From Agrococcus baldri (GTDB taxonomy: Bacteria > Actinomycetota > Actinomycetes > Actinomycetales > Microbacteriaceae): a DNA stretch of 64,000 nt. A program made the translations under genes and the position numbers. The DNA lies in the NCBI GenBank assembly GCA_007988785.1, contig BJUU01000005.1, positions 62,001 through 126,000 of the forward strand. Reading direction: 5' to 3'. Below the pieces are notes generated by a model, which was given only the letters and a program-made list of their open reading frames with translations, was not told the DNA's origin and did no database searches. Positions 1-64,000 of the stretch are shown piece after piece; position 1 is the stretch's first letter, and each line of letters starts with the position of its first letter.

Positions 1-1
1 C

Positions 2-667
2 GCTCCCGCCGCGGAGGCCGCGACGTCGGCCGACCACCGCGACGAGCCCCGCGAGCAGCGGCGCGGCAGCCGCGACCGCGGCACGCGCAACGAGCGCGGC
101 CGTCGCGACGACCGCACGGAGAACCAGTTCCTCGAGCGCGTCGTGACGATCAACCGCGTCTCGAAGGTCGTCAAGGGCGGCCGCCGCTTCAGCTTCACGG
201 CGCTCGTCGTCGTGGGTGACGGCGACGGCATGGTCGGCGTCGGCTACGGCAAGGCGCGCGAGGTCCCGACGGCCATCTCCAAGGGCGTCGAGGAGGCGAA
301 GAAGAACTTCTTCCGCGTCCCCCGCATCGCCAAGACGATCCCGCACCCGGTGCAGGGCGAGGCCGCTGCCGGCGTCGTGCTGCTGCGCCCCGCTGCCGCC
401 GGTACCGGTGTCATCGCGGGCGGCCCCGTGCGCGCCGTCCTGGAGTGCGCCGGCATCCACGACGTGCTGAGCAAGTCGCTCGGCTCGTCGAACTCCATCA
501 ACATCGTCCACGCGACGGTCGCCGCGCTGCGCATGCTCGAGGAGCCCCGCGCAGTGGCAGCCCGTCGTGGTCTCGACGTGGACCGCGTCGTGCCGGAGCG
601 CCTGCTCCGTGCCGAGGCGGAGCACACCAAGCACGAGGCCGAGATCGCGAAGGCGGCATCCAAGTGA
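2..667 (+). CDS. rpsE: 30S ribosomal protein S5 (5' end outside window)
   Basis: S5 is a small-subunit protein near the decoding centre and mRNA entry channel. The frame is open from base 2, so the true start lies upstream. A charged Arg/Asp/Glu-rich N-terminal tail (to about base 120) leads into the conserved core [20 protein letters not shown] and then the glycine-rich [11 protein letters not shown] segment. The GTG at 143 is internal to this conserved block and is not the start. The last codons overlap rpmD by 4 bases (GTGA), which indicates translational coupling inside the spc operon. Identity is certain; only the N-terminus is missing. Confidence 0.97.
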
Positions 668-852
668 GCAAGCTGAAGATCACGCAGACGAAGTCCGTGA
701 TCAGCGAGAAGCAGTACCAGCGCGACACGCTGCGCTCGCTCGGGCTCAAGCGCATCGGCCAGACGGTCGAGCGCGACGACAACCAGCAGAACCGCGGGTA
801 CGTCAACACGGTTCGCCACCTCGTCAAGGTCGAGGAGATCGAGAATGACTGA
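664..852 (+). CDS. rpmD: 50S ribosomal protein L30
   Basis: A 62-residue L30, normal bacterial size, with the typical [20 protein letters not shown] start and the [14 protein letters not shown] motif. It starts with GTG inside the GTGA overlap with the rpsE stop and ends overlapping the rplO start by 8 bases. This tight packing is usual for the spc operon and implies coupled translation. A longer reading frame upstream in the same frame runs through rpsE and is not protein-like, so the short form is chosen. Confidence 0.95.
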
Positions 853-1309
853 CAAGAACGAGTCGGCCGAGCTGCCGTCGCTCAAGGTGCACCACCTCCG
901 GCCCGCGCCGGGCGCGAAGACCGCCCGCACGCGCGTCGGCCGCGGTGAGGCGTCGAAGGGCAAGACGGCCGGTCGAGGCACGAAGGGCACGAAGGCCCGC
1001 TACCAGGTGCGCCCCGGGTTCGAGGGCGGCCAGCTGAACAGCGTCATGCGCGCTCCGAAGCTGCGCGGCTTCAAGAACCCGTTCCGCACCGAGTACCAGG
1101 TCGTCAACGTGGGCCAGCTGCAGTCGCTGTTCCCGGGTGGCGGCGAGGTCACGGTCGAGGCGCTGGTCGCCAAGGGCGCCGTCCGCAAGAACGAGCTCGT
1201 CAAGGTGCTCGCCGGCGGCGAGCTCTCGGTGGCGCTCACGATCACGGTCGACAAGGTGTCGGCTGCGGCAGAGCAGAAGATCGTCGCCGCTGGCGGTTCG
1301 GTCAAGTAA
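845..1309 (+). CDS. rplO: 50S ribosomal protein L15
   Basis: L15 is a large-subunit assembly protein. The 154 residues show the diagnostic [20 protein letters not shown] start, the [13 protein letters not shown] loop that threads into 23S rRNA, and a globular end with [10 protein letters not shown] and KVLAGGEL. The ATG at 845 overlaps the end of rpmD. The gene sits directly before secY as in most bacteria; a strong hairpin follows its stop at 1319-1344. Confidence 0.97.
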
Positions 1310-1318
1310 GTAGGCTGA

Positions 1319-1344
1319 GGGGCGGTCCGTTCGCGGGCCGCCCC
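1319..1344 (+). terminator. Hairpin between rplO and secY (attenuator-like)
   Basis: An 11-base-pair stem (ggggcggtccg with cgggccgcccc, one T-G wobble) closes a TTCG loop. It lies 10 bases after the rplO stop and 26 bases before the secY start. There is no T-run behind it, so it may be a partial terminator or an mRNA stabiliser that sets secY-adk-map output below that of the ribosomal genes rather than a full stop. Confidence 0.6.
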
Positions 1345-1370
1345 GATCGCCGTTCTCTGGAAGGCTGTAC

Positions 1371-3283
<1,913 letters not shown>

Positions 3284-3284
<1 letters not shown>

Positions 3285-4114
3285 TGCGGGGACGGTCGCA
3301 CAGCAAGTCGCGGCGCGAGCTCGCCGCGATGCGCGAGCCGGGTCGCATCACCGCGCTCGCGCTGGCGGCGGTCGAGCGCGAGATCCGCGCGGGCGTCACG
3401 CCGCTCGAGCTCGACGCGATCGCCGAGGCCGTGATCCGCGAGCACGGCGCCGTGCCGAACTTCCAGCTCGAGCCCGGCTACCGCCACACGCTCTGCGTGG
3501 GCGTCAACGACGTCGTCGTGCACGGCATCCCCGGCTCCACGCCGCTCGAGCCCGGCGACCTCGTCACGATCGACTGCGGCGCGACGATCGGCGGCTTCCA
3601 CGGGGATGCTGCCATCACCGTCGTGGTGCCCGGCGGCGACCCGCGGGTGACGGAGGCGAGGCAGCGGCTCAGCGACGTCACGCGCGGCGCGCTCTGGGCC
3701 GGCATCGTCGCGCTCGCGGGCGCCAGGCAGCTCGGCGAGGTCGGCGCCGCCGTCGAGGACCACATCGAGGCCAACAGCGACTTCGGCATCAACGACGACT
3801 ACATCGGCCACGGCATCGGCCGCGCCATGCACGAGGACCCGCCGGTGTTCAACTACCGCACCCGGGTGCTCGGCCCCGCCGTGAAGCCGGGGCTGTGCGT
3901 CGCCATCGAGCCGATCATCCACGCGGGCTCCACCGACACCGTGGTCGACGACGACGGCTGGACGGTGCGCAGCGCCGACGGCAGCGACGCATGCCAGTGG
4001 GAGCACTCGGTGGCCGTGCACTCCGGAGGCATCTGGGTGCTCACGGCGCTCGACGGGGGAGCGGCCGAGCTCGCGCCCTTCGGCATCGTGCCGGTGCCGA
4101 TCGCCGAGCGCTGA
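3284..4114 (+). CDS. map: Type I methionine aminopeptidase
   Basis: Removes the initiator methionine from nascent proteins. The 276-residue protein has the pita-bread fold with all five metal ligands visible: Asp in TIDCGA, Asp in GDAAIT, His in HGIGRAMHE, Glu in AIEP and Glu in WEHSVAV. The substrate-side His is in VVVHGIPG. The ATG at 3284 shares its A with the adk stop, so the start is well supported. Map usually sits next to infA in actinobacteria; here the next gene is ptsH of a mannitol operon. Confidence 0.95.
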
Positions 4115-4193
4115 CACCGCTCGCGCAGCCTCCCAGCGGTGGTAGCGTGACTTCCACCCCGGGCCGCCCCGGCCCTGACCCCCAAGGAGCAGC

Positions 4194-4448
4194 ATGGCCG
4201 AGCGCACCGTCACCGTCGAGTCCTCGCACGGGCTGCATGCCCGCCCGGCAGCGCTCTTCGCGCAGGCCGCGGCGAAGGCGAGCAGCCCCGTGACCGTCGC
4301 CAAGGGCGACAAGCAGGTGAACGCGGCCAGCATCCTCTCGGTCATCTCCCTCGGCGTCAGCAAGGGCGACACCGTCACGATCGCCTCGGACGACGAGGCC
4401 TCCCTCGACGAGCTCGAGCAGCTCCTCTCGACCGACCACGACGCCTGA
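4194..4448 (+). CDS. ptsH: Phosphocarrier protein HPr
   Basis: HPr passes phosphate from enzyme I to sugar-specific EIIA domains. It has 84 residues with the phosphorylated His15 in SHGLHARPA and Ser46 in AASILS, the site used by HPr kinase in Firmicutes (its role in actinobacteria is less clear). AAGGAG precedes the ATG. A TAGCGT box at 4143-4148 may be the -10 of its promoter, but no convincing -35 is visible. It is followed after 43 bases by mtlA, so it is probably the first gene of the mannitol operon; enzyme I (ptsI) is not in the window. Confidence 0.94.
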   Translation: MAERTVTVESSHGLHARPAALFAQAAAKASSPVTVAKGDKQVNAASILSVISLGVSKGDTVTIASDDEASLDELEQLLSTDHDA

Positions 4449-4491
4449 CGCGACCGCGGCCCGGCACACCCTTCGCAGCACGGAGTCGACG

Positions 4492-6075
4492 ATGACCAGC
4501 ACCGAAGCATCCACGAAGCCCGGCGGCGCGCGCGTCGCCATCCAGAAGTTCGGCACCTTCCTCTCCGGCATGATCATGCCGAACATCCCGGCGCTCATCG
4601 CCTGGGGCATCCTGACCGCGCTCTTCATCCCGGTCGGCCCGTTCCCGAACGAGGGGCTCGCGTCGATCGTCGACCCGACGATCCACTACCTGCTGCCGAT
4701 CCTGATCGCCGGCACCGGCGGCCGCATGGTCTACGAGACCCGCGGCGCCGTCGTGGGCGCGTTCGCCGTGATGGGCGCGATCGCGGGATCCGACCTGCTC
4801 ATCGATGCGTTCAACGAGGCGAACCCGCCCGTCGACGGCGGCGCGCCGCTCGGCTACGTGCACATGTTCATCGGCGCGATGATCCTCGGCCCGCTCGCGG
4901 CCTGGGTCATGAAGCAGCTCGACAAGCTCTGGGACGGCAAGGTCAAGGCCGGCTTCGAGATGCTCGTCAACATGTTCTCGGCGGGCATCGTCGCCTTCCT
5001 CATGGGGCTGCTCGGCTTCTACGTCATCGCCCCGGTCGTGAACTGGATCATGTCGATCGTCGGCGGCGCCGTCGGCTGGCTGGTCGACACGGGCCTGCTG
5101 TGGCTCGCGTCGTTCCTCATCGAGCCGGCGAAGGTCTTCTTCCTCAACAACGCCATCAACCACGGCGTCCTCACGCCGCTGGGCACCTCCGAGGTCGCGA
5201 CCGACGGCAGCTCGATCCTGTTCCTGCTCGAGGCGAACCCCGGCCCCGGCCTCGGCCTGCTGCTGGCGTTCTCGATCTTCGGGGTCGGCGCCGCGCGCGC
5301 CACGGCACCCGGCGCCGCGATCATCCAGTTCGCCGGCGGCATCCACGAGGTCTACTTCCCGTACGCGCTCATGAAGCCCGTGCTCATCGTGGCGCTCATG
5401 CTCGGCGGCGCGGCGGGCGTTGCCACGAACATGCTGCTGGGCACCGGCCTGGCGGGCCCCGCGGCACCCGGCAGCATCTTCGCCGTGGTCGTGCAGGCGG
5501 GCCTCGTGGGCGTTCCCAACGTGCTGGGCGTGCTGCTGTCGGTCGTGATCGCGACCGCCGTGACCTTCGTGGTCGCCGCGATCATCCTGCGGGCGAGCCG
5601 CAAGCGCGACCTCGCGCGGGCGGAGGCCGGCGACGACGGCCTCTCGGCCGCGGTCGCGAAGACCGAGGCCGCGAAGGGCAGGAAGTCCGAGCACCTCTCG
5701 AACCTCGCCGGCGGTGCCGCCGCCGGGGGAGCGGCGACCGGCACCGCGACCGAGGCGGGCGTGCCCGCGGTCGCGAGCGAGCCCATCCGCAAGATCGTGT
5801 TCGCGTGCGACGCCGGCATGGGCTCGAGCGCGATGGGCGCGAGCGTGCTGCGCAGCAAGATCAAGAAGGCCGGCATCGAGGGCGTCGAGGTCACGAACAA
5901 GGCGATCGCCAACCTCGACGGCAGCGAGGACCTCATCGTCACGCACAAGGACCTCACCGACCGCGCCAGGCTGCAGAACGGGCGCGCGACGCACGTGTCG
6001 GTCGAGAACTTCATGAACAGCCCCAAGTACGACGACGTCGTCACGCTCGTCGGCGAGTCGAACCAGAGCGAATAG
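4492..6075 (+). CDS. mtlA: Mannitol PTS transporter, EIICB component
   Basis: Takes up mannitol and releases mannitol-1-phosphate. The 527 residues comprise an N-terminal EIIC membrane domain (residues about 18-360, with FLSGMIMPNIPALIAWG and the GGIHEVYFPY substrate loop), a soluble Ala/Gly-rich linker, and a C-terminal EIIB domain whose phosphocysteine is Cys439 in VFACDAGMGSSAMGAS. No EIIA domain is attached; that is the separate mtlF 7 bases downstream. The mtlA-mtlF-mtlD order is the classical mannitol operon. Confidence 0.94.
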   Translation: MTSTEASTKPGGARVAIQKFGTFLSGMIMPNIPALIAWGILTALFIPVGPFPNEGLASIVDPTIHYLLPILIAGTGGRMVYETRGAVVGAFAVMGAIAGSDLLIDAFNEANPPVDGGAPLGYVHMFIGAMILGPLAAWVMKQLDKLWDGKVKAGFEMLVNMFSAGIVAFLMGLLGFYVIAPVVNWIMSIVGGAVGWLVDTGLLWLASFLIEPAKVFFLNNAINHGVLTPLGTSEVATDGSSILFLLEANPGPGLGLLLAFSIFGVGAARATAPGAAIIQFAGGIHEVYFPYALMKPVLIVALMLGGAAGVATNMLLGTGLAGPAAPGSIFAVVVQAGLVGVPNVLGVLLSVVIATAVTFVVAAIILRASRKRDLARAEAGDDGLSAAVAKTEAAKGRKSEHLSNLAGGAAAGGAATGTATEAGVPAVASEPIRKIVFACDAGMGSSAMGASVLRSKIKKAGIEGVEVTNKAIANLDGSEDLIVTHKDLTDRARLQNGRATHVSVENFMNSPKYDDVVTLVGESNQSE

Positions 6076-6082
6076 GAGTCCC

Positions 6083-6514
6083 ATGGCCGTCCTCGACCTC
6101 GAGCAGATCACCACCAGCCCGACCGCGACCACCAAGGACGAGGCGATCCAGGAGGCGGCCGACATGCTCGTCGCCGCCGGCGCCGTCACCCCCGACTACG
6201 CCGACGCGATGCGCGAGCGCGAGCAGAGCGTCTCGACCTACATGGGCAACCTGCTCGCGATCCCGCACGGCACCAACGAGTCGAAGGAGTCGATCCTCGA
6301 CTCGGGGCTCTCGGTCGCGCGCTACGCGACGCCGCTCGACTGGGACGGCAACCCGGTGAAGTTCGTCATCGGCATCGCCGGCAAGGACGGCGGGCACCTC
6401 GAGATCCTGTCGAAGATCGCCATCGTCTTCGCCGACGAGGACGAGGTGGCGAAGCTCGAGGCCGCGCCCGACGCGGCGGCGATCCTCGAGCTGCTCGGCG
6501 ACGTCAACGAGTGA
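6083..6514 (+). CDS. mtlF: Mannitol PTS EIIA component
   Basis: Cytoplasmic phosphotransfer protein between HPr and the MtlA EIIB domain. The 143 residues carry the active histidine, His62, in GNLLAIPHGTNESK, and the GGHLEILSKIAIVF segment typical of fructose/mannitol-type EIIA. GGAG lies before the ATG. Its stop overlaps the start of mtlD (TGATG), so the two are translationally coupled. Confidence 0.93.
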   Translation: MAVLDLEQITTSPTATTKDEAIQEAADMLVAAGAVTPDYADAMREREQSVSTYMGNLLAIPHGTNESKESILDSGLSVARYATPLDWDGNPVKFVIGIAGKDGGHLEILSKIAIVFADEDEVAKLEAAPDAAAILELLGDVNE

Positions 6515-7632
6515 TGCGCGCCGTCCACTTCGGCGCCGGCAACATCGGCCGCGGCTTCGTCGGGCTCATCCTGCACCGCGCCGGCTACGAGGTGACCTTC
6601 GTCGACGTGAACCCCGAGCTGATCGGCATGCTGCAGACGGCGGATGCGTACCAGGTGCGCGAGGTCGGGCCCGACGCGACCGTGCACACGGTCACCGGCT
6701 TCACCGGCATCGACTCCAAGGCCGACCCTGCGGCCGCCGCGCAGGCGGTGGCGGATGCGGATGTCGTCACGTGCGCGGTGGGCCCGACGGTCATGCGGTT
6801 CATCGCGCCCGTCATCCGCGAGGGCCTCGCGATGCGGCAGGGCGCCCCGCTGGCGGTGATGGCGTGCGAGAACGCCATCGGGGCCACCGACACGCTGCGG
6901 GAGTACGTGCTCGAGGGCGCCGAGGAGCTCGCCGACCGCGCCGTGTTCGCGAACACCGCGGTCGACCGCATCATCCCGCCGCAGGATCCCGCCGGGCTCG
7001 ACGTGGTGGTGGAGGACTTCTTCGAGTGGTCGATCGACCGCACGCCCTTCGCCGGGGCCGAGCCGCGCATCCCCGACGCCCACTTCGTCGACGACCTCGC
7101 GCCGTTCATCGAGCGCAAGCTCTTCACCGTGAACACCGGCCACGCGACGACCGCCTACGCGGGCTGGATCGCCGGCATCGGCACGATCGCCGAGGCGCTC
7201 GAGGATCCCGCGATCCGCGCCGCCGTGGAGGCGGCGCTCGCCGACACCTCGCGGCTGCTGCTGGCGAAGTTCGGCTTCGATCCGGGCGAGCACGCCGCCT
7301 ACGTGGCGCGCGCGATCGAGCGCTTCGAGAACCCGGCGCTGCCCGACACCTGCGAGCGCATCGGCAGGCAGCCGCTGCGCAAGCTCTCGCGCCACGAGCG
7401 CTTCGTGCAGCCCGCCGTCGAGCTCGTCGCGCGCGGCGAGCCGGCCGATGGGCTGATCGCCGCCTACGCGACCGCCCTGCGCTTCGACGCCGAGGGCGAC
7501 GAGCAGGCGGTCGAGCTGCAGCGGCTGCTGGCCGAGCTCGAGCCCGCGGCGTTCGTCGCGCAGGTGAGCGGCGTCGAGGACGGCGAGCTGCACGAGCTGC
7601 TCGTGGCGCAGGTGCGGTCAGCGGGGGGCTGA
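6514..7632 (+). CDS. mtlD: Mannitol-1-phosphate 5-dehydrogenase
   Basis: Oxidises mannitol-1-phosphate to fructose-6-phosphate with NAD. The 372 residues begin with the Rossmann motif GAGNIGRGFVG and include the NTGHATTAYAGW segment near the active site, as in the long-chain mannitol dehydrogenase family. I chose the ATG at 6514, which overlaps the mtlF stop; a GTG three bases upstream would add one residue. It is the last gene of the mannitol operon, followed by two hairpins at 7655-7712. Confidence 0.94.
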   Translation: MRAVHFGAGNIGRGFVGLILHRAGYEVTFVDVNPELIGMLQTADAYQVREVGPDATVHTVTGFTGIDSKADPAAAAQAVADADVVTCAVGPTVMRFIAPVIREGLAMRQGAPLAVMACENAIGATDTLREYVLEGAEELADRAVFANTAVDRIIPPQDPAGLDVVVEDFFEWSIDRTPFAGAEPRIPDAHFVDDLAPFIERKLFTVNTGHATTAYAGWIAGIGTIAEALEDPAIRAAVEAALADTSRLLLAKFGFDPGEHAAYVARAIERFENPALPDTCERIGRQPLRKLSRHERFVQPAVELVARGEPADGLIAAYATALRFDAEGDEQAVELQRLLAELEPAAFVAQVSGVEDGELHELLVAQVRSAGG

Positions 7633-7654
7633 TCCCATCGGTCGCGCCGAGAAC

Positions 7655-7712
7655 CGACGCCCGGGACGGGCGTCGGCGCTGGGGTCGCGGCAGAGGCCGA
7701 AAGGGCCTCTGC
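7655..7712 (+). terminator. Tandem hairpins ending the mannitol operon
   Basis: Two perfect 9-bp stems in series. The first is 7655-7675 (cgacgcccg / cgggcgtcg, loop GGA). The second is 7690-7712 (gcagaggcc / ggcctctgc, loop GAAAG). Neither has a long T-run, which is normal for GC-rich terminators. They separate the mannitol operon from the DUF3419-like gene and infA. Confidence 0.7.
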
Positions 7713-7769
7713 TCCAAGCTCCACCGCGCAGATGCGGCAGGATCGAGGCATGCGGAGAGGGCGGATGCG

Positions 7770-8666
7770 GTGCTGACCAGGGGTGCGCGGCGCAAGGGCC
7801 GCTCGAGCGCGAACCCGCGGCAGCGGCTGCTGCACGGCTGGGACTGGGCCGATCCGGCGATCGAGCTCGAGGAGCTCTCGCCCACCAGCCGCGTGCTGGT
7901 CTCCGGCGGCGCGGGCGAGATGATCGCCGCGCTCGCCGAGGCGGGCCACCGGGTGACCGCGATCGGCTCGAACCGCAACCAGCTGGAGTACGCGCGCCGC
8001 CGCATCGCGGGAGGAGCGTTCGAGCCGGGGGCCGCCGAGCGGCTGTTCGACCTCGGCCGCGGCATGATCCGGGCGGCGAGCCCCGCCTGGAGCCGGCGCC
8101 GCGTGCGGCAGTTCCTGCAGGAGGGCGACCCGCTGCGCGCCGCGCAGGCGTGGAAGGACCGGCTCGACAACCGCACCCTCGCATCCATCCTGAAGACCAT
8201 GCTCGGGCCGGCGGGCTCGCTCTCGGCACTGATCCTGCGCGACTTCTCGACCCCCATCCCGCCGCACTTCGACGAGGCGATCCGCGGCCGCATCGGGCGG
8301 GCGCTGCGCAAGCACGCGCCGCGCGAGAACCCCTACGCGTGGCGGCTGCTGCTGGGGGAGGAGCTGCCCGGCCTCCGCGTGCCCCACGTCGACCCGGCAC
8401 GGGTCGCCTGGGTCGACGCGCCGCTGCTCGAGCACCTCGAGCGGGCGGAGCCCGGCTCCTACGACGCCGTCACGCTCTCGAACGTCATCGACGGCGCCGA
8501 CGAGCGCTGGGTGCGCGATCTGCGCAAGGCGGCCGTGCGCGCCGTGACGCCGGGCGGGCCGGTGATCGCCCGCTCGTTCGCGACCACGATGGACGACGAC
8601 GCGGCCAAGCGCGCCCGCCGCGACCGCGCGATGCTGTGGGGGTCGATCGTGGTGCAGCGCTCGTAG
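7770..8666 (+). CDS. DUF3419 (BtaA-like) family protein
   Basis: A 298-residue soluble protein that looks like a degenerate SAM-dependent transferase. A Rossmann-like block RVLVSGGAGEMIAALAEAG lies at about residues 45-63, then AIGSNRNQLEYARRR, a helical middle, NPYAWRLLLGEELPG, and a C-terminal YDAVTLSNVIDGADERWVRD block. The NPY...L.G and D..LSN patterns match the DUF3419 family, which includes the 3-amino-3-carboxypropyl transferase BtaA of betaine lipid synthesis. The substrate here is unknown. The GTG at 7770 is chosen because GGAGAGG precedes it by about 9 bases. It has no visible link to the mannitol genes or to infA. Confidence 0.65.
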   Translation: MLTRGARRKGRSSANPRQRLLHGWDWADPAIELEELSPTSRVLVSGGAGEMIAALAEAGHRVTAIGSNRNQLEYARRRIAGGAFEPGAAERLFDLGRGMIRAASPAWSRRRVRQFLQEGDPLRAAQAWKDRLDNRTLASILKTMLGPAGSLSALILRDFSTPIPPHFDEAIRGRIGRALRKHAPRENPYAWRLLLGEELPGLRVPHVDPARVAWVDAPLLEHLERAEPGSYDAVTLSNVIDGADERWVRDLRKAAVRAVTPGGPVIARSFATTMDDDAAKRARRDRAMLWGSIVVQRS

Positions 8667-8689
8667 CTCCACCGCGCGACACGCCCGGC

Positions 8690-8719
8690 TTGCACGATCA
8701 CGCACCTTCCGCGTAGAGT
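8690..8719 (+). promoter_or_regulatory. Sigma-70 type promoter for infA
   Basis: A TTGCAC -35 (8690-8695) and a TAGAGT -10 (8714-8719) are separated by 18 bases, upstream of infA with a leader of roughly 65-70 bases. It lets infA and the alpha operon be transcribed independently of map, from which the mannitol genes separate them. Confidence 0.65.
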
Positions 8720-8793
8720 TGACCGTTGGTGTCGTGCGCCCTCTGCGCGCGTCACTCGCATGACCGGCAACCAGAAACTTGCAGAAGAAGGCT

Positions 8794-9015
8794 ATGGCCA
8801 AAAAAGACGGCGTCATCGAGATCGAAGGCACAGTCATCGAGGCGCTCCCCAACGCGATGTTCCGCGTCGAGCTCTCGAACGGACACGTGGTGCTCGCGCA
8901 CATCTCCGGCAAGATGCGGCAGAACTACATCCGCATCCTCCAGGAGGACCGCGTGATCGTGGAGCTGAGCCCCTACGACCTCAGCCGCGGCCGCATCGTC
9001 TACCGCTACAAGTGA
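8794..9015 (+). CDS. infA: Translation initiation factor IF-1
   Basis: IF-1 binds the ribosomal A site during initiation. The 73-residue S1-like OB-fold protein starts [20 protein letters not shown] and ends RGRIVYRYK, both hallmarks. I chose the ATG at 8794, preceded by AGAAGAAGG, over an ATG five codons upstream because the conserved start is MAKKDG. A promoter lies at 8690-8719. rpmJ and rpsM follow as in most actinobacteria. Confidence 0.96.
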
Positions 9016-9079
9016 TCCGGCTGCTGGAAAGGAACGGCTCGAGCCACCGCACGAGCACGAGGCCAGCGAGGAAGAGAAC

Positions 9080-9193
9080 ATGAAGGTCTACCCCAGCGTC
9101 AAGAAGATCTGCGACAAGTGCAAGGTGATCCGCCGGCACGGTCGCGTGATGGTCATCTGCGACAACCCCCGCCACAAGCAGCGCCAGGGCTGA
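9080..9193 (+). CDS. rpmJ: 50S ribosomal protein L36
   Basis: A 37-residue L36 with the zinc ribbon: Cys11 and Cys14 in CDKC, Cys27 in VICDNP and His32 in RHKQRQG form the C+ (zinc-binding) version. The ATG follows GGAAGAG. It lies 64 bases after infA, the usual location. It is very short but fully recognisable. Confidence 0.95.
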
Positions 9194-9419
9194 TGCCGCA
9201 GCGCTCGATGCGACGCAGTCGCGTCGAGCGCGAAGGCATCAGGGCTGAGGAGCGCGCCGCCGAAGGCGGCACGCGTCTCGAAGCCTGAAGCGAAGCAAGG
9301 CAGCACAACTGAACACATCCCAGCAGCGGTAAGAGTCCTCGCACGAGGGCGACACCTTGGGGAGAGGCCCAGGCACCTCCGCTGCTCCATACCTCTCACA
9401 CTCCCCAAGGAGACACACG
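9194..9419. repeat. rpmJ-rpsM intergenic region with a half copy of the intergenic repeat
   Basis: I see no gene in these 226 bases. Around 9247-9283 a GAGGAGCGC segment, a GCCGCCGAAGGCGGC hairpin and a CGTCTCGA segment resemble the left half of the nested inverted repeats seen complete at 46889 and 62623. Near its end is a CCTTGGGGAGAGG / CTCCCCAAGG pair that brackets the rpsM ribosome-binding site and could fold over it. Confidence 0.5.
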
Positions 9420-9797
9420 ATGGCACGCATCGCAGGTGTCGACATCCCGCGCGAGAAGCGCGTGGAGATCGCACTGACGTACATCTTCGGCGTCGGCCGC
9501 ACCCGGTCGATCCAGACGCTCGAGGCAACCGGCATCGACCGCAACACTCGCGTCAAGGACCTCACCGACGACCAGCTGGTCGCGCTCCGCGACCACATCG
9601 AGGGCACGTTCAAGGTGGAGGGCGACCTCCGCCGCGAGGTGACGGCAGACATCCGCCGCAAGGTCGAGATCGGCTCGTACGAGGGCATCCGCCACCGTCG
9701 CGGGCTCCCCGTGCGCGGTCAGCGCACCAAGACGAACGCGCGCACCCGCAAGGGCAAGAAGCAGACGGTCGCCGGCAAGAAGAAGGCCGGCCGCTAG
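9420..9797 (+). CDS. rpsM: 30S ribosomal protein S13
   Basis: S13 lies in the head of the small subunit and contacts P-site tRNA. The 125 residues start [19 protein letters not shown] and hold the HhH-type GVGRTRS segment, [21 protein letters not shown], and a basic tail ending KKKAGR. AAGGAG precedes the ATG. rpsK follows after 21 bases. In this lineage no rpsD gene sits between rpsK and rpoA. Confidence 0.97.
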
Positions 9798-9818
9798 GCC
9801 GCGTGGAGGTAGAGGAAC

Positions 9819-10217
9819 ATGGCAGCTCCCAAGTCCGCGGTCCGCAAGCCGCGCAAGAAGGACAAGAAGAACATCGCAGCGGGCCACGCCCACATCAAGT
9901 CGACGTTCAACAACACGATCGTCTCGATCACCGACACCACCGGGGCCGTCGTCTCGCAGGTCTCGGGCGGCGGCGTCGGCATGAAGGGCTCGCGCAAGTC
10001 GACGCCCTACGCCGCGCAGCTCGCCGCCGAGTCGGCCGCGCGCCAGGCGCAGGACCACGGCATGAAGAAGGTCGACGTCTTCGTCAAGGGCGCAGGCTCT
10101 GGCCGTGAGACGGCGATCCGCTCGCTCCAGGCCGCCGGTCTCGAGATCGGCGCGATCCACGACGTGACGCCGCAGGCGCACAACGGCGTTCGCCCGCCGA
10201 AGCCCCGCCGCAACTAG
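9819..10217 (+). CDS. rpsK: 30S ribosomal protein S11
   Basis: S11 sits on the platform of the small subunit near the E site. The 132 residues include the family signature [15 protein letters not shown], the [18 protein letters not shown] loop and the basic end [10 protein letters not shown]. It has a basic N-terminal tail and normal length. A strong hairpin follows its stop at 10226-10254, between it and rpoA. Confidence 0.97.
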
Positions 10218-10225
10218 TCGCTCTT

Positions 10226-10254
10226 GCCGGGCAGGCGGTCCACGCCTGCCCGGC
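10226..10254 (+). terminator. Perfect hairpin between rpsK and rpoA
   Basis: A perfect 12-bp stem (gccgggcaggcg / cgcctgcccggc) with a 5-base loop, 8 bases after the rpsK stop and followed by CTTCC. It may be a partial terminator or an mRNA processing site that sets rpoA expression apart from that of the ribosomal genes. Confidence 0.65.
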
Positions 10255-10315
10255 CTTCCGCCGTCACTGAACACGCGAGTCATATAGCGGACTCGCGACC
10301 GAAAGGAACCGACAC

Positions 10316-11305
10316 GTGCTGATCGCCCAGCGCCCCACTGTCACCGAGGAGACCGTCTCCGAGCACCGCTCGCGGTTCACGATCGAACCGCTCGAGCCCG
10401 GCTTCGGCTACACCCTCGGCAACTCCCTGCGCCGCACCCTCCTCTCGTCGATCCCCGGCGCTGCTGTCACCAGCATCCGCCTGGACGGCGTGCTCCACGA
10501 GTTCTCGACGATCGCCGGTGTCAAGGAGGACGTCACCGAGATCATCCTGAACATCAAGCAGCTCGTCGTCTCCTCCGAGCACGACGAGCCCGTGGTCGCC
10601 TACCTCTCGCGCCAGGGCGCGGGCACGGTGACCGCAGCCGACATCACCGCTCCCGCGGGCGTCGAGATCCACAACCCCGAGCTCGTGCTCGCGACGCTGA
10701 ACGACTCGGCGAAGCTGCAGCTCGAGCTGACGATCGAGCGCGGCCGCGGCTACGTCTCGGCGTCGCAGAACCGCGACGAGTTCGCCGAGGCCGGCGTCAT
10801 CCCGGTCGACTCGATCTACTCGCCCGTGCTCAAGGTCACCTACCGCGTCGAGGCGACGCGCGCCGGTGAGCGCACCGACTTCGACTCGCTCGTCGTCGAC
10901 GTCGAGGCGAAGCCGGCGATCTCGCCGCGCGACGCCATCGCGTCGGCCGGCCGCACGCTCGTCGAGCTGTTCGGCCTGACGCGCGACCTGAACGCCGAGG
11001 CGGAGGGCATCGAGATCGGCCAGGCGCCGGCAGAGGCCATCGGCTCCGGCGAGCTCGCCACGCCGATCGAGGAGCTCGACCTCTCGGTCCGCTCGTACAA
11101 CTGCCTCAAGCGCGAGGGCATCAACACGGTGTCCGAGCTGGTGGCGCTGAGCGAGACGCAGCTCATGAACATCCGCAACTTCGGCCAGAAGTCGGTCGAC
11201 GAGGTGAAGGACAAGCTCGTCGAGCTCGGCCTCTCGCTCAAGGATGCGGTGCCCGGCTTCGACGGCGCCCACTTCTACAGCGGTTACGACGAGGACGCTC
11301 GCTGA
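10316..11305 (+). CDS. rpoA: DNA-directed RNA polymerase subunit alpha
   Basis: Scaffold subunit of RNA polymerase. The N-terminal domain (residues 1 to about 230) has [18 protein letters not shown] for dimerisation. The C-terminal domain (about 245-329) has the [17 protein letters not shown] helix and [13 protein letters not shown], which contact UP elements and activators. The GTG at 10316 is preceded by AAAGGA. At 329 residues it is the normal actinobacterial size. Part of the alpha operon with rplQ. Confidence 0.97.
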
Positions 11306-11341
11306 ACGCGGGCCGACTGAAGAACTAGAGGGATACGAACC

Positions 11342-11974
11342 ATGCCCAAGCCCACCAAGGGTCCCCGCCTCGGAGGCGGCCCCGCCCACGAGCGCCTGCT
11401 GCTCGCGAACCTCGCGGCCGCGCTCTTCACGCACAAGTCGATCAAGACGACCGAGACGAAGGCCAAGCGCCTCCGCCCGATCGCTGAGCGCCTGATCACC
11501 TTCGCCAAGCGCGGCGACCTGCACGCGCGGCGTCGCGTGCTCGGCGTGATCGGCGACAAGGGCGTCGTGCACGAGCTGTTCACCGAGATCGCCCCGCTGG
11601 TCGCGGAGCGCGAGGGCGGCTACACCCGCATCACGAAGCTCGGCTTCCGCAAGGGCGACAACGCCCCCATGGCGCAGATCGAGCTCGTGCTCGAGCCGGT
11701 GCAGAAGAAGGCCTCGAAGTCGAAGGCCGCCGCTGCCGCGCAGTCGGCCGCCGCCGACCAGGAGGCCGAGGAGGCGAAGGCCGCAGAGGCTGCTGAGCCC
11801 GAGGAGACCGAGGCCGCCGAGGCCGAGGTCACCGAGGCGCAGGAGGCGCAGGTCGAGGCCGACGCGGAGGCTGCCGAGGCAGCGAACGCCGAGTCCGCCG
11901 AGGCTCAGGACGTGGCGCAGGACGCCGCGACCGGTGCCGCCTCGAAGGAGAACACGCAGCGCGACGGCAAGTAG
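11342..11974 (+). CDS. rplQ: 50S ribosomal protein L17 with an acidic C-terminal extension
   Basis: L17 surrounds the peptide exit tunnel. Residues 1 to about 118 are the conserved domain ([60 protein letters not shown]). The remaining 90 or so residues are an Ala/Glu-rich low-complexity tail that nearly doubles the length of a typical 120-130 residue L17. Such tails occur in other actinobacteria, but their function is not established. The gene ends the alpha operon, with a perfect 16-bp hairpin just behind. Confidence 0.96.
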
Positions 11975-11985
11975 CCGACGCGCAC

Positions 11986-12021
11986 GAGGAGGGGCACCGC
12001 GGCAACGCGGTGCCCCTCCTC
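11986..12021. terminator. Strong bidirectional terminator, rplQ and the convergent GH15 gene
   Basis: A perfect 16-bp stem (gaggaggggcaccgcg pairs with cgcggtgcccctcctc) capped by a GCAA tetraloop, 11 bases after the rplQ stop and 4 bases beyond the stop of the oppositely oriented GH15 gene. It is the strongest hairpin near the ribosomal genes and probably ends transcription from both sides. Confidence 0.85.
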
Positions 12022-12025
12022 TGCG

Positions 12026-13957
12026 TCAGCGCTGCGGGGCGTCCTCGTCCCGCGGCTTCGGCGACACCGCCGGATCCGGCCCGTCGCGATCGCTCAGCGT
12101 CTCGTCCGCCTGCTCCCGCTCGGCGTCCTTCTGCTCCTGCTCGGCCGACTCGGCCCGCCCCGGGCTGCTGCGCTCCTGCTCCGCCTTCGCGATCTCGGTC
12201 GCCGCCAGCACGAGCCCGAGGTGCGAGAACGCCTGCGGGAAGTTGCCCCAGTGGCGGCCGGTCGCGGGGTCGACCTCCTCTGCCAGCAGTCCCACGTCGT
12301 TGCGCATCGACACCAGGCGCTCCATCAGCGCCTCCGCGTCGTCGAGCCTGCCGGCCTGCGCGTAGGCGGTCACGAGCCAGAACCCGCACAGCACGAACGG
12401 GAACTCGTGGCCGGCGAGGCCGTCGACACCGGTCGTGCGGTACCGCAGCGGCAGCCCCTCGACCAGCAGCTCCTGCTCGATGCGCGCGATCGTGCCGAGG
12501 AAGCGCGGGTCGGTGGCCTCGATGATGCCGATCGTCGGCAGCTGCAGCAGCGAGGCGTCGACCTCGGTCGTGCCGTAGTGCTGGCGGAACGAGCCCGTGG
12601 ACTCGTCGAAGCCGCGCGTCAGCACCTCCTCGCGCAGCGCATCCCGCAGCTCGATCCAGGTCGAGGGATCGCCGTCGCAGCCGTCCTCCTCGATGGCGCG
12701 CACGCCGCAGTCGAAGGCCGCCCACATCATCGCGCGCGAGTGCGTGAAGAAGTGCGGCTCGCCGCGCATCTCCCACAGCCCCTGGTCGGGCTCCTGCCAG
12801 TGCGTCGCGAGCTCGTTCAGCAGCGCCCGCTGCATGCGCCAGGAGTCCTGCGTGTCGTCGAGGCCGATCTCGCGCAGCCGCCGCAGCGTGAGCATGACCT
12901 GCCCGAGCACGTCGTGCTGGCGCTGGTCGGCGGCGCCGTTGCCGATCCGCACGGGCGTGGCGCCGCCGTAGCCCGGCAGCTCGGGCAGCTCGCGCTCGAG
13001 CAGCTCGCGCCCGCCGTCGCGCCGGTACATGATGCGCATGTCCTGCGGGTCGCCCGCGATCGCCCGCAGCAGCCAGTTGCGCCACAGGTCGACCTTCTCC
13101 GACAGCCGCACCGCGAGCATCGCGTCGACGGTGAGGGATGCGTCGCGCAGCCAGGTGAAGCGGTAGTCCCAGTTGCGCTCGCCGCCGGGGGCCTCGGGCA
13201 GCGACGTCGTCGGCGCGGCCAGGATGCCGCCGGTGACGCCGTCGGTCAGCGAGCGCAGCACCAGCACGCTCGTCTGCACCGCCTCGAGGTAGGGGCCCCG
13301 GTAGTCGAGCTCTCGCAGCCACTCGGCCGACTCGGCGACCGTCGTCGCCACAATCTCGGGCTCGCCCACCGGGCCGGCGAAGGGGCGCCAGGAGTGGCGC
13401 CAGCAGAGATCCAGCACGATGCGATCTCCCTCGCGCACCGTGAAGCTCGAGCGGTGCCGATGGCCCTCGGCGCGCGGCAGCTCCGGCCCGCGCAGCACCA
13501 GCCGGTCGGGCCCGGCGATCGCCACGAGGATCGGCTCGCCGTCCTCCTCCAGCCGCCGGAACCACGGCGGCACAGTGCCGTAGTCGAAGCGCACCACGAG
13601 CTCCTGCTCGAGCTCGACCTCACCGGCGACGCCCTCGATGATGCGCACCACGTCAGCCCGGTCGTCGCCGGTGGGCATCGCATCCGTCACCGTCACGCTG
13701 CCGGTCGAGGTCTCGTGCGTCGTCTCGAGCACGAGGCTGCCGGGCAGGTACCGCCGGGTCGTGCTCGCCTCGGCGGTCGGCCCGACGCGCCAGTGCCCGT
13801 GCTCGGGGCCGCCGAGCAGCGCCGCGAAGCACGCGGGCGAGTCGAAGTGCGGCAGGCACAGCCAGTCGATCGATCCGCGCCGGCTGACGAGCGCCGCGGT
13901 GGTGCGGTCGCCGATCAGCGCGTAGTCCTCGATGGGGGTCGGCTCCTGCTTCGGCAT
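12026..13957 (-). CDS. Glycoside hydrolase family 15 protein (glucoamylase/trehalase type)
   Basis: A 643-residue cytoplasmic enzyme of the GH15 glucoamylase-like family. The N-terminal beta domain begins PIEDYALIGDRTTAALVSRRGSIDWLCLPHFDSPACF. The (alpha/alpha)6 barrel holds NWDYRFTWLRDASLT and the C-terminal catalytic region EEVDPATGRHWGNFPQAFSHLGL. In mycobacteria close relatives are trehalases, so trehalose is a plausible substrate, but glucan hydrolysis cannot be excluded. There is no signal peptide, and a charged low-complexity tail follows residue 590. Its -10 box TAGCCT ends 6 bases before the ATG, so the mRNA is probably leaderless, back to back with truA. Confidence 0.85.
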   Translation of the reverse strand: MPKQEPTPIEDYALIGDRTTAALVSRRGSIDWLCLPHFDSPACFAALLGGPEHGHWRVGPTAEASTTRRYLPGSLVLETTHETSTGSVTVTDAMPTGDDRADVVRIIEGVAGEVELEQELVVRFDYGTVPPWFRRLEEDGEPILVAIAGPDRLVLRGPELPRAEGHRHRSSFTVREGDRIVLDLCWRHSWRPFAGPVGEPEIVATTVAESAEWLRELDYRGPYLEAVQTSVLVLRSLTDGVTGGILAAPTTSLPEAPGGERNWDYRFTWLRDASLTVDAMLAVRLSEKVDLWRNWLLRAIAGDPQDMRIMYRRDGGRELLERELPELPGYGGATPVRIGNGAADQRQHDVLGQVMLTLRRLREIGLDDTQDSWRMQRALLNELATHWQEPDQGLWEMRGEPHFFTHSRAMMWAAFDCGVRAIEEDGCDGDPSTWIELRDALREEVLTRGFDESTGSFRQHYGTTEVDASLLQLPTIGIIEATDPRFLGTIARIEQELLVEGLPLRYRTTGVDGLAGHEFPFVLCGFWLVTAYAQAGRLDDAEALMERLVSMRNDVGLLAEEVDPATGRHWGNFPQAFSHLGLVLAATEIAKAEQERSSPGRAESAEQEQKDAEREQADETLSDRDGPDPAVSPKPRDEDAPQR

Positions 13958-13963
13958 GCCGCG

Positions 13964-13998
13964 AGGCTATCGGGGGCGCGCACGGTCAGAAATAGGCT
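13964..13998. promoter_or_regulatory. Divergent leaderless promoters of the GH15 gene and truA
   Basis: On the minus strand TAGCCT (complement of 13964-13969) ends 6 bases before the GH15 ATG. On the plus strand TAGGCT (13993-13998) ends 6 bases before the truA ATG. At those distances transcription should begin at or next to each start codon, leaving no room for a ribosome-binding site. No clear -35 is seen for either. Confidence 0.65.
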
Positions 13999-14004
13999 GG
14001 CGGC

Positions 14005-14832
14005 ATGCCCCGCATGCGCCTCGACCTCGCCTACGACGGCGGCGGCTTCGCGGGCTGGGCCGCGCAGCCCGGGCTGCGCACGTGCCAGGGCGAGCTCGAG
14101 CGAGCGCTCTCGACCATCGCGCGCGAGCGGGTGCGCGTGACGGTGGCGGGCAGGACGGATGCGGGTGTGCACGCGAGCGGGCAGGTGGCGCACGCCGACG
14201 TGCCGGTCGGGCTCGCGGCGCAGCTGCCCGAGCGGGCGCCGCAGCTCGCCCGCCGGCTCTCGCGGCTTGCGGCGCCGGACGGCGATCTGGTGGTGCGCGC
14301 CGTCGGCCTCGCGCCGGAGGGCTTCGACGCGCGGTTCTCGGCCGTCTCGCGCTCGTACCGCTACCGCATCGTCGCGGATCCCGCCGGCGACCCGCTCGAG
14401 CGGCGCACCGCCGCCCACGTGCCGCAGCCGCTCGACGTCGAGGCCATGCGGCGCACGGCCGCCGCGCTGCTCGGGCTGCGGGACTTCGCCGCCTTCTGCA
14501 GGCCGCGCGAAGGGGCGACCACCATCCGCGAGCTGCGGGCGTTCTCGTGGGCGCAGGAGGAGGCGCTGCTCACCGCCTCGCTGACGGCGGACGCCTTCTG
14601 CCACTCGATGGTGCGGGCGCTCGTCGCCGCGTGCGTGCGGGTGGGGGAGGGGCGACTCGGGCTCGCGCAGGCCGCGGCGCTGCTCGACGAGCGACAGCGA
14701 TCGCCGCTCACCGGGCTGATGCCGGCGCACGGGCTCACGCTCGTGGCGGTGGGCTACCCGCCCGACGACCTGCTCGCCCAGCAGGCCGAGCGCGCCAGGG
14801 CCAGGCGCAGCGCATCCGACCTGGACGCCTGA
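14005..14832 (+). CDS. truA: tRNA pseudouridine synthase A
   Basis: Makes pseudouridine at positions 38-40 of the tRNA anticodon arm. The 275 residues contain the catalytic aspartate in VAGRTDAGVHASGQ, the GWAAQPGLRTCQGELE start, the SYRYRI core and the HSMVRALVAACVRVGEGRL segment. The first ATG (14005) is chosen because it lies 6 bases after a TAGGCT -10; an ATG three codons later is an alternative. truA commonly follows rplQ; here the GH15 gene is inserted between them on the opposite strand. Confidence 0.94.
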   Translation: MPRMRLDLAYDGGGFAGWAAQPGLRTCQGELERALSTIARERVRVTVAGRTDAGVHASGQVAHADVPVGLAAQLPERAPQLARRLSRLAAPDGDLVVRAVGLAPEGFDARFSAVSRSYRYRIVADPAGDPLERRTAAHVPQPLDVEAMRRTAAALLGLRDFAAFCRPREGATTIRELRAFSWAQEEALLTASLTADAFCHSMVRALVAACVRVGEGRLGLAQAAALLDERQRSPLTGLMPAHGLTLVAVGYPPDDLLAQQAERARARRSASDLDA

Positions 14833-14861
14833 GGGCCGGCGGCTCGCCCGAGCCCGCGGGA

Positions 14862-15506
14862 TCAGGCCGCGAGCACCAGCGCGAGCTCGTCGACCGAGTC
14901 GACGATGCGGGTCGCGCCGGCGGCCTCGAGCTCCGCCCGGCCGCCGTAGCCGTAGGCGACGCCGATCGAGCGCATGCCCAGCTCGTGCGCCGAGGCGATG
15001 TCGTTGACGCGGTCGCCGACCATCACGAGCTCGGCGGCCGGCAGGCCGATCGATGCGACGGCCCGCGCGATGACGCTCGCCTTCGAGTGGCCGACCTCGT
15101 CGTCGATGCGCCCGTGCACGCCGCGGAAGCGGTGGCGCAGCGTGTAGTGGTCGATGACGGTCTCCGCATCCCGCTGGAGCTTGTGCGTCGCCACGGCGAG
15201 CGGTCTGCCCGCGTCGTCGAGGGCGCCGATCAGCGCCTCGACGCCCGGGTAGAGCGTCGAGTCGACCAGCCCGCCGGCCGCCTGCCTGGCGCGGAACGCG
15301 ACGAGCGCCGCCTCGATCTCGGCGGGCGTGCGGCCGGCCTCGCCGAGCACGGTCACGAGCGGCGGCCCGAGCCACTCGAGCAGCTCGGCCTCGCCGGGCA
15401 CCTGCCATCCGACCGACTCGTGCATGTGCTTCAGGCTCGCGAGCAGCCCGGGCTTGGAGTCGGTGAGGGTGCCGTCGAGGTCGAAGATGATGCCGCTGGG
15501 AGTCAT
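14862..15506 (-). CDS. HAD family hydrolase, phosphoglycolate phosphatase-like
   Basis: A HAD-superfamily phosphatase of the Gph type, about 214 residues. Motif I FDLDGTLTDSK is close to the N-terminus with the nucleophile Asp and the acid Asp two residues on. The Lys motif is in GHSKASVI and motif IV is MVGDRVNDIASA. A helical cap domain spans about residues 20-85. I chose the ATG at 15506, preceded by GGTGGGA; an ATG at 15545 would add 13 residues without a visible ribosome-binding site. Phosphoglycolate is the usual substrate of the group, but specificity cannot be read from the sequence. It diverges from the DivIVA-like gene. Confidence 0.8.
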   Translation of the reverse strand: MTPSGIIFDLDGTLTDSKPGLLASLKHMHESVGWQVPGEAELLEWLGPPLVTVLGEAGRTPAEIEAALVAFRARQAAGGLVDSTLYPGVEALIGALDDAGRPLAVATHKLQRDAETVIDHYTLRHRFRGVHGRIDDEVGHSKASVIARAVASIGLPAAELVMVGDRVNDIASAHELGMRSIGVAYGYGGRAELEAAGATRIVDSVDELALVLAA

Positions 15507-15611
15507 GTCCCACCATGATCTCAGGTATCTGATCAGGCTCGCCATGCGTTCGCGCGCGGCTTAGACTGGTGCGCGGCCGACGCGGGTTCGGCGGGGACTC
15601 GAGGGGCACAC

Positions 15612-17060
15612 ATGGCTGAGCAGCAGCAGGCGTTCGATCAGGCGTTCCGCGGCTACGACCGCGAGCAGGTGGACGCCGCCGTCGCATCGCTGCGCGGCGA
15701 GCTCGAGGAGCTGCGCAGTCGGGGCGAGACGGCCGCGCTCGCGACCGAGGCCCGCGTGCAGCACCTCAGCGAGGATCTCGACGCCGCCGTCTCGCGCGCC
15801 GACCAGGCGGAGGCGCGCATGCTGCGCCTGGCGCAGCAGGTGCAGACGCTCGACGAGGAGGAGGGCGAGGAGGCCGCCGAGGGCGACGCCGAGGAGGGCA
15901 GGCAGACGCGCGTGCGCTTCGCCGAGATCCTGCGCGTCGCCGAGGATCAGGCCTCGACGCTCGTGAACAACGCCTCGACCTCTGCCGAGCGCATCCTCGA
16001 CGACGCGAACACCGAGCGGGACCGCATCCGCAAGGATGCCCAGGAGGAGGCCGCCCGCGTGCTGCAGGAGGCGCAGCACGAGGCGGAGCTCGCCCGCCGC
16101 CGCAGCGAGACCGAGCAGACCGCGCACCGCGCCCGCATCGAGACCGAGCTGGGCTCGCTGGGCGAGAAGGTGTCGCAGGCCGACCGCGAGGCGCAGGTGC
16201 TCCTCGGTGAGGCCGAGCGCGCCGCCGCCGCGATGCGCGCGCAGGTGCAGCGCGAGACCGACGACCTCAAGCTCGACGCCGATCGCATCGTGCGCGAGGC
16301 GAAGGCGCGCCGCGTCGAGCTCGACGCCGCCATCACCCGCCGGCAGGACGACGCGCAGCAGGAGTTCCTGCGCCTGCACAGCCAGGCCGTGGCGCACGCG
16401 GAGCGCATCACGAGCGACGCCAACGACAAGGTCGCATCCGCCCTCGCGCACGCCAAGCACGTCGCCGAGCAGTCGGAGGCCTACGAGCAGCTCTCGAAGG
16501 CGCAGGCGGCGCAGATCGAGGCGAGCGCCAAGGCGCGCGCGTCGGCGATGCTCGACGAGGCCAGGCAGCGCTCGCAGTCGATCGTCGACACCGTCACGAA
16601 GCACACGAAGGATGTGCTGCGCGACGCCGAGGACCGCACCCGGTCGCTGCGCTACCAGCAGACGCAGCTGCAGGGCTTCATGGCGGAGGTGCAGTCGCTC
16701 ATGCACGTGGCCGACGCCGCCGACCCGCGCACCTGGAGCACGGCCGGCGCCGAGACGACCGGCGCCGGGACGACCGGCGCCGCCACGGCTGCCGATGCCG
16801 ACACGGCGGATGCGTCCACGACGCCGAGCGCCGACGCCGCGGTGCCGCCGGTGGCCGCCGAGGACCGCGCGGTCGTGGCCGACTCGCACACCGCATCCGC
16901 CCCCGACGCCGACCCGCTCGCCGACCTCACGATCGCGGTGGACGAGCCCGTCGAGGGCGAGCCGCTCGAGGACGGCGCCGAGGTCTTGGCCACGAGCGAG
17001 CAGGTCGTCGACGTCGTCTGGCACGAGGACGAGGCGTACGACCCCTCGATCGACCGCTGA
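15612..17060 (+). CDS. DivIVA-domain coiled-coil protein
   Basis: A 482-residue, largely helical protein. The N-terminus, FDQAFRGYDREQVDAAVASL, has the F..GYD..QVD..V..L pattern of the DivIVA membrane-targeting domain. It is followed by a long charged coiled coil to about residue 370, and then a disordered Ala/Thr/Asp-rich acidic tail. Such proteins organise polar growth and septation in actinobacteria. Which relative this is (Wag31 itself or a paralogue) is unclear, since Wag31 normally sits beside sepF, not rplM. A TAGACT -10-like box lies at 15562-15567 and GAGGGG precedes the ATG. Confidence 0.75.
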   Translation: MAEQQQAFDQAFRGYDREQVDAAVASLRGELEELRSRGETAALATEARVQHLSEDLDAAVSRADQAEARMLRLAQQVQTLDEEEGEEAAEGDAEEGRQTRVRFAEILRVAEDQASTLVNNASTSAERILDDANTERDRIRKDAQEEAARVLQEAQHEAELARRRSETEQTAHRARIETELGSLGEKVSQADREAQVLLGEAERAAAAMRAQVQRETDDLKLDADRIVREAKARRVELDAAITRRQDDAQQEFLRLHSQAVAHAERITSDANDKVASALAHAKHVAEQSEAYEQLSKAQAAQIEASAKARASAMLDEARQRSQSIVDTVTKHTKDVLRDAEDRTRSLRYQQTQLQGFMAEVQSLMHVADAADPRTWSTAGAETTGAGTTGAATAADADTADASTTPSADAAVPPVAAEDRAVVADSHTASAPDADPLADLTIAVDEPVEGEPLEDGAEVLATSEQVVDVVWHEDEAYDPSIDR

Positions 17061-17067
17061 CGCGCGG

Positions 17068-17222
17068 TTGACCGGAGGCGCCTCGCGCGAGTATGCTCGA
17101 TCCTTGGTGCGCACAGCCTGTGCCCATCCGAATGAGCCCTCCACCGGATCGTTCCGCCCCGTTCGCGGCCGGAACACCTCGGAGTGGGATTCACGACCAT
17201 CCATTCGATCAGTGAGGCATCA
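17068..17222 (+). promoter_or_regulatory. rplM-rpsI promoter and mRNA leader
   Basis: A good promoter: TTGACC -35 (17068-17073), 18 bases, TATGCT -10 (17092-17097), just after the preceding stop. The leader that follows is about 120 bases and can form a GCACA/TGTGC hairpin (17111-17123) and a GTTCCGCC / GGCCGGAAC hairpin (about 17151-17175). In some bacteria L13 represses its own leader; whether it does so here is unknown. Confidence 0.7.
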
Positions 17223-17669
17223 ATGACTCGCACGTATTCGCCCAAGGCGGCGGACGTCCAGCACAACTGGATCGTCATCGACGCCACCGACGTGGTGCTG
17301 GGCCGCCTGGCCAGCCACGCGGCCGCCATGCTCCGCGGCAAGCACAAGCCGACCTTCGCCCCGCACATGGACATGGGTGACTTCGTCATCGTCGTCAACG
17401 CGGAGAAGGTGGCGCTCACCGGCCAGAAGCTGGCCAAGAAGGTCGCCTACCGCCACTCGGGCTACCCGGGCGGCCTCAAGGCCGTCGGCTACGAGGAGAT
17501 GCTCGACCGCTACCCGGTCCGCACCGTCGAGAAGGCCATCCGCGGCATGCTGCCGAAGAACGCCCTGGGCCGCGCTCAGATCAAGAAGCTCAAGGTCTAC
17601 GCAGGCCCCGAGCACCCGCACGCGGCGCAGCAGCCGACCCCCTACACGTTCGACCAGGTCGCCCAGTAG
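17223..17669 (+). CDS. rplM: 50S ribosomal protein L13
   Basis: An early-assembly large-subunit protein. The 148 residues start [20 protein letters not shown] and hold [30 protein letters not shown] and [11 protein letters not shown], all diagnostic. The ATG at 17223 is preferred; an upstream in-frame start gives an unconserved 13-residue extension. It forms the usual two-gene unit with rpsI (20 bases apart). Confidence 0.97.
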
Positions 17670-17689
17670 GGCGCGAGGAGACATCAGAC

Positions 17690-18169
17690 ATGGCGAAGAT
17701 CGCAGACTCCATCGAGGCTCCTGAGAGCTTCTCGACCGAGACGCCGGCAGCTGAGGCTCCCAAGGCGCCCCGTGTCGTCAACATCGGCGGCCAGGCCGTC
17801 GGCCGTCGCAAGCAGGCCATCGCCCGCGTGCGACTGGTCCCCGGCTCCGGCACGTTCTCGGTGAACGGCCGGACGCTCGAGGACTACTTCCCGAACAAGC
17901 TGCACCAGCAGCTCATCAACGACCCGTTCACGCTCCTCGAGCTCGCGGGCAGCTACGACGTGATCGCCCGCATCTCGGGCGGCGGCCCCTCGGGCCAGGC
18001 CGGCGCGCTGCGCCTCGGCATCGCTCGTGCGCTCAACGAGATCGACGTCGAGAACAACCGTCCGGAGCTCAAGAAGGCCGGCTTCCTCTCGCGCGACGCT
18101 CGCGTCATCGAGCGCAAGAAGGCCGGCCTCAAGAAGGCCCGCAAGGCGCCGCAGTACTCGAAGCGCTGA
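17690..18169 (+). CDS. rpsI: 30S ribosomal protein S9
   Basis: S9 reaches the P site through its basic tail. The 159 residues have a non-conserved N-terminal extension of about 30 residues rich in Ala/Glu/Pro, then [36 protein letters not shown] and the conserved C-terminus KAPQYSKR. Such extensions are common in actinobacteria. glmM follows three bases after its stop. Confidence 0.97.
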
Positions 18170-18172
18170 TCC

Positions 18173-19525
18173 ATGTCGCGCCTGTTCGGCACGGATGGGG
18201 TTCGGGGTCTCGCAGGCCTCGACATCACGGCGGAATCGGCGATGGCGCTCGCACAGGGCGCCGCACTCGTGCTCGGGCGTCACGCCCGGCAGGAGGGGCG
18301 GCGCCCTGTTGCCGTCGTCGCGCGCGATCCCCGCGTCTCGGGTGAGTTCATCGTCGCCGCCGTCTCGGCGGGCCTGGCCTCCAGCGGCATCGACGTGCTC
18401 GACGCGGGCGTCATCCCGACGCCCGCGGCCGCGTATCTGGTGGCGAGCATCGAGGCCGACTTCGGCGTGATGGTCTCCGCGTCGCACAACCCGGCGCCCG
18501 ACAACGGCATCAAGTTCTTCGCCGCCGGCGGGCGCAAGCTGCCCGACGCGGTCGAGGACGAGATCGAGTCGGCCCTGGGCGGCGCTCCGCTGCGCCCGAT
18601 CGGCGGCGAGGTCGGCACGGTGCGCCGCTTCAGCGACGCCGAGGACCGCTACCTCGTGCACCTGCTGGGCACGCTCGACGTCAGCCTCGAGGGGCTGCAC
18701 GTCGCGCTCGACTGCGCGCACGGTGCGGCAGCGGGCGTCAGCCCGCAGGCCTTCGCCGACGCGGGCGCCAAGGTGACCGTGATGGGCAACGACCCCGACG
18801 GCATCAACATCAACCGCGAGGTCGGCTCGACGCACCTCGAGCAGCTGCGCGAGCTGGTCGTCTCATCCGGTGCCGACCTCGGCATCGCGCACGACGGCGA
18901 CGCCGACCGATGCCTGGCCATCGACGCGGCGGGCGAGGTCGTCGACGGCGACCAGATCATGGCCATCCTCGCGCTCTCGGCGAAGCGTCGCGGGCTGCTC
19001 GCCGAGGACACCCTGGTGGCGACGGTCATGTCGAACCTCGGGCTCAAGGTGGCGATGGACGAGCACGGCATCCAGCTCGTGCAGACCAAGGTCGGCGACC
19101 GCTACGTGCTCGAGGCGCTCGGCGAGTACGAGCTCTCCCTCGGCGGCGAGCAGTCGGGCCACATCATCTTCTCGGCGCACGCCACCACCGGCGACGGCAT
19201 CCTCACCGGCCTGCAGATCTCCGCCGAGATGGCGCGCACCGGCCGTTCGCTCGCCGAGCTGGCCGGCGTCATGCAGGTCTTCCCGCAGGTGCTCATCAAC
19301 GTCACCGGTGTCGACCGGCTGGGCCTGCAGGGCAACCAGCCGATCGCCGAGGCCGTCGCGCGGGCCGAGTCGGAGCTGGGGGAGCAGGGCCGCGTGCTGC
19401 TGCGCCCCTCCGGCACCGAGAAGATCGTGCGCGTCATGGTCGAGGCGAACGAGCTGCACCTGGCGCAGTCGATCGCCGACGAGCTCGCCGACCTCGTGCG
19501 GGCAGAGCTGAGCGTCAGCGCGTAG
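18173..19525 (+). CDS. glmM: Phosphoglucosamine mutase
   Basis: Interconverts glucosamine-6-P and glucosamine-1-P on the way to UDP-GlcNAc for peptidoglycan. The 450 residues start [10 protein letters not shown]; the phosphorylated active serine is Ser104 in VSASHNP. The metal loop is DGDADR, the sugar-binding GGEQSGHI and the phosphate-binding [12 protein letters not shown] are all intact. It may be co-transcribed with rpsI, and a hairpin follows at 19541-19566. The preceding pathway enzyme, GlmS, is encoded 4 kb downstream. Confidence 0.96.
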
Positions 19526-19540
19526 CGCGGTGGAGCCGAG

Positions 19541-19566
19541 GATGCAGGTCCTTTCGGACCTGCATC
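19541..19566. terminator. Hairpin between convergent glmM and APC permease genes
   Basis: A perfect 11-bp stem (gatgcaggtcc / ggacctgcatc) with loop TTTC, 15 bases after the glmM stop and 46 bases beyond the end of the opposite gene. Its symmetry means it could serve both directions. Confidence 0.75.
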
Positions 19567-19612
19567 GCGACCCGAGCGCCGAGGCCCGTCCCGGGACTCG
19601 GTCGATGGCGGA

Positions 19613-20983
19613 TCATTCGAGTGGGATCGCGCGCGTCGGCTCCGCGGTGCCCTCGCGGTACTCGCGTCGGCGGGCGGCGCGCGCGATCAGGAACAGGATC
19701 GTGCCCACCACGACGTAGCCGCCGGCGATCAGCCAGGTCTGCAGCGTCTGCTGCGTGAGCAGCCCGATCGAGGCGACGAGCGCGAGCACCGAGACGATGC
19801 GCGGCGCCGTGAAGTGCTTGTGGGCGACCTTGTCCTTCTTCAGCACCAGCACCGACACGTTCGCCGAGATGAACACCAGCACGAGCAGCAGCACGGTCGT
19901 GTCGGCGAGCATGCCGACGTCGCCGATGAACGACATGCCGATGGTGACCGCGCCCACCACCAGGATGGAGACCCAGGGCGTGCGGCGGCCCGAGAGCACG
20001 GCGCCGAACGCCTTGGGCAGCAGCTTGGCCTCGGCGAGCCCGTAGGTGGCACGCGAGGCCATCAGCAGGAACAGCAGCGCGCCGTTGCCGATCGCCACCA
20101 GCGCGATGATCGAGAAGATCCAGCTCGGGAACGCGAGGCCGGAGGCCTGGATGACCTCGAGCAGCGGCCCCTCGGAGGTCGCGAGCTGGTCGGTGGGCAC
20201 GACCGCGGCCGCGCCGAGCGCGATGAGCACGTAGACGACGGCGGCGGTGATGAGGGCGCCGAAGAGGGCGCGCGGGTAGGAGCGGCTCGGGTCCTTGACC
20301 TCCTCGGCCATGTTGGCCGCGGCCTCGAAGCCCAGGAACGAGAAGAACGCGGTGATGCTGGCCGCGAAGACGCCCGACATCGCCGGCACCTCCGGCGAGA
20401 AGGTCGTCAGTCGCTCCAGGTCGCCGCCGCCGGAGCCGATCACGATCGCCGCCACGGCGATGATGATGATGAGACCGGTCATCTCGATGAAGGTCGCACC
20501 CACGTTCGCGATCAGCGACTCGCGCACGCCGCGCAGGCTGATGAGGATCAGCAGCACGATGAAGCCGACCGTCACCGGCACGGCTGGGATGCCGGGGATG
20601 AGCGCCTGCAGGTAGTCGCCGGCGAAGGCATTGGCGAGCGCCGCGGCGGTCGTGATGCCGGAGGAGAGCATGAGGAAGCCGATGAGGAAGGTGATGTACG
20701 GCTTGTCGAAGGCGCGCTCCGCGAAGCGGGCGGCGCCGCCCGCGTGGGGGTACTTCGTGATCAGCTCTGCGTAGGTGCCGGCCGTGAGCAGTGCCAGCGC
20801 GAGCGCGAGCAGCAGCGGCAGCCAGAGCACGCCGCCGACGTCGGCGGCCATGGTTCCGACGAGCGTGTAGATGCCGGCACCGAGGGTGTCGCCGACGATG
20901 AAGAAGAACAGCAGCAGCGTCGTGATGCCGCGCTTGAGCTTCGTACCGGTCGATGCAGGTTCGGCTGCTGTCTTCTGTGACAT
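19613..20983 (-). CDS. APC superfamily amino acid permease
   Basis: A 456-residue membrane transporter with about 12 predicted helices. It begins MSQKTAAEPASTGTKLKRG and then the first APC helix, TTLLLFFFIVGDTLGAGIYT, whose GxG(I) break binds substrate in the family. YPHAGGAARFAERAF and the FFSFLGFEAAANMAEEVKDP segment (helix 6 region) are also typical. The substrate is unknown; cationic amino acid transporters are the closest style. I chose the ATG at 20983; a GTG six codons upstream is an alternative, and neither has a good ribosome-binding site. It lies 45 bases after the CGNR gene on the same strand, so the two may be co-transcribed. Confidence 0.85.
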   Translation of the reverse strand: MSQKTAAEPASTGTKLKRGITTLLLFFFIVGDTLGAGIYTLVGTMAADVGGVLWLPLLLALALALLTAGTYAELITKYPHAGGAARFAERAFDKPYITFLIGFLMLSSGITTAAALANAFAGDYLQALIPGIPAVPVTVGFIVLLILISLRGVRESLIANVGATFIEMTGLIIIIAVAAIVIGSGGGDLERLTTFSPEVPAMSGVFAASITAFFSFLGFEAAANMAEEVKDPSRSYPRALFGALITAAVVYVLIALGAAAVVPTDQLATSEGPLLEVIQASGLAFPSWIFSIIALVAIGNGALLFLLMASRATYGLAEAKLLPKAFGAVLSGRRTPWVSILVVGAVTIGMSFIGDVGMLADTTVLLLVLVFISANVSVLVLKKDKVAHKHFTAPRIVSVLALVASIGLLTQQTLQTWLIAGGYVVVGTILFLIARAARRREYREGTAEPTRAIPLE

Positions 20984-21028
20984 GGTCGACAAGGATGCCA
21001 CAGGCTCCCGTGCCCGCCGAGTCAGCGA

Positions 21029-21568
21029 CTACTGCCGCGCGGATCTCGCCCGGAAGGCCGCCACGTTCGTGCGCGACTGGCACGTGGTCGAGCAGAAGCG
21101 CCGCGAGCGGTTGCGCGACTGGTCGAAGAAGAGCCGCTCGCAGCGGTCGTCGCCGCAGCGCTTGCAGCGCGCGGTGTCGTCTGTGCGCACGAGGTCGACG
21201 AACGCCATCGCCGCGTGCACGGCGACCGCATCCGCGACCGGCGCGCCGACGCGCACGCCGTGCAGGTGCCAGTCGAAGTCGCCGTGCCGCACCAGGTGCG
21301 GCCGCGCCTCGCGCTCCTTGAACACGCGGTTCGCCATCTCGGCGACGGTGTCCCGCTCGGCATCCCACATGGCCTCGATCGTCGGCAGCACCGCCCACGT
21401 CGCCGCCGCATCCGCCTTCGTCGCCCCGCTCGCCCCCGGGAACGCCCACTCGGCGCACACGCGCCGAAGGCCCGCGGCGGTGTCGAGCTGACCGGCCCGG
21501 CGCTGGTTGCACAGCTCGGCCATGAACTCGAGCGTCGTCACGAGCTCGCGCGGGTGGTGCAGCGTCAC
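21029..21568 (-). CDS. CGNR zinc finger domain protein
   Basis: A 179-residue protein with a variable N-terminal ABATE-like region and a C-terminal CGNR zinc finger. The four zinc cysteines are in CKRC, and in FCSTTC after FFDQSRNRSRRFC, the family signature; here CGNR is represented by CQSR. CGNR proteins are probable transcription regulators. The GTG start has AGAGGAA upstream. Its neighbour downstream on the same strand is the APC permease, and a divergent EamA exporter lies upstream; it could control either, which is inference only. Confidence 0.8.
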   Translation of the reverse strand: MTLHHPRELVTTLEFMAELCNQRRAGQLDTAAGLRRVCAEWAFPGASGATKADAAATWAVLPTIEAMWDAERDTVAEMANRVFKEREARPHLVRHGDFDWHLHGVRVGAPVADAVAVHAAMAFVDLVRTDDTARCKRCGDDRCERLFFDQSRNRSRRFCSTTCQSRTNVAAFRARSARQ

Positions 21569-21579
21569 GGGTGTTCCTC

Positions 21580-21611
21580 TAGGCTCACGACTGTCAGGGC
21601 CAACGGTCGTG
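21580..21611. promoter_or_regulatory. Possible operator between the CGNR and EamA genes
   Basis: A TAGGCT -10-like box (21580-21585, plus strand) overlaps the start of an inverted repeat CACGAC-N14-GTCGTG (21586-21591 and 21606-21611) in the divergent intergenic region. Its placement would suit binding by a regulator such as the CGNR protein, but this is untested. Confidence 0.35.
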
Positions 21612-21672
21612 ACACGCGTGCCTCGACTCGGTGAGCACGATCGTAGACCCCTTCCTCCGCAAGCGAGTCATC

Positions 21673-22626
21673 ATGCAGTCCCGTCGCCCTCTCGGCCTGG
21701 CGCTCGCGCTCGCGAGCGCCGCCTCCTTCGCGCTCTCCGGCATCTTCGCCGCCGCGCTGCTCGACGGCGGCTGGAGCGCGGGCGCCGTCACCCTCGTGCG
21801 CATCGGCGGCGGCGCGCTCGTGCTGCTGGCGCCGACCCTCTGGCTGCTGCGCGGCAGGTGGGATGCGGTGCTGCGGTCGTGGCGGGAGGTGCTGGTGCTC
21901 GGCGTGCTCGCCGTCGCCGTCTGCCAGCTCGCGTTCTTCACCGCCGTCGCCTTCATCGATCCCTCGCTCGCGCTGCTGATCGAGTTCCTCGGGCCGGTGC
22001 TGCTGGTGTTCTTCACCTGGGCGACCACCCGAAGGGCGCCCGCGGTGCTCACGCTCGCCGGCGCCGCCGTCGCGCTGCTCGGCCTCGCCCTCGTGTCGGG
22101 CATCGGCGGGGATGCGCTGCACCCGCTGGGCGTGCTGCTGGCGCTCGGGGCCGCGGTCGGCAACGCCGGGTACTGGGCCTCGGCCTCGAAGGCCGACTCC
22201 GAGCTGCCGCCGATCGCGCTCGCGGGCCTCGGCCTGATGGTCGGCGCGCTCGTGCTCGGCATCGCGTCCGCCACCGGCCTGCTGCCGTTCGCCGCCACCG
22301 CCGAGCCGGTCGTGCTGGCGGGCTCGACGGTGCCGTGGTGGGCGGCGATGGGCATGCTCATCCTCATCGCGACGGCAGCCTCGTACGTGCTCGGCATCCT
22401 CGGCGCCCGCCGGCTCGGTGCGACGCTCGCGAGCTTCGTCGGCTACGCCGAGCCGATGTTCGGCATCCTCTGGACGGCGCTGCTGCTGGCGATCCTGCCG
22501 ACCGGCACGCAGTGGCTGGGAGCCGCGGCGATCATCGCCGGCGTCGTGCTCGTGCGGCTCGGCCAGGCCCGGCGCCCGCGCCCCACGAAGGGGCCGGCGA
22601 TCGTCGAGGGCATCCCGTCCCCGTAG
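21673..22626 (+). CDS. EamA family (DMT) transporter
   Basis: A 317-residue membrane protein with ten predicted helices in two EamA repeats, the drug/metabolite exporter layout. The first repeat opens with LALALASAASFALSGIFAAALL; the second ends with the GYAEPMFGILWTALLLAILP segment typical of the RhtA/YedA-like branch. The substrate is unknown; relatives export amino acids or small metabolites. The ATG at 21673 is preferred; a GTG at 21631 would add 14 residues. Confidence 0.8.
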   Translation: MQSRRPLGLALALASAASFALSGIFAAALLDGGWSAGAVTLVRIGGGALVLLAPTLWLLRGRWDAVLRSWREVLVLGVLAVAVCQLAFFTAVAFIDPSLALLIEFLGPVLLVFFTWATTRRAPAVLTLAGAAVALLGLALVSGIGGDALHPLGVLLALGAAVGNAGYWASASKADSELPPIALAGLGLMVGALVLGIASATGLLPFAATAEPVVLAGSTVPWWAAMGMLILIATAASYVLGILGARRLGATLASFVGYAEPMFGILWTALLLAILPTGTQWLGAAAIIAGVVLVRLGQARRPRPTKGPAIVEGIPSP

Positions 22627-22653
22627 ATCGCCCTCCTCCTCGACCTACGACGC

Positions 22654-23586
22654 TCAGAGCTTCCGCAGCAGGACGCTGCGGATCGTGTGGTCGTCGGCCT
22701 TGCGCAGCACGAGGTCGGCGCGCGGCCTGGTCGGCAGGATGTGCTCCACCAGGTTCGGCCCGTTGATGGAGTCCCACACGTCCTCCGAGTACATCCGCGC
22801 CTGCGTGCGCGTCATGTCGGCGAAGCGGTGGAAGTACGACTGCGGATCCTGGAAGGCGCTCTCCTTCAGTGCCCAGAACCGGTCGACGTACCACTCCCGG
22901 ATCGCGCTCGTGCGCGCATCCACGTAGATCGAGAAGTCGAACAGGTCGCTCACCGCGAGGTGCGAGCCCGAGGGCGGCGGCTGCAGCACGTTGAGGCCCT
23001 CGACGATGAGGATGTCGGGGCGCCGCACCACGATCTCCTCGCCCGGCACGATGTCGTAGGTGAGGTGCGAGTACACGGGCGCCCGCACCTCGGTCTCGCC
23101 CGACTTCACGCGCGAGACGAAGCCCAGCAGCGCTCGCCTGTCGTACGACTCGGGGAAGCCCTTGCGCTCCATCAGGCCGCGCTCCTCGAGCACCCGGTTC
23201 GGGTGCAGGAAGCCGTCGGTGGTGATGAGCTCGACCCGGGGCGAGCCCTCCCAGCGGCGCAGCAGCTCCTCGAGCAGGCGGGCGGTCGTCGACTTGCCGA
23301 CCGCGACGCTGCCGGCGACGCCGATGACGAAGGGGGTCGGATGCGCGACCGTGCCCAGGTAGGCGTGCGTCTCCCGGTGGAGGCGGGCCGCCGACTCCTG
23401 GTAGAGGCTCACGAGGCGCGACAGCGGCAGGTACACCTCTGCCACCTCGCGCAGCTCGAGCCGGTCGCCGAGGCCGCGCAGCCTGCGCACCTCCTCCTCG
23501 GTGAGGGGGTTGGGCATGCGTGGCGCGAGCCGAGCCCAGTCGGGTCGCTCGATCTCGACGAACGGCGACTGGATCGGGTGTGACAC
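22654..23586 (-). CDS. coaA: Type I pantothenate kinase
   Basis: First and regulated step of coenzyme A synthesis, phosphorylating pantothenate with ATP. The 310 residues match CoaA: Walker [13 protein letters not shown] (residues 89-100), TTDGFLHPN, the [14 protein letters not shown] segment, and EGLNVLQ. The GTG at 23586 is chosen because [12 protein letters not shown] is the family-like start, and a TAGGCT -10 on the minus strand ends 7 bases before it, which predicts a leaderless mRNA. It is divergent from glmS with overlapping promoters. Confidence 0.93.
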
Positions 23587-23593
23587 GGGGGCG

Positions 23594-23612
23594 AGCCTAC
23601 CGCCGGTAGGAT
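23594..23612. promoter_or_regulatory. Palindromic back-to-back leaderless promoters of coaA and glmS
   Basis: The sequence CCTACC-GCC-GGTAGG carries one -10 box on each strand: TAGGCT on the minus strand (complement of 23594-23599) and TAGGAT on the plus strand (23607-23612). Each ends 7 bases before its start codon (GTG of coaA, ATG of glmS). The two polymerases cannot occupy this site at once, so the genes should compete for initiation. Confidence 0.7.
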
Positions 23613-23619
23613 CGTGACC

Positions 23620-25467
23620 ATGTGTGGAATCGTCGGGTACACGGGTCAGCGCAGCACCGTCGAGGTGCTGCTCGAGGGCCTCAGCAGGCTCGAGTACCGC
23701 GGCTATGACAGCGCGGGCGTCTCGGTGCTCGACGGCGGCTCGGTCGCGCTGCGCAAGAAGGGCGGCAAGCTCGCCGTGCTGCGCGACAGCCTCGAAGACG
23801 CGCCGCTGCCCGACGAGGGCGCGGGCATCGGCCACACCCGCTGGGCCACGCACGGCGGCCCCACCGACGAGAACGCGCACCCCCACCTGGCCGACGAGGG
23901 CAGGCTCTCGCTCATCCACAACGGCATCATCGAGAACTTCGCCGAGCTCCGGGCAGAGCTCGAGGCCGACGGCGAGACCTTCCTGAGCGAGACCGACACC
24001 GAGGCGGCCGCCAAGCTCGTCGGCCGCGCGTTCCGCGAGACCGGCGACCTCACGAAGGCCATGCAGCAGGTCGTGGCCCGCCTCGAGGGCCAGTTCACGC
24101 TGCTCGCGGTGCACGCCGAGCAGCCCGGCGTCGTCGTCGGCGCCTGCCACAACTCCCCGCTGCTGGTCGGCTACGGCGAGGGCGAGCACTTCCTCGGCAG
24201 CGACGTGAGCGCGTTCGTGAAGTTCACGCCCAACGCCGCCGCCCTCGACAACGACCAGATCGTCACCATCACCGCCGAGGGCGCATCCGTCACCGACTTC
24301 GCCGGCGCACCGCTCGAGCCCAAGCGCTTCGAGGTGAACTGGGATGCCTCGGCCGCCGACAAGGGCGGCTGGTCGTCGTTCATGGCGAAGGAGGTCGCCG
24401 AGGGGCCCGAGGCCGTCGCCAACACCCTGCGCGGTCGCCTGACCGACAGCGGCGTCAGCCTGGGAGAGCTCGGCGTGCTCGACGAGGAGGCGCTGCGCGG
24501 CATCGACCGCATCGTGATCGTCGCGTGCGGCACCGCCAACTACTCGGGGCTCGTGGGCAAGTACGCGATCGAGACCTGGGCGCGCGTGCCGGTCGAGGTC
24601 GACCTCGCGCACGAGTTCCGCTACCGCGACCCGGTGCTCGACGAGCGCACGCTCGTCATCTCGATCTCGCAGTCGGGCGAGACGATGGACACGAAGATGG
24701 CCGTGCAGCACGCCAAGGCGCAGGGCGCCCGCACGCTGTCGATCTGCAACACGCAGGGCGCCACCATCCCGCGCGAGTCGGAGGCGGTGCTCTACACGCA
24801 CGCCGGCCCCGAGGTGGCGGTCGCCTCGACCAAGGCGTTCCTCGCGCAGGTCATCGGCCAGCTGCTGTTCGGCCTGCACCTGGCGAAGGTGCGCGGCACC
24901 ATGACCGACGAGGCCATCGCCGAGGTCGTCACCGAGCTGCAGGAGCTGCCCGACGAGCTGCGCCAGGTGCTCTCCGAGCAGGAGACCGTGCACGAGCTCG
25001 CCCACTGGATGAGCGACACCCGCTCGGTGCTGTTCCTCGGCCGCCACGTGGGCTACCCGGTGGCGCTCGAGGGCGCGCTGAAGCTCAAGGAGATCAGCTA
25101 CATCCACGCGGAGGGCTTCGCCGGCGGCGAGCTCAAGCACGGCCCGATCGCGCTCATCGAGCCCGGTCAGGTCGTCTTCGTCGTGGTGCCGAGCCCCCGC
25201 AACGAGCCGCTGCTGCACTCGAAGATCATCAGCAACATCCAGGAGATCCGCGCCCGCGGCGCCCGCGTCATCGCGGTCGCCGAGGCCGGCGACGCGGCGG
25301 TCATGCCGTACGCCGACCAGGTGTTGCGGGTGCCGCTCACGCTGCCGATGCTCGAGCCGGTGCTGCAGGTCGTGCCGCTGCACATCTTCGCGCTCGAGCT
25401 CGCGACCGCGAAGGGCCTCGACGTCGACCAGCCGCGAAACCTGGCGAAGTCGGTCACGGTCGAGTGA
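23620..25467 (+). CDS. glmS: Glutamine-fructose-6-phosphate aminotransferase (isomerizing)
   Basis: Makes glucosamine-6-P from fructose-6-P and glutamine. The 615 residues have an N-terminal class II glutaminase domain whose nucleophile is Cys2 (MCGIVGYTG, exposed after Met removal), then two SIS domains with ACGTANYSG and the SQSGETMDT sugar-phosphate loop, and the C-terminal LAKSVTVE. The ATG at 23620 is required to leave Cys2 at the N-terminus, so an upstream GTG is rejected. Expression appears leaderless, which excludes a glmS ribozyme or riboswitch here. Confidence 0.97.
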
Positions 25468-25489
25468 TGCGGATGCGTCCGGTCGCGCC

Positions 25490-25513
25490 ATGATCGTCGG
25501 TGCTGCGTCGTGA
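25490..25513 (+). other. Seven-codon mini-ORF duplicating the acpS start
   Basis: ATG ATC GTC GGT GCT GCG TCG TGA encodes MIVGAAS. Its first codons repeat the acpS start (GTG ATC GTC GG) 20 bases downstream, and its TGA overlaps the acpS GTG as GTGA. It may be the remnant of a short tandem duplication, or a leader peptide that delivers ribosomes to acpS by coupling. The sequence alone cannot tell. Confidence 0.4.
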
Positions 25514-25875
25514 TCGTCGGCCTGGGCGTCGACGTGGTCGACCTGGCCCGCTTCGAGCGGGCGATGACGCGCACCCCGCGGCTGGGCGCGCGGCTGTTCG
25601 CCCCCGAGGAGCTCGTCGTCGACGGCGAGCCGCGCCCGATCGCCTCGCTCGCGGCCCGCTTCGCCGCGAAGGAGGCCGCGCAGAAGGCCATCGGCACCAC
25701 CGCCGGCACCCGCTGGATCGACTTCGTGGTGCTGCAGGCCGCCGACGGCAAGCCACGGCTCGAGCTGCGGGGCACCGCCGCCGAGCACGCCGCCGCGATC
25801 GGCGCGCGAGCGCTGCACGTGTCGATGAGCCACGACGCCGGCATCGCCACGGCGACCGTCATCGCGGAGTCCTGA
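25510..25875 (+). CDS. acpS: Holo-[acyl-carrier-protein] synthase
   Basis: Transfers 4'-phosphopantetheine from CoA to acyl carrier protein. A 121-residue AcpS-type protein: the metal-binding Asp8 is in [17 protein letters not shown] and the second acidic ligand is in [13 protein letters not shown]; the end is [16 protein letters not shown]. The GTG at 25510 starts the conserved MIVGLGVD and overlaps the stop of a 7-codon mini-ORF. The acpS stop overlaps the alr start (TGATG). Its substrate CoA comes from the pathway begun by coaA nearby. Confidence 0.95.
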
Positions 25876-27848
25876 TGCGCGTCGAGGTCGACACGGCGGC
25901 GGTCGCCGCCAACACCCGCGCGCTGCGCGCCCTCGTCGACGTACCTGTCTGCGGCGTCGTGAAGGCCGACGGCTACGGCCACGGCGCCGTGCGCTCTGCG
26001 CTCGCGATGCTCGAGGGCGGCGCGTCCATGCTGGGCGTCGTCGACCTGCGCGAGGCGCTCGCCCTGCGCCGGGCGGGCATCGACGCGCCGCTGCTGGCGT
26101 GGCTGCACGGCGCGAGCGCCGACTTCTCGCTCGCGGTCGCGCACGACATCCAGGTCGCCGTCTCGTCGATGGCGCAGCTCGAGGCCGCCGCCGCGGCCGG
26201 CGCGACCATCCACCTCAAGCTCGACACGGGCCTGGGCCGCAACGGCATCGCGCGCGGCGACCGCGCCGCGGCCATCGCGCGTGCCGTCGAGCTCGCTCGC
26301 GGCGGGGCGCGCATCCGCGGCATCATGTCGCACCTGGCCGGCACGGGCCGCGACGCCGACCTCGCCCAGGTCGCCGACTTCGCCGCGGCGCTCCAGCTCG
26401 CCGAGCCGCTCGGCTCCCCGGTGCGCCACCTCGCCAACTCGCAGGGCGCGCTCGCGCTGTCCGAGGCGCGCTTCGACCTCGTGCGCATCGGCATGGCGGC
26501 CTACGGCATCGACCCGAACGGGCCGGCGGCCGGCGACGGCGCGGGCGCCGCGGCGCTCGGGCTCGTGCCCGCCATGCGCGTGACGGCGCGCTTCGTCGAC
26601 GGCGTCGCCGAGGGTGGCCTCGACGACGGCCTGCTGCCCGCGATCGGCGCACCCGTGGCGGTGGCCGGCGAGCTCGCGCACGTGGTCGCGATCGGCGCCC
26701 GCCGGCTGCGCATCGAGCCGGCGCTGAGCGGCGAGGGCGTGCTGTGGGGCGACCCCGCCGCCGAGCGGCCCGAGCCCAGTGCGGACGCATGGGCCGCGGC
26801 AGCGGGCACGATCGGCTACGAGGTGGTCACCAGGATGGCCGCCGCGGAGCGCTCCGACGAAGCGGCCCCCGCCGACCCCGCGCTCGCGCCGCGCCGGGTG
26901 CTCGAGCTCGGCCTCGACGGCGAGCCGCAGCGGCTGCTGGGCGAGGTGATCGGCGTCAAGCGCGCCGAGGCGGGCCTCGGCATCTCCTACGGCGCCGAGT
27001 ACACCACCGAGCGCGAGACGACGCTCGCGCTCGTGGCCCTCGGCTACGCCGACGGGCTCACGCGATCCGCCACCGGGCGGCCGGTGCTGCTGGGCGGCGA
27101 GGCCCACCCGATCCGCGGCCGCGTGGCGATGGACCAGGTGGTGCTCGACATCGGCGACTGCCGCGCGAACGTCGGCGACGAGGCCGCGCTCGCCCACGCA
27201 TCCGCCCCCGAGCTCACCGGCATGATCGGCGCGCGCGTCGCGGTCGAGCTGGCCGGCACCGTGCCCGACACCGAGGCCATGGAGGCGCTGGGCGCGAGCA
27301 TCGGCGGGCAGCTGCGCGCGGGCGATGCCGTGCTGCTCATCGGCCCGCTCGGCGCCGGCAAGACCACGCTCACGCGCGGCATCGGCGCGGCGCTCGGCGC
27401 GCGCGGCACCGTGCAGAGCCCCACCTTCGTGCTCGCCCGCACCCACCGCACGGCCGCCGGCCCCGACCTGCAGCACGTCGACGCCTACCGGCTGCTCGCC
27501 GACGCCGAGGACGAGGCCGAGCTCGATGACCTCGATCTCGACCTCGACGGCGCCATCACCGTCGCGGAGTGGGGCGCGCCGCTCGAGCACGCGCTCGAGT
27601 CGTGGCTGCGGGTCGAGATCGCGCGCCCCTCCGTCGACGACGCCGACGACATCGACGACATCGACGCCGTCGACGAGTCGCCGCGCTCGGTGCGCATCAC
27701 CGGCCACGGCCCGGCCTGGGGCACGGAGCGCGTGCGCGCGCTCGCGCGGGCCGGGCACCGGGACCCGCTCCACCCAGCGGGACCCGGTGCACCGGGTCCC
27801 GTGCGGTCGAACGGGTCCCCGGGCGACGACGGAACGGAGAGGCGATGA
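25875..27848 (+). CDS. alr: Alanine racemase-TsaE fusion with a rearranged racemase C-terminal domain
   Basis: One 657-residue frame. Residues 1-235 are the Alr PLP barrel (Lys30 in [29 protein letters not shown]). Residues 240-288 look like a worn copy of the C-domain start, and 289-321 are a well-kept C-domain end ([25 protein letters not shown]). Only then comes the catalytic-tyrosine block (Tyr372 in [29 protein letters not shown], to about 437), then a degenerate stretch. Residues 463-570 are TsaE (GPLGAGKTT at 490-498, HVDAYRL, VAEWG), the ATPase for t6A formation, with an Asp-rich tail. Both active sites seem complete. No stop separates them, and the frame overlaps tsaB by ATGA. An ATG at 27222 could start TsaE alone. 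Confidence 0.88.
27779..27800. repeat. 22-base perfect palindrome in the tail of alr-tsaE
   Basis: gggacccggtg followed by its own reverse complement, perfect over 22 bases. A direct copy of the CACCGGGACCC half lies just upstream (about 27766) and a related CGGGTCCC just downstream (about 27812). It codes for the Pro/Gly-rich end of the fusion protein, so it may be a small mobile-repeat-like insertion in a tolerant tail, or an mRNA hairpin before tsaB. Confidence 0.6.
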
Positions 27849-28444
27849 ACGCGGGCAGCGCGAGCGCACGCAGCATGACGCTGGCGATCGACACCTCGCT
27901 CGGCACCTCGGTGGCCGTCGTCGACGGCGGCGGCACGGTGGTCTTCCGCGAGCGGGCCGACGACACGCGCCGGCACGCCGAGCACCTGGGCGGCATGCTC
28001 GAGCGCGCCCTCGAGGGCCGGCGCTCGGCCATCGAGCTGGTCGTCGCGGGCATGGGGCCGGGCGCCTTCACGGGCCTGCGCGTCGGCATCGCCGCCGCGC
28101 GCGCGACCGCCCTCGGCCTCGGCGTGCCCTGCCGCGGCGTCGCGAGCCACGCCGGCGTGACGACCGGCAGCGCCCAGGTGACGACGGATGTGCGGCGCAA
28201 GGAGCGCGCGTGGAGCATCGTGGTCGACGGGCTGGTCGCCGGCGGCCCCCACCTCGCTCCCGCCGAGGCGGTGCCGGCGCCGGGCGGGGCGCACGCGGGC
28301 CTCGAGCGCATCGATGCGCAGGGGGTGGACGCCGCGCTGCTGGCGCTCGCGGTCGCGCGCGGCGCCGCCGAGGTGCCGCAGGCGCTCTACCTGCGCGAGG
28401 CCGATGCCGTGCCCTCCGCGGGGCCGAAGCGGGTGAGCCGATGA
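27845..28444 (+). CDS. tsaB: t6A biosynthesis protein TsaB
   Basis: Partner and activator of TsaD in making N6-threonylcarbamoyl-adenosine at tRNA position 37. The 199-residue actin-like protein has [14 protein letters not shown] at the start and [21 protein letters not shown], the family signature. It lacks the metal histidines of TsaD, as expected. Its ATG overlaps the TGA of alr-tsaE. The region after residue 105 is shorter and less conserved than in E. coli TsaB, which is common in actinobacteria. Confidence 0.9.
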
Positions 28445-28941
28445 CCGACGAGCCAGTGAGCGAGCACGAGCGGCACGTGACCGATCGGCGCGAGGGGACG
28501 GTGCGCATCCGCACCGCCACCGCATCCGACCTCGACGCCGTCATGGCGATCGAGCTGGCGTCGTTCGGCGCGAGCGCGTGGACTCACGAGACCATGCGCG
28601 CAGAGCTCGGCAGCGAGTGGGGTCGCTACCTCGTCGCCGAGGAGGCCGGCGCCGCCCTCGGCTACGCGGGCCTGCGCGCCGTGGGCGTCGAGGGCGATGT
28701 GCAGACGATCGCCGTGGATGCCGCGGCGAGGGGCCGCGGGATCGGCCGGGCTCTGCTGGCCGAGCTGCTGGCGGAGGCCGAGCGCCGGGGCGTGCGCGAG
28801 CTCTTCCTCGAGGTGCGGGCCGACAACCCCGTGGCGCGCGCGCTCTACGAATCGGTCGGCTTCGCCGAGATCGGCGTGCGGCCGCGCTACTACCAGCCGG
28901 AGGATGTGGATGCCGTGGTCATGAAGCGGGTGCGGGCATGA
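28441..28941 (+). CDS. rimI: Ribosomal protein S18 alanine N-acetyltransferase RimI
   Basis: A GNAT acetyltransferase of 166 residues. After a charged 20-residue start come [22 protein letters not shown], the acetyl-CoA loop [20 protein letters not shown] (R-G-x-G-x-G/A), and [29 protein letters not shown], the RimI-type C-terminus. RimI acetylates protein N-termini; in actinobacteria its targets are poorly known. It overlaps tsaB and tsaD by 4 bases on each side, the common tsaB-rimI-tsaD arrangement. Confidence 0.9.
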
Positions 28942-29987
28942 AGGCGCCGGTGGTGCTGGGCATCGAGACGAGCTGCGACGAGACCGGCGTCGGCATCGTG
29001 CGCGGCACCGAGCTGCTCGCCAACCGCATCGCCTCGTCGATGGAGCTGCACGCCCGCTTCGGCGGCGTCGTGCCCGAGATCGCTGCGCGCGCGCACCTGG
29101 AGGCGATGGAGCCGACGATCCGCGCGGCGCTCGCCGACGCATCCATGACCCTCGACGACATCGACGCGGTCGCCGTCACCGCCGGGCCGGGGCTCGCCGG
29201 CGCGCTCATGGTCGGCATCGGTGCCGCGAAGGGGCTCGCGACGGCGCGCGAGCTGCCGCTCTACGGCGTCAACCACCTGGTCGGCCACGTCGCCGCCGAC
29301 GTGCTCTCCGGCGAGCCGCTCGAGCTGCCGACGATCGCGCTGCTCGTCTCGGGCGGGCACACCTCGCTGCTGCTCGTGCGCGACCTGGCCGGCGACGTCG
29401 AGCTGCTGGGCGAGACCATCGACGACGCCGCGGGCGAGGCCTTCGACAAGACCGCGCGGCTGCTGGGCCTCAGCTACCCGGGCGGGCCATCGATCGACGC
29501 GGCCGCCGCGGAGGGCGACGCGCGCGCGATCGCCTTCCCGCGCGGCCTGACCGCCCCGAAGGACCGCGAGCGGCACCGCTGGAACTTCTCGTTCTCGGGC
29601 CTCAAGACCGCCGTCGCCCGCCACGTCGAGCGCGCCGAGGCGGCGGGGGAGCCGCTGCCGGTCGCCGACGTGGCCGCGAGCTTCCGCGAGGCGGTCGTCG
29701 ACGTGCTGATCGCCAAGGCGCTCGACGCCTGCGCCGCGCACGGCATCCCGCGGCTGCTGCTGGGCGGCGGCGTGGTCGCCAACGCGCGGCTGCGCGAGGT
29801 CGCGACCGAGCGCTGCGCCGAGGCGGGCGTGACGCTGCGCATCCCGCCGCTCGAGCTCTGCACCGACAACGGGGCGATGATCGCCGCGGTCGGCGCGATG
29901 CTCGTCGCGCGCGGCGACGCGCCCAGCCCCGCCGGATTCGCCGCCGAGTCGACCCTCGAGGCCGACACCGTGCAGGTGACGGCGTGA
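28938..29987 (+). CDS. tsaD: tRNA N6-threonylcarbamoyltransferase TsaD
   Basis: Catalytic subunit transferring the threonylcarbamoyl group to A37 of ANN-decoding tRNAs. The 349 residues begin [17 protein letters not shown]; the metal ligands His113 and His117 are in [38 protein letters not shown] and [11 protein letters not shown] follow, and the last ligand Asp is in CTDNGAMIA. It starts in the ATGA overlap with rimI. With TsaE and TsaB in the same operon, only TsaC (Sua5) is missing locally. Confidence 0.96.
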
Positions 29988-30096
29988 GCGGGCGCGCGGC
30001 GGCGCGGGGGAGCTGGGCAGGCGCAGTGCGGATGCCCAGGTCGGCCCGGCAGAATGGCTGCGGCACCGCAGGTGCCCGGGCACGAGGAGGAACGGC

Positions 30097-30450
30097 ATGA
30101 GCGCGACCGCATGGCCCCAGCAGCAGGGCTGGAGCGCACCGCCCGCGCAGCCTGCCTGGCGGGCGCCGACGCATCCCGGCCCGGCGACCAACCTGATGGC
30201 GCTGCTCGCCATCGGCGCTGCCGCCCTCGGCACGACCGTCTTCCTCGGCCTCGGCTCCATCGCCGCCGTCGTGCTGGGCTTCATCGCGCTCGCGCAGATC
30301 AGGCGCACCGGCGACGACGGCCGCCTGCTGGCGATCTGGGCGATCGTGCTCGGCGGCGTCACGCTGCTCGCGCTCATCGTGGGCGCCGTGATCGGCATCG
30401 GCGCGATCGTCGCCTTCTCGCAGCAGCTCGCCACGACCCCCGGCTTCTGA
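30097..30450 (+). CDS. DUF4190-type small membrane protein
   Basis: A 117-residue protein with a short Pro/Gln/Trp-rich cytoplasmic start and two or three membrane segments (about residues 33-66 and 79-108) joined by [20 protein letters not shown]. The QI+RTG...G..LA..A pattern is typical of DUF4190. Its function is unknown. GAGGAGGAA precedes the ATG. It is the first of three similar small membrane proteins in a row. Confidence 0.75.
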
Positions 30451-30529
30451 GCCGGATCGGTTCAGGCTTCACCCGTCGCCGCGCGGTACGGTGGTGCCCG
30501 CGCATCCGCGCGCCGCAAGGAGGTTCCCC

Positions 30530-31456
30530 GTGAGCGACCAGTTCCCGCCGTCCGACGACCGCTTCCGTCGGCCCGAGCAGGGTCAGCCCGAGCCGGGCCA
30601 GCCTGAGCAGGCTCAGCCCGATCAGGCTGCCGCGCAGCCCGACGCCGCGAGCGCGCAGCCGGCCGCAGACTTCGGCCGGCAGGCGCCGCAGGCGCCCTCG
30701 TTCGGCCAGCCCGCCGCTGACGCTCCCGCCTACGGCGGCGCTCCCGCGGCGCAGGAGCCGCCCACCTACGGCCAGCAGGCCGACGCGCAGCAGCAGCCCT
30801 ACGGCCAGCAGCCGGATGCCGGGCAGCAGCCCTACGGGCAGCAGCAGCCCTACGGTCAGCAGCCCGACGCGCAGCAGCAGCCGTACGGCCAGCAGGCCGA
30901 CGCGCAGCAGCCGGCCTACGGTCAGCAGGGCTACGGCCAGCAGCCCGACGCCGGCCAGCAGGGCTACGGCCAGCAGCCGGCGTACGGCGCCAGCGCCCCG
31001 AGCCACGGCTCGAGCGCGCCCGCCTACGGCCAGCAGCAGTACGGCCAGAGCGCGCCCGCCGAGGGCTACGGCCAGCAGCCCGCCTACGGCCAGCCGTCCT
31101 ACGGCGACCAGGCTGCCGCCGGCTACGGCCAGCAGACCACCTACGGCGACCCCTCTGCCGCCTACGGGCAGCAGTCCTTCGGCCAGCCGGGCGAGAAGAA
31201 GTTCAAGGGCATCACCATCTGGGCGATGGTGCTCACGGGCCTCGGCGTGCTGGGCACGTTCCTGTTCGGCACCGGCTTCCTGCCCGCGGCAGTCGGCTCG
31301 ATCCTGGGCTTCGTCGGCATCAGGAAGAACCCCGAGGCCAAGCCCTGGCCGCTCATCCTCGGCATCGTCGGGGCGCTCGCCGCCGTGATCTCGCTGGCGC
31401 TGTTCATCTTCAACCTCACGAGCGCGATCGCCTGGCTGCAGTACTACTCGATGTGA
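30530..31456 (+). CDS. Membrane protein with a YGQQ-rich low-complexity domain
   Basis: A 308-residue protein. About the first 225 residues are a Gln/Tyr/Gly/Pro/Ala-rich low-complexity region with many YGQQ units, often as PYGQQ, AYGQQ or GYGQQ with DA spacers. The rest is a DUF4190-like membrane unit: [19 protein letters not shown], then [20 protein letters not shown] and a last helix. The GTG at 30530 is chosen because AAGGAGG lies 6 bases upstream; a start 13 codons earlier lacks one. Its function is unknown. Its composition resembles domains that phase-separate. The next gene overlaps its stop. Confidence 0.75.
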
Positions 31457-31776
31457 CCGGCACGAGAGCCGCCGGCGCCCAGGGCGCCGACACCGCGCGC
31501 GCCGAGCCGCCGCGATCGTGGAGCACCCTCACGATCGCGGCGCTCGTGCTCTCGGGCCTCGGCCTGCTCTTCGCGTTCGCGAGCGGGCTCGGCCTGCCGC
31601 TCGCCCTCGCGGGCATCATCTGCGGCGGCGTGGCGATGCGCCGCGACCGCGCAGCGCGCCCCTGGCCGCTCGTCGCGCTGCTCGCGGGCCTGCTCGGCGC
31701 GGTGATCGCGGCGACGCTCGTGGTGCTGACGGCCGTCGTCTGGGCGCCGCTGCTGCCCGGTCTGCTCTTCGGCTAG
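31453..31776 (+). CDS. Small membrane protein, DUF4190-like
   Basis: A 107-residue protein with a short disordered N-terminus and three hydrophobic segments ([57 protein letters not shown]). The [14 protein letters not shown] joint matches the [13 protein letters not shown] joint of the protein before it, so the two are probably paralogues. The GTG start overlaps the previous stop by 4 bases. Its function is unknown. Its end overlaps the opposite methyltransferase gene by 4 bases. Confidence 0.7.
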
Positions 31777-32960
31777 TGCTCCGCGCGGTCCGCGAGGATC
31801 GCCCGGTGCCGGCCGCCCACCCGGGTGGCGAACAGCGTCGCGCGCTCGTCGCCGGCGAGCTTCAGCCGCTTGCGCAGCGCCGCCGGGTCGACATCCGCGC
31901 CCCGCTTCTTGATCTCCAGCTCGCCGATGCCGAGCTGGCGCAGCCGCCGCGCGATCCGGCGCTCGTCGAGCGGCATCGTCTCCCGCACCCGAAAGGCCTG
32001 CGCGAGCGGCGTCGCCGCCTGCCTCGGGCCGCTCAGGTAGGCGATCCCCTCGCTGATCGCGCTCGCGCCCAGCTGCTCGGCGAGCGCGCCGATGAGCTCC
32101 GCCCTGATCACCGCGCCGGCCGGCTCGTAGAGCCACTCGCCCAGCTCGCCCTGCTCCGGGTGCGCGGGCTCGCCCGCGAGCTCCGCGGCCCCGCCATCGC
32201 CCAGCACGAGCGCGCTGCGGGCGACGCCCTGCCGCGCCAGCGACCCCGTCCACACGACCGCCTCGACGGTCTCGAGCCCATCCGTCACCCACTGGTGCTC
32301 CGCATCCGCGGGCAGCAGCGCGCGGTCGATGCCGGGCGCGAGCTTGACGCCCGCGGGCTGCGCGGCCGCGCGCGCGAAGACGGCGTCGAGCGCGGGCGAC
32401 CAGTCGGCGGGGTCGCTCAGCCGCCTCCTGCCGTCGCGGCGGGCGGGGTCGAACCACAGCGCCTGCGCGTCGACGGCGGTCTCGAGCGCGTCCCCGTGCA
32501 CGACGGATGCGTTCCAGTCGGCCAGGTTGTACGTCGCGATCGCGGCGGTCACCTCGTCGCGGTCGACGGCGGTGACCTCGAGCCCAAGGGTCGCGAAGGC
32601 GAGCGCGTCGGCGCCGATGCCGCAGCCGAGGTCGGCGACCGAGACCACGCCGGCCTGCCGCATCCGCCCCGCGTGGTGCGCGGCGACGCGCAGCCGAGTG
32701 GCCTGCTCGAGCCCGGCCTCGGTGAAGAGCAGACGGGTCGCGAACTCGCCGAACTTCGCGCGCGCCCGGCGCCGCAGCCGCGCCTGCGTGAGCACGGCCG
32801 CGACGAGCAGCGGATCGTGCCCCTCCGCGCGCAGCCTGGTCACCTCGCGCACCACGTCGGCCCGATCGTCGAGACCGGCACCGCCCGGCCCGCCCTCGAC
32901 CCGCTCGAGCAGCGCGAGCCCTTCGGTCGACAGCAGCAGTCGCAGCTCCTCGGGGTCCAT
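31773..32960 (-). CDS. Class I SAM-dependent methyltransferase with a THUMP-like domain
   Basis: A 395-residue protein. A helical N-terminus is followed by a Rossmann methyltransferase core, VADLGCGIGADALAFATLG (SAM motif I) with VTAVDRDEVTAAIATYN and LWFDPARRDGRRRL, where DPAR replaces the usual DPPY. The C-terminal domain contains ERRIARRLRQLGIGELEIKKRGADVDPAALRKRL, typical of the THUMP-like domain fused to this family. An RNA substrate is plausible but not shown. I chose the ATG at 32960 (MDPEELRLLLS) over an upstream start at 33011, which would run into the groES CIRCE element. Confidence 0.8.
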   Translation of the reverse strand: MDPEELRLLLSTEGLALLERVEGGPGGAGLDDRADVVREVTRLRAEGHDPLLVAAVLTQARLRRRARAKFGEFATRLLFTEAGLEQATRLRVAAHHAGRMRQAGVVSVADLGCGIGADALAFATLGLEVTAVDRDEVTAAIATYNLADWNASVVHGDALETAVDAQALWFDPARRDGRRRLSDPADWSPALDAVFARAAAQPAGVKLAPGIDRALLPADAEHQWVTDGLETVEAVVWTGSLARQGVARSALVLGDGGAAELAGEPAHPEQGELGEWLYEPAGAVIRAELIGALAEQLGASAISEGIAYLSGPRQAATPLAQAFRVRETMPLDERRIARRLRQLGIGELEIKKRGADVDPAALRKRLKLAGDERATLFATRVGGRHRAILADRAEH

Positions 32961-33004
32961 GGCTCCAGTGAAGCACCGCAGCGGCGCCATCCACGCGCGC
33001 GCAG

Positions 33005-33046
33005 TTGGCACTCATGTTGACCGAGTGCCAATCGAGCGCCTAGGCT
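33005..33046 (+). promoter_or_regulatory. CIRCE operator and promoter of groES
   Basis: TTGGCACTC-N9-GAGTGCCAA (33005-33031) is a perfect inverted repeat close to the CIRCE consensus bound by the heat-shock repressor HrcA. The -35 (TTGACC, 33017-33022) lies in its spacer and right arm, and the -10 (TAGGCT, 33041-33046) follows after 18 bases, so bound HrcA would block polymerase. A leader of about 50 bases follows. Confidence 0.92.
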
Positions 33047-33104
33047 TGGGCTGTTGCCCGGCGTGCCCGGGCAGACCCCTGAGACTGAGAAGAAAGAGGC
33101 AACC

Positions 33105-33401
33105 GTGTCGGTTTCCATCAAGCCGCTCGAGGACCGCATCGTCATCCAGCAGGTCGAGGCTGAGACGACCACCGCGAGCGGTCTCGTCATCCCTGACACC
33201 GCCAAGGAGAAGCCCCAGGAGGGCGAGGTCGTGGCCGTGGGCCCCGGCCGCATCGACGACAACGGCAACCGCGTCCCCATGGACGTCACCGTCGGCGACC
33301 GCGTGCTCTACTCGAAGTACGGCGGCACCGAGGTCAAGTACGGCGCCGACGAGTACCTCGTGCTCTCGGCGCGCGACGTGCTCGCGATCGTCGTCCGCTA
33401 A
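33105..33401 (+). CDS. groES: Co-chaperonin GroES
   Basis: The lid of the GroEL folding chamber. The 98 residues start [21 protein letters not shown] and hold the mobile loop [18 protein letters not shown] and the roof [15 protein letters not shown]. The GTG at 33105 is chosen; AAAGAGG precedes it and the upstream in-frame extension is not conserved. No groEL gene follows: a terminator and rarD come next, as in actinobacteria where groEL is partly encoded elsewhere. Controlled by the CIRCE element at 33005-33031. Confidence 0.96.
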
Positions 33402-33419
33402 GCGCGACGCGACCGCATC

Positions 33420-33445
33420 GGCGGCTCCCCCTCGGGGGAGCCGCC
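33420..33445 (+). terminator. Terminator after groES
   Basis: A perfect 11-bp stem (ggcggctcccc / ggggagccgcc) with a CTCG loop, 18 bases after the groES stop and followed by TTCGCATCTT. It isolates groES as a single-gene unit. Confidence 0.8.
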
Positions 33446-33467
33446 TTCGCATCTTCCGGGAGGGCCG

Positions 33468-34379
33468 ATGGGGCAGCACGCGAAGGCGGGCCTCGGGTAC
33501 GCGCTGTTCGCGTACTTCTGCTGGGGCCTCGTGCCCATCTACCTGCAGCTGACGCGGGGCATCGACGGCTTCGAGCTGATCGGCTGGCGGGTGCTCTCCT
33601 CCGTCGTCGTCGCCTTCGCGCTGGTGGCGATGACCCGCGGATGGGCGCGCATGCGGCAGGTGCTGCGCAGTCGTCGCGACACCTGGACGCTGGTGCTCGC
33701 CGGGCACGTCGTGCTCATCAACTGGACGGCGTTCGTCATCGGCGTGCTGTCCGACCGGGTGCTCGAGACGAGCCTCGGCTACTTCCTCAACCCGCTCGTG
33801 AGCGTGGTGCTCGCGGTCGTCGTCCTCGGCGAGCGGCTGCGGCCGCTCCAGTGGGTCGCGGTCGCGCTCGGCGCCGTCGGCGTCGGCGTCATGATCGTCG
33901 GCTACGGCGAGGTGCCGTGGGTCGGCCTGATCGTCGCCTTCTCCTTCGGCACCTACGGCCTCATCAAGAAGCGCGTCGGGGGTTCGGTGGATGCGCTGTC
34001 GGGCTTCACGATCGAGACCACGGCAGTGCTGCCCGCGTCGATGGTGATGCTGGGCGTCGCGGTCGCGGTGCACGGCCTGACGGTCGGAGCGAGCGGCCTC
34101 ACGGGCATCCTCGGCGTCGCGGGCTTCGGCGTGGTCACCGCCATCCCGCTGCTGGCCTTCGCCGCCGCGACCCGGCGCATCCCCCTCACCTGGGTCGCGT
34201 TCACGCAGTACCTCGCGCCCATCATGACGTTCCTGTTCGGCGCCTTCGTGATGCACGAGCCGATGCCGCTCGAGCGATGGATCGGCTTCGCGTTCGTCTG
34301 GGCGTCGGTCGCGATGGTCTCGATCGACGCGCTCGGGCACCGCTTCCGGCGCCCGCGGCCCCTTCCTCCCGCCGCATAG
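33468..34379 (+). CDS. rarD: RarD-type EamA transporter
   Basis: A 303-residue DMT-family membrane protein with ten predicted helices. GYALFAYFCWGLVPIYLQL at the start, ELIGWRVLSSVVVAF, NWTAFVIGV and GYFLNPLVSVVLAVVVLGERLRPLQWVAV are signatures of the RarD branch. RarD was named from a chloramphenicol-sensitivity phenotype, but its transported substrate is not established. GGGAGG precedes the ATG. It is monocistronic between the groES terminator and the liv binding protein. Confidence 0.88.
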   Translation: MGQHAKAGLGYALFAYFCWGLVPIYLQLTRGIDGFELIGWRVLSSVVVAFALVAMTRGWARMRQVLRSRRDTWTLVLAGHVVLINWTAFVIGVLSDRVLETSLGYFLNPLVSVVLAVVVLGERLRPLQWVAVALGAVGVGVMIVGYGEVPWVGLIVAFSFGTYGLIKKRVGGSVDALSGFTIETTAVLPASMVMLGVAVAVHGLTVGASGLTGILGVAGFGVVTAIPLLAFAAATRRIPLTWVAFTQYLAPIMTFLFGAFVMHEPMPLERWIGFAFVWASVAMVSIDALGHRFRRPRPLPPAA

Positions 34380-34436
34380 CCGCTCTCGTCTCAGGCCCGG
34401 CGCAGGAATGCCCAAGGAGCGGGGCGATTGCACGAA

Positions 34437-34501
34437 GACCGTTACCAGGACGTAACGCAGAACGGCCGAATTCCGCGCGTTCCTCGCCTACTGTTGCAAC
34501 A
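34437..34501 (+). promoter_or_regulatory. Putative operators upstream of the branched-chain amino acid binding protein
   Basis: CGTTAC-N6-GTAACG (34440-34457) and the palindrome TGTTGCAACA (34492-34501) lie 100 and 45 bases before the start codon. A TTGCAC box (34428-34433) could be a -35. The ten bases GACCGTTACC (34437-34446) recur before guaB at 40375-40384. No regulator can be assigned from sequence. Confidence 0.4.
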
Positions 34502-34543
34502 ACGCCCGCGTCAGTGGGCGGTTCCATGCAACCGAGGAGCACA

Positions 34544-35815
34544 ATGCAGTCCTTCCTTCGCACCAAGGGGCAGAGCCCCCGCCGGTACGCCGCGCTCGGC
34601 GCAGCCACCGCGGGCGTGCTGCTGCTCGCCGCCTGTGCAGGCGGCGGCGCCCCCGCACCGTCCGGCTCGAACGGCCCCGAGGAGGGCGCGTCCGACGACA
34701 CGCTCTACGTCGGCACCGTGCTGCCCCAGACCGGCAACCTCGCCTACCTCGGGCCGCCCGAGTTCGCCGCCGTCAACCTCGCGCAGCAGGAGCTCGAGGC
34801 CGCCGGCTACGAGTACACGATCGAGGTCAACCACCAGGACTCCGGTGACACGCAGACCGACATCGCGACGCAGTCGACCAGCACGCTGATCTCTGCGGGC
34901 GCGGATGTCATCATCGGCGCCGCCTCCTCGGGCGTCTCCTTCACCTTCATCGACCAGGTCATCGATGCCGGTGTCGTGCAGATCTCTCCCGCGAACACCT
35001 CGCCCGACTTCACCGACTACGAGGACGACGGGTACTACTGGCGCACCGCTCCCTCGGACGTGCTGCAGGGTCGCGTGCTCGGCAACCTGATGGTCGCCAA
35101 CGGCGCGGCATCGGTCGGCTTCATCACGCTGAACGACCCCTACGGCACCGGTCTGCAGGAGAACGCCACCATGGCGATCGAGGCAGCCGGCGGCACGGTC
35201 ACGCACAGCGAGCTCTACAACCCGGGAGACACGAACCTCGCGACGCAGGTCGCGGCTGTCGTGGCCGACCAGCCCGACGCGATCGGCATCCTGGCGTTCG
35301 CCGAGACCGCGCAGATCGTGCCGGAGCTCGTGACGGCGGGCTTCGACTCGGCCGGCATGTACTTCGTCGACGGCAACCTGTCGAACACGTACAACTTCCC
35401 CGAGGGCACGCTCGACGGCGCGATGGGCACGCTGCCCGGCAACCCCGCTGACGAGACCTTCCGCGAGCGCCTGCTCGAGGTCGACCCCGAGCTCGAGGAC
35501 TACTCGTACGCGCCCGAGTCGTACGACGCGGTCGTGCTCGCCGCGCTCGCCGCGGTGCAGGGCGGCAGCCCCGACTCCGACACCATCCGCGACAACATGG
35601 AGGCGGTGTCGAAGGAGGGCACGAAGTGCACGGCCGTCGCCGAGTGCCTCGAGCTGCTCGCGGCCGGCGAGGACATCGACTACGACGGCGTCTCCGGCCC
35701 GATCACGTTCGACGAGAACGGCGACCCGACCGAGGCGTACATCGGCATCTACCAGTACGGTGCCGACAACCAGTACACCTTCGTGAACGCGGAGTTCGGC
35801 TCGCTCAACGAGTGA
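34544..35815 (+). CDS. Branched-chain amino acid ABC transporter, substrate-binding lipoprotein
   Basis: A 423-residue lipoprotein: a signal peptide with basic start RTKGQSPRRY, a hydrophobic core and the lipobox LLAAC (lipidated Cys near residue 33), a short Gly/Pro/Ser linker, then a Peripla_BP_6 (LivJ/LivK-like) fold from TLYVGTVLPQTGNLAYLGP. GAGG precedes the ATG. The matching permease and ATPase genes, livHMGF, run towards it from the opposite strand, so it is a separate transcription unit. The family binds Leu/Ile/Val, but other amides or short amino acids are possible. Confidence 0.9.
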   Translation: MQSFLRTKGQSPRRYAALGAATAGVLLLAACAGGGAPAPSGSNGPEEGASDDTLYVGTVLPQTGNLAYLGPPEFAAVNLAQQELEAAGYEYTIEVNHQDSGDTQTDIATQSTSTLISAGADVIIGAASSGVSFTFIDQVIDAGVVQISPANTSPDFTDYEDDGYYWRTAPSDVLQGRVLGNLMVANGAASVGFITLNDPYGTGLQENATMAIEAAGGTVTHSELYNPGDTNLATQVAAVVADQPDAIGILAFAETAQIVPELVTAGFDSAGMYFVDGNLSNTYNFPEGTLDGAMGTLPGNPADETFRERLLEVDPELEDYSYAPESYDAVVLAALAAVQGGSPDSDTIRDNMEAVSKEGTKCTAVAECLELLAAGEDIDYDGVSGPITFDENGDPTEAYIGIYQYGADNQYTFVNAEFGSLNE

Positions 35816-35827
35816 TCTGACCCCCAA

Positions 35828-35859
35828 GAAGAGGGCCTCGCCTCGGCGGGGCCCTCTTC
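35828..35859 (+). terminator. Terminator after the binding-protein gene
   Basis: A 10-bp perfect outer stem (gaagagggcc / ggccctcttc) with a possible small inner stem, 12 bases after the stop codon and followed by GCGTG. It closes the binding-protein transcript. Confidence 0.75.
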
Positions 35860-35880
35860 GCGTGCCCGGGCGTGCCTCTG

Positions 35881-35924
35881 CTGGTCGAGGAGCGCCCGGG
35901 CGCAGCCCGGACGCGCCACGAGAC
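35881..35924. repeat. Half copy of the intergenic inverted repeat
   Basis: CTGGTCGAGGAGCGC, a small CCGGGCGCAGCCCGG hairpin and CACGAGACGG reproduce the left half of the nested inverted repeat that is complete at 46889-46998. No right half is present here; instead a separate 28-base palindrome follows. Confidence 0.55.
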
Positions 35925-35935
35925 GGACGACAGCA

Positions 35936-35963
35936 GGGGCCCCGCTCACGTGAGCGGGGCCCC
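35936..35963 (-). terminator. 28-base perfect palindrome ending the liv operon
   Basis: ggggccccgctcac followed directly by its reverse complement, perfect over 28 bases, 16 bases beyond the livF stop. As RNA it forms a very stable stem and most likely terminates the minus-strand livHMGF transcript. Confidence 0.75.
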
Positions 35964-35979
35964 CTGTGCTGTGCTGGAG

Positions 35980-36777
35980 CTATTCGGCCTGCCGCGGCTC
36001 CACCGTCGCCTGCGACGCCGTCTTCGCCTTCTCCTCGACGTCGGTCGCGAGCGTGCCGAGGTAGAGCTGGATGACCTTCGGGTCGTTCAGCATCTCGCGG
36101 CCGGTGCCCGTGTAGGCGTCCTTGCCCTGGTCGAGCACGTAGGCGCGGTGCGAGATCTGCAGGCAGCGGCGGGCGTTCTGCTCGACCATCACGATGGTCA
36201 CGCCGTGGCTGTTGATCTCGGCGACGCGCAGGAAGGTCTCGTCCTGCCGCACGGGGCTCAGGCCTGCGCTCGGCTCGTCGAGCAGCAGCACCGAGGGGTC
36301 CATCATGAGCGCGCGGCCCATCGCGACCATCTGGCGCTCACCGCCCGAAAGGCTGCCTGCGCGCTGCCTGCGGCGGCTGACGAGCTCGGGGAAGAGGCCG
36401 GCCACGAACTCGAAGCGCTCCTTGAACGACCGCGGATCCTGGAACACGCCCATCTCGAGGTTCTCCTCGATGGTGAGCGAGGGGAACACGTTGTTGTTCT
36501 GCGGCACCATGCCGACGCCCTTGGTGACGAGCTTGTCGGCCTTGAGGCCCGAGATCTCCTCCCCGTGCAGCAGGATCTCGCCGCCGCGCACGTTGACCTG
36601 GCCGAAGACCGCCTTCAGCAGCGTCGACTTGCCGGCGCCGTTCGGCCCGATGATGCCGATCAGGTCGCCCTGGTTGGCCACGATCGAGCAGCCGTTCAGG
36701 ATGTTGACGCCCGGCAGGTAGCCGGCGACCAGATCCTTCGTCTCGAGCACCGGGGTGCTCGTGGCGCTGTCGGTCAT
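35980..36777 (-). CDS. livF: Branched-chain amino acid ABC transporter ATP-binding protein LivF
   Basis: Cytoplasmic ATPase, 265 residues. Walker A GPNGAGKST at residues 44-52, the Q-loop in VPQNNNVFP, the signature LSGGERQ, Walker B VLLLDEPSAGL and the switch His in VEQNARR are all present. Short spacing without the long insert typical of LivG marks it as LivF. Its start overlaps the livG stop by 4 bases. It is the last gene of the livHMGF operon, followed by a 28-base palindrome. Confidence 0.93.
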   Translation of the reverse strand: MTDSATSTPVLETKDLVAGYLPGVNILNGCSIVANQGDLIGIIGPNGAGKSTLLKAVFGQVNVRGGEILLHGEEISGLKADKLVTKGVGMVPQNNNVFPSLTIEENLEMGVFQDPRSFKERFEFVAGLFPELVSRRRQRAGSLSGGERQMVAMGRALMMDPSVLLLDEPSAGLSPVRQDETFLRVAEINSHGVTIVMVEQNARRCLQISHRAYVLDQGKDAYTGTGREMLNDPKVIQLYLGTLATDVEEKAKTASQATVEPRQAE

Positions 36778-37781
36778 CGCTTGCCCTCCTCGTCGTGGGC
36801 GGTCGCGCCCGGCTCGGCCGGCGCATCCGTCGTCGTCGTCTCGGTGGCGGATGCCTCGAGGCCGACGGGCACCTCTTCCTCAGCGGCCTCGTGGATCTGC
36901 GCCACCTGCTGGTTCGTCAGCGTGCCCAGGTCGGTGTCGTGGTGCGCACCGAGGTAGGCGTCGACCACCGCCTGGTTCTGCATGATCGTCTCGGGCGGGC
37001 CCTCGGCGACGATGCGGCCCTCGGCCATCACGATCACCCAGTCGGAGATGTGGCGCACCATGTGCATGTCGTGCTCGACGAAGAGCACGGTCATGCCGTC
37101 GTCCTTGAGCCCCTTGACGTGGTCGAGCAGCGACTGCGTGAGCGCGGGGTTCACGCCGGCCATCGGCTCGTCGAGCATCACCAGGGTCGGGTCGCTCATG
37201 AGCGCACGCGCCATCTCGAGCAGCTTGCGCTGGCCGCCGGAGAGCGAGGCCGCGTAGTCCTCGCGCTTGGTGTCGAGCTTGAAGCGCGCCAGCAGGCTGT
37301 CGGCCTTCTCGGTGTTCGACTGCTCCTGCGCCCTCCAGAGCGGCCGCACGAGCGCGGCGAAGAAGCTCTCGCCGCGCTGGTCGCGGGCGCCGAGCAGCAT
37401 GTTCTGCAGCACGGTGAGGCGGCCGAGCGACTTCGTGAGCTGGAAGGTGCGCACCATGCCGCGCCTGGCCACCTTGTGGCTGGGCACGTGGGCGAGCGAC
37501 TGGCCCTCGAACGACCAGCTGCCCTTGTTCGGGCGGTCGAAGCCGGTCAGCAGGTTGAAGAACGTGGTCTTGCCTGCACCGTTCGGCCCGATGAGCGCCG
37601 TGATGGCGCCGCGCGGGATCTCGACGTGCTCGACGTCGACGGCGGTGAGGCCGCCGAACTGCCGGATGACGCCGTCGGCGACGACGATCGGGTCGACCTT
37701 CTTGCAGCCGGGTGCGACCTCGCCGTCGACCAGCGGGTGCGTGGCCGTCGGTGCGGTGCCGTCAGTGGTGGTCTCAGACAT
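36774..37781 (-). CDS. livG: Branched-chain amino acid ABC transporter ATP-binding protein LivG
   Basis: Partner ATPase, 335 residues. An N-terminal tail of about 30 residues precedes the ABC domain: ALIGPNGAGKTTFFNLLTG (Walker A), LSGGQRKLLEMARALMSDP (signature), VMLDEPMAGVNPAL (Walker B) and the switch His in FVEHDMHMV. An unusual C-terminal extension of 50 or more residues, rich in Glu, Thr and Ala, follows the conserved NQAVVDAYLGA end. It overlaps livM by 8 bases and livF by 4. Confidence 0.93.
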   Translation of the reverse strand: MSETTTDGTAPTATHPLVDGEVAPGCKKVDPIVVADGVIRQFGGLTAVDVEHVEIPRGAITALIGPNGAGKTTFFNLLTGFDRPNKGSWSFEGQSLAHVPSHKVARRGMVRTFQLTKSLGRLTVLQNMLLGARDQRGESFFAALVRPLWRAQEQSNTEKADSLLARFKLDTKREDYAASLSGGQRKLLEMARALMSDPTLVMLDEPMAGVNPALTQSLLDHVKGLKDDGMTVLFVEHDMHMVRHISDWVIVMAEGRIVAEGPPETIMQNQAVVDAYLGAHHDTDLGTLTNQQVAQIHEAAEEEVPVGLEASATETTTTDAPAEPGATAHDEEGKR

Positions 37782-38790
37782 GGAACGACAGCTCCTTCTT
37801 GTTGCCCAGGATGCCCTGTGGTCTGAAGATGACCAGGAGCATCAGCGCGACGCCGACGAGCACGAAGCGCAGCTGCCCGGCCTGCGTCCCGGACATGTCG
37901 CCGAACGCGCCGATCTGCTGCAGGCCGCTGAGCATGCCGCCGGTGAAGGCCAGCAGCACCCAGAAGAGGATGGAGCCCAGCAGCGGACCGAAGACGGTGG
38001 CGGCGCCGCCCAGCAGCAGGGCGGTCCAGATGTAGAACGTCATCGCGGTGGCGAAGTTGTCGGGCTGCACCGCTCGGGGCAGCACGTACATGATGCCTGC
38101 GAGGCCGCCGAGCACGCCGCCCAGCACGAGCGCCTGCATCTTGTAGCTGTAGACGTTCTTGCCCAGCGAGCGCACCGCGTCCTCATCCTCGCGGATGCCC
38201 TTGATGACGCGCCCCCAGGGGCTGCGCATGAGCAGCCAGACGAGGATGAGCGCCACGACCACGAGCGTCCAGGCCAGGATGCGGATCCAGGTGTCGTACG
38301 CCGTGCCCGTCCAGGGCCCGAAGCCGTAGGTGGTGCCGGTCAGCGGGTTGAGGCCGGTGATGTCGCCCTTGTAGTCCTGGCCCCGGAGGCCCTGCGATCC
38401 ACCCGTGACGGCGGAGTAGTCGGAGGTGCGCACCGTGAAGCGGATGATCTCGGCCGCCGCGATCGTGACGATCGCGAGGTAGTCGCCGCGCAGCCGCAGC
38501 GTCGGGATGCCGAGCACCAGCGCGAAGGCCACCGCCGCCACGATCGCGACCAGCACCGCGACCACGAACGACAGCCACATCGGCCAGCCGAGCGTCGCGG
38601 TGGGGTCGACCTGCATCGTGAAGATGGCGAACGCGTAGGCGCCGACGGCCATGAACGCCGCCTGGCCGAAGTTCAGCAGGCCGGAGTAGCCGAAGTGCAC
38701 GTTCAGGCCGATGGTGGCCAGCGCGAACGCCGCGGTGGAGGGGGAGAGGATCTCGGCTGCGGAGTTGTTGAGGATGGTGAGGAAGTCCAT
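37774..38790 (-). CDS. livM: Branched-chain amino acid ABC transporter permease LivM
   Basis: Membrane permease of 338 residues with about nine helices. The LivM pattern is clear: ATIGLNVHFGYSGLLNFGQAAFM, LRLRGDYLAIVTIAAAEIIR, the EAA-like loop SPWGRVIKGIREDEDAVRSLGKNVY, and the FRPQGILGNKKEL end. It has an extra exported loop around residues 115-150 (SQGLRGQDYKGDITG and on). It starts 1 base after the livH stop, so the genes are coupled. Confidence 0.92.
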   Translation of the reverse strand: MDFLTILNNSAAEILSPSTAAFALATIGLNVHFGYSGLLNFGQAAFMAVGAYAFAIFTMQVDPTATLGWPMWLSFVVAVLVAIVAAVAFALVLGIPTLRLRGDYLAIVTIAAAEIIRFTVRTSDYSAVTGGSQGLRGQDYKGDITGLNPLTGTTYGFGPWTGTAYDTWIRILAWTLVVVALILVWLLMRSPWGRVIKGIREDEDAVRSLGKNVYSYKMQALVLGGVLGGLAGIMYVLPRAVQPDNFATAMTFYIWTALLLGGAATVFGPLLGSILFWVLLAFTGGMLSGLQQIGAFGDMSGTQAGQLRFVLVGVALMLLVIFRPQGILGNKKELSFHV

Positions 38791-38791
38791 G

Positions 38792-40228
38792 TCAGCCGAC
38801 CCTTTCCTTGCGGCCCAGGATGCCCTGTGGCCGGAACAGCAGCACGAGGATGAGCACCAGCAGCGCGACCGCGTAGCGCAGGTCGGCGGCGATGAACAGC
38901 GTCGAGAGCTCGGTCACGAGTCCCACGATCACGGCGCCGACGAGGGCGCCGAAGGCACTGCCGAGGCCGCCGAGCGTGACGCTCGCGAACAGCAGCAGCA
39001 GCACCGTGAAGCCGACGTCCCACTTGATGTTGGCGCCGATGAAGTAGGTGTAGAGGATGCCGGAGCCGCCGGTGAGCAGGGCGCCGAGCACCCACACGAT
39101 GCGGATCACCTTGTCGACGTCGATGCCGGAGGAGGCCGCGAGCGAGGAGTTGTCGCTCACCGCGCGGGTGGCCTTGCCGATGCGCGTGCGGGTGAGGAAC
39201 AGGCCCACGGCCACCAGCACGACGATCGCGACCGACATGCTGACGATGTCGGCGGTCGTCATGATCACCGGGCCGAGCGTGATGACGTCGCCGCGCGGCA
39301 CCGAGAGGCCGAGGATGCCGCCGCCGATGAGGAACTGGAAGAGGTAGCGCAGCGCGATCGAGAGCCCGATCGTCACGATCAGCACCTGCACCAGGCCGAC
39401 GTTGCGGCGGCGCAGGGGCTTGAAGATGCCCCAGTCGTGCATCCAGCCGAATGCGGCCGACGCCACGAGCGTGACGATGACGGCGACCCAGACGGGCCAG
39501 TTGATGAGCGTCGTGGTGGCGTAGAAGACGACGCCGCCGAAGGTGAGCAGCTCGCCGTGCGCGAAGTTGCTGACGCCCGTGGTGCCGTAGATCAGGGTGA
39601 TGCCGATCGCGCCCAGCGCCATCAGCAGGCCGAAGCCGAGGCCCGAGATCGTGCGTGCCAGCACGGTCGACCAGAAGTCGTTGGTGGTGGTGCCGGCCGC
39701 GGCGGAGCCGGGCTCGCCGGTGCCGCCGCCGGGCGCTGCGGGCTCGCCGCCCTCGCCGCCGGTGCCGGTGTTGCCCCCGGTGCCGGAGTCGCCCCCGGTG
39801 CCGCCGCCTCCACCGCCGCCCGCCGAGTCGAGCGGGAAGAGGACGCCGATCTGCGAGGTGCTCGCGGTGGTGAACTCGCGGCTCTCGAACTCCGCGGAGC
39901 GCAGCGTGATGCCGTCCGGCAGCGTCGCGGGGTCGAGGGAGACCGTGTAGGTGCCGGGCTCGGCCACGCCGATCGACCATGCGCCGGTGTCGTCGGTCGC
40001 GGCGGTCTCCTCGACGCCGTTGCCGGAGACGGTGACCTCCACCCCCTCGAGCGGATCCGCGCCGTCGCGGATGATGCCCTGGAAGATGAACTGATCGGTG
40101 GCCTCGGTGCTCGGCAGGTCTGCGGCGGTGGCCGCAGAGACTCCGCCGGCGACCATGCCCAGAGCGGCGAAGGCGACGGCGATCGCTCGCCGCAGCCCTC
40201 TCCGTCGAGGTCTGCTGGACGTCTTCAC
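38792..40228 (-). CDS. livH: LivH-type permease with an N-terminal secreted-type domain
   Basis: A 478-residue fusion. Residues 1-36 look like a signal peptide (basic RPRRRGLRRA, hydrophobic core, cleavage-like SAATAA). Residues about 37-132 are a beta-sandwich-like domain of the carboxypeptidase-regulatory kind (GIIRDGADPLEGVEVTVSG, TGAWSIGVAEPGTYTVSL). A glycine-rich linker of about 40 residues follows. From about residue 180 comes a complete LivH permease: GLLMALGAIGITLIYG, GVSNFAHGELLTFGG, the IGKATRAVSDN loop and FRPQGILGRKE. Standard LivH is about 290-310 residues and lacks the N-terminal part, which would face outside, near the binding protein. Confidence 0.88.
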   Translation of the reverse strand: MKTSSRPRRRGLRRAIAVAFAALGMVAGGVSAATAADLPSTEATDQFIFQGIIRDGADPLEGVEVTVSGNGVEETAATDDTGAWSIGVAEPGTYTVSLDPATLPDGITLRSAEFESREFTTASTSQIGVLFPLDSAGGGGGGGTGGDSGTGGNTGTGGEGGEPAAPGGGTGEPGSAAAGTTTNDFWSTVLARTISGLGFGLLMALGAIGITLIYGTTGVSNFAHGELLTFGGVVFYATTTLINWPVWVAVIVTLVASAAFGWMHDWGIFKPLRRRNVGLVQVLIVTIGLSIALRYLFQFLIGGGILGLSVPRGDVITLGPVIMTTADIVSMSVAIVVLVAVGLFLTRTRIGKATRAVSDNSSLAASSGIDVDKVIRIVWVLGALLTGGSGILYTYFIGANIKWDVGFTVLLLLFASVTLGGLGSAFGALVGAVIVGLVTELSTLFIAADLRYAVALLVLILVLLFRPQGILGRKERVG

Positions 40229-40301
40229 ATGTCCTCCATGTTGTGGGGCGGCACCGCCCTGGGAATGCCGTGTGCGTCTTGCCCGTTACATCGGTGGTGA
40301 C

Positions 40302-41913
<1,612 letters not shown>

Positions 41914-41921
41914 CGCTGCGC

Positions 41922-41963
41922 GCGCGAGAGCCGGGCCGTGCGCTGCACGCCCGGCTCTCGCGC
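41922..41963 (+). terminator. Terminator after guaB
   Basis: A perfect 15-bp stem (gcgcgagagccgggc / gcccggctctcgcgc) around a 12-base loop that can pair 3 bases further, 8 bases after the guaB stop. Confidence 0.8.
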
Positions 41964-41969
41964 TTCGCC

Positions 41970-42025
41970 GACCCCGTTTCGCCAGACCGACCCCGGATAC
42001 CGGGTCGGCGTGGCGGAACGGGGTC
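41970..42025. repeat. Long imperfect inverted repeat
   Basis: Two 25-base arms (41970-41994 and 42001-42025) around the loop GGATAC pair at all but three positions, with GACCCCG at one end and CGGGGTC at the other. It directly follows the guaB terminator and precedes the DUF4097 promoter. A second terminator for the guaB side, or a small repeat element, are both possible. Confidence 0.5.
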
Positions 42026-42054
42026 GATCTGCGTGGGGCGGAAGGGGTTGCGCT

Positions 42055-42102
42055 GACTCAAGACGCGATATATCGTGAGTCGCAACAACGCGATATATCG
42101 CG
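42055..42102 (+). promoter_or_regulatory. Tandem CGATATATCG operators of the DUF4097-padR operon
   Basis: Two AT-rich palindromes in otherwise GC-rich DNA: CGATATATCG at 42066-42075 and, perfect over 14 bases as CGCGATATATCGCG, at 42089-42102; their centres are 25 bases apart. The first is flanked by GACTCA (42055-42060) and TGAGTC (42076-42081). A TATCGT -10 (42071-42076) would overlap the first site. The PadR regulator encoded by the second gene of the operon is the obvious candidate to bind and repress here. Confidence 0.7.
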
Positions 42103-42145
42103 AGTGACGGCCGCAGGGGGCGTCGCGGAGAGCAGGGGGACCACC

Positions 42146-43063
42146 ATGAACGAGCAGTGGAGCGGCGACGCTGACGGCTTCGGCGCGCAGGAGGGCGAGA
42201 AGCCGCGCAGCGCATCCGGGGCGACCTCGTCCGGCGCCGACAGCATCACCGAGCGCTGGACGATCGCCGAGGGCCAGAGTCGCGTCATCGACATCGACGC
42301 CGTGACGGCGCTGCGCGTCGGCATCGTCGGCGGCAGCGTCGACATCGTCGGCCACGACGAGCCGACCGCGCGCGTCGAGGTGCACCGCGTCGAGGGCCGC
42401 GACCTCACGGTCACGCTCGAGCAGGGCCGCCTCTCGATCTCGCACCCGAAGGTGAGCTGGGACGACGTGTGGGAGTCGGTGAAGGCCCTCGTGGGCGTGC
42501 GCGCCCGGGTCGAGCTGAGCATCGTCGTGCCCCGGCAGGTGGCGCTGTCGCTGGGCCAGGTCAGCGCATCCGCCCTGGTCACCGGCCTGCGCTCGCGCGC
42601 GGGCCTCAGCACGGTCTCGGGCGCCATGCAGATCGAGTCGCACCAGGGCGAGCTCGACCTCAACGCCGTCTCGGGCGACGTCGAGGTCTCGGGCAGCACG
42701 GGCCGGCTCTCGGTGCACGGCGTCTCGGCGACCGTCACCGCGTCCGGCGCGCTCGACCACGTCGGCGTCGACACCGTCAGCGGCGAGGTGCTGCTCGACG
42801 TCACCGGCTCGCCCCGCGGCATCTCGGCCAACTCGGTCTCGGGCGACGTCACCGTGCGGCTCGACGCCGGCCAGGGCGTGCGCGCGACCACCCGCACCGT
42901 CTCGGGCCGCGGCTCGATCGTGGGCGTCTCGATGCCCAAGCGCGGCGGCCGCCAGACGATCGACGGCGTCGGCGCGTTCGACCTCAGCGCCAGCACCGTC
43001 TCGGGCGACGTCACCGTCGTGCGCCGGCACAGCGGTGCCGACGGCGGCCGGGGGCAGGCGTGA
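42146..43063 (+). CDS. DUF4097 family beta-strand repeat protein
   Basis: A 305-residue protein. A disordered N-terminus of about 45 residues precedes a right-handed beta-solenoid-like series of short repeats with the recurring unit VSGDVxVxGS (SGAMQIES, NAVSGDVEVSG, TVSGEVLLDV, NSVSGDVTVRL, TVSGRGSIVG, TVSGDVTVV), the hallmark of DUF4097 (adhesin-like). No signal peptide or membrane segment is evident, so it is probably cytoplasmic. GGGGGA precedes the ATG. It is translationally coupled to padR (GTGA overlap). Such pairs are frequent in actinobacteria; their role is unknown. Confidence 0.85.
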   Translation: MNEQWSGDADGFGAQEGEKPRSASGATSSGADSITERWTIAEGQSRVIDIDAVTALRVGIVGGSVDIVGHDEPTARVEVHRVEGRDLTVTLEQGRLSISHPKVSWDDVWESVKALVGVRARVELSIVVPRQVALSLGQVSASALVTGLRSRAGLSTVSGAMQIESHQGELDLNAVSGDVEVSGSTGRLSVHGVSATVTASGALDHVGVDTVSGEVLLDVTGSPRGISANSVSGDVTVRLDAGQGVRATTRTVSGRGSIVGVSMPKRGGRQTIDGVGAFDLSASTVSGDVTVVRRHSGADGGRGQA

Positions 43064-43746
43064 GCCCCGTCTTCGGCCACGGCGCGCTGCGCCTCTACCT
43101 GCTGAGCCTGCTCGCCGAGGCGCCGCAGCACGGCTACGAGCTCATGCAGGCGCTCGAGCAGCGCTTCGGCGGCACCTACTCGCCCAGCGCGGGCACGATC
43201 TACCCGCGGCTCGCGAAGCTCGAGGAGGAGGGGCTCGTCAGCAAGACCGTCGACGGCCGCAAGTCGACCTACGCGATCACCGACGCGGGCCGCGCCGAGC
43301 TGCGTGCGCGCGAGGCCGAGCTGCACACGCTCGAGAGCGAGATCACCGATTCGGTGCGGCGCATGGCCTCCGACGTGCGCGCGAGCGTGCGCTCGGCGAT
43401 GCAGGGCCTGCGGGCCGACCTCGCCTCGGCGGAGCGCGAGGCGAGGAGCGCCGCGAGGCGACCGAGCGCGCCCGGGCCGGCCGAGGCATCCGCCCCGCCC
43501 GAGCCCGCGCCGGCCGAGTCGCCGCGGGCCGCCCCGCAGGACGAGCGGGCGGATGCGCCGCACACGGCGCAGCGGGCGGCGGCGCGCATGGCGGTCCACG
43601 ACGTCGACCTCGCGCTGAACGAGTTCCGGCAGCAGGTGCGCGAGGCCGTGCGCCGCGGGCGCGGCGAGCACATGACGACCGAGCGGGCGGCGACCGTGCG
43701 GCGCGAGCTCGAGGCGGCGCTGCTGCGCATCAAGAGCATGCTCTGA
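43060..43746 (+). CDS. PadR family transcriptional regulator
   Basis: A 228-residue regulator. The winged helix-turn-helix is at residues 1-90: GALRLYLLSLLAEAPQHGYELMQALEQRF, then TYSPSAGTIYPRLAKLEEEGLV and DGRKSTYAITDAGRAEL, all typical of PadR. A helical region and a Pro/Ala-rich linker lead to a C-terminal helical dimerisation segment (about 175-228). The GTG start overlaps the DUF4097 gene. It most likely represses its own operon through the CGATATATCG sites at 42066-42102. Confidence 0.88.
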   Translation: MSPVFGHGALRLYLLSLLAEAPQHGYELMQALEQRFGGTYSPSAGTIYPRLAKLEEEGLVSKTVDGRKSTYAITDAGRAELRAREAELHTLESEITDSVRRMASDVRASVRSAMQGLRADLASAEREARSAARRPSAPGPAEASAPPEPAPAESPRAAPQDERADAPHTAQRAAARMAVHDVDLALNEFRQQVREAVRRGRGEHMTTERAATVRRELEAALLRIKSML

Positions 43747-43828
43747 GCGTGACGAAGAGCACGCTCTGAGCCGGACGGCGGGTGCCATCCTGGGCGAGCA
43801 CCCGGGGCGACGGCGATAGGCTGACGCT

Positions 43829-44953
43829 GTGACGGAGATCGAGATCGGCCGCAGCAAGCGCGCTCGTACGGGCTACGGGTTCGACGACATCAGCATCGTG
43901 CCGTCGCGCCGCACGCGCGACAGCGACCTGGTCTCGCTGCAGTGGCAGATCGACGCGTTCAAGTTCGACATCCCCGTGCTCGGCGCGCCGACCGACTCGG
44001 TGATGAGCCCGGCGACCGCGATCGCGCTCGGGAAGGCCGGTGGCCTGGGCGTGCTCAACCTCGAGGGCGTCTGGACGCGGTACGACGACCCCGAGCCGCT
44101 GCTGGCCGAGATCGCCGGCCTGCCGGCCGACCTCGCGACCAACCGGATGCGCGAGATCTACGCCGAGCCGATCAAGCCCGAGCTGATCCGCGACCGGCTC
44201 GCGCAGATCCGCGACGCGGGCGTCGTGGTCTCCGGCAGCCTCAGCCCGCAGGCCGTGCAGGAGCACTACGAGACGGTGCTCGCCGCCGGGGTCGACCTCA
44301 TGGTGATCCGCGGCGCGACCGTCAGCGCCGAGCACGTCTCGGCGGAGGCCGGCACGCCGCTCAACCTCAAGCAGTTCATCTACGAGCTCGACGTGCCCGT
44401 CGTGGTGGGCGGCGTCGTCACCTACACGGCGGCGCTGCACCTCATGCGCACGGGCGCCGCCGGCGTGCTGGTCGGCTTCGGCGGGGGAGCCGCGTCGACG
44501 AGCGAGAAGGTGCTGGGCGTCGCCGCGCCCATGGCGACCGCCGTCAGCGACGTCGCCGCCGCACGCCGCGACTACCTCGACGAGTCGGGCGGCCGCTACG
44601 TGCACGTCATCGCCGACGGCTCGCTCGGCACCTCCGGCCAGGTCGTCAAGGCGCTCGCGTGCGGCGCCGACGGCGTGATGCTCGGCACCGCCCTGGCACG
44701 GGCGACGGATGCCCCGGGGCGCGGCTGGCACTGGGGCCCGGAGGCGCACAACCAGAAGCTGCCGCGCGGCAACCGCGTGCAGGTCGACCAGATCGGCCAG
44801 CTCGACGTGGTGCTGAACGGCCCCTCGCCCGTCGCCGACGGCACGGCGAACATCATGGGCGCGCTGCGCAAGGCCATGTCGACCACCGGCTACAAGGATC
44901 TCAAGGAGTTCCAGCGGATCGACGTGGTCGTCGAGGCGAACCCGCCGCGCTAG
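43829..44953 (+). CDS. guaB3: GuaB3 family IMP dehydrogenase-related protein
   Basis: A 374-residue TIM-barrel protein of the IMPDH/GMP reductase superfamily. It starts ARTGYGFDDISIVPSRRTRD and keeps the nucleotide-binding VHVIADGSLGTSGQVVKAL and the flap-side RVQVDQIGQLDVVLNGPS. It lacks CBS domains, and where IMPDH has GPGSICTTR it reads IRGATVSAEHVS, so the catalytic cysteine is absent. This is the actinobacterial GuaB3 group, whose reaction is not established. The GTG lies 6 bases after a TAGGCT -10 (43817-43822), so it is probably leaderless. Confidence 0.9.
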   Translation: MTEIEIGRSKRARTGYGFDDISIVPSRRTRDSDLVSLQWQIDAFKFDIPVLGAPTDSVMSPATAIALGKAGGLGVLNLEGVWTRYDDPEPLLAEIAGLPADLATNRMREIYAEPIKPELIRDRLAQIRDAGVVVSGSLSPQAVQEHYETVLAAGVDLMVIRGATVSAEHVSAEAGTPLNLKQFIYELDVPVVVGGVVTYTAALHLMRTGAAGVLVGFGGGAASTSEKVLGVAAPMATAVSDVAAARRDYLDESGGRYVHVIADGSLGTSGQVVKALACGADGVMLGTALARATDAPGRGWHWGPEAHNQKLPRGNRVQVDQIGQLDVVLNGPSPVADGTANIMGALRKAMSTTGYKDLKEFQRIDVVVEANPPR

Positions 44954-44989
44954 ACCGCCCGGACCCGGGCGCGCACTGAAGGAGGATCC

Positions 44990-46777
44990 ATGGCTGAGAC
45001 CACCAACAGCGTGAGTCGGTCGAGGAAGCTCGGCCCGGAGGAGCGCGCGGCCGCGCTCCGCTCGATGCGCGATCGAGAGGTCGACGTGCTCGTGATCGGC
45101 GGCGGCATCGTCGGCACGGGCGTCGCCCTCGACGCGGTCACGCGCGGCCTGCGCGTCGGCCTGATCGAGGCGCGGGACTTCGCGTCCGGCACCTCGAGCC
45201 GCTCGTCGAAGCTCATCCACGGCGGCATCCGCTACCTCGAGCAGCTCAACTTCGAGCTCGTGCGCGAGGCGCTCGTCGAGCGCGGCCTGCTGCTGCAGCG
45301 GCTCGCGCCGCACCTCGTCAAGCCCGTGCAGTTCCTCTACCCGCTCGAGACGCCGATCATCGAGCGCGGCTACATCGGCGCGGGCATGGCGATGTACGAC
45401 GCCTTCAGCTACACCGGCTTCATGAAGCCGGGCGTGCCGCTGCACCGCCACCTGTCGAAGAAGCGGCTGCAGAAGGAGATCCCCTCCCTCGACACCGACA
45501 CGATCATCGGCGGCCTCGCCTACTACGACGCGCAGATGGACGACGCCCGCTACGTCGCCACGGTCGCGCGCACCGCATCCTTCTACGGCGCCCACGTCGC
45601 GAGCCGCGTGCGCGCGGAGGGCTTCCTGAAGGTGGGGGAGCGGGTCGTCGGCGTGCAGGCGCACGACTACGAGACCGGCGAGCAGTTCGAGATCCGCGCC
45701 AAGCAGGTCGTCAACGCGACCGGCGTCTGGACGGGCGACACGCAGGCCATGGTCGGCGCCCGCGGCGAGATCAAGGTGCGGGCGTCGAAGGGCGTGCACC
45801 TGGTGATCCCGCGCGACCGCTTCCACTCCACCATGGGCATGATCCTGCGCACCGAGAAGAGCGTGCTCTTCGTCATCCCGTGGGGCCGCCACTGGATCGT
45901 CGGCACGACCGACACCGACTGGCAGCTCGACAAGGCGCATCCGGCGGCGACGGCGGCCGACATCGACTACATCCTCGACAACGTCAACCGGGTGCTGTCG
46001 ACGAAGCTCACGCGCGCCGACGTCGAGGGCGTGTACGCGGGCCTGCGCCCGCTGCTGGCCGCCGGCGACGGCGGCTCGACCGCGAAGCTCTCGCGCGAGC
46101 ACCACGTCGGGCACACGGTGCCGGGCCTCGTCATCATCGCGGGCGGCAAGTTCACCACCTACCGCGTGATGGCGAAGGATGCGATCGACGAGGTCGCGAC
46201 CTCGATCGACGGCAAGGTGCCGGAGTCGTGCACCGCCGACATCCCGCTGCTGGGCGCCGAGGGCTACAAGGCCGCGTGGAACAAGCGGGCGAAGATCGCG
46301 CGCGCCTTCGGCCTGCACAAGCACCGCGTCGAGCACCTGCTGAACCGCTACGGCACGCTGACCGACGAGCTGCTCGACATGATCCGCAAGGACGCCTCGC
46401 TCGCCGATCCGCTGCCGGGCGCCGACGACTACATCGGCGCCGAGGTGCGCTACGCCTGCACCCACGAGGGTGCGCTGCACCTCGACGACGTGCTCGCCCG
46501 CCGCACCCGCATCTCCATCGAGGCCTGGGACCGCGGCGTCGCGGCGGCCCCGGTCGCCGCGAGGATCATGGCGGATGCGCTGGGCTGGGACGACGCGCGC
46601 GTCGAGCAGGAGGTCAACACCTACAACAAGCGCGTGGCCGCCGAGCTGCAGAGCCAGGAGCTGCCGGACGACGAGTCGGCCGACCGGGCGCGCCTCGAGG
46701 CGCCCGACATCGTGCCGCTCAGCGCGCTGCCGACCGCCGACACCGTCGGCACGCGGCCGGAGCCGGCGGTGTCGTAG
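44990..46777 (+). CDS. glpD: Aerobic glycerol-3-phosphate dehydrogenase
   Basis: A membrane-associated FAD enzyme oxidising glycerol-3-phosphate to dihydroxyacetone phosphate and feeding electrons to quinone. The 595 residues have the FAD motif VIGGGIVGTGVALDA (residues about 36-49), SGTSSRSSKLIHGGIRYLEQ, and AGGKFTTYRVMAKDAID near residue 385. A helical C-terminal domain follows. GAAGGAGGATCC precedes the ATG. It stands alone after guaB3; no glpF or glpK is nearby. A block of intergenic repeats follows. Confidence 0.94.
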   Translation: MAETTNSVSRSRKLGPEERAAALRSMRDREVDVLVIGGGIVGTGVALDAVTRGLRVGLIEARDFASGTSSRSSKLIHGGIRYLEQLNFELVREALVERGLLLQRLAPHLVKPVQFLYPLETPIIERGYIGAGMAMYDAFSYTGFMKPGVPLHRHLSKKRLQKEIPSLDTDTIIGGLAYYDAQMDDARYVATVARTASFYGAHVASRVRAEGFLKVGERVVGVQAHDYETGEQFEIRAKQVVNATGVWTGDTQAMVGARGEIKVRASKGVHLVIPRDRFHSTMGMILRTEKSVLFVIPWGRHWIVGTTDTDWQLDKAHPAATAADIDYILDNVNRVLSTKLTRADVEGVYAGLRPLLAAGDGGSTAKLSREHHVGHTVPGLVIIAGGKFTTYRVMAKDAIDEVATSIDGKVPESCTADIPLLGAEGYKAAWNKRAKIARAFGLHKHRVEHLLNRYGTLTDELLDMIRKDASLADPLPGADDYIGAEVRYACTHEGALHLDDVLARRTRISIEAWDRGVAAAPVAARIMADALGWDDARVEQEVNTYNKRVAAELQSQELPDDESADRARLEAPDIVPLSALPTADTVGTRPEPAVS

Positions 46778-46888
46778 GTCGCCCTTCGACACGCTCAGCC
46801 CTTCGACACGCACAGCGCCCTTCGGGCGCGGAGCGGCTCAGGGGCCTGCTCCTGGAACCCCGCTCCCTGAGCCGGTGCGCGCCGACTC

Positions 46889-46998
46889 GTAGGTCGAGGA
46901 GCGCTCGGGCGGAGCCCGACCGCGTCACGAGACCGGAGCCCGCGCCCGCTCCGGTCTCGTGACGGCTGCGGCCTGCGGCCGCGGCCTCCTCGACCTAC
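46889..46998. repeat. Nested intergenic inverted repeat (complete copy)
   Basis: The outer arms GTAGGTCGAGGA (46889-46900) and TCCTCGACCTAC (46987-46998) enclose inner 17-base arms (46923-46939 and 46948-46964, cgtcacgagaccggagc and its complement). Small GC hairpins fill the gaps. The 46778-46888 stretch before it holds further short repeats (CCCTTCGACACGC twice, then GAGCGGCTCAGG / CCCTGAGCCG). No gene is visible in the 246 bases between glpD and the SURF1 gene. It has the same architecture as 62623-62733. Confidence 0.75.
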
Positions 46999-47023
46999 GG
47001 CGCTCGATAGACTGGCGGCGCCC

Positions 47024-47863
47024 ATGAGCACCCCTCTCCCCACTTTCAAGCAGGTCGCCACGCGACCCCGGTGGATCGGCGTGCTCGCGCTCTGCATCCT
47101 GGTCGCCGGCGTCTTCGCGCTGCTCGGCCAGTGGCAGATCGAGCGCGCCGTCGAGCAGGGCCAGAGCGACGAGCGCGACACCGAGACCGCGGTGCCGCTC
47201 GAGCAGGTGGCCGAGCCGGGCGAGACCCTCACGACCGAGGCCGGCGGCCGCATGGTCACCTTCGCGGGCAGCTGGGTGCCGGAGGACTTCGACACGCTCC
47301 TCGGTCGCGACCAGCACGGCACCACCGGCACGTGGGCGATCGGCCGCATGCTCGTCGAGCAGCCCGGCGGCGGGCAGGCCTCGCTGCCCGTCGCGCTCTC
47401 CTGGTTCGAGGATGCCGCTGCCGCAGAGCGGGCGGTCGACGCGCTCCGGACGGCGGATGCGCCGGCCGAGCTGGTCGGGCGGCTGATGCCCACCGAGGCG
47501 CCCACCCAGGGCGACATCCGCGAGGGGACGAGCGAGGCCATGTCGGTCGCCGCGCTCATCAACCAGTGGAGCGACTACGACGGCCTGGTCTACGGGTCGT
47601 ACGCGATCCTCGACGAGCCGTCGGCAGCCGCATCCGGGGCCCTCGCCGACGGCGCCGAGCCGATCGTCTCGCTGCGCCCCGTCACCGACACGCAGCTGAA
47701 CTGGCTCAACGTCTTCTACGCGGTCGAGTGGGTCGCGTTCATGCTCTTCGCCTTCTACCTCTGGTACCGGCTGGTGAAGGATGCGCACGAGCGCGAGATC
47801 GAGGCGATCGAGGATGCCGAGGAGGCGGCTGCCGCCGCACCCGGCCCCGAGCAGCGCCGGTAG
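47024..47863 (+). CDS. SURF1 family protein (cytochrome oxidase assembly)
   Basis: A 279-residue protein with the SURF1 layout: one N-terminal helix (WIGVLALCILVAGVFALLGQWQIER), a large extracytoplasmic domain, and one C-terminal helix (VFYAVEWVAFMLFAFYLWYRLV). SURF1 assists haem a insertion in aa3 oxidases. TAGACT (47008-47013) ends 10 bases before the ATG, leaving almost no leader. The order SURF1-DUF3817-guaA recurs in related actinobacteria. A charged Glu/Ala tail ends the protein. Confidence 0.87.
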   Translation: MSTPLPTFKQVATRPRWIGVLALCILVAGVFALLGQWQIERAVEQGQSDERDTETAVPLEQVAEPGETLTTEAGGRMVTFAGSWVPEDFDTLLGRDQHGTTGTWAIGRMLVEQPGGGQASLPVALSWFEDAAAAERAVDALRTADAPAELVGRLMPTEAPTQGDIREGTSEAMSVAALINQWSDYDGLVYGSYAILDEPSAAASGALADGAEPIVSLRPVTDTQLNWLNVFYAVEWVAFMLFAFYLWYRLVKDAHEREIEAIEDAEEAAAAAPGPEQRR

Positions 47864-47873
47864 ACTGAGGCCC

Positions 47874-48412
47874 GTGCCCCGCCCCATCGAGCAGCTGCCG
47901 CAGATCCGCACCGCCATCACCTTCTACCGCGTCATGTCGTGGGTGACGGGCACGTTCCTGCTGCTGCTGGTGGCCGAGATGGTGCTGAAGTACTCGCCCA
48001 CGCACGTCGAGGTGTTCGCGTTCGGCGCGAGCGGCCCGCTCTCGCTCGAGGCCGTCGTGCCCGGCATGGGCTGCCAGTGGTACTCGCTGTTCGTGCCCGG
48101 TGGCATGGGCTGCGAGATCGTCTCGCTCGGCGAGGGCGTCAACATCTCGCTGATGATCCTGATCGTGCACGGCTGGATCTACGTCGTCTACCTGCTCGCG
48201 TGCTTCCGGCTCTGGAGCCTGCTGCGCTGGCCCTTCGGCCGCCTGCTGGCGATGGCGGCCGGCGGCGTCGTGCCCTTCCTGTCGTTCTTCGTCGAGCACC
48301 GCATGCACCGCGTCGCCCTCGCCGACCTCGCACGACTGGAGGCCGAGCGCGCAACGCGCGACAGCGCATCCGTGGTCGCACCCGCCGCCGCACCCACCAA
48401 CCGGGAGTCCTG

Positions 48413-48413
<1 letters not shown>
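47874..48413 (+). CDS. DUF3817 membrane protein
   Basis: A 179-residue protein with three membrane helices in the DUF3817 pattern: [26 protein letters not shown] at the start, an exported loop containing two cysteines (GMGCQW, GMGCEI), [23 protein letters not shown], and [21 protein letters not shown]. Related proteins are described as YdzA-like membrane proteins of unknown role. The GTG at 47874 lies 7 bases after a TAGACT box whose first three bases are the stop codon of the SURF1 gene. guaA overlaps its stop. Confidence 0.85.
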
Positions 48414-49986
<1,573 letters not shown>

Positions 49987-50059
49987 CGCATCGCCGGCTG
50001 AGCCGGTCCGCGCCGAAGGCGCCGACGAGGTCAGGAGCGGAGACCGGCATCATGAGTAC

Positions 50060-50818
50060 ATGACGCAGGAATCGGCGCGAGCGCGCGGGGCACGCGCGCT
50101 TGCCCTGTGGACCCTCGCGCTCGGCTTCGTCGGAGTCGTGCTCACCAGCCTGAGCGCCGCGGGCTGGCTGCGGGGCCTGCGGTTCGGGTGCTCGTGGGCG
50201 GCCGGCGGCACCGAGTCGCCGACGGTCGCGGACGGCGCGTGGTCGTGCGGGGACGGTCTCGTGCTGCTCATGCCCGGCATCGCGATCCTGGTGCTCGGGG
50301 GACTGGCGGTGCTGATCGCCGCGCTGATCGTCTTGGCGAGCTGGGACCGCGTGCGAGAGCGGGCGGTGATGGTCGCCGCGCTGGCGATCCTCGGTGCTGC
50401 GCCCACCGTCGTGACGTGCCTCGCGCTGCTGCGCGACGCATCCGTGCACGATCGCACGATGCAGGAGGCGATCGCGGCGGGCGCCGAGTCGCGGTTGGCG
50501 CAGTGGGACGGGTTCGCGCTGCCCGCGCTGGTCGCGACGGTCGGGGCGGCATGCCTCGCCGTCGTCGGCCTCTGGCTGCGCGCTCGCGGCCGCGCGCTCC
50601 GCGGCGCGGCGGCGCTGGTCATCGTCGCGCTCGCGCTGCTGCTCGTCGCTGCGGCGCTGTCGATGCTCGGCACGCTCTCGCTCGGGCTCACCGCGGCGAG
50701 CATCATCGCCGCCGCCTGGCAGCTCGCCGCGGCCGTTCGACCCGGCTCCCGAGAAGCTCTGCAAAAAAGTTCTGCGCCGATGTCGATCGAGCGCGTTCCC
50801 GATCGACGTCCTGAGTGA
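50060..50818 (+). CDS. Membrane protein of unknown function
   Basis: A 252-residue protein with about five or six hydrophobic segments (roughly residues 14-38, 70-95, 103-122, 150-173, 183-200 and 203-222) and an exported loop with two cysteines (FGCSWAAGG, WSCGDGL). I recognise no family. There is no clear ribosome-binding site. Its last codons contain the ECF42-type promoter of the next gene, so the 3' end does double duty. Codon use is like that of its neighbours, and the frame is open throughout, so it is probably real. Confidence 0.6.
   Translation: MTQESARARGARALALWTLALGFVGVVLTSLSAAGWLRGLRFGCSWAAGGTESPTVADGAWSCGDGLVLLMPGIAILVLGGLAVLIAALIVLASWDRVRERAVMVAALAILGAAPTVVTCLALLRDASVHDRTMQEAIAAGAESRLAQWDGFALPALVATVGAACLAVVGLWLRARGRALRGAAALVIVALALLLVAAALSMLGTLSLGLTAASIIAAAWQLAAAVRPGSREALQKSSAPMSIERVPDRRPE
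50781..50807 (+). promoter_or_regulatory. ECF42-type promoter of the DGPF gene
   Basis: TGTCGA (50781-50786), 17 bases, then CGAC (50804-50807), with a nearby CGATC at 50800-50804. TGTCGA at -35 and CGA(T/A)C at -10 is the motif described for ECF42 sigma factors. It sits 50 bases before the DGPF gene and within the end of the previous gene, and it suggests that the ECF42 sigma encoded two genes on drives its own operon. Confidence 0.65.
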
Positions 50819-50856
50819 GAGGGTCGAGCAGCGGCCCAGAACAAGGAGACGACACC

Positions 50857-51306
50857 ATGCAGTACATGCTCATCATGCGCTCGGACGACGCCGCCGTCGC
50901 CGAGTACAAGGAGATCCCCTTCGAGCAGATCATCGAGGCGATGGGGAAGTACAACGAGTCGATGATGGAGGCGGGCGTGCTCGCCGCCGGCGAGGGCCTG
51001 AGCGACGCGAGCGAGGGCTTCGTGGTCGACTTCTCGGCCGACCCGCCGCTGGTCACCGACGGCCCCTACGGCGAGACGAAGGAGCTCTTCAACGGCTTCT
51101 GGATCCTCGACGTCGCCTCGAAGGAGGAGGCCGCCGAGTGGGCGAAGCGCTGTCCCCTCGGCCCCGGCGCGAAGCTCGAGGTGCGCCGCGTCACGGGACC
51201 CGAGGACTTCCCCGCCGACAACGAGTGGGTGCAGAAGGAGGAGGGCTGGCGCGAGGAGCAGGCGGCCAAGAAGGCGGCCGAGAGCCCCGGCGGCAGCGCA
51301 GCCTGA
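50857..51306 (+). CDS. YCII-related (DGPF domain) protein
   Basis: A 149-residue protein with the YCII/DGPF fold: MQYMLIMRSDDAA at the start, a ferredoxin-like core, DGPYGETKELFNGFWILDV (the DGPF motif, here DGPYGETKE), and a charged C-terminal extension. GenBank-style names call such proteins YCII-related. They are the typical partners of ECF42 sigma factors and may be sensors or enzymes; no activity is known. AAGGAG precedes the ATG. The sigma gene starts 4 bases after its stop. Confidence 0.88.
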   Translation: MQYMLIMRSDDAAVAEYKEIPFEQIIEAMGKYNESMMEAGVLAAGEGLSDASEGFVVDFSADPPLVTDGPYGETKELFNGFWILDVASKEEAAEWAKRCPLGPGAKLEVRRVTGPEDFPADNEWVQKEEGWREEQAAKKAAESPGGSAA

Positions 51307-51310
51307 CCGG

Positions 51311-52591
51311 ATGGCCCACGACGGGACGGCGCGCCGAGCGGAGGATTCCGCCCGGCGCGCCGTCGTCGCGATCTGGCGCATCGAGTCGGCTCGCATCGTC
51401 GCCACGCTCACCCGCTACACGCGCGACTTCACCCTCGCCGAGGACCTCGCGCAGGAGGCGCTCGCGGATGCGCTCGCCCAGTGGCCGGCGCAGGGCGTGC
51501 CCCGCAACGGCGCGGCGTGGCTCACGCAGGTCGCGAAGCGCAAGGCGATCGACGGCTGGCGGCGGCAGGAGCGCTTCGCCGAGCACGTCGCGGCCGTCGG
51601 CGCCGACCTCGAGCGCGCGCAGGACGAGGCGGCGGATGCGGTGCCCTGGGATCCCGACGAGATCGACGACGACGTGCTGCGGCTCGTGTTCACCGCCTGC
51701 CACCCGGTGCTCAGCCAGCAGGCCCGCGTCGCCCTCACGCTGCGCGTGATCGCGGGCCTGGAGACCACTGAGCTCGCGCGGCTGCTGCTCGTGCCCGTCG
51801 CCACCGTGCAGCAGCGCATCGTGCGCGCCAAGCAGGCGCTCGCCGAGGCGCAGGTGCCGTTCGAGACGCCGCCGCGAGCCGAGCGGCGGCAGCGGCTGAG
51901 CGCCGTGCTCGGCGTCATCTACCTCATCTTCACCGAGGGCCACGCGGCGACCGCGGGCGCCGACTGGATGCGGCCGGAGCTGAGCGTCGAGGCGATCCGG
52001 CTCGGCCGCCGGCTCGCGGCGCTGCAGCCCGACGAACCGGAGGTGCACGGGCTGCTCGCGCTCATCGAGCTCACGGCAGCCCGCTTCCCGGCGCGCATCG
52101 ACGCAGACGGCGAGCCCGTGCTGCTGCCCGACCAGGACCGCCGCCGCTGGGATCGCGGAGCCATCCGTCGCGGGCGGGCGGCGCTCGCACGGGCGGAGGG
52201 CTTCGGCCGCGGCCTCGGCCCGTACGCGCTCCAGGCGGCCATCGCCGAGTGCCACGCCACCGCATCCGACTTCGCCAGCACGGACTGGCCGCGCATCGTC
52301 GCCGCCTACGACGCGCTCGAGCAGCTCGCGCCGAACCCGGTCGTGCGGCTCAACCGCGCGGTCGCGGTCGCCGAGGCCGAGGGGCCCGCGGCGGCGCTCG
52401 CGATCGTCGACGCGCTCGCGGGGGAGAAGGCGCTCGCGCTGGGGCACCTGCTGCCCTCGGTGCGCGGCGAGCTGCTCGCCAGGCTCGGTCGCGACGAGGA
52501 ATCCCGCGAGGCCTTCGCGCTCGCGGCCGAGCGCACCGAGAACGCGCGCGAGCGCGCCGTGCTGCTGGCCCGCGCCGCCGCCCGCCGCTGA
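51311..52591 (+). CDS. ECF42 group RNA polymerase sigma factor
   Basis: A 426-residue ECF sigma factor. Sigma region 2 (about residues 18-90: SARIVATLTRYTRDFTLAEDLAQEALADAL) and region 4 (about 120-185: VLRLVFTACHPVLSQQARVALTLRVIAGLETTELARLLLVP) are followed by a C-terminal extension of about 220 residues with TPR-like helices, including AVLGVIYLIFTEGH and the PNPVVRLNRAVAVAEAEGP motif. That long extension, with no anti-sigma gene and a DGPF partner upstream, defines the ECF42 group, in which the extension itself is thought to control activity. Confidence 0.92.
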   Translation: MAHDGTARRAEDSARRAVVAIWRIESARIVATLTRYTRDFTLAEDLAQEALADALAQWPAQGVPRNGAAWLTQVAKRKAIDGWRRQERFAEHVAAVGADLERAQDEAADAVPWDPDEIDDDVLRLVFTACHPVLSQQARVALTLRVIAGLETTELARLLLVPVATVQQRIVRAKQALAEAQVPFETPPRAERRQRLSAVLGVIYLIFTEGHAATAGADWMRPELSVEAIRLGRRLAALQPDEPEVHGLLALIELTAARFPARIDADGEPVLLPDQDRRRWDRGAIRRGRAALARAEGFGRGLGPYALQAAIAECHATASDFASTDWPRIVAAYDALEQLAPNPVVRLNRAVAVAEAEGPAAALAIVDALAGEKALALGHLLPSVRGELLARLGRDEESREAFALAAERTENARERAVLLARAAARR

Positions 52592-52600
52592 ACTCCGTCA

Positions 52601-52688
52601 GGGTGGTCACGACACGCCGTCGAGCACCGCGAGGGTGGTCAGGACACGCCGCGGCGCGAGGGACGATCCCGGCGTGTCGTGACCACCC
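52601..52688. repeat. Three copies of a 19-base repeat (two direct, one inverted)
   Basis: gggtggtcacgacacgccg at 52601-52619 and, with one change, at 52633-52651, followed by its exact reverse complement at 52670-52688. Either left copy can pair with the right copy, giving two alternative hairpins. It lies between the ECF42 gene and the convergent gene, so it may act as a terminator, but the triplication suggests a repeat element. Confidence 0.7.
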
Positions 52689-52712
52689 CCTCGTGCCGAG
52701 ACAGCCGGTCGC

Positions 52713-53222
52713 TCACACGATGCGGGTGCAGTCCATGTGCTGCTCGACGTACCAGGTGGCGCCGCCATCGCGCGAGAGCTCGCCGTCCCACACGAACGAG
52801 TCGGGCGTGATGGCGCTGAACGTCCAGCGCGAGGGCAGCTCGCCGACCACCGCGTGCTCCACCCCCTCCTGCACGATGCGGTCCGGCCCGTCGCCGCGGC
52901 CGATCTGCGACGAGAAGTCGCCGTTCAGGGCGCCGAACCACTCGATGCGCCAGGCGCCGAGCGCTGCGTCGAAGACGCGCACGGTGCAGCCGGCCGGCAC
53001 CGGCTCGTCGCCGCGGTCGGAGCCGACCAGCACATCCTGGATCGCACGACCGCCCAGGATCCAGGCGAACTCCCACACCCGCTCACTCTCGATCCACGGG
53101 GCGTCGGGGCCGCTGCGGAAGCGGTTGCGCACCGCCCAGCGCCCGACGAAGCGGCCGTAGAGGTCGAGCTCAGCGGAGGCGGTGGCCGGGCCGTCCGCGA
53201 GCAGGGCATCGGTGAACGTCAT
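52713..53222 (-). CDS. Conserved hypothetical protein, DUF1579/lipocalin-like
   Basis: A 169-residue soluble protein, apparently all-beta. A pattern ELDLYGRFVGRWAVRNRF, WEFAWILGGRAIQDVL, WRIEWFGALNG and SRWTFSAITPDSFVWDGELSRDGG alternates hydrophobic and polar residues around tryptophans, like DUF1579 and other lipocalin-like families. No enzyme motif is visible. I chose the ATG at 53222 (MTFTDALL); a GTG at 53273 would add 17 residues. It is divergent from sufS. Confidence 0.6.
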   Translation of the reverse strand: MTFTDALLADGPATASAELDLYGRFVGRWAVRNRFRSGPDAPWIESERVWEFAWILGGRAIQDVLVGSDRGDEPVPAGCTVRVFDAALGAWRIEWFGALNGDFSSQIGRGDGPDRIVQEGVEHAVVGELPSRWTFSAITPDSFVWDGELSRDGGATWYVEQHMDCTRIV

Positions 53223-53316
53223 GGCGGCGACCGTAGGCGCGGCCGCCCACACGTGCACGTCCTCCGGTGACAAGGCCGCATATGGCCTCGAGAGGCGCGG
53301 CTACTACCCTTGAGGA

Positions 53317-54606
53317 GTGACGACCGGCATCGAGACGACCCTGACCGAGGAGCGCGTGCAGCAGCTGCGCGCCGACTTCCCGATCCTCGCCGAGCAGCCC
53401 GGCGGCGTGCCGCTGGTCTACCTCGACTCCGGCGCCACCAGTCAGCAGCCGCGCCAGGTGCTCGAGGCCGAGTGGGCGTTCCGCACGCAGCGCAACGCCG
53501 CCGTGCACCGCGGCGCCCACACGCTCGCGGCGCTCGCGACCGACGACTACGAGAGCGCCCGCGAGCGCATCGCCCGCTTCGTCGGCGCCCGCCCGGCCGA
53601 GATCTCCTGGGCGATGAACGCCACCGATGCGCTCAACAGCGTCGCGCTCTCGCTCGCCGAGGCCAACCGAGCCGGCACGACCGACCCGAGCCTGCGCATC
53701 CGTGAGGGCGACGAGATCCTCGTCACCGAGGCCGAGCACCACGCCAACCTGCTGCCCTGGCAGCGGCTCGCCGACGAGACCGGCGCGACGCTGCGCTGGG
53801 TGGAGGTCGACGACGACGGGGTGTGGACGACGGATGCGCTCACCGCGCTGATCACGGAGCGCACCCGGGTGGTCGCCCTCGCCCACGTCTCGAACGTCAC
53901 GGGACTGATCGCCGACGTGCCCGCCGTCGTCGCCGCTGCGCACGCGGTCGGCGCGCTCGTGGTGCTCGACGCCTGCCAGTCGGTGCCGCACCGCCCGGTC
54001 GACCTGCGCGCGCTCGGCGTCGACGCCGCCGCCTTCTCGAGCCACAAGATGCTCGGCCCGGGGGGCATCGGCGTGCTCTACCTGGCCGAGTCGCTCGGCG
54101 CCGCGCTGCCGCCCGCGCGCGTCGGCGGCTCGATGATCACGACGGTCACGATGACGGAGCGCGAGTACCTGCCGGCGCCGCAGCGGTTCGAGGCCGGCAC
54201 GCAGCCGGTCGGCGCCATCGTCGGCCTCGCCGCGGCCGTCGACTACCTCGAGGCCGTCGGCATGCCGGCGATCGAGCGCCACGAGCTCGCGCTCGGCGAG
54301 CGGCTCGCCGCCGGCGCCGCGTCGATCGAGGGCGTGCGGCTCGTCGGCCCGCGACTGGGCGTCGAGCGCGCCGGCATCGCGAGCGTCATCGTCGACGGCG
54401 TGCACGCGCACGACGCCGGCCAGGTGCTGGACGCCGCCGGCATCGCCGCCCGCGTCGGCCACCACTGCGCCCAGCCGCTGCACCGCCGCCTCGGCGTCGC
54501 CGCGACGACCCGCGCATCCGCCTACCTCTACTCCACCGAGGCAGAGGTCGACCGGTTCCTCGACGTGCTCTCCGGCGTGCGCGGCTACTTCGGGGCGGGA
54601 CGATGA
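53317..54606 (+). CDS. sufS: Cysteine desulfurase SufS
   Basis: A PLP enzyme that takes sulfur from cysteine for Fe-S clusters. The 429 residues include VYLDSGATSQQPRQVL, the substrate segment AEHHANLLPWQ, the PLP lysine Lys244 in FSSHKMLGPGG and the persulfide Cys384 in RVGHHCAQPLHRRLG. The GTG at 53317 lies 6 bases after TACCCT (53305-53310), which suggests a leaderless transcript. sufU overlaps its stop. The sufBCD genes are not in the window. Confidence 0.93.
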   Translation: MTTGIETTLTEERVQQLRADFPILAEQPGGVPLVYLDSGATSQQPRQVLEAEWAFRTQRNAAVHRGAHTLAALATDDYESARERIARFVGARPAEISWAMNATDALNSVALSLAEANRAGTTDPSLRIREGDEILVTEAEHHANLLPWQRLADETGATLRWVEVDDDGVWTTDALTALITERTRVVALAHVSNVTGLIADVPAVVAAAHAVGALVVLDACQSVPHRPVDLRALGVDAAAFSSHKMLGPGGIGVLYLAESLGAALPPARVGGSMITTVTMTEREYLPAPQRFEAGTQPVGAIVGLAAAVDYLEAVGMPAIERHELALGERLAAGAASIEGVRLVGPRLGVERAGIASVIVDGVHAHDAGQVLDAAGIAARVGHHCAQPLHRRLGVAATTRASAYLYSTEAEVDRFLDVLSGVRGYFGAGR

Positions 54607-55055
54607 CCGACCCGCTCGCCGGCCTCTACCAGGAGCTCATCCTCGAGCACGCGAAGCTGCGCTCGGGGGAGGGCCTCATCGACCCCTTCGACGCCGAGCG
54701 CCACCTCAAGAACCCCACGTGCGGCGACGAGGTGACCCTGCGCGTGCGCCTGACGGGCGACGGCGACGATGCACGGGTGGATGCGCTCGGCTGGGTCGGG
54801 CAGGGGTGCTCGATCTCGCAGGCCTCGGCCTCGGTGCTCGCCGAGCAGGCGCAGGGCCTGACCGTGGCCGAGGTGCGAGAGCGCATCGAGGCGATGCGAG
54901 AGCTGCTGCGCTCGCGCGGCGCGGCCGAGCCCGACGAAGCGCTGCTGGGCGACGCGGTCGCCTTCGCCGGGGTCGCGAGGTTCCCCATGCGCGTGAAGTG
55001 CGCGATGCTCGCCTGGGTCGCGCTCGAGGAGGCGCTCACCGCGACCGGCCGCTGA
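54603..55055 (+). CDS. sufU: SufU-type sulfur acceptor / Fe-S assembly protein
   Basis: A 150-residue zinc protein that accepts persulfide sulfur from SufS. The ligands Cys40 and Asp42 (NPTCGDEV), Cys69 (GQGCSISQASAS) and Cys133 (RVKCAMLAW) are all present, and the insert of about 18 residues between the last two that separates SufU from IscU is visible. The ATG overlaps the sufS TGA, so the two are translationally coupled, as in other actinobacteria. Confidence 0.93.
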   Translation: MTDPLAGLYQELILEHAKLRSGEGLIDPFDAERHLKNPTCGDEVTLRVRLTGDGDDARVDALGWVGQGCSISQASASVLAEQAQGLTVAEVRERIEAMRELLRSRGAAEPDEALLGDAVAFAGVARFPMRVKCAMLAWVALEEALTATGR

Positions 55056-55108
55056 CGGGCGCATGGGCGATGTGGTTCGCTGTCTGATAGCAAACGGAGA
55101 GGTCTGCC

Positions 55109-56086
55109 ATGTCCCGCACCACCCCCGTCGGCGAGCGCATCGGTCGCGTCGCCGGCACCTGGTTCCCGCTCATCGTGCTCGTGGCCGGCGCGATCGCGCT
55201 GCTCGTGCCGCAGGTGTTCCTGCCGCTCGGCGCGTGGATCAACCCGCTGCTGGGCATCATCATGCTCGGCATGGGCCTGACGCTGCAGCCGGTCGACTTC
55301 CGCGTCATCGCGAAGAAGCCCAAGGCCTTCGTCATCGGCGTCGTCGCGCAGTATGTCATCATGCCGCTGACCGCCATCGCGCTCGCCACCGTGTTCCAGC
55401 TGCCGCCCGCGCTGCTCGTGGGCGTCGTGCTCGTCGGCTCGGCGCCCGGCGGCACCTCGTCGAACGTGATGGTCTACCTCGCCAAGGGCGACACGGCGCT
55501 CTCGGTGGCGATGACCACCGCCTCGACGCTGCTCGCGCCGGTGCTGACGCCGCTGCTGGTGCTGTGGCTCGCGGGCTCCTACCTGCCGGTCGACGCCTGG
55601 GGGCTGTTCCAGTCGATCATCTTCATCGTGCTGCTGCCGGTCATCGCGGGCCTGGTGCTGCGGATGCTGCTGCCGCGGCTCGTGCGGGCGATCCTGCCCT
55701 GGCTGCCGCTCGTCTCCGTCACCGGCATCACCCTCGTCGTGCTCGCGGTCGTCGCCGGCTCGGCCGCCACGATCCTCTCGGTCGGCCTGCTCGTGGCGCT
55801 CGTCGTCATCCTCCACAACGGCGTCGGCTACGGCCTCGGCTTCCTGGCCGCCAAGTCGGTCGGCCTCGACTCGAGCGCGCAGCGCGCCGTCGCCATCGAG
55901 GTGGGCATGCAGAACTCGGGCCTCGCAGCGGGCCTCGCGAAGACCCACTTCTCGCCGGAGGCCGCGCTGCCCGGCGCCATCTTCTCGGTCTGGCACAACG
56001 TCTCGGGCGCGCTGCTGGCGTCGTTCTGGTCGCGCCGCCCGACGAAGGACGCCGTGCGCGACGAGGCCCCCACCGCCGCCAGCTGA
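55109..56086 (+). CDS. Bile acid:sodium symporter family transporter
   Basis: A 325-residue membrane protein with about nine or ten helices of the BASS fold. PLLGIIMLGMGLTL, VGSAPGGTSSNVMVYLAKGD (sodium-site crossover) and AIEVGMQNSGLAAGLAKTHF (second crossover) are the family signatures. Bacterial members near this type move ketopantoate or other organic acids rather than bile acids; the substrate here is unknown. GGAGAGG lies 8 bases before the ATG. An imperfect TTCGCT-N7-AGCAAA repeat (55078-55096) may be an operator. Confidence 0.87.
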   Translation: MSRTTPVGERIGRVAGTWFPLIVLVAGAIALLVPQVFLPLGAWINPLLGIIMLGMGLTLQPVDFRVIAKKPKAFVIGVVAQYVIMPLTAIALATVFQLPPALLVGVVLVGSAPGGTSSNVMVYLAKGDTALSVAMTTASTLLAPVLTPLLVLWLAGSYLPVDAWGLFQSIIFIVLLPVIAGLVLRMLLPRLVRAILPWLPLVSVTGITLVVLAVVAGSAATILSVGLLVALVVILHNGVGYGLGFLAAKSVGLDSSAQRAVAIEVGMQNSGLAAGLAKTHFSPEAALPGAIFSVWHNVSGALLASFWSRRPTKDAVRDEAPTAAS

Positions 56087-56235
56087 CTCCGCGCCAGCGG
56101 CTCGCCTTCTCCTCCGTCGAGCATCCCCGGATGGTGCGCCTCGCACATGAACCGCGCCATCTGGGGAAGCTCGCCGTCTCCGCACGTGGGTGGCGGGGCG
56201 TAGCGTGTGCGGCACACCGACAGAGGGAGGCGGCG

Positions 56236-56634
56236 ATGGGGCTGCGCTGGTACTCGAACGTGATCGAGACGACGGATGTCGCGCGGCTGGGCCGCTGGTG
56301 GGCCGAGGCGCTCGACTGGCAGGTCGGCTTCGAGGCGCCCGACGAGCTCGTCATCATCCCGAAGTGGGCCGGCGAGCTGCGGCCGAAGCTCGAGTTCGAG
56401 CAGGTGCCGCCGGGCCTCGTCTTCGTGCTCGTCGGCCACGAGAAGCAGACGAAGAACCGCATCCACATGGATCTCGCGCCGCACACGAGCGACGACCGCG
56501 ACGCCGAGATCGCCAGGCTCGAGGCGATGGGCGCGACCCGCGTCGACGTGGGGCAGGGGCCCGACGTCACCTGGACGGTGCTGGCCGACATCGACGGCAA
56601 CGAGTTCTGCGTGCTCTCCAGCCGCGACGAGTAG
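56236..56634 (+). CDS. VOC superfamily (glyoxalase-like) protein
   Basis: A 132-residue protein with one vicinal-oxygen-chelate module. The N-terminal half WYSNVIETTDVARLGRWWAEAL and the C-terminal DIDGNEFCVLSS are typical of the glyoxalase_6 type, where NRIHMDLAP supplies one possible metal ligand. The substrate is unknown. GGGAGG precedes the ATG. The 149 bases before it contain no gene, only a TAGCGT box that may be its -10. It is convergent with the next gene. Confidence 0.8.
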   Translation: MGLRWYSNVIETTDVARLGRWWAEALDWQVGFEAPDELVIIPKWAGELRPKLEFEQVPPGLVFVLVGHEKQTKNRIHMDLAPHTSDDRDAEIARLEAMGATRVDVGQGPDVTWTVLADIDGNEFCVLSSRDE

Positions 56635-56667
56635 CGGTCGCCGCACGCCCGCTGCTCGTGCGCGCCG

Positions 56668-57042
56668 CTATCCCGCCGCGCCGCGCTGCGCCACGATCGC
56701 CGCGGCGATGCGCCCCACGAGCTCGACCGGCAGCGGCCGGTCGTGCTTCAGCACCACGGTGTCCTTGCTCTCGCGCAGCGGCGCGACCTCTGCCTCCAGC
56801 GGCTCGGGCAGCGTCGGCACCGGGTAGAGCCCGATGTGCCTGCGCCAGCCGGCGAAGTGCAGCGCGTAGCGACCGCCCAGCATGATGGCGGCGATGCCGT
56901 ACCGGATGCGCTCCTCGGGCGGTGCGCCGTCGGTGCCCGGCACCTCGGCGAGGATCGCCGCGCGCACCTGCCGCAGGCGCTCGGCGACGTCGTCGGGGAA
57001 CCTGGCGATGTAGGCGTCGACGGATGCGGGCTGCTCGGTCAT
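56668..57042 (-). CDS. DUF1801 domain protein
   Basis: A 124-residue protein matching DUF1801 (YdhG-like): VDAYIARFPDDVAERLRQVRAAILAEVPG, then ERIRYGIAAIMLGGRYALHFAGWRRHIGLYP and KHDRPLPVELVGRIAAAIVAQR. The fold is known from structural genomics, but its role is unknown. A terminator for the next minus-strand gene lies just upstream at 57073-57106, so it is its own unit. Confidence 0.85.
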   Translation of the reverse strand: MTEQPASVDAYIARFPDDVAERLRQVRAAILAEVPGTDGAPPEERIRYGIAAIMLGGRYALHFAGWRRHIGLYPVPTLPEPLEAEVAPLRESKDTVVLKHDRPLPVELVGRIAAAIVAQRGAAG

Positions 57043-57072
57043 GCGCTCAGTGTGGCGCAGGACGCGGCGACG

Positions 57073-57106
57073 ATGAAGGGCCCTGACCGAAGCCAGGGCC
57101 CTTCAT
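57073..57106 (-). terminator. Terminator of the Bax inhibitor-1-like gene
   Basis: A perfect 13-bp stem (atgaagggccctg / cagggcccttcat) with an 8-base loop, 12 bases beyond the stop of the minus-strand gene at 57118. It separates that gene from the DUF1801 gene. Confidence 0.85.
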
Positions 57107-57117
57107 GAGGTGCGGCG

Positions 57118-58074
57118 CTAGTTGTTGCCGCGAACGATCGCGATGATGCGCAGGATCTCGACGTACAGCCAGATGATGGTCATCGTCAGGCCGAAGGCCG
57201 CCGACCAGCCGTACTTCTTGTGCACGCCGCGCTTGACGCCCATCTCGATGCCCTCGAAGTCCATCACGAGCGAGTACGCGCCGAGGAGCACGGCGAGGCC
57301 GCCGAGCAGCACGCCCCAGGGGATGCCGAAGAGCGGGCTGGGGGCGGAGCGCATGCCGAACGCGAGATCCGGGGTCGCGCCGAAGAGCATCATGCCGAAG
57401 TTCACCAGCGAGAAGACGCCGTAGCCGATGATCACGATGAAGAAGATCTTGTTGAGCTTCGGCGAGGTGCGGAAGATGCGGAACGCGTAGCCGACGAGGG
57501 TCACGCCGATCACGCAGGCGGTGGCGAGCAGCGCCTGGAAGATGATGCCGTTGAGGCCCATGCCGAACTCGAGCATCCCCGAGAAGCCGCCCAGGAAGAG
57601 TCCCTGCGCCGCCGCGTAGCCGAGGATGAGCGCCGGGCTCGGCTCCTTCTTGAAGATGTTGACGAGCGCCAGCACGAAGCCGACGAGCGCGCCGCCGTAG
57701 GTGAGCACGAAGAACGGCATCGAGGTGCCGGTCAGCCACAGCATCGCCAGCGTGACGACGAAGCCGGCCGCGGTGACGCCGAGCGTCAGCAGCGTCTTCA
57801 TGATCACGCTGTCGTAGGTGAGCCGCTCGGTCTCGACCGGGCCCGCCGCGGGCGCGTTGAACTGCTGGTTCAGCTGCTCGGGGGTGGGGACGCCGGGCTG
57901 CTGCGGCTGACCGTAGGGCGCCTGGCCGTACGGTGCCTGCTGGCCGTAGCCGGCCTGCTGCCCGTAGGGGGCCTGGCCGTAGGGCGCCTGCTGCCCACCG
58001 GGGATCGCCTGCGCGGCGCGCTGGGAGTTCTCGGTGAACGCGGGCGAGTTGCGGAACGCCGGGTTGCCTGCCAA
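57118..58074 (-). CDS. Bax inhibitor-1/YccA family membrane protein
   Basis: A 318-residue protein. About 85 N-terminal residues are disordered and carry YGQ repeats (APYGQAPYGQQAGYGQQ), followed by seven helices of the BI-1/YccA family beginning YDSVIMKTLLTLGVTAAGFVV, with the conserved acidic ends. The start is a TTG at 58074 (LAGNPAFRNSPAF, matching the usual NPAF start), with AGGAG 7 bases upstream; longer starts would read through that site. A TAGTCT -10 lies on the minus strand at 58128-58133. Its function in actinobacteria is unknown. Confidence 0.87.
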   Translation of the reverse strand: MAGNPAFRNSPAFTENSQRAAQAIPGGQQAPYGQAPYGQQAGYGQQAPYGQAPYGQPQQPGVPTPEQLNQQFNAPAAGPVETERLTYDSVIMKTLLTLGVTAAGFVVTLAMLWLTGTSMPFFVLTYGGALVGFVLALVNIFKKEPSPALILGYAAAQGLFLGGFSGMLEFGMGLNGIIFQALLATACVIGVTLVGYAFRIFRTSPKLNKIFFIVIIGYGVFSLVNFGMMLFGATPDLAFGMRSAPSPLFGIPWGVLLGGLAVLLGAYSLVMDFEGIEMGVKRGVHKKYGWSAAFGLTMTIIWLYVEILRIIAIVRGNN

Positions 58075-58220
58075 GGGAGTTGCTCCTGTCGAAGAATCGC
58101 GGCCGCCACCGGGGGCGGACTGGCCACAGACTACCGGCGGAATCCCAGGAATCCCTGTGGAGACGGCACTGTTCGCCGGGAGCATGCCGGGTGTTCACCC
58201 GGCCCGCCTAGCCTGGCCCG

Positions 58221-59204
58221 GTGCAGACACAGGTCATCGCCCACCGCGGAGCCTCCGGATGGGCCCCAGAGCACACCGAGACCGCCGTGCGGCTCGCCGC
58301 CAGGCTCGGCGCCGACGCCGTCGAGCCCGACCTCGTCGCCAGCCGCGACGGCGTGCTCGTGGTGCGGCACGACAACGAGCTGAGCGAGACCACCGACATC
58401 GCGGAACGAGCCGAGTTCGCCGGCCGCAGCCGCACCCAGACGATCGACGGGCACGAGCTCACCGGCTGGTTCGTCGAGGACCTCACCTGGGCAGAGCTCG
58501 CGAGCCTGCGCGCCCGCGAGCGGCTGCCGCGGCTGCGCCCCGCGAGCGCCAGGCTCGACGGCGCGGAGCCCATCCTGCGCTTCACCGAGCTGCTCGCGCT
58601 CGCCGACGAGCTGGGCCTGGGCGTCGTCGCCGAGCTCAAGCACGCCACCCACCACGCGTCGATCGGCCTGCCGCTCGACGCGATGCTGGCGGATGCGGTG
58701 GCCGGCACCCGGTGGTCGGCGCCCGGCGCCCTCACGGTCGAGTCCTTCGAGGAGCGCGTGCTGCACGAGGTGCGCGAGCGCGGGCTCGAGCCGCGCGCCG
58801 TCTACCTGATGGACGCCGACGGCACCGCACCCGACCTCGTCGCCGCCACCGGCGCATCCGCCCCGTCCTACGCCGAGCAGCGCACCGACGCGGGCCTCGC
58901 GGCGCTCGCGCGGCGGGTCGACGCCATCAGCGTCGCCAAGTCGGTGCTCTTCGACCGCTCGACCGGCGCCCTCCGCGCGAGCGACCTCGCCGAGCGCGCC
59001 CGCGCCGTCGGGCTCGGCACCATCACCTGGACGCTGCGGCCCGAGAACATCTTCCTCGAGCCGGAGCACCGGCTGGGGGAGCACCCGGGCGCGTGGGGCG
59101 GCTGGCAGACCGAGTGGGCGATGGTCGCCGCGCTCGGGCTGGAGGCCGTGTTCGTCGACCACCCGGACCTCTGGCGGCGGGTCAGCGCCGAGATCGCCAG
59201 CTGA
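58221..59204 (+). CDS. Glycerophosphodiester phosphodiesterase
   Basis: Hydrolyses glycerophosphodiesters to glycerol-3-phosphate and an alcohol. The 327 residues have the GDPD signatures VIAHRGASGWAPEHTETAV (catalytic His and Arg; His-Glu pair), AVEPDLVASRDGVLVVRHDNEL (metal ligands), and AELKHATHH. No signal peptide is seen, so it is cytoplasmic. The GTG lies 6 bases after TAGCCT (58209-58214), suggesting a leaderless mRNA. Its 3' end overlaps the convergent CPBP gene by 23 bases. The product could feed GlpD. Confidence 0.9.
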   Translation: MQTQVIAHRGASGWAPEHTETAVRLAARLGADAVEPDLVASRDGVLVVRHDNELSETTDIAERAEFAGRSRTQTIDGHELTGWFVEDLTWAELASLRARERLPRLRPASARLDGAEPILRFTELLALADELGLGVVAELKHATHHASIGLPLDAMLADAVAGTRWSAPGALTVESFEERVLHEVRERGLEPRAVYLMDADGTAPDLVAATGASAPSYAEQRTDAGLAALARRVDAISVAKSVLFDRSTGALRASDLAERARAVGLGTITWTLRPENIFLEPEHRLGEHPGAWGGWQTEWAMVAALGLEAVFVDHPDLWRRVSAEIAS

Positions 59205-59988
59205 CCAGCATCGTCGTCACGACCGCCACGACCGCAGAGGCAGGGCCGTGCAGCAGCTGCGTCGTGCCCTCCTGGCCGCCGGGCAGCAGCGCAGCGGCGA
59301 CGTTGAGCGACGCGTGCAGCACCACGGCCAGCGCGAGCGACTCGCCCGGTCGGCCATCGCGCCAGTCCCACAGCTGCACCATCACGACCCGCGCGGCGAC
59401 CGTGCCGATCGCCCAGCCCGCGATCCAGACGGCGTCGTGGCCCGCCTGCAGCAGCGGCACCAGGTGCCACAGCCCGCAAGCCGCGCCCAGCAGCAGGCCG
59501 GCACCCAAGGCTCCGAAGCGGCGCACGAGCGGCGGCGTCGCGTGGCCGGTCCAGCCGAGCTCCTCGAACGCGGCCGAGACGAGGAACAGCGTCGCCATCG
59601 CGAGCACACCGAGCGGTGAAACCGCCACCGGCGGCGGGGTGTGGCCGAGCGCGAGGCCCGCGAGCCAGGCGAGCGCGGCCACGGCCTGCGGCAGCAGCGC
59701 GGCGAGCGCGAGCCGGACCGCACCCGCGCGACGGACGTCGCCGAGCCGCCGCAGCATCCGCCACACGCCCTCGCGCCCCTCGTCGCGCCCCACCAGCAGC
59801 AGCGCCGCGATGCCCGGGACGACGGCCATCAGCGCGCTCATCGGCAGGTGCAGGCCGCCGAGCACGACGCCGTCGAAGAGCGAGCCGGCGACGAGGAAGG
59901 GCACGCTCAGCACGGTGACCAGCAGCAGGAACCGCCAGGGTCGCGGATGCGCGCTCCGGGTGGTCGGCGTCGCCGTGGGCTGGTGCAC
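59182..59988 (-). CDS. CPBP family intramembrane protease-like protein
   Basis: A 268-residue membrane protein with about eight helices. The CPBP/Abi motifs are present: motif 1 SAAFEELGWTGHATPPL (EE..R-type, here EELGWTG), motif 2 CGLWHLVPLL and motif 3 VVLHASLNVAAALL with its His/Asn. Members are prenyl-protease-like or of unknown role. I chose the GTG at 59988, which lies 7 bases after a minus-strand TAGTGT (complement of 59996-60001), over an earlier GTG at 60024. It overlaps the convergent phosphodiesterase gene. Confidence 0.8.
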   Translation of the reverse strand: MHQPTATPTTRSAHPRPWRFLLLVTVLSVPFLVAGSLFDGVVLGGLHLPMSALMAVVPGIAALLLVGRDEGREGVWRMLRRLGDVRRAGAVRLALAALLPQAVAALAWLAGLALGHTPPPVAVSPLGVLAMATLFLVSAAFEELGWTGHATPPLVRRFGALGAGLLLGAACGLWHLVPLLQAGHDAVWIAGWAIGTVAARVVMVQLWDWRDGRPGESLALAVVLHASLNVAAALLPGGQEGTTQLLHGPASAVVAVVTTMLVSWRSRR

Positions 59989-60113
59989 CCGCGCGACACT
60001 AGCGACTCGGCGACGAGCGTTCACCGGGTGTTCACTGTGCGGTCACTGCACGGCACCGGTTCGTCGCATCGGCCGCGTTGGCTGGGCGTGCCCCTCCCAT
60101 CGAAGGAATCCTC

Positions 60114-62618
60114 ATGCGCCGACGCAGAACCGCCATGCTCGCCGCCGCCGTCCCGGCAGCGCTGGCAGCCTCCCTCCTCACCGCCCCCGCGGCGCTCGCC
60201 GCCGACGGCGACATCGTCATCAACGAGGTGCAGTCGAACAGCGCCACCGACGCGCCCGACTTCTTCGAGCTGACGAATGTCGGCGCCGCACCGGTCGACA
60301 TCTCGGGCTGGATCGCCCGCGACGACAAGGACGACGAGGAGCACATCGTCTTCCCCGCCGGCACCGTCATCCAGCCCGGCGCGTTCGCCGCCTTCGAGAC
60401 CGAGACGCTCGCCGGCTTCGGCCTCGGCAAGCAGGACACGGTGCGCATCTTCGACGACCTGGGCACCCTGATCGCCCAGCACAGCTGGAGCGAGCACCTC
60501 ACGAGCGAGGGCCGGCTGCCCGACGGCACCGGCGCCTTTGGCCCGACCGAGCCCACGCCCGGCACCGCCAACGTCGCGCGCGAGGTGGCCGAGCCGCAGC
60601 CCTTCGACTCGCCCGTGGTCGTGAACGAGGTGCAGTCCGACGACCAGCAGAACCCCGACGGGCCCGACTGGGTCGAGCTGTTCAACACGTCGACGACCGA
60701 GTCGGTCGACATCAGCGACTGGATCCTGCGCGACGACGACGACCTCAGCGAGGTGCGCGTCCCGGCCGGCACCGAGCTGGCGCCCGGCGCCTTCCTCTCG
60801 ATCGAGACCGATCAGGGCGAGCGCGGCTTCGGGCTCGGCAAGGCCGACATGATCCGGCTCTTCACGGCGGATGGGCTGGGTGCGGTCGACAGCTACGGCT
60901 GGACCGAGCACGCCTTCACCGAGGGCCGCGTGCCCGACGGCTCGAGCGACTGGACCGACACGGCACCGACGCGCGACGCCGCGAACGCGGCCCGCGCATC
61001 CGCCTCCCCGATCGTCATCAACGAGATCGAGTCGAACGGCGACACCCGCGGCGACTGGGTCGAGCTCGCCAACACCGACACCGTGAGCACCGTCGACCTC
61101 TCGGGCTGGACGCTCGTCGACGGCGACCCCGAGCACGAGCCGATCGTGCTGCCCGAGGGCACGACGATCGAGTCGGGCGGCTACCGCGCGATCATCACCG
61201 ACGGGGCCGGCTACAACACCGACTTCGGCCTGGGCGGCGGCGACACCGTGACCCTCCGCGACGCGTCGGGCGCCGTCGTCGACCAGCACAGCTGGGAGGC
61301 GCACGCGGCAGTGACCTACGCCCGCTGCGCCGACATGACCGGTGAGTTCGTGGATGCCGCGACATCGACCTTCGAGCTCGTCAACGACTGCGCCGTCGTC
61401 GAGGAGCCGGCCGTCGAGGCCGAGGCGTGGCCCTTCGCCGCCTCGCCCGAGCACGCGGTCGCCGCCGGCACCTGGGGCGACGACATGTCGGGCCTCGACT
61501 TCGGCGCCGACGGCACGCTCTATGCCATCAACAACGACAACGCCGAGATCTTCGCGCTCGAGCGCGGCGACGACGGCCTCTACGCCTCGACCGGCTCGTG
61601 GATCGCGCACTACACCGACGGCTCCGGCCAGCTCGACGCCGAGGGCCTCACGGTCGCGGGCGACGGCTCGGTCTTCCTCGCCACCGAGCGCGACAACGAG
61701 TTCAAGTCGACCAGCCGTCCGATGCTGGTGCGCGTCGAGCTGGGCGCCACCGGCGACACCTCGGCGACCCACCAGTGGGATCCGGTGCCGGTGATCGGCG
61801 AGATCGGCACGAACCTCGGCCCCGAGGCGATCGAGTGGATCTCCGACGAGGATGCCGTGCGCCTGGGCGTGCTGGAGGCCGGCGTCTCCGGCGCCGGGCA
61901 GGCCGCGCCGATCGCGCCCCGGCCCTACGACCCGGCCGCCTACGGCGAGCACTTCGGCGGCATCTTCGCGGTCGCGGTCGAGCAGACCGGCGACGTGTAC
62001 CTGATGGTGCTCGAGGCATCGGGCGAGGTCACGCTGCTGCAGCAGACCGGCCTCGGCGACTCGGTGGAGCTGGCCATGGGCCTCGACTGGCGCGCCGGCG
62101 GCAACGAGCTGTGGGCGCTGTGCGACGAGGCGTGCGACAACCGCACGGCGAAGCTGCAGGTGGTGGATGGGCTGCTCACGCCCGTCACCGCGTACCACGC
62201 ACCGGCGGACATGAACTCGAGCTACACCAACGAGGGCCTCGCCTTCGCGTGGTGCGCGGCCGACCCGGCCGCCGAGCCGACGGTCGCCTGGATCTCGGAC
62301 ACCGCGCACGACGGGGTCTCGCTCCGCGTCGCAGCCGGCGACGAGTGCGCAGCGGTCGAGCCGACGCCGACCGAGCCGGCACCCACCGAGCCCGCGCCCA
62401 CCGAGCCGGGTGGCGACCAGGGTGACGGTCAGGATGGCGGTTCGGTCGACGGCGGCGACTCCGACGGCACGGGCGGGCAGTCCGGCACCGACGCGCAGTC
62501 GGGCGGCCAGCTACCGCGCACGGGCGGCGAGGCGCCGATGGCGCTGATCGCCGGCGCGATGCTGCTGCTCCTGCTGGGTGCCGGCCTCGTGCTCGGCCGC
62601 CGCCGCGCCGAGGTCTGA
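60114..62618 (+). CDS. LPXTG-anchored protein with lamin-tail and phytase-like domains
   Basis: An 834-residue surface protein. Signal peptide 1-29 (RRRRTAMLAA start, ALAA cleavage). Three lamin-tail (LTD) beta-sandwiches follow, each opening with IVINEVQSN, VVVNEVQSDD or IVINEIESNG and ending WxEH (about residues 33-160, 172-300 and 310-430). A beta-propeller-like esterase/phytase-like region (440-740) has GLDFGADGTLYAINNDNAE and LDAEGLTVAGDGSVFLATER. A Pro/Thr/Glu repeat stalk (EPAPTEPAPTEP) leads to the sortase signal LPRTG at 800-804, a helix and RRRAEV. GAAGGAA precedes the ATG. Lamin tails in bacteria often accompany exported phosphatases or nucleases; activity here is unproven. Confidence 0.88.
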   Translation: MRRRRTAMLAAAVPAALAASLLTAPAALAADGDIVINEVQSNSATDAPDFFELTNVGAAPVDISGWIARDDKDDEEHIVFPAGTVIQPGAFAAFETETLAGFGLGKQDTVRIFDDLGTLIAQHSWSEHLTSEGRLPDGTGAFGPTEPTPGTANVAREVAEPQPFDSPVVVNEVQSDDQQNPDGPDWVELFNTSTTESVDISDWILRDDDDLSEVRVPAGTELAPGAFLSIETDQGERGFGLGKADMIRLFTADGLGAVDSYGWTEHAFTEGRVPDGSSDWTDTAPTRDAANAARASASPIVINEIESNGDTRGDWVELANTDTVSTVDLSGWTLVDGDPEHEPIVLPEGTTIESGGYRAIITDGAGYNTDFGLGGGDTVTLRDASGAVVDQHSWEAHAAVTYARCADMTGEFVDAATSTFELVNDCAVVEEPAVEAEAWPFAASPEHAVAAGTWGDDMSGLDFGADGTLYAINNDNAEIFALERGDDGLYASTGSWIAHYTDGSGQLDAEGLTVAGDGSVFLATERDNEFKSTSRPMLVRVELGATGDTSATHQWDPVPVIGEIGTNLGPEAIEWISDEDAVRLGVLEAGVSGAGQAAPIAPRPYDPAAYGEHFGGIFAVAVEQTGDVYLMVLEASGEVTLLQQTGLGDSVELAMGLDWRAGGNELWALCDEACDNRTAKLQVVDGLLTPVTAYHAPADMNSSYTNEGLAFAWCAADPAAEPTVAWISDTAHDGVSLRVAAGDECAAVEPTPTEPAPTEPAPTEPGGDQGDGQDGGSVDGGDSDGTGGQSGTDAQSGGQLPRTGGEAPMALIAGAMLLLLLGAGLVLGRRRAEV

Positions 62619-62622
62619 CCCA

Positions 62623-62733
62623 CTCGCCGGTCGAGGAGCGCGCGACCGCAGGTCGCTCGCGTCTCGAGACCACTGCCGTGCCGCGGGGTCTCGAGACGCG
62701 TCGCGCCGCGCGCGGCGCTCCTCGACCGGCGAG
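62623..62733. repeat. Nested intergenic inverted repeat (complete copy)
   Basis: Outer arms of 19 bases (62623-62641, ctcgccggtcgaggagcgc, and its complement at 62715-62733) enclose inner 13-base arms (62659-62671 and 62687-62699, gcgtctcgagacc and complement). Same plan as 46889-46998, with GTCGAGGAGCGC outside and an (A/T)CTCG-type arm inside. It occupies the gap between the LPXTG gene and the helicase and may end the former's transcript. Confidence 0.8.
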
Positions 62734-62752
62734 CGCTGTCACCGCCCTCGCC

Positions 62753-62758
62753 TAGAAT
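62753..62758 (+). promoter_or_regulatory. -10 box of the helicase gene
   Basis: TAGAAT ends 9 bases before the helicase ATG, so the transcript would have a leader of only a few bases or none. No Shine-Dalgarno sequence lies between, only CGAACCCAT. Confidence 0.55.
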
Positions 62759-62767
62759 CGAACCCAT

Positions 62768-64000
62768 ATGAGCGGCTTGTGGGGGTTGGACGACGAGAGC
62801 TTCGGCGACGTGCAGCGGCCGACGCCGCTCGGGCCCGGATCCGGCCGAGCGGGCGACGCCATCCCCGAGCAGCTGCTCGCCGGCCTGAACCAGCCGCAGC
62901 GCGAGGCCGTCGAGCACCGCGGTCCCGCGCTGCTGATCGTCGCGGGCGCCGGCTCCGGCAAGACGCGCGTGCTCACGCACCGCATCGCGGGCCTGCTCGC
63001 GACCCGCGAGGCGTGGCCGAGCCAGATCCTCGCGATCACGTTCACGAACAAGGCCGCCGCCGAGATGCGGGAGCGCGTCGAGCAGCTCGTGGGCGAGGAG
63101 TCGCGCGGGATGTGGATCCGCACCTTCCACTCCGCGTGCGTGCGCATCCTGCGGCGCGAGGCCGAGGAGTTCGGCTTCAAGGACTCGTTCACGATCTACG
63201 ACTCCGGCGACGTGCGCGCGCTGCTCAAGCGGCTCATCAAGGAGCGCGGCGCCGACATCCAGGGACTCACCCCCGGCAGCGTCGCCGCCCGCATCTCGAA
63301 CGCGAAGAACGAGCTGCACGACGTCGACTCCTGGGCGCGCACCGCGAGCCTCGAGAACCCGCTCGACGCGGCCTTCCTCGAGCTCTGGCGCGACTACGAC
63401 CGCGAGCTGCGGCGCGCGAACGCCTTCGACTTCGACGACCTCATCTCGCAGACCGTCTTCCTGCTGCGCGCCTTCCCGCGGGTGGCCGCGCAGTACCGCA
63501 AGCGCTTCCGGCACATCCTGGTCGACGAGTACCAGGACACCAACGCCGCCCAGTACGCGCTCATCCGCGAGCTCACCCAGCCGGTCACCCGCGCCGAGCT
63601 GCCCGATCTGCGCGCCGACCTGCCCGGCGCATCCCTGACGGTCGTGGGCGACTCGGATCAGTCGATCTACGCCTTCCGGGGTGCCGACATCCGCAACATC
63701 ACCGACTTCGAGCGCGACTTCCACGGTGCGCGCACGATCCTGCTCGAGCAGAACTACCGCTCGACGCAGAACATCCTCTCGGCCGCGAACGCGGTGATCG
63801 GCAACAACTTCGACCGCCGCGCGAAGAACCTCTGGACCGACTCCGGCGACGGCGCCAAGATCATCGGCTTCACCGGCTACTCGGGGCACGACGAGGCGCA
63901 GTTCGTCGCCGACGAGATCGTCGAGCTCACGAGCGCCGGCATGTCCTACAGCGACATCGCCGTGTTCTACCGCACGAACGCGCAGACGCGCGCGCTCGAG
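62768..64000 (+). CDS. pcrA: UvrD/PcrA-type DNA helicase (3' end outside window)
   Basis: The first 411 residues of a superfamily 1 3'-5' helicase; the frame is open to the window edge. Visible motifs: the Q-motif [12 protein letters not shown], Walker [11 protein letters not shown] (residues 57-66), motif Ia [29 protein letters not shown], motif [10 protein letters not shown], motif [19 protein letters not shown] and motif [10 protein letters not shown]. The order and the [11 protein letters not shown] segment fit PcrA/UvrD1 of actinobacteria, acting in repair and replication restart. A short 30-residue N-terminal tail precedes the core. Confidence 0.93.

Follow-up and report, generated by a model that had tools for sequence, protein, structure and literature searches.

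Architecture and Neighborhood of the Fused Gene

The window, i.e., the whole 64,000-nucleotide stretch of Agrococcus baldri DNA that was analyzed, carries a gene (25875..27848, +) in which the barrel of alanine racemase (Alr), a shortened Alr C-domain, a second C-domain, and a TsaE domain follow one another. Its frame is open throughout (657 codons plus stop), as the initial annotation had read it. The ATG shares one base with the stop codon of acpS (25510..25875, +), and tsaB (27845..28444, +) overlaps the 3' end of the gene as ATGA. With rimI and then tsaD (28441..29987, +), the cluster reads acpS-alr/tsaE-tsaB-rimI-tsaD, and the TsaE-domain gene is found next to tsaB and tsaD. The same pathway neighbors occur in the alr-tsaE-tsaB-tsaD operon of actinobacteria, described for M. 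tuberculosis (PMC5335608); the available part of that abstract mentions neither a fusion nor a changed racemase.

The PLP barrel (residues 1-236; 25875..26582, +) is defined by its Pfam match to Ala_racemase_N (PF01168, residues 5-214, 3.4e-50), by residue mapping, and by its placement with alr1 in the barrel tree; it contains Lys30 (codon 25962-25964, +). Next comes c1 (residues 237-282; 26583..26720, +), the first half of a C-domain in which the Tyr265 hairpin is deleted and the AMD motif lost, GYADG having become GLDDG (26616-26630, +). The second half of this domain, c2 (residues 283-322; 26721..26840, +), retains Ile313 and Tyr315 (codon 26817-26819, +), equivalent to I352 and Y354 in Alr numbering. 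A linker of about 29 residues (323-351; 26841..26927, +) leads to the second C-domain. Its first half, c1' (residues 352-436; 26928..27182, +; PF00842, 1.4e-25 for this piece), holds Tyr372 (codon 26988-26990, +), Tyr391, Arg397, Arg416, and Met419, and its second half, c2' (residues 437-462; 27183..27260, +), is shortened and devoid of the Tyr354 motif, yet conserved in the genus (79% mean identity over 15 fused genes).

The TsaE domain occupies residues 463-590 (27261..27644, +). It is matched by PF02367 (residues 464-583, 7.3e-27) and by TIGR00150 (65.6 bits, above the cut-off of 60.1), and includes the P-loop GPLGAGKT (27342-27365, +). The tail (residues 591-657; 27645..27845, +) is variable, acidic, and Gly/Pro-rich (56% mean identity, 43% gaps). 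An Asp-rich acidic run follows TsaE (27635-27685), and the tail differs among sister species. A strong hairpin is encoded at the 3' end of the gene (27745-27803; -59.5 kcal/mol and z -3.1 for 27745-27835); its core, GACCCGGTGCACCGGGTC, is found at 14 genomic places with at most two mismatches, two of them exact.

Partition of the Catalytic Residues

The whole protein scores 213.3 bits against TIGR00492 (Alr), above the curated NCBIfam cut-off of 168. Ala_racemase_C is matched in two stretches, the best one being residues 356-442 (profile 6-94). Residues 241-321 alone match profile positions 86-119 (E 3.9e-4), under the curated cut-off of 25 bits. Among the matches listed, four alignments with PDB Alr chains order the racemase pieces as barrel, c2, c1'.

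Alr active sites are shared between subunits: the barrel of one monomer meets the C-domain of its partner, with Lys39, the phosphate ligands, and Tyr354 provided by the first and Tyr265', Tyr284', and Arg290' by the second, and the dimer alone is stated to be active (PMC3245724, PMC3146814). In the fused protein, Lys30, Tyr34, and Arg204 of the barrel map to K39, Y43, and R219, and all seven barrel positions checked are retained, including Lys39 and the ligand set. The residues of c1' map to Y265 (Tyr372), Y284 (Tyr391), R290 (Arg397), R309 (Arg416), and M312 (Met419). Met312' is also lent by the partner subunit in Alr. Tyr265 and the entry residues are all present in one C-domain, by means of c1', but no single C-domain displays the Tyr265 block ahead of the Tyr354 block; the order is c1 (decayed), c2, c1', and c2' (decayed). 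This decay follows the division between own-chain and lent residues in the shared Alr site. The mapping of Tyr372 to Y265 agrees with its earlier designation as the catalytic tyrosine, and the earlier description of two C-domain copies, reciprocally decayed and fused to TsaE, is upheld.

In an alignment with the C-domains of 20 actinobacterial Alr proteins, c1 is colinear, but it lacks about 24 residues at the catalytic-tyrosine hairpin and has smaller gaps elsewhere. Taken without c2, it gives an hhalign score of 31.7 against the C-domain, compared with 20.6 for the best of 100 column shuffles, using a profile of 14 rows, three of which come from the second locus described below. The kinship of residues 240-321 with the Alr C-domain, on which the first reading depended, is thereby confirmed.

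Over the 15 fused genes, dN/dS values are 0.33 (barrel), 0.62 (c1), 0.21 (c2), 0.66 (linker), 0.39 (c1'), 0.32 (c2'), 0.25 (TsaE), and 0.63 (tail). Every segment is under purifying selection, and c1 is the fastest-evolving of the domain pieces.

Fused and Split Forms in the Genus

Among 24 genomes of the genus, that of A. baldri included, 15 encode all parts in one frame and six encode them as two genes; the same frame is thus present in 14 sister species besides A. baldri. The remaining three comprise a broken frame (G018), a gene reduced to its first 62 residues at a contig end (G020), and a genome with no match that is 65% complete (G010). An assembly or sequencing artefact, in which a frameshift would have joined neighboring genes, could be suspected from the broken frame of G018, but the recurrence of the fused frame in 15 species and of the split form in six rules it out for practical purposes and leaves it a negligible probability. 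In G018 (locus L130), whose genome is one contig, the break in the racemase frame lies within the barrel.

In the six split species, gene A encodes barrel-c1-c2 and gene B encodes c1'-c2'-TsaE. The stop codon of A and the start codon of B overlap as ATGA in all six, near the start of the stretch that forms the linker (26841..26927) in the fused gene. Three of the B genes (L113, L116, and L117) align to most of c2', with the profile covered up to 355-357, and c2' is shorter in the fused gene than in these three. The catalytic positions are divided between A and B as they are between the two parts of the fused chain: K39, Y43, K129, R136, H166, S204, R219, I352, and Y354 are kept in 15/15 fused genes and in 6/6 A genes, and Y265, Y284, R290, R309, and M312 in 6/6 B genes, which have no letter at the positions from K39 to R219 or at Y354.

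A barrel tree of 125 rows unites the 15 fused genes (SH-aLRT 99) and leaves the split species outside this group, which suggests that fusion is the derived state.

Structural Models and a Proposed Single-Chain Hemi-Dimer

The model of residues 1-329 (pTM 0.86) contains strands and helices through c1-c2, with pLDDT values mostly of 57-84, and superposes on the 12 best PDB Alr chains with TMq 0.80-0.85 and an rmsd of 3.3-4.0 Å. It was built with full Alr rows, which favors an Alr-like C-domain, and the c1 blocks have pLDDT values of 57-71. Given this resemblance of the model to an Alr monomer, and the colinearity of c1-c2 with an ordinary C-domain apart from the deletion and the smaller gaps, c1-c2 would still be a C-domain in its usual place.

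The model of residues 1-463 has a pTM of 0.77, with pLDDT under 50 at residues 31-35 (beside Lys30), 243-300, 319-332, and 461-463. Among the matches listed, 50 Alr chains match it over both domains with an rmsd of 14.9-19.0 Å, and because of this deviation c1' is placed elsewhere than at the monomer's own C-domain; such a placement would fit that of the partner's C-domain. As with the shorter model, the alignment in part favors the outcome: the rows listed have no letters over c1-c2, and the C-domains of other Alr proteins are tied to c1'.

The initial annotation had proposed that c2 and c1' form one circularly permuted but complete C-domain, c1 and c2' being debris. The chain order of the intact pieces and the fast evolution of c1 speak for such a permutation. 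It was nevertheless rejected, and is considered very improbable: six sister species encode the two halves as separate genes, c1-c2 is colinear with a whole C-domain in the A proteins and takes the position of a monomer's C-domain in the model, c2' is conserved (dN/dS 0.32), and the residues are partitioned in the same way at the second locus, where B precedes A and nothing is permuted.

The preferred reading (probability of about 0.8, from sequence comparison and models) is that of a single-chain alanine racemase hemi-dimer with one active site, carrying TsaE as a tail. Only one barrel is left. Its own C-domain, c1-c2, would pack beside it and supply the phosphate tyrosine (Tyr315, equivalent to Tyr354), having lost what would be lent to a partner barrel. 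Conversely, c1'-c2' would act as the partner's C-domain, which keeps the lent residues (Tyr372, equivalent to Tyr265, and the entry residues) and has lost its own barrel and its own Tyr354. The barrel and c1'-c2' would then assemble one two-base active site with Lys30 and Tyr372. The fused protein is predicted not to be a symmetric homodimer with two sites.

A variant of the hemi-dimer, compatible with its evolutionary part, would have two fused chains pairing head to tail, each c1' serving the barrel of the other, as a swapped dimer with two sites. The Alr structures covered by PMC3146814 are homodimeric, and the linker is of a length that could allow either arrangement. Nevertheless, the separated form in the sister species needs no swap, and the single-chain model reaches a pTM of 0.77, even if a one-chain model cannot show a swap; this arrangement is regarded as rather unlikely.

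D-Alanine Supply in the Genome

The A. baldri genome (Microbacteriaceae; 99.8% complete) has one Ala_racemase_C (PF00842) locus, a single detected copy of TsaE, and a D-Ala-D-Ala ligase match (2.8e-65). No D-amino-acid transaminase exceeds the cut-off in this genome, with two weak matches below it. There are five other barrel-family matches; of the four scanned for domains, two have a D-serine-dehydratase domain, one is YggS-like, and one has the barrel domain alone, and the fifth matches at E 2e-7. On these results, the fused protein is probably the only alanine racemase of the cell. As the sole Alr found beside a D-Ala-D-Ala ligase, it would be expected to racemize alanine. In four sister genomes (G004, G009, G021, and G023), a further Alr-like gene provides another Alr candidate beside the fused or split enzyme.

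That the racemase part has given up its enzymatic role, being either a decaying gene or an accessory of TsaE, could be argued from the unusual architecture and from the weak constraint on c1 and the linker. Such a loss of function is hardly credible, however, given the retention of all the catalytic positions checked in 15/15 fused genes, the barrel dN/dS of 0.33, and the lack of any other Alr found beside the ligase.

Tandem Loci and a Second Locus in Related Genera

A survey of sister species and other genera yielded split genes, tandem loci, B/A pairs, and one-frame forms. A tandem alr1-alr2-tsaE arrangement is found in 19 genomes from eight genera, and others have a single alr-tsaE. It shares the gene place of the fused gene, and alr2 and TsaE are in one frame at 6 of the 19 tandem loci; Clavibacter L033 is a further case of a tandem with alr2 and TsaE joined. 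Unlike in the fused gene, both tandem alr genes keep the barrel and C-domain catalytic positions. In 20 alr2 genes, the barrel catalytic set is kept throughout, except for K129 (18 genes), and Y265, Y284, R290, R309, and M312 are kept in 20/20. The position of Y354 is occupied by Asp in 18 and Glu in two, a count that is partly by construction, as Y354 also served to sort alr2 from alr1. GFADG, with Tyr284 changed to Phe, occurs in the alr1 of Clavibacter (L033) and of two close loci (L210 and L222), where alr2 and TsaE are fused.

Four A-type proteins served as queries in a search of 398 genomes of the family, and 80 high-ranking places were examined: 63 are of another kind, termed the second locus, 16 are tandems, and one is neither. 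These fractions are not prevalences, since the places were picked by score. Of the 63 second loci, 59 have separate B and A genes, three have both in one frame, and one, located at a contig end, has just A. Counting three loci identified earlier, the second locus with both parts is present in 65 genomes from 23 genera, none of which is among the eight tandem genera for the loci examined. In a class-wide sample of 296 genomes, four matches were obtained at 1e-104, a cut-off that would miss weaker relatives, and all four are in Microbacteriaceae.

At the second locus, B is the part with a dead barrel and a live C-domain, and A the part with a live barrel and a dead C-domain. The division of residues between two parts is common to this pair and to the fused gene. 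Unlike the fused gene, the second locus has B before A (upstream on the same strand for 63/63 A genes with a separate B), an alr2-type barrel, and Asp or Glu at position 354; moreover, no TsaE frame was seen in the second-locus stretches examined. Because the proteins were sorted by K39, R219, and the AMD motif, the following counts are partly by construction, and only the non-sorting positions are independent. The A proteins keep Y43, K129, R136, H166, and S204 in 67/67 cases and have I, L, M, or V at I352 in 66/67; Y265 is found in 0/67, R290 in 7/67, and M312 in 0/67, and Asp or Glu replaces Tyr354 in 66/67. In the B proteins, Y265 and R290 are present in 63/63, R309 in 61/63, and M312 in 63/63, with K39 and Y354 in 0/63. 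Position Y284 is less clean, tyrosine being kept in 26 A proteins and replaced by F in five B proteins. These five, in which Tyr265 is kept, are L163, L164, L167, L168, and L172. The counts omit L041 and L051 (on the same contigs as L118 and L162), as well as L129, L130, and L017, whose frames are broken in the examined stretch; in L241, the A frame is broken and one piece was sorted as 'other'.

The B proteins differ in how much barrel they retain: L126 has a dead barrel of nearly full length, L122 (a frame of 253 aa) has a remnant, and L124 (216 aa) is a C-domain with no recognizable barrel. In L220, a complete unit with a dead barrel comes first, and a complete unit with a live barrel and a dead C-domain continues the same frame. 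The second locus of Pseudolysinimonas yzui (L051) lies near genes for a sigma-70 factor, a PAC2 protein, and an M17 peptidase. One genome (G267, L231) has two different B-A pairs about 5 kb apart.

Origin of the Two-Part Enzymes

Trees were built from 125 rows (first barrel tree), 116 rows (c1' tree), and 65 rows (careful barrel tree). The rows of the 65-row tree were chosen per group and partly at random, leaving out the B proteins of the second locus and two odd rows. In that tree, all the second-locus A barrels included join alr2 (100/99), and the genus of A. baldri (itself 100/97) is placed with alr1 (95/89). The second-locus label changes at least twice, on the branches starred in the 65-row tree. 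The dead B barrels group with alr1, on long branches, in the 125-row tree. On the evidence of these trees, the hemi-dimer conversion has occurred more than once, because the retained barrels fall in different paralogues (alr1 here, alr2 at the second locus). At least three conversions are suggested by the label changes in the barrel tree, as lost parts are unlikely to return.

The starting point would have been two alr genes, alr1 and alr2, ahead of tsaE. The alr2 barrel would have been lost next, the alr2 C-domain would have become joined to TsaE, and finally the ATGA stop would have disappeared, giving the fused chain; TsaE would have been carried along through the alr2-tsaE joining. Of the tandem C-domain duplication proposed in the initial annotation, the two copies stand, but barrel loss from a tandem alr is more likely than a duplication confined to the C-domain, because other genera still have a second alr between alr and tsaE.

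Only the origin is at stake if c1' is instead a copy of the C-domain of alr1 itself, arisen by local tandem duplication. The c1' tree (81 columns) cannot tell the two sources apart (AU p 0.64 with alr2 and 0.63 with alr1). In pairwise comparisons with the tandem genes, the barrel and c2 are nearer alr1 in 20/20 pairs and c1' is nearer alr2 in 18/20, but this affinity of c1' for alr2 is partly common to the controls, as single alr1 genes (16/20) and outgroup genes (13/20) also lean to alr2 in this segment. On the other hand, c1' adjoins tsaE, precisely where other genera have alr2, which is already joined to TsaE in 6/19 tandems. A copy of alr1 is, thus, rather doubtful, and an alr2 remnant, left after the barrel of the second tandem alr was lost, is favored as the source of c1', although not proved.

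Comparison with Known Systems and Significance

Homodimeric Alr (PF01168 and PF00842, TIGR00492) shares with the fused protein the barrel, the PLP lysine, the Lys/Tyr two-base residues, and the C-domain fold. It differs from the fused or split units, in which one barrel is accompanied by two C-domains, each with its share of the C-domain residues, and for which one active site each is predicted. Another fusion of Alr to a housekeeping enzyme is MurF-Alr (PRK11930, NCBIfam NF008897), but the fused gene is not a member of this family (143.1 bits against a cut-off of 804). Trypanosomatid prozymes offer a parallel: in AdoMetDC and deoxyhypusine synthase, paralogues form obligate pairs in which one partner has no catalysis. 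Here, unlike in the prozymes, nothing is left of the inactive partner's barrel, and a fusion of the partners followed. In the open-licence literature searched, no account of an Alr that is split, heterodimeric, or permuted was found.

A broader proposal, tentative and at somewhat less than even odds, is that within one family the symmetric two-site Alr dimer was repeatedly reduced to a hemi-dimer with one site. The alr1 barrel would have been kept here, before the TsaE fusion, and the alr2 barrel at least twice more, as a two-part enzyme; the alr2-type enzymes, acidic at position 354, would act on a different amino acid, perhaps the family's cell-wall diamino acid. Tyr354 is stated to affect Alr specificity (PMC3245724), so the acidic residue may change the substrate of the alr2-type enzymes. 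Cell-wall descriptions of Microbacteriaceae members mention diaminobutyric acid; a link with the alr2-type substrate is speculation.

The two full genes, the dead-barrel partner, the barrel remnant, the C-domain alone, and the fused chain constitute a natural series. It offers a route from a symmetric homodimer with shared sites to an asymmetric enzyme, in which the residues lost and kept are foretold by published crystal structures. The question of why an obligate dimer keeps two sites becomes testable on an essential cell-wall enzyme, and the Alr genes of Microbacteriaceae that consist of a C-domain only or have no AMD motif are to be read as the halves of one enzyme.
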